DNA of 26,109 nt from a virus. Below the pieces are notes generated by a model. It did no database searches and had not been told where the DNA came from. It saw only the letters and a list, made by a program, of their open reading frames with translations. The stretch's first letter is position 1. Each line of letters begins with the position of its first letter. Positions 1 to 26,109 of the stretch are shown here, one piece after another. The stretch covers positions 1 through 26,109 of the IMG/VR virus record IMGVR_UViG_3300046010_008626. One strand, given 5' to 3'. The position numbers and the translations under genes are program-made.

Positions 1-1
1 T

Positions 2-436
2 GGAGTTGGCGGCGCCCTCAAGAATCCGTGGGTCTTGGCCGGTCTGGCTGGAGCCGCTGGCATGGCTCTTGGCGGTTCCGGAAAGCAGGACCAGAATCAG
101 CCGTCCTTGGTCCAAGGACCAACGGGCGTGGAGCTTTTGCAGCAGCAACCTTTGAAGTACGGCTTCAGCCCAACCAGCTTCCAAGCGCAACCAGCCCCGG
201 CGGTTAGGATGGTTCCGACGCTATCGCCCGCATATCCCGGCTATCCTCGGTACGCTGCGGCAGGTGGTCACATCTCTGGTCCCGGCACGGGAACAAGCGA
301 CGACGTTCCGGCCATGCTGAGCGATGGCGAATTTGTTTTGACGGCGAAAGCCGTTCGTGGGGCGGGTAATGGTAGCCGTAAAGAGGGCGCCAAGAAGCTC
401 TATCAACTGATGAATAATCTTGAGAAGAGGGCCTGA
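2..436 (+). CDS. phage virion-associated protein, C-terminal part (5' truncated)
   Basis: The reading frame is open from the first bases of the window to a TGA at 434-436, so the N-terminus lies upstream. A TTG at 35 is an internal codon and not a convincing start. The visible start is Gly/Ala-rich and hydrophobic. The C-terminal 55 residues carry a segment around GPGTGTSDDVPAMLSDGEFV, followed by TAKAVRGAG and a Lys/Arg-rich helix. This kind of segment recurs at the end of virion-associated proteins in marine and freshwater podovirus-like phages (family memory, not searched). The next gene starts two bases after the stop, so it sits in the late operon. The exact role (tail, internal virion or head-completion protein) cannot be decided from sequence. 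Confidence 0.75.
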   Translation, partial: GVGGALKNPWVLAGLAGAAGMALGGSGKQDQNQPSLVQGPTGVELLQQQPLKYGFSPTSFQAQPAPAVRMVPTLSPAYPGYPRYAAAGGHISGPGTGTSDDVPAMLSDGEFVLTAKAVRGAGNGSRKEGAKKLYQLMNNLEKRA

Positions 437-438
437 TC

Positions 439-1806
439 GTGGCTGATACAACCGTCCAAGAACAGATTGTCCGCGAAGCCCCGCCTATTGAGGCCTATAA
501 GCTAGGCCTTCTTGAAGCATCCAAAGGTCTTGCTTCTACCCCCATTAATATCCCGCCGTATCAGATTGCTGGTCTATCCCCTGAGCAGCGGCAAGCTGTC
601 GAGATGGCGCAGTTCGGGGTTGGCGCTTACCTCCCATTCCTTTCTCAGTCCCAGAACGCCATACAGCAGGCAGGAAGCTTTTATGCCGGCCTGCCAATGT
701 ACGGCATGCAGGCTACGGGAGCCCTGCAAGGAGCGCAGAATTACGCGCTTGGCCAAGCTGGTTCGGGCATCAACCAAGCCGCACGCCTCTCTTCGCTTGG
801 TCTTGGCTACGGCACGGAAGCGGCCCGCATTGCTGGTACTGCGGCCACGACGGGCGGCGGATATCAAGAGTACGGCTCTGATATCTCCAACATCTACGGC
901 ACGGGCGCTGCAACGGCGGGCTTCGCTGGTGCGCAGGGCTACGATCCGACGATGGCCTACGGGTACATGAATCCGTACCAGCAGGGCGTCACCGAAAACA
1001 CGCTCCGCGAAATGCGCCGTCAGGCCGATATCGGTCGCGCTCAGCTTGCTACGCAGGCTGTTCGCTCTGGCGCTTTCGGTGGTTCGCGTGAAGGCATCCA
1101 GCGTTCGGAGTACGAGCGCAACGTGCAGGATCAGATGGCCCGCACGGCGCAGGCCGACTACGCTCAGAACTACCTGCAAGCGCAGCAGGCTTCGATGAAC
1201 GCCTTCCAGAACCAGCAGGCTCGCATGCAGCAGGCTGGCAATCTGGCGCTTGGCGCCGGTCAGCTTCAGACAAATGCTGCTTTGCAGGCGGGTCAGAACA
1301 TTGGTTCGCTCGGCAACATGGCCGCGCAGACCTACGGCAACATCGGTCAGTTGGCCCAGAACATCGGTCAGTCCACCGGCCAGCTCGGCTTGCAGGCAGG
1401 CAACCTTGGTTTGCAGGCGGGTCAGGCTCTTGGCCAGTCTTACGTTTCGGCCGGCCAGCTTCAGCAGGCGGCAGGCGCGGGCATTGGTGGCTTGGGCGTG
1501 CAGCTCCAGAACCTCGGTCAAGCGGCCTCGGGCCTTGGCCAAGGCGACGTGTCGTTCCTCTACAACGTCGGCGGTCAGCTTCAGGCCCTTCAGCAGAAGG
1601 AACTCGACGCTCAACGCGCCACCGCTTTGCAAGCTCAGTACGAGCCCTATCAGCGCATTTCGTTTTTGTCCGACATCTACAAAGGTGCGCCGTCCACGCA
1701 GCAGACCATTGCAACTTCGACAGCGCCGTCTGCTTCGCCGATTTCGCAAGCCGCGGGTCTAGGGATCACGGCCCTCGGTGCGTACAATCTCATGGGAAAT
1801 AAGTGA
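439..1806 (+). CDS. Gln/Ala/Gly-rich virion structural protein (hypothetical)
   Basis: This is a 455-residue protein starting at a GTG two bases after the preceding stop. Composition is dominated by Gln, Ala and Gly. From about residue 240 to 385 there are degenerate repeats of the type AGQLGLQAGNLGLQAGQ, suggesting an extended helical or fibrous region. A central segment contains YMNPYQQGVTENTLREMRRQ and then SGAFGGSREGIQRSEYER; similar segments are common in structural proteins of short-tailed phages. The C-terminus is hydrophobic and small-residue rich (GLGITALGAYNLMG). It lies between two other virion-type genes and is probably an internal or tail-associated virion protein. No enzymatic motif is visible. 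Large open frames on the opposite strand here are shadows of its biased composition. Confidence 0.8.
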   Translation: MADTTVQEQIVREAPPIEAYKLGLLEASKGLASTPINIPPYQIAGLSPEQRQAVEMAQFGVGAYLPFLSQSQNAIQQAGSFYAGLPMYGMQATGALQGAQNYALGQAGSGINQAARLSSLGLGYGTEAARIAGTAATTGGGYQEYGSDISNIYGTGAATAGFAGAQGYDPTMAYGYMNPYQQGVTENTLREMRRQADIGRAQLATQAVRSGAFGGSREGIQRSEYERNVQDQMARTAQADYAQNYLQAQQASMNAFQNQQARMQQAGNLALGAGQLQTNAALQAGQNIGSLGNMAAQTYGNIGQLAQNIGQSTGQLGLQAGNLGLQAGQALGQSYVSAGQLQQAAGAGIGGLGVQLQNLGQAASGLGQGDVSFLYNVGGQLQALQQKELDAQRATALQAQYEPYQRISFLSDIYKGAPSTQQTIATSTAPSASPISQAAGLGITALGAYNLMGNK

Positions 1807-1813
1807 GGCCTCT

Positions 1814-3412
1814 ATGAGCCGCGTTCTCGCCCGTCCAATGTTTAAGAAGAAGGCCCCGAAGCGTTCGTCTAAGGGGGTCGGTATCACGTCCGGTCTGATG
1901 GACGACGTGGCCGGCTACGCCGAAGGCGGCGAGGTTACGGACGACCGCACAGAGCGCGAGCGTCTTGCGCGTCAGCTTCTTGAACAGAACCGCGACGAGA
2001 ACAGCGACTATCAGATGTTTGCCGAAGGCGAGCGTCCGCAGATGTATCGTCCTCCGGCCACGGCTCCGGGTATGGTTCCGCAGCCCCAGCCGAATCCGCA
2101 GCAGATGCAGGCAATGCAGATGCAGCGCATGGCTCAGATGGGTATGCTGCCGCGCTTCCAAGAAGGTGGCGAAGTGCAGGCCCCCAGCATCTGGTCCCGC
2201 CTGTCTGCTCCTTTCCGTCAGCGTACCAGTCCCATCATGGATCCGAACACAGGCGAGCCGGCTGTGTTCTTCAACCCGGACGATCCGGTTGATCGGACGA
2301 TGGGCGGCATTGCGGATGTTTTGGCCTTGCGGGCTACAGGTGGCCGCATGAGATTCCCTCGTCCCCCCGCAGGCGGTGGTCTTGAACCGTCAACCCGTCC
2401 CGGTCCTTGGGAGATTGATCGCAGCTCCGGTCCGTGGTCCAAGCCCCAACCGCTCCCTCGTCGTGCTCAAGAACCGCCTCCTCCGGAAGGCGGGTCTGTC
2501 CCGAGTATGCCCTTGCCCCGTGAAGGAACCTCTGTTCCCAGTGTTGGTCGTACGCCGGCTCCTGGCGCTTCCGTAAGTCGTCCTCCGGGCCTTGGTACAA
2601 GAACCGGTATGACAGACCCGGATACCTACGACTTTGAACGGCGCGAGGCTACAAGGGATAGGATCAGCGACCTTACTCCACCGCCAAGCGAAGAGCGGCA
2701 GGCCGAGATGGAAATGAGCCGCGAGTCTGCTCGCGCTCGTGGCTTGTCTCGTCTCCCGGACACCCCCAAAAAGAAAGAGGCCCCTCCCCTTCCGCCTCCC
2801 CCGGACGAAAAGAAAAAAGACAATCTGCAAGACATCAAAGCCGAACGCGAAGCCCGTAAGGCGGAGCTTGCCGCGCAAGCTGATGCTGCCCGCAAGGAAA
2901 ACATGTGGCTGGCCCTCATGCAGGCCGGTCTTGCTATTGCTGGTGGCCGCAGCTCGAACGCCATCACCAACATTGGTCAAGGTGGTCAGGCTGGTCTTGC
3001 GTCCTTTATGGCTTTGGAACAGCAACGCCGTCGTGACGAAGATGCTGCCATGCGCCGCGATCTGGCGGAGCGAGAATACTTTTTGCAAGAGCGCCGCCTA
3101 AACATGCAAGAGCCCTATTATACGGCCCTCACTGAACGTCAGAAGATGGCCCCTCTCATCGCTCTTCAGAACCAACAACGAATGATGGCCGTCGCTCAGT
3201 TTAATGCTGAAAAGGAAGCTGGCAGGGCGTGGGAGGCTCACGTCAAAAACAACCAAACAAAATTCCTCGGGATGCCGGATGCCACATTAAACCTAGAACG
3301 GGATATTTTCATTCGCGAAAATGCCAAAAGACTTTTAAAACCTGCTTACGACGAGATTGCTCTCCGTTATACTCAGGGACAACGAGGCGGCGAAACTTCA
3401 CCCGAGGAATAA
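1814..3412 (+). CDS. virion-associated protein with AEGGEV-type motifs and coiled-coil C-terminus
   Basis: The ATG at 1814 is preferred: a GAGG element at 1805-1808 sits just upstream, and the frame open from 1778 would add an unlikely 12-residue extension overlapping the previous gene. The product is 532 residues. The N-terminus is basic (MFKKKAPKRSSKG), followed by two copies of a short motif, YAEGGEV and FQEGGEV, seen repeatedly in phage tail or virion proteins. Residues of about 170-320 are Pro/Arg-rich and probably disordered. A helical part from about residue 340 contains MWLALMQAGLAIAGGRSSNA and an Ala/Glu/Arg-rich coiled-coil-like stretch. It ends three bases before the giant ejection-type gene. 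Function is unknown; a virion or ejection-complex component is the best guess. Confidence 0.75.
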   Translation: MSRVLARPMFKKKAPKRSSKGVGITSGLMDDVAGYAEGGEVTDDRTERERLARQLLEQNRDENSDYQMFAEGERPQMYRPPATAPGMVPQPQPNPQQMQAMQMQRMAQMGMLPRFQEGGEVQAPSIWSRLSAPFRQRTSPIMDPNTGEPAVFFNPDDPVDRTMGGIADVLALRATGGRMRFPRPPAGGGLEPSTRPGPWEIDRSSGPWSKPQPLPRRAQEPPPPEGGSVPSMPLPREGTSVPSVGRTPAPGASVSRPPGLGTRTGMTDPDTYDFERREATRDRISDLTPPPSEERQAEMEMSRESARARGLSRLPDTPKKKEAPPLPPPPDEKKKDNLQDIKAEREARKAELAAQADAARKENMWLALMQAGLAIAGGRSSNAITNIGQGGQAGLASFMALEQQRRRDEDAAMRRDLAEREYFLQERRLNMQEPYYTALTERQKMAPLIALQNQQRMMAVAQFNAEKEAGRAWEAHVKNNQTKFLGMPDATLNLERDIFIRENAKRLLKPAYDEIALRYTQGQRGGETSPEE

Positions 3413-3415
3413 TCG

Positions 3416-6400
3416 ATGGCTGATACGTTGAAGCGGTATCGCGAAGCTTTCCCAGAGTTTCGCGATATGAAAGACGCCGAGCTTATCGACAGCCTTTGGA
3501 CAAGGTATGGCGGCGAGAACGCTGGAATTGCTAAGGAAGATTTTGCTCTTCAACTTCAGGGCCGTGGTCCACGGATCGGGGCCTTTGAAGCGGCAAAAGA
3601 AGGTCTGAAGAGTTCTCTTCAGACGGGCGCCGCAAAAGTCCTTAGTGATCTCGGAGCAGATGAGACCGCCGCAAAGATGGAGCGGTCTGCCGCCGCACGT
3701 CGAGAAGATGTCGAGGCCCGCTACCAGCCGCGTATCCGTGGCTACGAAGACATTGAAAGTATCGCCGACGTTCCGGAATATGCCGGCCAATTGATTGCAG
3801 GATCCGCCCCTCAAACAGGGCTCGGCATCGTTGGTGCTGGGATCGGGGCGCTTGCTTCCGCGAAGATTCCTGCCCTTCGTGGGGTTATGTCGAAGACTAC
3901 CGGGGCCTCAATAGGTGCTGGTACTGCCGGTTTCCCAGCGTATTTTGGCTCGAACATTGAACGGCAAATGGAGGAGGGAACTCCGTTTGAAGAAACAAGC
4001 TCGCTCGCGGCAGGCACTGCCGCAGCGGGGCAGTCCGCTTTTGATGTGCTGGCCTTCCGCACCCTGTTCAAGGGGATCCCCGGTCTTGCTGAGTTGACCC
4101 CCAAAGCGCAAGCATTGCGTGTCGGCCGCGCGGCCACTCGTGCCTTGGAGACAGGAGCCGCGGAAGCCCTGACTGAAACGGCGCAGCAGGCCTTAGAGTT
4201 GATGCAGGCCAATCCGGAGAAATTTTTTGAGTTCGGACCGGAGGTCCAAAAAGAACTTGTTAACGCGGCTATTGGTGGTGGCTTGGTTGGTGGTCTGCTT
4301 GGTGGCGCTGCGGGTGCAGTGAGCCGTGCTCCACGGCCCATGGTCCAGACGGAACCGGAAGCACAGACCGAACCGGATCAGCAACAAGAACCGGAGAAGA
4401 AGCCGGATATCTTGGCGTTGCCTGCCCCGGAAGGTGGCGAACCCACTGGCGAACCTGAAGGCGGAGAGCCTCCCGCTCTTGGCCCAGAAGGCGAACCGTT
4501 GGCGCCGGCTCCGCGTCAGCCCGAGCCCGACACAACCCCCGCCCCGGAACCCGTCGCTGGACCGGAGGGCGAACCGACTGCTCCAATTGAACCTGTCGAA
4601 CCGGTTGAGCCCGCAGCTCCCATTGCCCCGGCCAAGCCGAAGGCCCCGGACTTATTCACGATGCCCGTTCCACCGGAACTTCCCAAGTCGCTGAAGCTTG
4701 GGAAGTGGACCTACACCTATGGCAACAAGGGCAAGTTCGAACTGGCATTTGCGACGGACGTTGAGAAGGCCCTGTTTCAAGCGTCCAAGAAAACGCTGAA
4801 GGACAAGGACCCGGAATACGTTCAGTGGCTCAAGGACCAAGGTCTGTCGGACAATGAAATCAAGGGCTACGGCGCTCAATTCCGCCAGCTCTTGAAGGAG
4901 CAGGTTGAGGCGCAACTAAAGGCGGGTAAGAATAGCGGCACTATCGCTGTCCCGCGGTTCACCTTAAAGGGGCTTGCTCGGCCAGAGCCGGGGGCGCCAG
5001 CACCGAAGCCAGCACCTGTTACACCGCCCGCTCCTGCCCCGGTTATGCCCCCGCAGACCGCGCCAACCCCTGCTCCGCAAGCTCCGATTGCCCCGGTCAA
5101 GGTGCCGTTTACGGAATCCGTCTCTGTTCGCAAGGACCGGACGGCGGGAAATAGCAGCTTTCTTGTAACCAAGGCTCCAAATCAGGAACAGGTTCAGATT
5201 CAGTCTACTCCGAGAGAGTTGCAAGCTTTAGAAAACGCTCTCCCCGGAGCCATCGACCTGCTGCGAGAAGTACATGCACGGCTTCTCCCAGGCACCGACA
5301 TGAGACTCGTCATTGAAAACGACCCGGATAGCACGCGTTTTGGTTGGAACGCGGTGGGGCTTGGACGCAACTTTACGTTGTCGCTCAACCCGAATGCTAT
5401 TGCGAAAGCCGCGCGAGACGAAAAGGATAAGAAAGCTTTTCTAACGCGAACGATGTTCCACGAATTGTCTCATAACGTGGAAAACTTTTATTTGTCCCGC
5501 GCTCCGAAGAATGTACTCAACGCCATAGTTGACCAGTACATGAAGGAAAGAAACCCGGACGCTATGATTCGTGCCGCTATATACGAATCAATACGGAAGC
5601 TTCGTCCTAGCGAAAAAGACACGTTCTTAGTGGATCTGCGCTCTCGCCTAAAACTTTCAGAAGCGGAGTACAGGCAGTATCTCAACTCCAGCACAAAAGT
5701 TCTCCCGGAGTTCATGCGGCCGGCTACATATCGCGGGTCACAAAGCGAGATCCGCGATGACTATTACCGCAGCTTTACGGAATGGGTTGCTGAAAAAGGC
5801 GCTGAGTGGCTGACAAAAGAGGCCGAAGGGATCGTTCCAAAAACTGTGTTTGAGACTTTCCAGAAGAACATACTCAATCAATTAAGGAAGCTGTACAACG
5901 AGATCGTTTCGGCTCTAGGCATAAAGCCTACCGAAGGCGCTTTCGAAAAGTTTATGCGAGACAACTATGGAACCAACAAAACCGTTGGTTCCAATGCGGG
6001 TTTCGTTAGACAACGGGGCATCATTAACTACACTGAAAAAGGCGCGACTCAAGGCGGAGGGAAAGCGTCTAGTGAGGTAGCAGTCGAAGAAACCCCGTCG
6101 CAGGAAATAATCTCCACGGGATCAGCGGCGAAAGCCTCCGCAGACGTTCAAGCCGCTCAACAGAAACTTGCAAAGGCTTACACCGCTCCCCCGAAGATGG
6201 GCTTCAAAGGTTTCTTGAACCTTGTCAAAGAAGCATACGAAAGCGGCTCGTACAAAAACCTCGGCGACAAAATATCTTACGCCATGAACGACCGCTTCAT
6301 TTACGTAAGGCGTATGCAGGAGCGTTACGTTGACTTCCTAAAGAAACAGGGTTTGAAGCTGGAAGCCGCATACGACGACCGTCATGCGCTTGCAGCCAAC

Positions 6401-8767
6401 CTGTCTCCTTACGCTGCGATCCTCGGACGAGAGAACGTCCTCGGTATGTTAGAGACGCTGATCAAGCTTGGCGGCGTCCCGGTTATCAAGAAGTTTTCCA
6501 AGTCAAAAGATCCGCTTGAGCAATCGCTCGACGGCATGCTTCTCGTTGACAACACGAACAACAAGGTTGGTCTTACCTTCTTGGCGGATCTCATCCGGGC
6601 GGAGAAGCTCGACGCCTTCAAATATTACTCAATGGCAAAGCGTGTCCTTGGCCGCTACGCAGACAAGCAGGCCCCCATCACCAAGGCCGAAGCCCAAGCG
6701 ATCATTGATCACTACGGCAAAGATCCTGTTGTCACGAAGGCCTATCAAGATTATCAGAACTTCAACAAGGCTCTGATGCAGATGGCCGTGGACGCGGGCG
6801 TCATCTCCCAAGATGTCGCCAACGAGTTCATGAAACACAACGACTACTATCCTTTCTATCGTGAGATGGATGAGGCAGGCAATTATACAGGCCCTCTGTT
6901 TACATCTGGCGTCCTTACACGGACCAAGATCCAGCAGGCGATGGGCGGAACAGAACAGCTACAGGCTGATCCCGTTGAAGTCATCATGAAGAATGCTCAG
7001 TTCTGGATGCATTCTGCGTCAAAGAATTTGGCATCAAGGAAGATCTTCACAATGATGGAAGGTCTTGGAGAAGCACAGAAGATCAAGAAGGGGGCAAAGC
7101 TTCCCCCGGATCAAAGCGTTGGCGTGACGCGCGTTAACGGTGTTGAGCAATACTACGCTCTCAAAGACCCCGTTATGATTGCCGCGCTCGAAACCACAGG
7201 TGCTCAACAACTTCCGAATTGGACAAGGATTCCGGGAAAGTTCACGCAGTTCTATCGCGAACTCGTTACACGCTCACCGGACTTCATCTTGAAGAACGTG
7301 ATCCGAGATCCAACGGTTGCTTATGTGACAAGCGGGGTATCGTTTAACCCGTTTGCTCCAATCAAGCGTTTTGTAAAGGCCGTTGTCGATCCGAAGCCGA
7401 TGACAGAAATGCAGGCTATTCAAAACTGGGGCATCATGGGTGGCTATCGCTCTATCCCTGGCGTTGAAGATGCCACGCAAATTTTGAATGAAAACTTCAA
7501 GCCAACCTCGAACGGGGTTTACGTTGTCCCTAACGGTCGCGTTCTAAGCGGGATTATCTCAAAGGTTTGGAACAAGCTTGGCGATATCTCCGAGGCTTCC
7601 GACGCTGCCACGCGTATGGAAGTTTACAAGCAGGTCTTAGAAAAAACAGGTAACGAAGCCGAAGCTGCGTTCCGTGCGCAGGAGGTCATCAACTTCCGCA
7701 AGCAGGGCGCAAGCTCCATCGTTCGCTACATGTCGATTATGATCCCGTTCGTGAACGGCCGCCTGCAAGGCATGGACGTAACGGCTCGTGCGTTTGGTCC
7801 GAAGGCCTTCGCCAACACCATGATCAAAGGCGGGTATCTCTTCGGTGTATCCATGGCGCTGCAAGCCATGTTTGGGGACGACGAAGAATATAAGCAGCTT
7901 CCAGACTACGTTCGGTATGCATCCCTCCCCATCCCACTGAAGGTGTTCGGATTCGAAGGCGGGTTTCTTGCTATTCCGAAGCCGTTCGAAATTGGGTTCG
8001 TCTTCCAGACATTCCCGGAGATTCTCGTTCAGGCTGCCATGGGCAATGTCGAGAACCGAGACATTCCGAAGGCCGCGTGGGAGCAGCTCAAGTCCACGTT
8101 TGGTGTCAGCCCGTTCCCGCAGATTGCGGCACCGCTGCTTGAGATTGTGTTTAACCGTTCTAGCTTGACGGGTCTGCCCATCGTCACTGAGGCGCAGAAG
8201 AACCTTCCGGCCGAACTGCAATACACTTCGACCACCTCAGACGTGGTGAAGAATCTGGCCGGCGCCGCGGGCCTGTCCCCGGTGCAGGTTGAAGCGTTGA
8301 TCAAAGGCTATGGCGGTCAGATCGTCACCAGCGTTCTGGGTCTGGTGGACGGCATGTACCGTTCTGCCTCCGGCACGGGAGTCGAGAAGGATTGGACACA
8401 ATACCCCACAATCTCGACGTTCTTAAAGACGGCGCAGAACACCAACCCGAAAGGCGTTGCTGACATCTACCGTCTGTCGGCAGAGATCCAAGGGGTGACC
8501 ACGGCCATCAACACCTACGTTGCACAGGGTCGTGCGGATCTTGCGCAGGAGCTGATGAAAAAGAACGAAAGCCTGCTGACAATGAAGCAGTCCGTTACCG
8601 GTCTTCGCACTCAGCTCAACACGCTAAGCCGCAATGAGCGGATGATCGTAAACAACCCGAACATCCCGCAGGATCAAAAGGAAATTCAGGTCGAACAGAT
8701 CCGCGAGGCCCGCCGTCAGATCGGTAAGGTCATGACGGAGAACCTCATCGATAAGACCGGTAAGTGA
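3416..8767 (+). CDS. giant multidomain virion/ejection-type protein with HELSH metallopeptidase-like motif
   Basis: This 1783-residue protein starts at ATG 3416, three bases after the preceding stop. Order of parts: an N-terminal helical module (YREAFPEFRDMKDAELIDSL) common at the start of phage ejection-type proteins; small-residue hydrophobic stretches near residues 125-150 and 282-303 that could insert in membrane; a Pro/Glu-rich linker at about 305-415; a small charged domain at 417-520; a second Pro-rich linker at 520-562; a region with HELSH at residues 682-686, resembling the zinc-binding HEXXH motif, with a possible third ligand in SFTEWVAE near 786-793; and a long C-terminal region containing SPDFILKNVIRDPTVAYVTS near 1285, reminiscent of the LPD38 domain of large polyvalent proteins; then a coiled-coil-like end. 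By analogy with T7 gp16-type proteins it may be ejected into the host. The protease activity is inferred only from the motif. Confidence 0.8.
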   Translation: MADTLKRYREAFPEFRDMKDAELIDSLWTRYGGENAGIAKEDFALQLQGRGPRIGAFEAAKEGLKSSLQTGAAKVLSDLGADETAAKMERSAAARREDVEARYQPRIRGYEDIESIADVPEYAGQLIAGSAPQTGLGIVGAGIGALASAKIPALRGVMSKTTGASIGAGTAGFPAYFGSNIERQMEEGTPFEETSSLAAGTAAAGQSAFDVLAFRTLFKGIPGLAELTPKAQALRVGRAATRALETGAAEALTETAQQALELMQANPEKFFEFGPEVQKELVNAAIGGGLVGGLLGGAAGAVSRAPRPMVQTEPEAQTEPDQQQEPEKKPDILALPAPEGGEPTGEPEGGEPPALGPEGEPLAPAPRQPEPDTTPAPEPVAGPEGEPTAPIEPVEPVEPAAPIAPAKPKAPDLFTMPVPPELPKSLKLGKWTYTYGNKGKFELAFATDVEKALFQASKKTLKDKDPEYVQWLKDQGLSDNEIKGYGAQFRQLLKEQVEAQLKAGKNSGTIAVPRFTLKGLARPEPGAPAPKPAPVTPPAPAPVMPPQTAPTPAPQAPIAPVKVPFTESVSVRKDRTAGNSSFLVTKAPNQEQVQIQSTPRELQALENALPGAIDLLREVHARLLPGTDMRLVIENDPDSTRFGWNAVGLGRNFTLSLNPNAIAKAARDEKDKKAFLTRTMFHELSHNVENFYLSRAPKNVLNAIVDQYMKERNPDAMIRAAIYESIRKLRPSEKDTFLVDLRSRLKLSEAEYRQYLNSSTKVLPEFMRPATYRGSQSEIRDDYYRSFTEWVAEKGAEWLTKEAEGIVPKTVFETFQKNILNQLRKLYNEIVSALGIKPTEGAFEKFMRDNYGTNKTVGSNAGFVRQRGIINYTEKGATQGGGKASSEVAVEETPSQEIISTGSAAKASADVQAAQQKLAKAYTAPPKMGFKGFLNLVKEAYESGSYKNLGDKISYAMNDRFIYVRRMQERYVDFLKKQGLKLEAAYDDRHALAANLSPYAAILGRENVLGMLETLIKLGGVPVIKKFSKSKDPLEQSLDGMLLVDNTNNKVGLTFLADLIRAEKLDAFKYYSMAKRVLGRYADKQAPITKAEAQAIIDHYGKDPVVTKAYQDYQNFNKALMQMAVDAGVISQDVANEFMKHNDYYPFYREMDEAGNYTGPLFTSGVLTRTKIQQAMGGTEQLQADPVEVIMKNAQFWMHSASKNLASRKIFTMMEGLGEAQKIKKGAKLPPDQSVGVTRVNGVEQYYALKDPVMIAALETTGAQQLPNWTRIPGKFTQFYRELVTRSPDFILKNVIRDPTVAYVTSGVSFNPFAPIKRFVKAVVDPKPMTEMQAIQNWGIMGGYRSIPGVEDATQILNENFKPTSNGVYVVPNGRVLSGIISKVWNKLGDISEASDAATRMEVYKQVLEKTGNEAEAAFRAQEVINFRKQGASSIVRYMSIMIPFVNGRLQGMDVTARAFGPKAFANTMIKGGYLFGVSMALQAMFGDDEEYKQLPDYVRYASLPIPLKVFGFEGGFLAIPKPFEIGFVFQTFPEILVQAAMGNVENRDIPKAAWEQLKSTFGVSPFPQIAAPLLEIVFNRSSLTGLPIVTEAQKNLPAELQYTSTTSDVVKNLAGAAGLSPVQVEALIKGYGGQIVTSVLGLVDGMYRSASGTGVEKDWTQYPTISTFLKTAQNTNPKGVADIYRLSAEIQGVTTAINTYVAQGRADLAQELMKKNESLLTMKQSVTGLRTQLNTLSRNERMIVNNPNIPQDQKEIQVEQIREARRQIGKVMTENLIDKTGK

Positions 8768-10222
8768 TCAGATAACCCATTCCTTGTAGCCCTCGCCCAG
8801 AACCTCTCGGGCGAGGCTCATCTTATTCCGCAAGGCTGTTAAGATCTTCTCATCCACCGTCCCCTCGGTAACGATGTCGATATAGGTCACGGCCTTCTTC
8901 TGACCTATACGATGAGCGCGGTCTTCGCTTTGCTCGCGGATCTCTAGGTCATAGTTGTTCGAGAAATACACCATGGTCGAAGCTTCGGTAAGCGTCAGCC
9001 CATAGCCACCGGTCCGTGGCTGGCCCACGAAGAACCGCAGCGGGTGGTCCGGATTCTGGAAGTCGATCACCATCTTCTGCCGGTCATCGGCCTTCGTCTC
9101 ACCGTAGTACACGCGAACGGATTCCTCACCGTACTCCTTGGCCAGCTTGTCGCGAATCATTTCCAGGTCGTAGGTGTAGTTGGCCCAGATGATGACCTTG
9201 CCGTCCGTCTCTTCCAGCACATCCATCAGCTCATCGAACTTGTTGCTGTGCATGTTGATGACGGTGCCGTCGTCCGCCTTGAAATAGCCGGAGCAGATCT
9301 GCTGCAAACGAAGGATCTGGGTCAGGACGTTCTGCGCGGTGAGCAGCTTGCCATCCAATTCTGCAATAGCTTGCTTCTTAATCCGCGCGTAGAGCAGAGC
9401 TTGCTCGTCTGTCAGCTCCACGCTGCGCTTCATGTAAATCTTTTCGGGCAGATCCAAGCAGTCCTTCTTCAGGATGCGATACGAGAACCGGTCCAGCTTG
9501 TCCGTCAGCTCGCTCAGGTTCTGATATCCGACGACCTGATTGAACGAGTGCGACCCGACGCTGCGCTTTTGCAGCCGGCAGTACCGCGCCTGAAATGAGT
9601 AGAAGGAGTTGTATCCGAGCAGACCGGGATCCAAGAAACCGCACTGGCTGTAAAGATCCATCGGGCTCTTGGTGATCGGCGAACCCGTCATGATTCGCTT
9701 GTACTTGGCCAGCATGCCGACACGAATGCAGTTCTTCGTGCGCTTGGCTTGGCCGTTCTTGATCGTTGTACTTTCGTCTATGGCCATGAGGGCGCCATGC
9801 TTGCGGAGAAAGTCCATCGCATAGTTGGTGCCGCGCTGGGTCGAGAAGGCCTCGACGTTCATAATCAGAACCTTAAACTTGCCATCCTTCTCCAGGCCGC
9901 GCTTGAGTTCAGCTTCCTGCTTCTTGGTGTTGGACGGAGACCAGACCACAACATCTAGTGGTACGTGGTCAGGCAAATGCTTGGGTAGTTCGGTGAGCTG
10001 CCAATTTTTATACACACCTTTAGGTGCGACAATCAGTGCAGCTTCGATTTCGTTTGCGTCCCAAAGGAAAGCCAGTGAATCGATGAGGATCTTTGATTTG
10101 CCGGTGCCCATCTCTGCGAACAGAGCGTAGTCCGGCTTCTTCCAAGAACGTGCAAGGGCGTCTTGCTGATGCCGGTACGGTTTGAACTTGAATGGGTAAT
10201 TGTCGTAGGTCACGGTGCTCAT
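8768..10222 (-). CDS. SNF2-family DEAD/DEAH-like helicase/ATPase
   Basis: This is a 484-residue superfamily 2 ATPase. Visible motifs: a Q-like YRHQQDA region near residues 16-22; Walker A MGTGKSK with K42; Walker B DEST at 149-152; the linker SGSPITK-type motif III as MTGSPITKSP; and motif VI QSEDRAHRIGQ at about 431-441, a hallmark of SNF2-type enzymes. Both RecA-like lobes are present, so it looks intact and is close to the usual length of phage SNF2-like helicases. It probably remodels DNA or protein-DNA complexes during replication or recombination. It is the only leftward gene between two rightward blocks. Its TGA (8768-8770) directly abuts the TGA of the giant virion gene (8765-8767), with no terminator between. 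A promoter-like element lies upstream at 10255-10283. Confidence 0.92.
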   Translation of the reverse strand: MSTVTYDNYPFKFKPYRHQQDALARSWKKPDYALFAEMGTGKSKILIDSLAFLWDANEIEAALIVAPKGVYKNWQLTELPKHLPDHVPLDVVVWSPSNTKKQEAELKRGLEKDGKFKVLIMNVEAFSTQRGTNYAMDFLRKHGALMAIDESTTIKNGQAKRTKNCIRVGMLAKYKRIMTGSPITKSPMDLYSQCGFLDPGLLGYNSFYSFQARYCRLQKRSVGSHSFNQVVGYQNLSELTDKLDRFSYRILKKDCLDLPEKIYMKRSVELTDEQALLYARIKKQAIAELDGKLLTAQNVLTQILRLQQICSGYFKADDGTVINMHSNKFDELMDVLEETDGKVIIWANYTYDLEMIRDKLAKEYGEESVRVYYGETKADDRQKMVIDFQNPDHPLRFFVGQPRTGGYGLTLTEASTMVYFSNNYDLEIREQSEDRAHRIGQKKAVTYIDIVTEGTVDEKILTALRNKMSLAREVLGEGYKEWVI

Positions 10223-10254
10223 GATTGGTTGCCCCTTTCTATCGGCTGATCCTC

Positions 10255-10283
10255 AGAATAGTGAGGCCAAAAAAAAATTTCAA
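10255..10283 (-). promoter_or_regulatory. candidate sigma70-type promoter for the SNF2-like gene
   Basis: Read on the minus strand, TTGAAA (10283-10278) and TATTCT (10260-10255) are separated by exactly 17 bases, most of them a run of nine T residues. The -35 matches the consensus at 5 of 6 positions. The element lies 33 bases upstream of the helicase ATG, and a GGGG-type ribosome-binding site lies between them. Confidence 0.55.
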
Positions 10284-10292
10284 GACCCCCGC

Positions 10293-10322
10293 TTGACGAA
10301 TCACGGTCCACGGTCCACGTTA
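10293..10322 (+). promoter_or_regulatory. candidate divergent control region for the replication operon
   Basis: A TTGACG -35-like element (10293-10298) overlaps a GAATC site (10298-10302). Two head-to-tail GGTCC units (10305-10316) follow, where the spacer and -10 would fall. The -10 match is poor (CACGTT or ACGTTA around 10316-10322), so this could need an activator or a phage-specific factor. A GGGAGAGA ribosome-binding site at 10334-10341 precedes the GTG at 10345. Confidence 0.35.
10305..10316 (+). repeat. GGTCC-AC-GGTCC tandem motif copy
   Basis: Two GGTCC units are separated by two bases, giving a 7-bp period. This is one of the cleanest copies of a motif family found throughout the window. 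It lies between the divergent replication promoters, so it may act as an operator here. Other perfect copies of the GGWCC-NN-GGWCC form are at 2429-2440, 23872-23883, 24591-24602 and 25908-25919. Confidence 0.7.
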
Positions 10323-10344
10323 GTCACCCTGACGGGAGAGAGCC

Positions 10345-10680
10345 GTGACTGTTTACATCACACATGAAGTTAGAGGACGCGATCTGTCGAACGCCTTGTC
10401 GTTCGGAGATCTTGAAATCCTTGTTCCCGCAGATCGGCAAGCGTTCGAAGGCAGCGATATGATTGCTGTCAGCGATATGATTGCAGATGGGTTGGAGGGT
10501 TTCAACGACGAAGACTACCTGCTGTTAGCTGGAGATCCAGTTTTCATCGGGCTCGCATGCGCTTGGGCGGCCGAGTACAACTCGGGACGTTTCCGGGTGC
10601 TAAAGTGGGATCGGCTAGAGGAGAGATACCTGCCGATTCAATTGGACATGTGGAACGAGGAGAGAGATTCCCATGATTGA
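10345..10680 (+). CDS. conserved phage protein, unknown function (first gene of replication module)
   Basis: This is a 111-residue protein starting at GTG 10345 with GGGAGAGA four bases upstream. The C-terminal half, around YLLLAGDPVFIGLACAWAAE and then GRFRVLKWDRLEERY, matches a segment I recognise as widespread in small phage proteins near replication genes. No catalytic motif is visible. A perfect 14-bp repeat with 18-bp period (10453-10466 and 10471-10484) duplicates SDMIA in the middle of the protein. It overlaps the next gene by eight bases, implying translational coupling. Confidence 0.75.
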   Translation: MTVYITHEVRGRDLSNALSFGDLEILVPADRQAFEGSDMIAVSDMIADGLEGFNDEDYLLLAGDPVFIGLACAWAAEYNSGRFRVLKWDRLEERYLPIQLDMWNEERDSHD

Positions 10681-11224
10681 TTTCGAAGACGCCGTAATAG
10701 AGCTTACGCAAGTAGGCGACAAGGACCTGAAGGCTGTGGCTGATCTGGTCCGCCAGCAGCTCGTGCTTGAGAGACGCATCGAGGATCTTGAGGACGAGCT
10801 GAAACGTACGCAACAAAACCTCGCAAAGATTTCTCAGGAGATCTTGCCCGAGGCTCTTGCGGAGCACGGACTATCCGAGCTTAAAATGGAAGACGGTTCT
10901 AAGATCACCGTCTCGCAATTCATCCAGGCACACATCTCGAAAGAGAAGCAGGAAGAAGCCTTTGATTGGTTGCGTGATCATGACTTCGATGACTTGATCA
11001 AGAACGTCGTGTCATTGGAGTTCGGCAAGGGCGAAGACGATCACGCCCGCGATGTAATGGAGGCGCTGACAAACCGTGGCTACTGGCCACAGAACAAGCA
11101 GTCTGTCCATCCGTCTACGTTGAAAGCGTTCGTCAAGGAGCAGGTGGAGAAGGGCGCAGAAATCCCGTCTGACCTGTTCGGTATCTTCATCGGCAAAAAA
11201 GCCGTGATCAAGAAAGGCAAGTAA
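10673..11224 (+). CDS. hypothetical replication-module protein with N-terminal coiled coil
   Basis: This 183-residue protein starts at an ATG that overlaps the preceding gene. Residues of about 20-55 (LVRQQLVLERRIEDLEDELK) form a strong coiled coil. A helical, acidic middle follows, and a conserved-looking C-terminal part contains HPSTLKAFVKEQVEKGAEIP and then FGIFIGKKAVIKK. The same gene order, just ahead of a putative ssDNA-binding protein and a primase, occurs in other podovirus-like phages (family memory). It may be a replication or recombination accessory factor. No enzyme motif is visible. Confidence 0.75.
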   Translation: MIDFEDAVIELTQVGDKDLKAVADLVRQQLVLERRIEDLEDELKRTQQNLAKISQEILPEALAEHGLSELKMEDGSKITVSQFIQAHISKEKQEEAFDWLRDHDFDDLIKNVVSLEFGKGEDDHARDVMEALTNRGYWPQNKQSVHPSTLKAFVKEQVEKGAEIPSDLFGIFIGKKAVIKKGK

Positions 11225-11225
11225 G

Positions 11226-12029
11226 ATGTCTAAGAATGCTGTTGCAGTAAAGGAAGAGAAGAGCACCGCTGTTGCGATTGCCTCTGACTTCGAAGCGTTC
11301 GCCGGCATGGGCATGGAGCAAGTTGGCACCGAAGATATGTCGGTGCCGTTCCTCCGCATCCTTGCTCAGCTTTCACCGCAGGTGAACAAGCGCGATGGTG
11401 CGTATGTTGAGGGAGCCGAACCCGGCTTCATCTACAACACTGTCGCCAACGAGGCATATGATGGGGACGCCGGAATCCAAGTGATTCCGTGCTACTACAG
11501 CCGTCGCCTTGTTGAGTGGAAGCCGCGTGAGAAAGGCGGCGGGTATGTGGGCAGCTATGCTGCTACGGATCCGATTGCGAACACGACATACCGTGATGAT
11601 CGCGGTAACGATGTGCTGCCGAACGGCAACCTGTTGTCGAACACAGCACAGTTCTTCGTGATCCTTATGCACCCAACGATGGGACCGCAGCGTTGTCTGA
11701 TCACCATGACCAGCACGCAGCTCAAGAAAGCCCGCAAGTGGGTGACGCAGATGCAATCGCTGACAGCTACCGGAAAGAACGGGAACCTGTTCACGTTGCC
11801 AATGATGTCGCAGGTATATCGTCTGCGCACAACCGAAGAGCGTAACGACAAGGGTTCGTGGTTCGGCTGGGAGATCTCACGCGTGGGGCCAGTCGAAGAC
11901 AAGAACCTCTTCAACCTTGCTGTCGAGTTCTCGAAGTCGGTAGCCAAGGGCGAAGTTCAGGTGAAGGAAGAGCAGGGTTCGGACGACACCCGCCGCTCCT
12001 CTGGCGGCGACGAAGACGCGCCGTTCTGA
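11226..12029 (+). CDS. putative single-stranded DNA-binding protein
   Basis: This 267-residue protein starts at ATG 11226, one base after the previous stop. The body has beta-strand-rich segments (AGIQVIPCYYSRRLVEWKPR; AQFFVILMHPTMGPQRCLI) of the kind found in phage proteins encoded beside primase and polymerase. The C-terminus is a disordered acidic tail ending in SSGGDEDAPF, closely resembling the DDDIPF tail through which bacterial SSB recruits partner proteins. The tail and gene position support an SSB-like role protecting single-stranded DNA and recruiting the phage replisome. The core fold could not be assigned by eye. A terminator-like hairpin lies eight bases after the stop. Confidence 0.6.
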   Translation: MSKNAVAVKEEKSTAVAIASDFEAFAGMGMEQVGTEDMSVPFLRILAQLSPQVNKRDGAYVEGAEPGFIYNTVANEAYDGDAGIQVIPCYYSRRLVEWKPREKGGGYVGSYAATDPIANTTYRDDRGNDVLPNGNLLSNTAQFFVILMHPTMGPQRCLITMTSTQLKKARKWVTQMQSLTATGKNGNLFTLPMMSQVYRLRTTEERNDKGSWFGWEISRVGPVEDKNLFNLAVEFSKSVAKGEVQVKEEQGSDDTRRSSGGDEDAPF

Positions 12030-12036
12030 TTGTACT

Positions 12037-12060
12037 GGGGAGGCCTCGTGCCTCCCCTTT
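12037..12060 (+). terminator. terminator-like hairpin after the SSB-like gene
   Basis: A perfect 8-bp stem (GGGGAGGC at 12037-12044 with GCCTCCCC at 12050-12057) closes a 5-base loop and is followed by TTT. The T-tract is short, so partial termination or attenuation is likely. That would let the abundant SSB-like protein be made in excess over the downstream primase, helicase and polymerase. Confidence 0.6.
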
Positions 12061-12085
12061 CCCCACCTGTTCGGAATGATTTACC

Positions 12086-13615
12086 ATGGAACTCGCAGCA
12101 CGATTCCATTCGCTGTTTGCTGGGAATGATAGAGCGCACGGAACGTTCAGCGTCAACGCTGACCGCGCTACAGACGGAAAGAAAACCGGTACTGCGCGAG
12201 TCCTCCGTGAACCTCCGACCACGGACCTTTGGTCTAAGCACCTCAAGGGTGAGTCGGGTCTAGGCATCATCCCAATCAAGGACAACAACTGCTGTCATTG
12301 GGGCGCCATCGATATCGATGTGTACAATCTTGACCACGCTGCACTGATCAAGCAGGTCGAGAAGCACAACCTACCGGGCATTGTCTGCCGCAGTAAATCC
12401 GGCGGCGCTCATCTGTTTTTCTTTTTCGACAAGGAAGTTCCGGCCGAGGACCTCCAACCAAAGCTAATCAGCATTGCTGCAATGCTTGGCTATGGTGGAT
12501 CCGAGGTGTTCCCCAAGCAGCAGAAGATCCTGGCTGATCGTGGTGACACGGGCAACTTCCTTAACATGCCGTACTTCTCTGGCACTCGCACGACACGCTA
12601 CGGCTACAACAACCAGAACGAAAGTCTCGGGCCGGCGGAGTTCATCGAGTTCGCCGAGAGCCGAACCATTGCACCCGACACATTCTTGGAGCTGCGCACA
12701 CAGCCCAAGAAAGCAGAGGAGCTGCTGCCCAAAGGACCGCCATGCTTGCAGCATCTTGCCGCGCAGGGGTTCGGCGAAGGCTCGCGCAACAATGCACTGT
12801 TCAACCTTGGCGTCTACTGCCGCATGTCCAACCCCGACAAGTGGGAAGAGGATCTGCACAAGTACAATATGAAATACATGGTGCCGCCGCTCGATAGCAA
12901 AGAGGTGGAGATCGTCATCAGCCAACTTCGCAAGAAGGAATACTTCTACAAGTGCGAAGACCAACCCATCGTGTCCTTCTGCAACAAGGACGTGTGCATC
13001 ACGCGCAAGTTCGGCATCGGCCCCGGCCAACGGTCCAATGACCTTGGCTCACTGACCAAGATCGACGGCGATCCTCCGGTCTGGATCCTCGATGTGGACG
13101 GCAAGCGTGTCGAGCTGGGCACTGATGCCTTCGTTAACCAGAAGGCGTTCCAACGTGACTGCATGAACCAGATCAACGTCATGCCCCGCACCATGAGTGC
13201 GAAGGCGTGGGAGGCACGCATCCAAGTGATGCTGGCCAGCCTGACGATTGTTGAGGTTCCGCCTGAAGCCACAAGCAAGGGTGAGTTCTTTGATCTCCTC
13301 ACCACCTTCTGTTGCGACCGAGCGAAGGGTGTTGATCGCGAAGACATCCTGCAAGGCATCGCCGTGTGGACTGACGGCCGCGTCTACTTCCAAGTCAAAG
13401 ATCTCAAGAAGCATCTGGCTCAATATCAATTCACCTCATACACCGCCGTCAAGATTGGCCTCCGCCTGAAAGAGATGGGCGCAGAGAAAACCTTTTGGAA
13501 TATTAAAGGCCGCGGTGTCCATGTGTGGGGCATGCAACAGAAATCATTCGACGGACATCAAGAGGTGGTGATGGAGCTGCCGCCGCTGCGCAGCGAGGAA
13601 GCGGACATTCTCTGA
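12086..13615 (+). CDS. archaeo-eukaryotic-type (AEP) DNA primase, TOTE-like
   Basis: This is a 509-residue protein. Motifs: AIDIDVY at residues 74-80 fits the metal-binding hhDhD motif I; SKSGGAHLFFFF with H109 fits motif II (sxH); SEVFPKQ with E140 fits the acidic motif III region seen in primases of the TOTE-like clade. A GEGSRNNALFNLGVYCR segment near 230 resembles the PriCT helical domain. It is followed by a Cys cluster (YKCEDQP, SFCNKDVC) probably binding zinc. The last 150 residues look like a winged-helix or accessory domain. It would make primers for the family A polymerase downstream. No helicase domain is fused; the separate UvrD-type helicase overlaps its stop (TGATG at 13613-13617). 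Start ATG 12086 has GGAAT upstream. Confidence 0.87.
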   Translation: MELAARFHSLFAGNDRAHGTFSVNADRATDGKKTGTARVLREPPTTDLWSKHLKGESGLGIIPIKDNNCCHWGAIDIDVYNLDHAALIKQVEKHNLPGIVCRSKSGGAHLFFFFDKEVPAEDLQPKLISIAAMLGYGGSEVFPKQQKILADRGDTGNFLNMPYFSGTRTTRYGYNNQNESLGPAEFIEFAESRTIAPDTFLELRTQPKKAEELLPKGPPCLQHLAAQGFGEGSRNNALFNLGVYCRMSNPDKWEEDLHKYNMKYMVPPLDSKEVEIVISQLRKKEYFYKCEDQPIVSFCNKDVCITRKFGIGPGQRSNDLGSLTKIDGDPPVWILDVDGKRVELGTDAFVNQKAFQRDCMNQINVMPRTMSAKAWEARIQVMLASLTIVEVPPEATSKGEFFDLLTTFCCDRAKGVDREDILQGIAVWTDGRVYFQVKDLKKHLAQYQFTSYTAVKIGLRLKEMGAEKTFWNIKGRGVHVWGMQQKSFDGHQEVVMELPPLRSEEADIL

Positions 13616-15129
13616 TGCACATCATCCTCGGCCCGCCTGGCACAGGGAAGACAACGAAACTCCTGACGCTAGTCGAGGAGTTCATGGACCGTGGTGTCCC
13701 GCCAGATCGTATCGCCTATTTCAGTTTCACCCGGCAAGCTGCAATGGAAGCGATCAGTCGCGCGGTCCGCCGCTTCCGCTTGTCGCCCAAGGATCTGCCC
13801 TACTTCCGCACTCTCCACAGTTTCGCAATGCTTCGCTGTGGCATTGACAAAAAGAATGTCATGACGTGGAAGCACTACGAAGAGGCCGCGAACTGGCTCC
13901 GCATCGGGCAGTTTCAAGAACTGGCCCCGCCCTCTGACGGACCGTATCAAGAATACGGCTTCGGTGATCGCTTCCTTGAGGTGATCAACATGTCGCGCAT
14001 CTGCCTCTTGCCACTTCGGGAAGTCTACAACCGCTCCTCCGTGCCAATGACTACGGACTGGGCCAAGGTCGATTATGTTGACCGGGGCCTTCGGTTCTTC
14101 AAGAAAACCAATAACCTTTATGATTTCACCGACATGATCGAGATGTTCATCGAACAGCAGCTCTCCCCACAGTTCGATGTCGTGTTTGTAGATGAGGTCC
14201 AAGATCTGTCGCCAATCCAATGGCGCATGGTCGAACTCATCTCGAAGTTTTCCAAACAGGTTATCGTGGCAGGAGACGATGATCAGGCGATTTATAGATG
14301 GGCGGGGGCGGACGTAGACTACTTCATTCGTCTCGCCGGGACACAAGAGATATTGGGACAGAGCTTTCGTATTCCTGCCAGTCATCATGCGATCAGCCAG
14401 CGCCTCATCCACCAAGTTCATCATCGCCGGCAGAAAGAGTTTCGTCCGCGCGACGAGGAGGGTTTAGTCGAGTGGCATCGCCACAGCGAGGAAGTTAACC
14501 TAGAAAGTGGTGATTGGCTATTGCTGTCCCGCACACGTAGGGGTGCAAAACAAATCGAACAAGAAGTGCGGCAGCGCGGTTTGTTGTATTCGTTCAACCT
14601 CAGCTCCGACGTAGACAGTGGAGCACTCAACGCAATCCGCATGTGGGAGCAACTGCGCAACGGTGAGTTGCTGTCGGCCGCAGATGTTCGCCATGTCTAT
14701 CGGCACATGAATCTTCACGAGCAGATCAAGCGCGGTCACAAGACGCTGCCGAATGTTGAAGGCGATCAGCTCTTGAGCATCGAGCAACTGACCTCGGACC
14801 ATGGACTAATGACCAAGGCTCCGTGGGACGAAGCACTCGGCGCAATCCCCGAGGAAGACAAGCGTTACTTCCGGGCGTGCATCCGTCGAGGCGAGCGTGT
14901 TGATGCGAAGCCTCGTATTCGGATCTCAACAATCCACACGGCAAAGGGAGCAGAGGCTACCAATGTCATGCTCATGACGGATTATCCATCTAAAGCTGTA
15001 AACTCGGTGCGAAAGGGTATACACTCTGAGGACGACGAAGCCCGCGTCTTTTATGTGGGGCTGACTCGGGCGAAGAAAGAGCTTCACCTGATCCATCCTA
15101 TGAGCGGCAAGGGTTATCCAATCCCATGA
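13615..15129 (+). CDS. UvrD/Rep-type superfamily 1 DNA helicase
   Basis: The ATG at 13615 overlaps the primase stop. It is preferred over the upstream GTG-like opening at 13525 because the Walker A motif follows at once and a GAGGAAG ribosome-binding element lies just before. The product is 504 residues, short for a UvrD but complete in motifs: GPPGTGKTT (6-14), VVFVDEVQD (DEVQD at 193-197), GDDDQAIYRWAG (220 onward), QSFRIP, STIHTAKGAEA and VFYVGLTRAKKELHL. It is predicted to unwind DNA 3'-5' at the fork or during repair. It is translationally coupled to the primase before it and, by ATGA, to the zinc-ribbon gene after it. Confidence 0.93.
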   Translation: MHIILGPPGTGKTTKLLTLVEEFMDRGVPPDRIAYFSFTRQAAMEAISRAVRRFRLSPKDLPYFRTLHSFAMLRCGIDKKNVMTWKHYEEAANWLRIGQFQELAPPSDGPYQEYGFGDRFLEVINMSRICLLPLREVYNRSSVPMTTDWAKVDYVDRGLRFFKKTNNLYDFTDMIEMFIEQQLSPQFDVVFVDEVQDLSPIQWRMVELISKFSKQVIVAGDDDQAIYRWAGADVDYFIRLAGTQEILGQSFRIPASHHAISQRLIHQVHHRRQKEFRPRDEEGLVEWHRHSEEVNLESGDWLLLSRTRRGAKQIEQEVRQRGLLYSFNLSSDVDSGALNAIRMWEQLRNGELLSAADVRHVYRHMNLHEQIKRGHKTLPNVEGDQLLSIEQLTSDHGLMTKAPWDEALGAIPEEDKRYFRACIRRGERVDAKPRIRISTIHTAKGAEATNVMLMTDYPSKAVNSVRKGIHSEDDEARVFYVGLTRAKKELHLIHPMSGKGYPIP

Positions 15130-15344
15130 AAAAGAATCGCGAAGTGTTGGCCTATTGCCTATGCGGCCGCATGGAAGAAATCACCACCCTTCAGAAGGTC
15201 AAGAACAAGTGGCCTTTTTGTGATTGCAATCAGCCTATGAGGATTACCGCAGATGTCGTTTCAGTACGAGCACGAGACGGAATGGGTGATGCCGGAGGAG
15301 TACCCGGATCTGACGGGGATCCCGGAGATAGCAATCGATCTTGA
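15126..15344 (+). CDS. small zinc-ribbon-like protein
   Basis: This 72-residue protein starts at an ATGA overlap with the helicase stop. Two Cys pairs, YCLCGR near residues 10-14 and WPFCDCNQP near 30-38, are spaced like a minimal zinc ribbon. The last 30 residues are Gly/Asp/Arg-rich and lie over the first 92 bases of the polymerase gene in another frame. They look like read-through rather than a folded domain. It may be a DNA-binding helper of the replication complex. Confidence 0.6.
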   Translation: MKKNREVLAYCLCGRMEEITTLQKVKNKWPFCDCNQPMRITADVVSVRARDGMGDAGGVPGSDGDPGDSNRS

Positions 15345-17166
15345 AACCTACGATCCTCTCCTGAAAGAAACGGGATCCGGCTGGGCAACCAGGCAGGGGC
15401 ACATCATTGGTGTGGCCGTCGCGATTCCTGGCAAGGCTTGGTACTTCCCGATCCGCCATGAGAACGGTGCGAACTTCGATGTCAAAGCAACCTTGCGGTG
15501 GCTGAAGGATGTCTGCAACCAGCCCGACACCACCTACGTCTTTCACAATGCGATGTACGACGTTGGCTGGCTGCGCTGCGAAGGGATCGAAGTGGCCGGC
15601 CAGATCGTGGACACCATGATCGCGGCGCCGCTGATCGACGAGAACCGCTTCAGCTATTCGCTCAATGCGCTTGGCCGGGACTATCTCAAGGAAACCAAGA
15701 GCGAACGGACGCTGACTGAAGCGGCCAAGAGCATGGGCCTCAATCCGAAGAGCGAGATGTACAAGCTGCCGGCGCACTTCGTCGGGGCGTACGCTGAGCA
15801 GGACGCGGCTTTGACCCTGCGCCTCTGGCATCACCTGCGCGGCATCATTCATGAGGACCAGCTCACGTCGATCTTCGAACTGGAGAGCAAGGTGTTCCGG
15901 GTTATCCTCGACATGCGGACCAAGGGTGTGCGCGTCGATATGGAGAAGGCCGAGGGCGTTAAGAAGTTTCTCATGAAAGAAGAAGAGCAGATTCTTTCAG
16001 CGATCAAGAAAGAGTATGGGACTGACGTTAACCTTTGGGCGGCACGATCAGTGTCCTTGGCCTTTGATGCGGCGGGGCTTGAGTATCCGCGCACGGCCAC
16101 CGAGCAGCCGTCCTTCACCAAGAACTTCCTCGCCAACCACGCCCACGACCTACCAAAGAAGATCGTCCGGGCGCGTGAGTTGAACAAGGCCCGCACCACC
16201 TTCATCGATTCGATCACCAGGCACTCGCACAATGGGCGCATCCACGCGGACATCCACCAGCTCCGGGGTGACGAGGGCGGCACGATCACCGGGCGGTTCA
16301 GCTATTCGAACCCCAACCTTCAGCAGCTCCCGTCGCGCGACGATTTCATCTCGCCCCTGATCCGTGGCCTGTTCCTCCCCGAGGAGGGCGATGTGTGGGG
16401 CAGCTTCGACTACTCGTCGCAGGAGCCGCGCATCGTGGTCCACTACGCATCCATCGTTCACAAGAACTTCCTTGAAGGCAAAGCCCGCTATCCCATGAAC
16501 GGGGCGGACACCTTCGTGGAGAAGTATCGGGAGGATCCACGGACGGACTTCCATCAGCTTGCGGCCGACATCGTGGGCGTCTCGCGCAAGCAAGCGAAGA
16601 CCATCAACCTTGGACTCTTCTATGGCATGGGCGTCAACAAACTGAGCGAGCAGCTTGGCTTGGACCTGGCGTCTGGCAAGGAACTGTTCAAGCAGTATCA
16701 CGATGCTGTGCCCTTCGTCCGTGAGATGTCGAACTACGTCATGGAGCGGGCCGAGAAGAACGGCCACATCCGTACGCTGCTTGGCCGCAAGGGACGCTTC
16801 GATAAGTGGGAGCCGAAGTCCTTCGGTGTTCACAAGCCCATGGTCTTCGAAGATGCGCTGCGTGAGTACGGCCATCCCCTCAAGCGGGCCTTCACCTACA
16901 AGGCGCTGAACAAACTGATCCAAGGATCCGCGGCCGATCAAACGAAGCGGGCGATGGTGGAGCTGCATGCCGCCGGCATACCGCCCATGGTCCAGATCCA
17001 CGACGAACTAGCCGTGTCCGTTCGTGATGCGGCGCAAGCGCGTCAGGTGGTGGAGATCATGGAGAACTGCGTCGAGATGGAGATCCCATCGGTCGTAGAC
17101 GCAGAGCTTGGCCCCTCGTGGGGCGAAGCTAAGCTATCGATCAGCGATGTGTTTGGGGAAGATTAA
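15253..17166 (+). CDS. family A DNA polymerase with 3'-5' exonuclease
   Basis: This is a 637-residue, Pol I-like enzyme without a 5' nuclease domain, as usual for phages. Exonuclease motifs: IDLET with D29 and E31; FHNAMYDVGW with D103; YAEQD with Y180 and D184. Polymerase motifs: motif A FDYSSQEPRI (D386, E391, the same spacing as in E. coli Pol I); motif B RKQAKTINLGLFYG (R445 to G458); motif C QIHDE (H583-D584-E585). All key residues are present, so it should be active and proofreading. Start ATG 15253 has GAGGA nine bases upstream; an alternative ATG at 15289 is possible. It closes the replication module and overlaps the convergent leftward gene by 26 bases. Confidence 0.95.
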   Translation: MSFQYEHETEWVMPEEYPDLTGIPEIAIDLETYDPLLKETGSGWATRQGHIIGVAVAIPGKAWYFPIRHENGANFDVKATLRWLKDVCNQPDTTYVFHNAMYDVGWLRCEGIEVAGQIVDTMIAAPLIDENRFSYSLNALGRDYLKETKSERTLTEAAKSMGLNPKSEMYKLPAHFVGAYAEQDAALTLRLWHHLRGIIHEDQLTSIFELESKVFRVILDMRTKGVRVDMEKAEGVKKFLMKEEEQILSAIKKEYGTDVNLWAARSVSLAFDAAGLEYPRTATEQPSFTKNFLANHAHDLPKKIVRARELNKARTTFIDSITRHSHNGRIHADIHQLRGDEGGTITGRFSYSNPNLQQLPSRDDFISPLIRGLFLPEEGDVWGSFDYSSQEPRIVVHYASIVHKNFLEGKARYPMNGADTFVEKYREDPRTDFHQLAADIVGVSRKQAKTINLGLFYGMGVNKLSEQLGLDLASGKELFKQYHDAVPFVREMSNYVMERAEKNGHIRTLLGRKGRFDKWEPKSFGVHKPMVFEDALREYGHPLKRAFTYKALNKLIQGSAADQTKRAMVELHAAGIPPMVQIHDELAVSVRDAAQARQVVEIMENCVEMEIPSVVDAELGPSWGEAKLSISDVFGED

Positions 17167-17386
17167 ACCAGTCTTGGTACACCCGCTTGTCCTCCGGCAT
17201 CATGTAGTAGCCTTTGCCATAACCAGAGAAGATGATGGTGTTGTGCTTCTTCATGTACCGGCGTAGGCGGTAGGCTTCCATGCGCGGCAGTTGGACGTAC
17301 TCATTCATCAGGAGTTGGTAGAGATGCTCTGCCAGAGCCTTCGTTAGGCCCACGTCCTTTCTGATTTGTTCAATAATCTCAGGCAT
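17141..17386 (-). CDS. hypothetical small protein, last gene of leftward block
   Basis: This 81-residue protein begins MPEIIEQIRKDVG. It is helical and basic in the middle (LPRMEAYRLRRYMKKHN), suggesting nucleic-acid contact. The 3' end overlaps the polymerase stop on the other strand by 26 bases, with no terminator between. A 46-base spacer upstream holds promoter-like repeats, so it may be transcribed separately. Not recognised. Confidence 0.65.
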   Translation of the reverse strand: MPEIIEQIRKDVGLTKALAEHLYQLLMNEYVQLPRMEAYRLRRYMKKHNTIIFSGYGKGYYMMPEDKRVYQDWFNLPQTHR

Positions 17387-17409
17387 TTTCGTCTCACTTT
17401 CTACGAGAC

Positions 17410-17437
17410 ATTGTCAACGTGCAGTCTAATTGTCAAC
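17410..17437 (-). promoter_or_regulatory. duplicated TTGACAAT element upstream of the 81-residue gene
   Basis: On the minus strand GTTGACAAT occurs twice (17437-17429 and 17418-17410) with a 19-bp period. The distal copy contains a perfect TTGACA -35, but the -10 at 17-base spacing is poor. The two-turn spacing also fits an operator. A GTCTC/GAGAC inverted repeat (17391-17409) follows in the leader. Confidence 0.4.
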
Positions 17438-17873
17438 CGGGATAGCGATCACTGAAAGGGCCGGCCCAATTGAGAGGACTGGTGTTCCTGGTAGCATCAG
17501 ATGCGTCCGGGCTATCTTGGTACAGTTGTTCCCACGCAACTCCCCGAGGCGGACCGCGATACGCTTCCTTGGACGAGCGAACTTTCTCCATATGCTTTTC
17601 ATAATCCGCATGGTCTTTCTCCATCTCCGTCTGCATCAGAGTCATGTACCCGATCAGGTCCACCACGTTGTCCATGTACATCATGTCGCCCGTCAGCATG
17701 CGCGAGAACTTCGTCGTCATCAGGCTCAGGGCTTCCTTCATGTAGCCGGGAAGGATCTCCCAGTTGGGAGAATCTTCGAAGGCGTCACGGATGCGCTGCG
17801 CGGTCTCGGCTTGAACCCGGTAGTCCCCGTACCTTGATCCACGGTCCTTCAGGATATCTTTGATCTCAGGCAC
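17433..17873 (-). CDS. DUF6378-like phage protein
   Basis: This 146-residue protein starts at GTG 17873, preceded by a strong GAGGAGAAG ribosome-binding site inside the end of the upstream gene. It opens with DILKDRGSRYGDYRVQAETA and continues with YMKEALSLMTTKFSRMLTG and VVDLIGYMTLMQTEME. This pattern (an RG-RYG opening, a Lys-Glu-Ala helix, a terminal helix with GY) is what I know of the DUF6378 family of small phage proteins, whose function is unknown. The last 45 residues are disordered. It overlaps the upstream gene by eight bases. Confidence 0.75.
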   Translation of the reverse strand: MPEIKDILKDRGSRYGDYRVQAETAQRIRDAFEDSPNWEILPGYMKEALSLMTTKFSRMLTGDMMYMDNVVDLIGYMTLMQTEMEKDHADYEKHMEKVRSSKEAYRGPPRGVAWEQLYQDSPDASDATRNTSPLNWAGPFSDRYPG

Positions 17874-18138
17874 TGCGCTTCTCCTCTAGTCGCCAGCGAA
17901 GGTTCTCTACTTCGTCTTCTAGTCGTTCAGCACGGCGCTCCAAGTCAAGCTTCTCCTGCCGGTTCTCATACTCTTCAATCTCAATCGCCGTCAGCAAAGT
18001 GTACGCACGGCGAATCAAAAACTCTTCGTCGGTGGGGCGCATCTTCCTGTTGTAGACAGGTCCATAAGTCTGGATCTTGTCGCGCAGATCCTTAACTAGA
18101 TCACTAATCTCAATGGTCACGGCGGTCACTCGTTTCAT
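17866..18138 (-). CDS. hypothetical coiled-coil protein
   Basis: This 90-residue protein starts at ATG 18138. The C-terminal 40 residues (ENRQEKLDLERRAERLEDEV and beyond) form an uninterrupted heptad-like coiled coil rich in Glu, Arg and Leu. It overlaps the upstream gene by 29 bases and the downstream gene by eight. It is probably an oligomerising adaptor. Not recognised. Confidence 0.65.
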   Translation of the reverse strand: MKRVTAVTIEISDLVKDLRDKIQTYGPVYNRKMRPTDEEFLIRRAYTLLTAIEIEEYENRQEKLDLERRAERLEDEVENLRWRLEEKRSA

Positions 18139-18427
18139 GAGTTGCGGTCATGTTGACGAAGGCGTCGTAGCTGATCTCGCACATGCGAAGGTACTCTTCG
18201 CGGCTCAGCTCCAACACATCTGTACAGAGATTGCAGGTGGTGAAACTCATGAACATAATGATCTGGCGAAAGACATCGGGCGTCCTGAACCCCCGTTGTT
18301 CCGCCACCTCAAGGATCACGTCGAGCACACCCTGCAAGGTGGGCGGGATCTCGTTGACGAACTCTTCAACGGTATCAAACTCCTCGCCCCACCCCTTGAG
18401 CAGATCCTTCATCTCATCTTCGGTCAT
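18110..18427 (-). CDS. hypothetical acidic protein
   Basis: This 105-residue helical protein starts at an ATGA overlap with the GcrA-like gene, suggesting coupled expression. It contains FTTCNLCTDVLEL with two Cys near residue 65 and a hydrophobic helix (LQGVLDVILEVAEQ). No family is recognised. The coupling makes it a candidate partner of the GcrA-like protein, but that is only inference from position. Confidence 0.65.
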   Translation of the reverse strand: MTEDEMKDLLKGWGEEFDTVEEFVNEIPPTLQGVLDVILEVAEQRGFRTPDVFRQIIMFMSFTTCNLCTDVLELSREEYLRMCEISYDAFVNMTATHETSDRRDH

Positions 18428-18906
18428 GTCTTAGCCTTTTTAAGATTGGAGAACGGGACAAGGACGATGCGGTGGTGGTAAGGACACCAGCTTGATGTTC
18501 CTTTGACCGGCGCCGCGCACATCCACGGGTTCGGATCCTTCGGCTCGTTGCTGACAATGAACCGGCACTGGAATCGGCCGGCCGACATCATCTTAACAGG
18601 GGGCTGATTCAAAAGGGGTGGCGGCTCTGGGAACAGGGCTTGGACGACCTCCGGTTCCAGGCGCTTGGTAGACCGGCCAGACGGGCTAAGCCCATCCTTG
18701 CGCGGAGCCTTCGGCTTCGGCTCCTTCATGGGCTTGGGAGGTTTGGAACTGATCATCTCGTACCCTCCAAACTGTCTGTGAGCGAAGCCCAAGACGGACC
18801 CCTTGCTGCGCTTCAAAAGATAGGCGACCTGATTTGCCGACATGCCGGCGAGCGCGTTCTTTTGGAGGACGGCTCTTTCTTCCTCCGTCCACGGTCTAGT
18901 GTACAT
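18424..18906 (-). CDS. GcrA-like cell-cycle regulator homologue
   Basis: This is a 160-residue protein. The N-terminal 45 residues (WTEEERAVLQKNALAGMSAN and then GSVLGFAHR) have the layout of the GcrA DNA-binding domain, normally W-T-E/D at the start and an N-A-V-I-G-K-x-H-R-like recognition helix. A Pro/Lys-rich linker follows (about 52-105). The C-terminal part has C114-R-F, C130-A-A-P and C141-P-Y-H, matching the Cys-rich GcrA end that contacts sigma70 and ends in a C-x-x-H. In Caulobacter GcrA works with sigma70 at CcrM-methylated GANTC promoters. Here it could redirect host transcription or run phage promoters. Length is close to that of chromosomal GcrA (about 170). Confidence 0.82.
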   Translation of the reverse strand: MYTRPWTEEERAVLQKNALAGMSANQVAYLLKRSKGSVLGFAHRQFGGYEMISSKPPKPMKEPKPKAPRKDGLSPSGRSTKRLEPEVVQALFPEPPPLLNQPPVKMMSAGRFQCRFIVSNEPKDPNPWMCAAPVKGTSSWCPYHHRIVLVPFSNLKKAKT

Positions 18907-18911
18907 GGCGT

Positions 18912-19133
18912 TTACTTTCTAACGGGCTTCAGCTCCCCGCGTGGCGGGTTGAGTTGGTAAACCAAGGAATCCATGGCCTTGAGCAGAAGGCTTCTGGCCT
19001 CGTCGTTACGGGAGAGATCGACGGCTCGGGACAAGTCCACGAGGGCGTCTGCAAACTGAGCCTCCCGGCACTTCACCGGGTCCTCATCGAAGTCGTCGAA
19101 GTCATCGGACATGGGGGTAAGTTCCTTAGTCAT
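18912..19133 (-). CDS. hypothetical acidic small protein
   Basis: This 73-residue protein begins MTKELTPMSDDFDDFDED, with a cluster of Asp and Phe, followed by a helical part (ADALVDLSRAVDLSR). The start at 19133 overlaps the upstream stop by eight bases. A second ATG at 19112 has a better AAGGAA ribosome-binding site nine bases upstream and may be the true start. Not recognised. Confidence 0.6.
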   Translation of the reverse strand: MTKELTPMSDDFDDFDEDPVKCREAQFADALVDLSRAVDLSRNDEARSLLLKAMDSLVYQLNPPRGELKPVRK

Positions 19134-19374
19134 TGCCGCAGCCCCTATCTTTAACCGGCTCGTGTGGAACATCAATGACCGGATAGTCTGTGGCCCGGAG
19201 CATCCGACCCAGATCGTTCTTCAGCTCCTCCATCGTCTCCCCGCAGGGCTGAGAGGGTTCATCGGTCCATGCCGTGACCTCCCCCTCGTCGTTGTAGTAG
19301 GCCTCGTGGATGCCCAGCCAGACCTGTCCCTGTGCGCTCTTGTGTCGCATGACTCTGTAATTCCAGCCCATCAC
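19126..19374 (-). CDS. conserved small phage protein (WNYRV family-like)
   Basis: This 82-residue protein contains WNYRVMRHKSAQGQVWLGIH and then EAYYNDEGEVTAWTDEPSQP, a pattern I recognise from many phage and bacterial small ORFs of unknown function. Predicted fold is mostly beta followed by a helix (TMEELKNDLGRMLRA). Its GTG start overlaps the upstream stop by four bases (GTGA); an ATG one codon later is an alternative. Confidence 0.7.
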   Translation of the reverse strand: MMGWNYRVMRHKSAQGQVWLGIHEAYYNDEGEVTAWTDEPSQPCGETMEELKNDLGRMLRATDYPVIDVPHEPVKDRGCGND

Positions 19375-19574
19375 AGCGTTCTCCCATCATCAAAGTCAGG
19401 ATCGTGCAAGGACGTGAACTGCTTCAGCGCCCGCTCCAGTTCCATTTTCACGATCATGGCGGCGTTCGGAATCGGCCGGCCATCGTCCCCGTCGATCACA
19501 TCGGAGTAATCATCGAGCAAATTGATGGCGTTCTCGCACGCCCATATCAGGTTCTTAACTTCCGGGACAATCAT
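19371..19574 (-). CDS. hypothetical small helical protein
   Basis: This 67-residue protein begins MIVPEVKNLIWACENAINLL. It has two helices separated by an Asp/Gly-rich turn and a charged end. The ATG is two bases after the upstream stop, and AAAGGACC lies before it as a ribosome-binding site. Not recognised. Confidence 0.6.
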   Translation of the reverse strand: MIVPEVKNLIWACENAINLLDDYSDVIDGDDGRPIPNAAMIVKMELERALKQFTSLHDPDFDDGRTL

Positions 19575-19576
19575 CG

Positions 19577-20020
19577 TCAGGTCCTTTCTTGATCCACATC
19601 CACGGTATCTCGTGATCCACGTATAACTCTGAGTCGGACAGGCGCTTGTCTTTTTTGCCAGTACGTTTGAGCGGCGGCGATTGTGTTGTTTTGTTTTTTA
19701 CGTATCGGAGAAGGTTCTTCGTGAACTTCGTTGAGGACGATGCGGAAACCTGTCGCTCTCGCATAAGCCTTCTCAAAGATCTCTGCGTCCATCTCTTCAA
19801 GGTACATACCCCTGTCATCGATGCGGCTATAGGCCGTAAAAGAATAGGGGGTAAGGGCGCAGTCGTCCATGTCTTCGAATGAGACATAGAGCCACGATCC
19901 ACGGTCATCCTGATACTCCGTCATGATCCTCAGAGGGTGGCCTGTTGTGTACTGATCTGTGTTATCGACAACCTTGCGAATCATGTTTCGCATCTGGCGT
20001 CGGATCTTTGTCATCGTCAT
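19577..20020 (-). CDS. hypothetical protein with basic ends
   Basis: This 147-residue protein starts at an ATGA overlap with the upstream gene. The N-terminus is basic and helical (KIRRQMRNMIRKVVDN), the middle is beta-like and acidic (SWLYVSFEDMDDCALTPYSF), and the C-terminal 45 residues are basic and low in predicted structure. A competing frame at 19555-19908 overlaps the C-terminal half, but the frame given here has the operon-type start and stop junctions. Not recognised. Confidence 0.6.
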   Translation of the reverse strand: MTMTKIRRQMRNMIRKVVDNTDQYTTGHPLRIMTEYQDDRGSWLYVSFEDMDDCALTPYSFTAYSRIDDRGMYLEEMDAEIFEKAYARATGFRIVLNEVHEEPSPIRKKQNNTIAAAQTYWQKRQAPVRLRVIRGSRDTVDVDQERT

Positions 20021-20358
20021 TTTGTTTCCGTCATCCCTTTGATGAGTGCCGAAAAACCTATATGTAGCAACAGTTTTGCGGCATCGATGCCGAGATCCAA
20101 TTCAACTGTCGCCGACCCATCGTCGTGTTCTTTGTAATCCACGACCACGATCCGATCATCGAGCAGGTCTTCGGCCTCGTAATATTTTTCCTTTGGTTCT
20201 GGCTTGGGTGGGTCCATGTCCAACGCACCACGGACCATGGTCAATGCCTCGCGCAGGAGCTTGTTGTTCCTCGGAGCTTCGCCCTCGGCCAGCATGTAGG
20301 TGAGGAAAGGCTCTGCTGCGAACAGAGCCTCCCGCAATTTGATTGCGTCATCGTTCAC
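20017..20358 (-). CDS. hypothetical protein
   Basis: This 113-residue protein has a helical N-terminal half (LREALFAAEPFLTYMLAEGE), a Pro/Lys linker and a beta-rich C-terminal half (DRIVVVDYKEHDDGSATVEL). It overlaps both neighbours by four bases (ATGA), so translation is probably coupled. Not recognised. Confidence 0.6.
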   Translation of the reverse strand: MNDDAIKLREALFAAEPFLTYMLAEGEAPRNNKLLREALTMVRGALDMDPPKPEPKEKYYEAEDLLDDRIVVVDYKEHDDGSATVELDLGIDAAKLLLHIGFSALIKGMTETK

Positions 20359-20669
20359 GCAGCTTCTCCAACCTTCTTGAGGATCTCGTCACGCTCTTCG
20401 TCTGTCAGCACGCGGCCCGTGACAATGGCCGGCACCGGATCCGTTTCATCAGACGGTTTGCGATCACGCGGGTAACCGTTCTTTATCTTGACTTCGATAT
20501 CGGACAGCGTCTGACTGAGCAGGGCGACGAAGGCATCAGCTTCACGCGACTGCTTGTCAAAGAATAATTGCGTGGCTTTCTTCACGCCCTCCAGTTCTTC
20601 GATCAGGAGATGCTCGCAACGATGTTGTTCGGCAGCGAGCTGGTTGATGATGGCATCGAGATTACGCAT
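20355..20669 (-). CDS. hypothetical helical protein
   Basis: This 104-residue, mostly helical protein begins MRNLDAIINQLAAEQHRC. A charged C-terminus follows (LTDEERDEILKKVGE). A good AAAGGAAG ribosome-binding site lies upstream, in the 18-base spacer after the 30-residue membrane peptide gene. Not recognised. Confidence 0.6.
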   Translation of the reverse strand: MRNLDAIINQLAAEQHRCEHLLIEELEGVKKATQLFFDKQSREADAFVALLSQTLSDIEVKIKNGYPRDRKPSDETDPVPAIVTGRVLTDEERDEILKKVGEAA

Positions 20670-20687
20670 GGCTTTCTTCCTTTTGCG

Positions 20688-20780
20688 TTAGTTGGGATAG
20701 AGGACCATCAAGATGGTCGTGAACAAGGTGAGTATGGTTAGGATGTAGACAACGTCGGTGACGAGGTTCACATATTTCAT
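20688..20780 (-). CDS. 30-residue single-span membrane peptide
   Basis: The frame encodes MKYVNLVTDVVYILTILTLF and then TTILMVLYPN, stop TAA. About 22 consecutive residues are hydrophobic, enough for one transmembrane helix, with a positive N-terminal Lys. The ATG overlaps the stop of the upstream gene as ATGA (20777-20780), the junction used throughout this operon, and the next gene starts 18 bases after its stop. Too short for most gene finders. It could be a holin-like, superinfection-exclusion or membrane-anchoring peptide; nothing in the sequence decides. Confidence 0.55.
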   Translation of the reverse strand: MKYVNLVTDVVYILTILTLFTTILMVLYPN

Positions 20781-21058
20781 GCAATCTTTACCTCTCGGTC
20801 ATTGGCCCTCAACTCTAGGGTCATGCTCTTCTGATTGAGGCTGACGATCCGCTCTTCGATGGCATCGAACAGCTTGACCTGATCCTCTTCGCTCAGGCTC
20901 GCGAACTCCATGGCAAAGAACGATTGCATGTAGCCCAGCTTGTAGTTGTCCAAGATCATCGGTCCATGGCCCTTGGACAAGGCGCTGCGCTCGATGGCCG
21001 CGTTGAACTTGGTGAACAAGGCGTCAAAGGCGCGGAATGAGATGCGGAAATTCGACAT
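20777..21058 (-). CDS. hypothetical protein, first gene after an internal promoter region
   Basis: This 93-residue protein begins MSNFRISFRAFDALFTKFNA. It is helical with an aromatic-rich first half and a charged C-terminus (ELRANDREVKIA). It is preceded by a 107-base non-coding leader that contains a promoter-like element, and so probably starts a transcript. AAAGGACTAACCC before the ATG supplies the ribosome-binding site. Not recognised. Confidence 0.65.
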   Translation of the reverse strand: MSNFRISFRAFDALFTKFNAAIERSALSKGHGPMILDNYKLGYMQSFFAMEFASLSEEDQVKLFDAIEERIVSLNQKSMTLELRANDREVKIA

Positions 21059-21141
21059 GGGTTAGTCCTTTCGATGACTAGAGTCCGTATGGTCGTGAGG
21101 ATTACGGGACTTTCTGTAACCCTGCGTTGTAGTTCCTCGTG

Positions 21142-21169
21142 ATTGTGAGGATTGTAAACTTTTAGTCAA
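21142..21169 (-). promoter_or_regulatory. candidate promoter upstream of the 93-residue gene
   Basis: On the minus strand TTGACT (21169-21164) and CACAAT (21147-21142) are 16 bases apart. The -35 overlaps the stop codon of the thermonuclease-like gene. The spacer holds GTTTACAAT, also seen near 24200 (minus) and at 24846-24854 (plus). A GAGTC site lies in the leader at 21081-21085. The rest of 21059-21165 is non-coding, with GTGAGGATT occurring twice. Confidence 0.5.
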
Positions 21170-21549
21170 GCCTTACAGTAGGGCTTCTGGCTCAGTTTGA
21201 GCCGCACTCCGACAGGTTCGACAGATGCGTAGGTCCCGCCCGAGTAGCGCCGGCAATCCAATGCAGCGCCACGGGCCACGACCTCTCGATTGATTTCGAC
21301 AGATCCGACATAGCAGCGAGCGACGTGCCGGCCATAGCCGTCCATCGTTCTGACCCGACACCACACGGTCTTCCGGCCGGCCAAATTTTGCAAAACCTGG
21401 CGCGCGTTTGTTCCTCCCGGCTCGTGTAATTCGGCAGCGTCAACACCCCATAGCCGGACGGATAGCTTGCCGAATCGCAGCGTGTCTCCATCGACAGCGT
21501 AAGGCGTGCCGCAGATCAGGTTGAGGAGGAGGACCGTGACGCATGTCAT
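21166..21549 (-). CDS. thermonuclease (staphylococcal nuclease)-like protein with signal-like N-terminus
   Basis: This 127-residue protein starts at an ATGA overlap. The first 18 residues (MTCVTVLLLNLICGTPYA) are hydrophobic and end in an A-like cleavage context, so it may be exported or membrane-anchored. The core matches the SNase fold: VDGDTLRF (D20, D22), VRLWGVDAAE (R32, D37, E40) and DGYGRHVA (R74), aligning with the catalytic R35, D40, E43 and R87 and the calcium-site aspartates of Staphylococcus nuclease. All are present, so activity is plausible. The C-terminus contains a copy of the 9-bp GACAGG-type repeat (21208-21226). It may degrade host or competing DNA; an export role in entry or exclusion is possible. 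Confidence 0.85.
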   Translation of the reverse strand: MTCVTVLLLNLICGTPYAVDGDTLRFGKLSVRLWGVDAAELHEPGGTNARQVLQNLAGRKTVWCRVRTMDGYGRHVARCYVGSVEINREVVARGAALDCRRYSGGTYASVEPVGVRLKLSQKPYCKA

Positions 21550-21836
21550 TCCTTCCCCTCCCCAAGCGCGGCGCGGGCTATCCGTCCTTCGTCAACAAGG
21601 ATGTAAGTGTCTCCATATTTGACATGCCAATGGGACTTATCGGCGTAATAATACAACGCCTCACGCAGCCTCATGATCTCTCCGAGCATGTCTTCCTCGG
21701 CATCCTCTTCGCCGTCCTGATGGCCTTGGTTATAGCCCGCCCACCAAGCCTCGCCTTCTTTATCAGTGAGCCGCGTGCCGTCCTCCCAATACAGCCCAGC
21801 ACCGTCCTCGTCTTCCTGTCCTTTGACCATGATCAT
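21546..21836 (-). CDS. hypothetical acidic phage protein
   Basis: This 96-residue, strongly acidic protein (GHQDGEEDAEEDMLGEIMRL) contains a REALYYYADKSHW segment, a pattern frequent in small phage proteins of unknown function. It starts and ends with four-base overlaps. The charge suggests a DNA-mimic or protein-binding role, but this is speculation. Confidence 0.65.
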   Translation of the reverse strand: MIMVKGQEDEDGAGLYWEDGTRLTDKEGEAWWAGYNQGHQDGEEDAEEDMLGEIMRLREALYYYADKSHWHVKYGDTYILVDEGRIARAALGEGKE

Positions 21837-22039
21837 TTCTTGTCCTCCAAGATAGATACCCTCGGCAGCGTGATCTTCTTCGGGCGGGTCGCTTGGTTCC
21901 TTCCAAAGCCTCCGGTCATACTCGCCAGCATGTGCCGCTTGTGCGCTTCGGCATCCTTCTTACGCCGCTCTTTGCTCTCACGCTCCATGCGTTGCACGGC
22001 AGTGAAGAAGGCGTGCGCGCTGCGTTGATCGTCGTTCAT
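21833..22039 (-). CDS. hypothetical small basic protein
   Basis: This 68-residue protein is very rich in Lys, Arg, Glu and His (MERESKERRKKDAEAHKRHM), followed by a Gly/Pro/Lys C-terminus. CGGAG eight bases upstream of the ATG is the ribosome-binding site. It is the first gene after a structured non-coding gap of 95 bases. Not recognised. Confidence 0.6.
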   Translation of the reverse strand: MNDDQRSAHAFFTAVQRMERESKERRKKDAEAHKRHMLASMTGGFGRNQATRPKKITLPRVSILEDKK

Positions 22040-22078
22040 AGTTATTTTCTCCGAAAGGGTTGCTTTCTGGGTGAGTAA

Positions 22079-22138
22079 TTTATTCGACAGAATAAACTGT
22101 TGGCCGGGAAAGCGGGGCTTTCTGCCTCGACAGTTTAT
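22079..22138. other. structured intergenic element with nested hairpins
   Basis: TTTATTC-GACA-GAATAAA (22079-22096) is a perfect 7-bp inverted repeat. Overlapping it, ATAAACTG (22092-22099) pairs with CAGTTTAT (22131-22138), enclosing GGC/GCC and a perfect GAAAGC-GGG-GCTTTC hairpin (22108-22122). The outer arm includes the methyltransferase stop codon. On the minus strand the structure follows the methyltransferase, so termination, RNA processing or a regulator site is possible. The gap 22040-22134 holds no other gene. Confidence 0.6.
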
Positions 22139-23004
22139 GACTCCATGTACGCGGCTATGACTTCCGCCGCGACTTGCGGGACGATGGCATTTCCATAGGC
22201 GCGTAGTCGTCCCACTCGGGAGGGAACCCCATGAGCCAGCAAACGAATTGAGGGTTCAATGCGCCGGGATTTTCCGTCTGCTCCCGATAGCCAAGCACAT
22301 TCTCCCCAAGCCCCAAGGCGTCGATGGCTTCCGTCGTCAGAGACTTCTGCGTCCCCTTCGCATCGCCCATTCGACGCTGGTAGCCGAGCCTCGCTTCGTG
22401 AGCCATCGGAGTCGGCCACATTGCCTTCACTTGCCCCGACAGTTTCGGCTCCCCGCGCGAGTTGATCTTGCCTTTCGCCCGGTTCACTGCGTCGTCCGCC
22501 ACGGGCGTCTGCCACAAACCAAAGTCGATCTCTTCGATGGGGCGCGTTGACGGCACAAGCCGGAACAACGACCGCCCCGCAGGAGTAGTCGATGGCTTCC
22601 AAGTCAGAACACACTCCGTCGAGCCAGCTTTTTCCAACCGCTGCCGCAACCTGTTCTCCCATGACGACAGCGGGCCGTCTGGCACGGATGAGTCGATAAA
22701 ATTCCGGCCAGAGGTGCCGCTCGTCCGCTTGGCCTTTTTGCTTTCCTGCCGCGGAGAAAGGCTGGCAAGGGCATGATCCTGTCCAGATGGGTCTGTCGTC
22801 TGACCATCCTGCGAGACGGAGGGCATGACTCCAGCCTCCGATCCCGGCAAAGAAGTGGCACTGCACGAACCCATCAAGATCGACGGGTTCGACTTCTGTG
22901 ATTGATCGTTCATCCACTTCTCCATCAGGGATCAGCCCCTTTGCAATCAGGTTTCGCAGCCATTGCGCCGCGTACGGATCAAACTCGTTGTAATAGACGG
23001 CCAT
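22135..23004 (-). CDS. DNA (cytosine-5)-methyltransferase
   Basis: The start at ATG 23004 overlaps the upstream stop as TGATG; the frame stays open to 23037 but the longer start adds residues not expected in the family. The product is 289 residues. Motif I FFAGIGGW (52-59), motif IV GSCPCQPF with catalytic C80, motif VI as EQV (117-119, a variant of the usual ENV), motif VIII PHRRDRLWFVA, and motif IX-X RLRAYGNAIVPQVAAEVI near the end are all present. The target-recognition segment between VIII and IX is short and Gly/Ser/Glu-rich. It probably modifies phage or host DNA against restriction; the target sequence is unknown. A second frame, 22155-22913, is nested in it. Confidence 0.9.
   Translation of the reverse strand: MAVYYNEFDPYAAQWLRNLIAKGLIPDGEVDERSITEVEPVDLDGFVQCHFFAGIGGWSHALRLAGWSDDRPIWTGSCPCQPFSAAGKQKGQADERHLWPEFYRLIRARRPAVVMGEQVAAAVGKSWLDGVCSDLEAIDYSCGAVVVPACAVNAPHRRDRLWFVADARGGRRSEPGERQDQLARGAETVGASEGNVADSDGSRSEARLPASNGRCEGDAEVSDDGSHRRLGAWGECAWLSGADGKSRRIEPSIRLLAHGVPSRVGRLRAYGNAIVPQVAAEVIAAYMES
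22155..22913 (-). CDS. nested overlapping frame inside the C5-methyltransferase gene, methyltransferase-associated family-like
   Basis: This 252-residue frame runs on the same strand as the methyltransferase but in another frame and lies wholly inside it. ATG 22913 has GGAG six bases upstream. The product contains SWENRLRQRLEKAGSTECVL, then TWKPSTTPAGRSLFRL, LWQTPVADDA, MWPTPMAHEARLGY and LNPQFVCWLMGFPPEWDDYA. These are hallmarks I associate with a phage/prophage protein that commonly accompanies cytosine methyltransferases (W-x-T-P-x-A, L-N-P-x-F-V-x-W-L-M-G-F/Y-P-x-E-W). A random shadow frame would not be expected to show several such motifs in order. It may be a real dual-coded protein; function is unknown. 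Confidence 0.58.
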   Translation of the reverse strand: MNDQSQKSNPSILMGSCSATSLPGSEAGVMPSVSQDGQTTDPSGQDHALASLSPRQESKKAKRTSGTSGRNFIDSSVPDGPLSSWENRLRQRLEKAGSTECVLTWKPSTTPAGRSLFRLVPSTRPIEEIDFGLWQTPVADDAVNRAKGKINSRGEPKLSGQVKAMWPTPMAHEARLGYQRRMGDAKGTQKSLTTEAIDALGLGENVLGYREQTENPGALNPQFVCWLMGFPPEWDDYAPMEMPSSRKSRRKS

Positions 23005-23219
23005 CAGAAATCCTTGAACCAGCGTTCGTCTTCGCACCAGCGGAAGGCCTCGTCCGCAAGCTTGCGGATGGTTGCCGTGTTGGCCTCTTCCAGATCGATC
23101 TCCTGATCGCGGGCCAGCTCTTCCATGATCTCCAAAACGATGTCCGTCTCATGCCGCTCTGTGCCGAGCCAATGCTCGACGGTTTTGCCGAGGGTGGGTT
23201 GCAGATTCATGCGGGTCAT
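23004..23219 (-). CDS. hypothetical acidic helical protein
   Basis: The start at ATG 23219 overlaps the upstream stop (TGATG) and has GAGGAG upstream; an open frame to 23255 is not preferred. The product is 71 residues, beginning MTRMNLQPTLGKTVEHWLG, helical, Glu/Asp-rich, ending CEDERWFKDF. It is coupled to the methyltransferase by its own stop (TGATG at 23002-23006). Not recognised. Confidence 0.62.
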   Translation of the reverse strand: MTRMNLQPTLGKTVEHWLGTERHETDIVLEIMEELARDQEIDLEEANTATIRKLADEAFRWCEDERWFKDF

Positions 23220-23503
23220 CAGGCGGTCTCCTCTTCTTCGTCTTCCATCTCCCAATAGCGAAGCTTTTTGAGATTTAGGTTTGCCGAAAGCCGGACGTTT
23301 CCCCCCGAATGCACATCGACAGTCTCAATCCTTATCTTCTTCACCATGTGTCGGGCGTTCATATCGGGTTCTTTCAACCCAAGACTTTCGTTGATTTCGT
23401 CGCAAACTGTCTTCCACGTTACGGTCTCGTCCTCTTTCAGACTGACGATAACGAAGGTCTCCATCGTCACCCTAAACTCTAAGTCTATGTACGGGTCGGT
23501 CAT
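23219..23503 (-). CDS. hypothetical protein
   Basis: This 94-residue protein begins MTDPYIDLEFRVTMETFVIV, with alternating beta strands, one helix and an acidic tail (WEMEDEEEETA). GAGGAGGACTGACC supplies its ribosome-binding site within the end of the 51-residue gene upstream. Not recognised. Confidence 0.62.
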   Translation of the reverse strand: MTDPYIDLEFRVTMETFVIVSLKEDETVTWKTVCDEINESLGLKEPDMNARHMVKKIRIETVDVHSGGNVRLSANLNLKKLRYWEMEDEEEETA

Positions 23504-23506
23504 TGG

Positions 23507-23662
23507 TCAGTCCTCCTCACGTTCGAACAGGTCAAAGCCTTGTTCGTTGCAGTATTCGATTACGTCTTCGATGGTCGCAAACCAGCACGCAGACAGAGGC
23601 GTGCCCCAGCGGTCCAACAGATAAAACCCAGCGTCTTCCTCGTATCCAAGAATGACAGGCAT
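23507..23662 (-). CDS. 51-residue hypothetical protein
   Basis: The frame encodes MPVILGYEEDAGFYLLDRWG and continues to EYCNEQGFDLFEREED, stop TGA. It fills what would otherwise be a 158-base gap. Its ATG overlaps the upstream stop as TGATG, and its stop lies three bases before the next start. Acidic, with two Cys and several Trp/Phe. Not recognised. Confidence 0.58.
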   Translation of the reverse strand: MPVILGYEEDAGFYLLDRWGTPLSACWFATIEDVIEYCNEQGFDLFEREED

Positions 23663-23871
23663 CAGGCAGTCTCCTCTTCAGAAGCCTCGTCGCAGAAGAC
23701 GAGCGTGGCGCGTTGCAGGATGTCGAGTACGTTAAGCTTCTCGCGGTTAGCCAGATGCAGGAGATCGGTGATCAGGTCCTGCAAGGCCTCCTCAGTGTCG
23801 GTCTGCCCCGTGTCCGTCATGAAACGGATCAGAGCGGCATGTGCCATGTCGGCGCGGTCGGTATTGTTCAC
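23662..23871 (-). CDS. conserved small phage protein
   Basis: The GTG at 23871 is chosen: the AAGGACC-rich sequence just before it, part of a GGTCC-TT-GGTCC repeat copy, can act as ribosome-binding site. TTG 23889 and ATG 23847 are alternatives. The product is 69 residues with MAHAALIRFMTDTGQTDTEE and then LQDLITDLLHLANRE, a layout (ALxxF, TG, acidic, DLLxDLxH) common in small phage proteins of unknown function. Confidence 0.65.
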   Translation of the reverse strand: MNNTDRADMAHAALIRFMTDTGQTDTEEALQDLITDLLHLANREKLNVLDILQRATLVFCDEASEEETA

Positions 23872-23904
23872 GGTCCTTGGTCCTTTCAACGAACAAGGGG
23901 TTGG

Positions 23905-23923
23905 GGGGGCTTACGCCGCCCCC
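23905..23923 (-). terminator. GC-rich hairpin at the end of the 72-residue gene
   Basis: GGGGGC (23905-23910) and GCCCCC (23918-23923) form a perfect 6-bp stem around a 7-base loop that includes the stop codon at 23911-23913. No T-tract follows on the minus strand, so it may pause or protect RNA rather than terminate. Confidence 0.3.
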
Positions 23924-24129
23924 TTCTCAGCAAAGTGGATGTGGTACGGATCGATCCGATGATCCGGGTTTGTGCTCTCAATGATCACGGTCTCAATGTT
24001 AGGTAACCACTTGTCGTTATCCTTCTTCTTTTTGATAGCCCTCTCAAGGGCGGGGCAGCTTTCAGAGAAGGAGAAGCATTGACCCGGCTCATCCTTGCGG
24101 CGGGTGTACAGAGCGTAACGTGATGCCAT
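23911..24129 (-). CDS. hypothetical small basic protein
   Basis: ATG 24129 is chosen because GAGAGGA lies eight bases upstream, and the frame open to 24252 reads through a promoter-like leader. The product is 72 residues, beginning MASRYALYTRRKDEPGQCFS, with a Lys-rich stretch (AIKKKKDNDKW) and ending DPYHIHFAEKGAA. Not recognised. Confidence 0.62.
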   Translation of the reverse strand: MASRYALYTRRKDEPGQCFSFSESCPALERAIKKKKDNDKWLPNIETVIIESTNPDHRIDPYHIHFAEKGAA

Positions 24130-24258
24130 GTGTCGGTCCTCTCTAATGGAGGCATGCCGCCTCCGGTTGACCCGCTTAACGTGGCACAGATATTTGACAT
24201 TGTAAACGGGTGAAAGTGTAAAAGATGGCCCAGACTGGTGAGCCTGGACCATTTTGGG
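24130..24258 (-). promoter_or_regulatory. leader with hairpin and GTTTACAAT element
   Basis: This 129-base gap has no convincing gene. On the minus strand it contains GTTTACAAT near 24200, which could supply a TACAAT -10, though a matching -35 is weak. Further downstream is a perfect GGAGGC/GCCTCC hairpin with 5-base loop (24148-24164), 19 bases before the next start codon. The hairpin could act as an attenuator or stabilise the transcript. Confidence 0.4.
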
Positions 24259-24513
24259 TCAATCCTTTTTAACCAGCCAAAAACGGTATTGGTCGTTCCC
24301 GATGCTACGGCTGATCAAAACCACATCGCCGGGAAACAGGTGGCTGTTCCGTTTCATAAACGAGATAAAGGATGTTCTGGCGACCATGCGCTCCTTCTTT
24401 CCGGTAACCACAAAACTGTCCCCGATCTCTAAGTCCTCCCAGTTGTACTTTTTATATGGGCGGTACTCATATTTTGGGGCGGGTACATTCTTCTCGATTT
24501 TAAGGGTAAACAT
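24259..24513 (-). CDS. small phage protein, DUF7303-like
   Basis: ATG 24513 is chosen; the longer frame to 24597 would run through the promoter. The product is 84 residues. The layout IEKNVPAP, a Tyr/Lys stretch, WEDLEIGDSFVVTGKKE, and a C-terminal strand ending QYRFWLVKKD resembles a common phage family in which I-x-x-x-x-P-x-P and a GDSF motif are conserved (DUF7303 by memory, unchecked). Function is unknown. It is probably the first gene of the leftward block. Confidence 0.65.
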   Translation of the reverse strand: MFTLKIEKNVPAPKYEYRPYKKYNWEDLEIGDSFVVTGKKERMVARTSFISFMKRNSHLFPGDVVLISRSIGNDQYRFWLVKKD

Positions 24514-24541
24514 CGGGCTGTCTCTGGTTGATGGAGAATAT

Positions 24542-24569
24542 AATATAGCCCTTGTGTTGTGTTTTGCAA
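24542..24569 (-). promoter_or_regulatory. candidate sigma70-type promoter driving the leftward block
   Basis: On the minus strand TTGCAA (24569-24564) and TATATT (24547-24542) are 16 bases apart, and the surrounding bases are AT-rich. It lies 28 bases upstream of the first leftward start codon. A GGACC-AC-GGACC motif copy (24591-24602) sits just upstream of the -35. Confidence 0.6.
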
Positions 24570-24631
24570 TACATGGGGGTGTTTGTCCTCGGACCACGGA
24601 CCTTGCTATAAGCAGGAGGGGTTATCAAAAC

Positions 24632-24844
24632 TTATACCAGCTAAGTCCTTGTTTCTAAATAGTTATCAAATTATAGGGGGTTGTTTCAAATACGGGGTTT
24701 CCGGCCCGACCCCCCTCAAATCACATACGTAAAACTACGTATAAAATTTGCCTAATGCAGCGAAGACCCCGTACCTGATCCTGTTTTCGTTTTGACCCCC
24801 GATATTTTGATAAGTATCTAGATTCAAGCACTTAGCTGGTATAA
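24632..24844. repeat. large imperfect inverted repeat (about 50-bp arms)
   Basis: The left arm 24632-24681 pairs with the right arm 24795-24844. By hand alignment, 43 of 50 positions match, including a perfect 14-bp outer block (TTATACCAGCTAAG). The 113 bases between the arms contain a further mirrored TACGGGGT/ACCCCGTA pair (24691-24698 and 24766-24773) and a central hairpin. Confidence 0.85.
24725..24742. repeat. central palindrome of the inverted-repeat region
   Basis: ATACGTA-AAAC-TACGTAT is a perfect 7-bp inverted repeat with a 4-base loop, centred within a few bases of the midpoint of the larger inverted repeat. Confidence 0.8.
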
Positions 24845-24933
24845 AGTTTACAATCTATGATAAGTTGGTGTCCTTTAGAGCAAAACCGATGCCGTGCTAT
24901 ACTGCGGCGTCTTCAACCGATGGAGGTTGCCTC

Positions 24934-25530
24934 GTGGCGCGAGCAAAAACCACGCACAAGCCCAAGCTTGATATCCTTGTGAACCCCAAGACCAAGGGTC
25001 TGACTGAAAAGCAGGAGAAGTTCTGCCGGATTTATGCCACCGAGGACGTTACGAGGACCGAGGCAGCAAAGCTTGCCGGATACTCGGACAGCGCCGCCTC
25101 TTGGGCGGGGTCTCGTTTTCTGAATGGCCGAGACTACCCCCAGATCCTCGCTCGGATTGCTGAAATCAAAGAGGAGCTATCGAAAAAATATGAGGTCACT
25201 TTCGACAACCACGTTCGACAGCTTGCCCGGATCCGAGACGCCGCATTTGAAAAGGGTAATTTTCCGGCTGCTGTCTCAGCCGAGAAAGCGCGCGGCGCCG
25301 CAGCAGGTTTATACGTCACTCGGCAGGAAATCTTGGTCGGTAAAATTGACCAGATGTCTCGCGAGGAAGTCCTAGCCGAGATTGCAAAACTGCAAACGGA
25401 GTTTCCCGTTCTTGCAAACGCGACAGCGCCGACCATCGACATGATCCGAGGACCGAGGAGCGAGGACGATATCGATGCGTTCGTTTCCGATCCGCAGCAA
25501 GAGGCTATCTTTGCGGAGCTGGACGAGTGA
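24934..25530 (+). CDS. terminase small subunit
   Basis: GTG 24934 is chosen because GGAGG (24922-24926) lies seven bases upstream; the frame open from 24865 adds an unlikely Cys-containing extension. The product is 198 residues. The segment LTEKQEKFCRIYATEDVTRT with EAAKLAGYSDSAAS is the typical N-terminal helix-turn-helix of Terminase_2-type small subunits, which bind the packaging site. A helical oligomerisation part follows (ARIAEIKEELSKKYEVT), then a C-terminal acidic tail likely to contact the large subunit. It sits directly downstream of the inverted-repeat region, consistent with packaging-site recognition there. The large subunit is not in the window. Confidence 0.88.
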   Translation: MARAKTTHKPKLDILVNPKTKGLTEKQEKFCRIYATEDVTRTEAAKLAGYSDSAASWAGSRFLNGRDYPQILARIAEIKEELSKKYEVTFDNHVRQLARIRDAAFEKGNFPAAVSAEKARGAAAGLYVTRQEILVGKIDQMSREEVLAEIAKLQTEFPVLANATAPTIDMIRGPRSEDDIDAFVSDPQQEAIFAELDE

Positions 25531-26078
25531 ACACCGAGGCAGCGGTATTTAAATACCTCAAGCGCAAACTGCCACAGGTGGACTGGCAGAGGATCGAAGC
25601 TTGGGTGGGAACGGGGGTGCCGGATGTAAACGGAGCCTTCCTGTGGCCTCCGGAAGGCCAGCAACAGGCCTTTGAAGTGTGGTGTGAGTTGAAGGTATGC
25701 AGAACAAAGGCCTACAAAACGAATGACCTGTGGCGTCCTTGCCAAATTGCATACATTACAAGGCGTTCTTGCATTATTGCAAACGTGTGGAACTTGGTCA
25801 GCCACCCTCGGGCAGAGGTCCTTTATATTTATTCAGGTGACAAAACGTCCGGTCTATCGACCGATTCGACAGGTTCGACAGATCCTGATCTGGTGCTGCC
25901 GTTCGATGGACCGTGGACCACGGCCCTTGATCTGTTCGCCTCTCGACAGGTTCGACAGGTTCGCCCGATAGATCCGACAGATCCGACAGATCCGACAGAT
26001 CCGACAGATTCGATAGATCCGCCGGCCGGCGGCCAAAGAAAAACCCCGCCAAGCGAAGGCCAGGCGGGGGTAAGTTGA
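25527..26078 (+). CDS. VRR-NUC/PD-(D/E)XK-like nuclease with repeat-encoded tail
   Basis: The 183-residue frame starts at GTG 25527, overlapping the terminase stop (GTGA). The first 105 residues resemble a small restriction-like nuclease: E24, GVPDVNGAF with D33, and FEVWCELK with E54 and K56, then RPCQIAYI with a conserved-type Gln. VRR-NUC proteins of this size often act as Holliday-junction or branch nucleases and are frequent next to phage terminases. From about residue 110 the sequence is low complexity; residues near 148-165 are DPT repeats encoded by the 9-bp tandem repeat, and the end runs through a terminator-like hairpin. The real functional end may be earlier. Confidence 0.7.
   Translation: MNTEAAVFKYLKRKLPQVDWQRIEAWVGTGVPDVNGAFLWPPEGQQQAFEVWCELKVCRTKAYKTNDLWRPCQIAYITRRSCIIANVWNLVSHPRAEVLYIYSGDKTSGLSTDSTGSTDPDLVLPFDGPWTTALDLFASRQVRQVRPIDPTDPTDPTDPTDSIDPPAGGQRKTPPSEGQAGVS
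25857..25888 (+). repeat. degenerate 9-bp repeat copies (TTCGACAGG type)
   Basis: Units TTCGACAGG and TTCGACAGA follow one another near 25865-25882, flanked by partial copies. They are related to the larger array at 25943-26017 and to 21208-21226 in the thermonuclease-like gene. Confidence 0.6.
25943..26017 (+). repeat. 9-bp tandem repeat array
   Basis: Two TCGACAGGT units (25943-25960), a 12-base interruption, four perfect TCCGACAGA units (25973-26008) and a diverged TTCGATAGA unit (26009-26017). The array is in frame and encodes Asp-Pro-Thr repeats in the nuclease-like gene. A perfect 14-bp palindrome, CCGCCGGCCGGCGG, follows at 26019-26032. Confidence 0.9.
26035..26069 (-). terminator. 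strong intrinsic terminator facing leftward
   Basis: Read on the minus strand, CCCCGCC (26069-26063) and GGCGGGG (26050-26044) form a perfect 7-bp GC stem around a 12-base loop, followed at once by TTTTTCTTT (26043-26035). This is a textbook rho-independent terminator for transcription entering from the right. On the plus strand the hairpin lacks a T-tract. Confidence 0.7.
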
Positions 26079-26109
26079 ACAGTGGAGAATCGAAAGATTA
26101 GATCCTTTT

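Follow-up and report, generated by a model that had tools for sequence, protein, structure and literature searches.

A phage dual-coding locus that probably specifies a two-subunit C5-cytosine DNA methyltransferase

Two overlapping genes on one strand

The DNA analyzed here (the window) is an IMG/VR virus contig of 26,109 bases, and all of the evidence presented is computational. On the minus strand, a C5-cytosine DNA methyltransferase gene (outer gene) contains a second long open reading frame in its +1 frame (inner gene). The features of the locus are as follows:

22135..23004, minus strand: outer gene, C5-cytosine DNA methyltransferase of 289 amino acids, ATG at 23004 (PF00145, phrog_363)
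22155..22913, minus strand: inner gene in the +1 frame of the outer gene, 252 amino acids, ATG at 22913 (phrog_1008)
22920..22923, minus strand: Shine-Dalgarno-like GGAG, 6 nt 5' of the inner ATG (GGAG AAGTGG ATG)
22545..22667, minus strand: inner core, residues 83-123 (SSWENRLRQRLEKAGSTECVLTWKPSTTPAGRSLFRLVPST), predicted helix and beta hairpin (from AF2 order and identity above null)
22299..22514, minus strand: two WPTP-type inner modules (WQTPVADDA... and WPTPMAHEARLGYQ...SLTT), residues 134-205 (from module families, exchange and inner-frame constraint)
22212..22259, minus strand: inner C-terminal motif LNPQFVCWLMGFPPEW, residues 219-234, motif IX-like (from hhalign and inner identity)
22165..22197, minus strand: outer motif X (YGNAIVPQVAA; from hhalign of the outer C-terminus)

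Both genes have alternative starts. An upstream in-frame GTG at 23037 would extend the outer ORF to 22135..23037, and the first ATG of the inner ORF, at 22925, would give a product of 256 amino acids (22155..22925). The GGAG site of the inner gene overlaps the outer codons for Gly-Glu, and the WPTP-type modules overlie the recognition region of the outer protein.

The outer protein matched the profiles PF00145 (3.4e-21) and phrog_363 (6.6e-85). Together with the PF00145 match, the motif IV cysteine (PCQ), the motif VI glutamate and the RxR of motif VIII identify it as a C5 enzyme; P79, C80, E117, R158 and R160 were invariant among 40 homologues. The profile search of the inner product proposed in the first-pass annotation of this DNA was performed and yielded phrog_1008 (4.7e-29, residues 20-197), with no match in Pfam or NCBIfam; sequence matches in PADLOC or PDB were likewise not found.

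The same contig carries helicase, primase and DNA polymerase genes. Primase-like (phrog_21866, 12086-13615) and helicase-like (phrog_1967, 13525-15129) ORFs on the plus strand overlap by ~90 bases, and a 1,783-aa ORF occupies 3416-8767, also on the plus strand. On the 3' side of the methyltransferase, a small minus-strand ORF (21166-21549) resembles a staphylococcal-nuclease-type protein (GDTLRFGKLSVRLWGVDAAEL), as judged by eye.

Selection on the inner frame

In the window alone, the inner frame is open for 258 codons, compared to a mean of 132 when synonymous codons were shuffled without altering the outer protein (p ~0.01). By itself this is modest evidence for an inner gene. We therefore rely on homologues. 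A set of 45 non-redundant homologues was retrieved with the methyltransferase alone, without consulting the inner frame. Across outer residues 105-256, this set contained no inner-frame stop, where 110.5 were expected from synonymous-codon shuffles. Homologues with an inner frame broken by stops were also looked for in a larger set of 213, which includes loci fetched by the inner protein; here 0 stops were observed against ~467 expected over the same residues. All 57 of the 57 loci retrieved with the outer protein only carried a match to the inner family. The effect was limited to the +1 frame, as no comparable openness was found in the +2 frame, and it persisted in loci of lower GC content (0.43-0.49).

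Constraint was analyzed in both frames. Among 188 homologues with 26-60% outer identity, the residues of the inner protein were more conserved than the codon-shuffle null predicts. Residues 1-30 showed no such excess. The identity at residues 91-120 was 0.43-0.44 (null 0.24-0.26), and the C-terminal region with the consensus LNPxFVxWLMGFPxEW reached 0.60 (null 0.23). Pairwise dNN/dNS by site classes was 0.68 for the inner frame and 1.16 for the +2 control, a difference that we take as support only, because codon-position effects partly confound the site classes. Both frames are under purifying selection. Stop avoidance, residue conservation beyond the demands of the other frame and a start signal of its own, the features by which an overprinted gene is recognized, were all found. 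In two loci (L119 and L120, at ~3068-3071), a stop breaks the methyltransferase frame while the inner frame is open, representing either a natural break or a sequencing error.

The null model of a shadow ORF was rejected by the codon-shuffle tests of stops and of residue conservation. That the inner ORF is such a shadow, open and conserved in appearance only through conservation of the methyltransferase protein and GC-rich codon usage, is hardly credible: the openness of the window, ~1 in 100 under shuffling, and the first ~30 inner residues would fit this explanation, but it fails to account for the lack of stops in a set not ascertained via the inner frame, the conservation of the C-terminal motif, the modules in which outer identity falls below inner identity, the persistence of the pattern at low GC, and the canonical methyltransferases that have no nested frame. 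The inner ORF is almost certainly a real second gene, and the locus dual-coding. The first-pass annotation had proposed two conserved nested genes. This proposal is upheld by the stop and conservation analyses, the overlap covering almost all of the inner gene.

The inner gene also has its own boundaries. Among the 213 homologues, inner-frame stops were about as frequent as expected, or more so, as far as outer residue 38; they were almost absent from residues 41-43 onward and returned after residue ~263. ATG codons were enriched at outer residue 37 (117 observed, 59 expected), and an inner ATG was located within outer residues 25-44 in 165 of 173 homologues. Shine-Dalgarno-like sites upstream of the inner ATG were likewise in excess (137 observed, 78 expected). 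Thus, the ATG of the inner gene with GGAG six bases upstream, as claimed in the first-pass annotation, is present in the window and has counterparts in the homologues. Judged from these sequence patterns, the limits of the open region and the enrichment of ATG and Shine-Dalgarno-like sites argue for independent initiation over frameshifting. Entry into the inner frame by a programmed +1 frameshift would generate a single fused chain with motifs I-VIII, WPTP modules and motif IX, an order that the arrangement of the motifs along the DNA would suit, as would the lack of excess conservation in the first ~30 inner-frame residues. We nevertheless consider this very improbable, since inner residues 31-125, which lie 5' of any plausible shift, are conserved above the null, stop avoidance sets in sharply at outer residue ~41 where ATG and Shine-Dalgarno-like sites are enriched, and the fused chain, ending with the inner frame, would be left without motif X.

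Recognition modules and motif IX

The AF2 model of the outer protein is confident at residues 1-167 and 271-289, with M.HhaI as the top structural match. Residues 177-233 and 253-270 have pLDDT values below 50, and this central region is both disordered in the model and unconserved across homologues. For the motif comparison, we used a reference profile of 37 canonical C5 methyltransferases. The outer C-terminus aligned to canonical motif X only (hhalign, E 2e-4); motif IX remained unaligned, although short motifs can be missed by this method. The outer protein thus seems to be without a recognition domain and a motif IX of its own.

The inner protein was modeled poorly overall (pLDDT 59.7, pTM 0.24). 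Order was limited to a helix at residues 83-96, two strands forming a hairpin (102-109 and 115-122) and helices at 221-237. A structural search with this model found nothing above Z 2.2, a result that excludes no fold. When the inner C-terminus was compared with canonical motif IX, hhalign returned a score of 22.0 that was reached by none of 1,020 column shuffles; the match is short and, with an E-value of 0.011, weak in absolute terms. A plain HMM search of the inner C-terminus against motif IX was not significant (4.3 bits, shuffled maximum 4.7) and thus performed less well than the shuffle-controlled profile-profile comparison. The full-length inner protein aligned co-linearly with canonical enzymes in hhalign, but insignificantly (E 0.064), and we therefore do not claim that the inner core derives from motifs VI-VIII. 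Motif X is in the outer frame and the motif IX-like segment in the inner frame.

In the recognition region, it is mainly the inner frame that is constrained. For the module WPTPMAHEARLGYQ...SLTT, mean identity was 0.76 in the inner frame compared to 0.39 in the outer frame, with inner identity exceeding outer identity in all 169 of 169 pairs. Differences fell on inner codon positions 1, 2 and 3 in the ratio 1686:951:3160. From this pattern and the inner identity it follows that selection at this site acts on the inner protein and leaves the methyltransferase reading nearly free. The earlier suggestion that the recognition region of the methyltransferase is shaped by the inner frame is borne out by these values.

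Splitting 289 inner proteins at WPTP-like motifs resulted in 0-5 modules per protein and a total of 194 clusters. In the larger clusters, inner identity was mostly 0.6-0.9, with outer identity down to 0.17. Six of the 61 multi-locus clusters were common, at 60% or more, to methyltransferases whose catalytic cores are less than 50% identical. The history of these modules, whether one of transfer or of retention, is therefore separate from that of the core.

Distribution and function of the nested pair

Nested pairs were found in phages, in viral contigs and, across many phyla, in bacterial contigs. Further cases are N15 gp58, epsilon15, Paenibacillus phages and Bacteroides phages, as well as a Leptospira plasmid and a Methanomethylovorans plasmid. 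The pattern was matched at least ~600 times in viral contigs and at least ~600 times in genome contigs, so that nesting of this kind is not rare, contrary to what had been supposed at first. The inner protein had also been taken for a separate phage family that often accompanies such enzymes; instead, of 344 inner matches, 339 lie nested in the +1 frame of methyltransferases from a single clade. The inner gene belongs to one clade of methyltransferases, the phage type. Canonical C5 methyltransferases of the same bacterial genomes do not contain it, nor does an NgoMIV-type methyltransferase. Two relatives of the outer gene deviate: the inner frame is apparently absent in Mycobacterium phage Papez and borderline in Gordonia phage Neville (L336 and L334, respectively), which are possible losses or pre-overlap forms.

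Independent copies of the inner gene, another point raised in the first-pass annotation, exist in part. One lineage (L170, positions 2123-2353, and the near-identical contigs L255-L257) has a partial stand-alone copy of 76 amino acids, consisting of one (different) WPTP module and the motif IX-like C-terminal motif. Its methyltransferase frame is decayed and full of stops. This copy adjoins a nested gene, beginning inside the end of an intact methyltransferase that has its own nested gene. Apart from this adjacent form, the viral and bacterial-genome loci examined contained no unlinked stand-alone inner gene, nor was one noticed among the phage and plasmid matches listed.

We consider it probable that the locus specifies a two-subunit C5-cytosine DNA methyltransferase in which the inner chain supplies recognition and motif IX. 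The outer frame would give rise to the catalytic subunit, with motifs I-VIII and X. The inner +1 frame, translated from its own ATG and Shine-Dalgarno site in the same mRNA, would yield a smaller protein with a disordered N-terminus, a helix-hairpin core, at least one exchangeable WPTP module and a C-terminal motif IX-like helix. The two chains would then assemble, the inner protein probably providing target recognition and motif IX in trans, and the phage would use the enzyme to methylate its own DNA against host restriction. We infer the assembly, recognition in trans, target specificity and restriction protection of the two-chain enzyme from the division of motifs and modules described above. 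Note that co-occurrence does not prove a joint function, because nesting forces linkage.

The inner protein may instead be a real gene product that acts apart from the methyltransferase, in an anti-restriction, anti-defence or regulatory role, with modules that bind host proteins and not DNA. We regard this as rather unlikely. The inner protein is without a match to known folds or families, its linkage is uninformative for the reason just given, and exchangeable modules would be equally suited to host-protein binding. On the other hand, a separate role would leave unexplained why the inner C-terminus resembles motif IX, which is seemingly missing from the outer protein, and why the modules sit exactly at the place of the recognition domain. 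Moreover, unlinked copies were not found in the loci and matches surveyed, the sole stand-alone copy abuts a nested gene, and C5 methyltransferases made of two chains, the smaller of which carries motif IX, are described in PMC3404938.

If the two-subunit reading is correct, a broader picture can be proposed, although more tentatively. The locus could represent a large, old phage and prophage family with catalysis in one frame and interchangeable DNA-recognition modules in the other, the module region being a passive spacer for the methyltransferase. Small subunits consisting of a module and motif IX could have split off to act in trans.

Full-length nesting of conserved genes on the same strand is usually hard to prove. 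The hundreds of diverged copies make this a well-supported case and reveal which frame is constrained in each segment. The inner gene is often dropped or mislabeled in annotation, and functional tests in which a phage methyltransferase is recoded or trimmed may therefore silently lose a subunit. Should the modules set sequence specificity, they would amount to a code from which phage methylation patterns could be read, and to a natural collection of specificity subunits that can be exchanged.

Relation to known systems

The nesting is visible in existing annotations. In the entries as shown, phrog_363 (outer) and phrog_1008 (inner) are both labeled 'DNA methyltransferase', with nesting unmentioned. 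The same nesting is annotated in K1 coliphages, with the inner product as 'Mte8-like protein' (GU196281.1 ORF29, L091), and in Paenibacillus phage Pagassa, with the inner product PAGASSA_60 as a second DNA-cytosine methyltransferase (MG727699.1, L344). The literature searched, with most subscription papers outside its scope, contained no description of this nesting or dual coding in phages. The ShiLan type, in which actinophage methylases contain an out-of-frame HNH endonuclease (PMC11855218), is another case of a phage methylase gene that also encodes a second protein. There the HNH endonuclease belongs to a homing insertion, whereas here both genes use the methyltransferase's own sequence. 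Prophage m5C methyltransferases with relaxed specificity are described from Paracoccus (PMC3925955).

Two known enzymes are comparable to the proposed one. M.AquI alpha/beta is a natural C5 methyltransferase of two chains: one carries catalytic motifs, while motif IX and part of the recognition region are on the other; its chains are not known to be full-length nested. AquI beta also has motif X and half of the variable region (PMC3404938), in contrast to the present locus, where motif X is in the outer (catalytic) chain.

By analogy, the nested phage enzyme resembles a two-part enzyme known since 1995, M.EcoHK31I (isospecific with M.EaeI; YGGCCR). In M.EcoHK31I, the gene of the large chain also codes, in another frame, for the small chain, and activity requires both. 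Nesting of the small-chain ORF, here in the +1 frame, is found in the window locus as well. According to PMC3404938 (citing Lee, Kam and Shaw 1995), the large chain of M.EcoHK31I contains motifs I-VIII and X and the small chain motif IX, the same division of motifs between chains as proposed here. The same source places the predicted recognition domain of M.EcoHK31I in the large chain, whereas in the phage locus the small chain bears the conserved modules of the recognition region. M.EcoHK31I belongs to a restriction-modification system, and no partner endonuclease was noticed beside the window gene. Finally, the family described here is large, phage-borne and modular.
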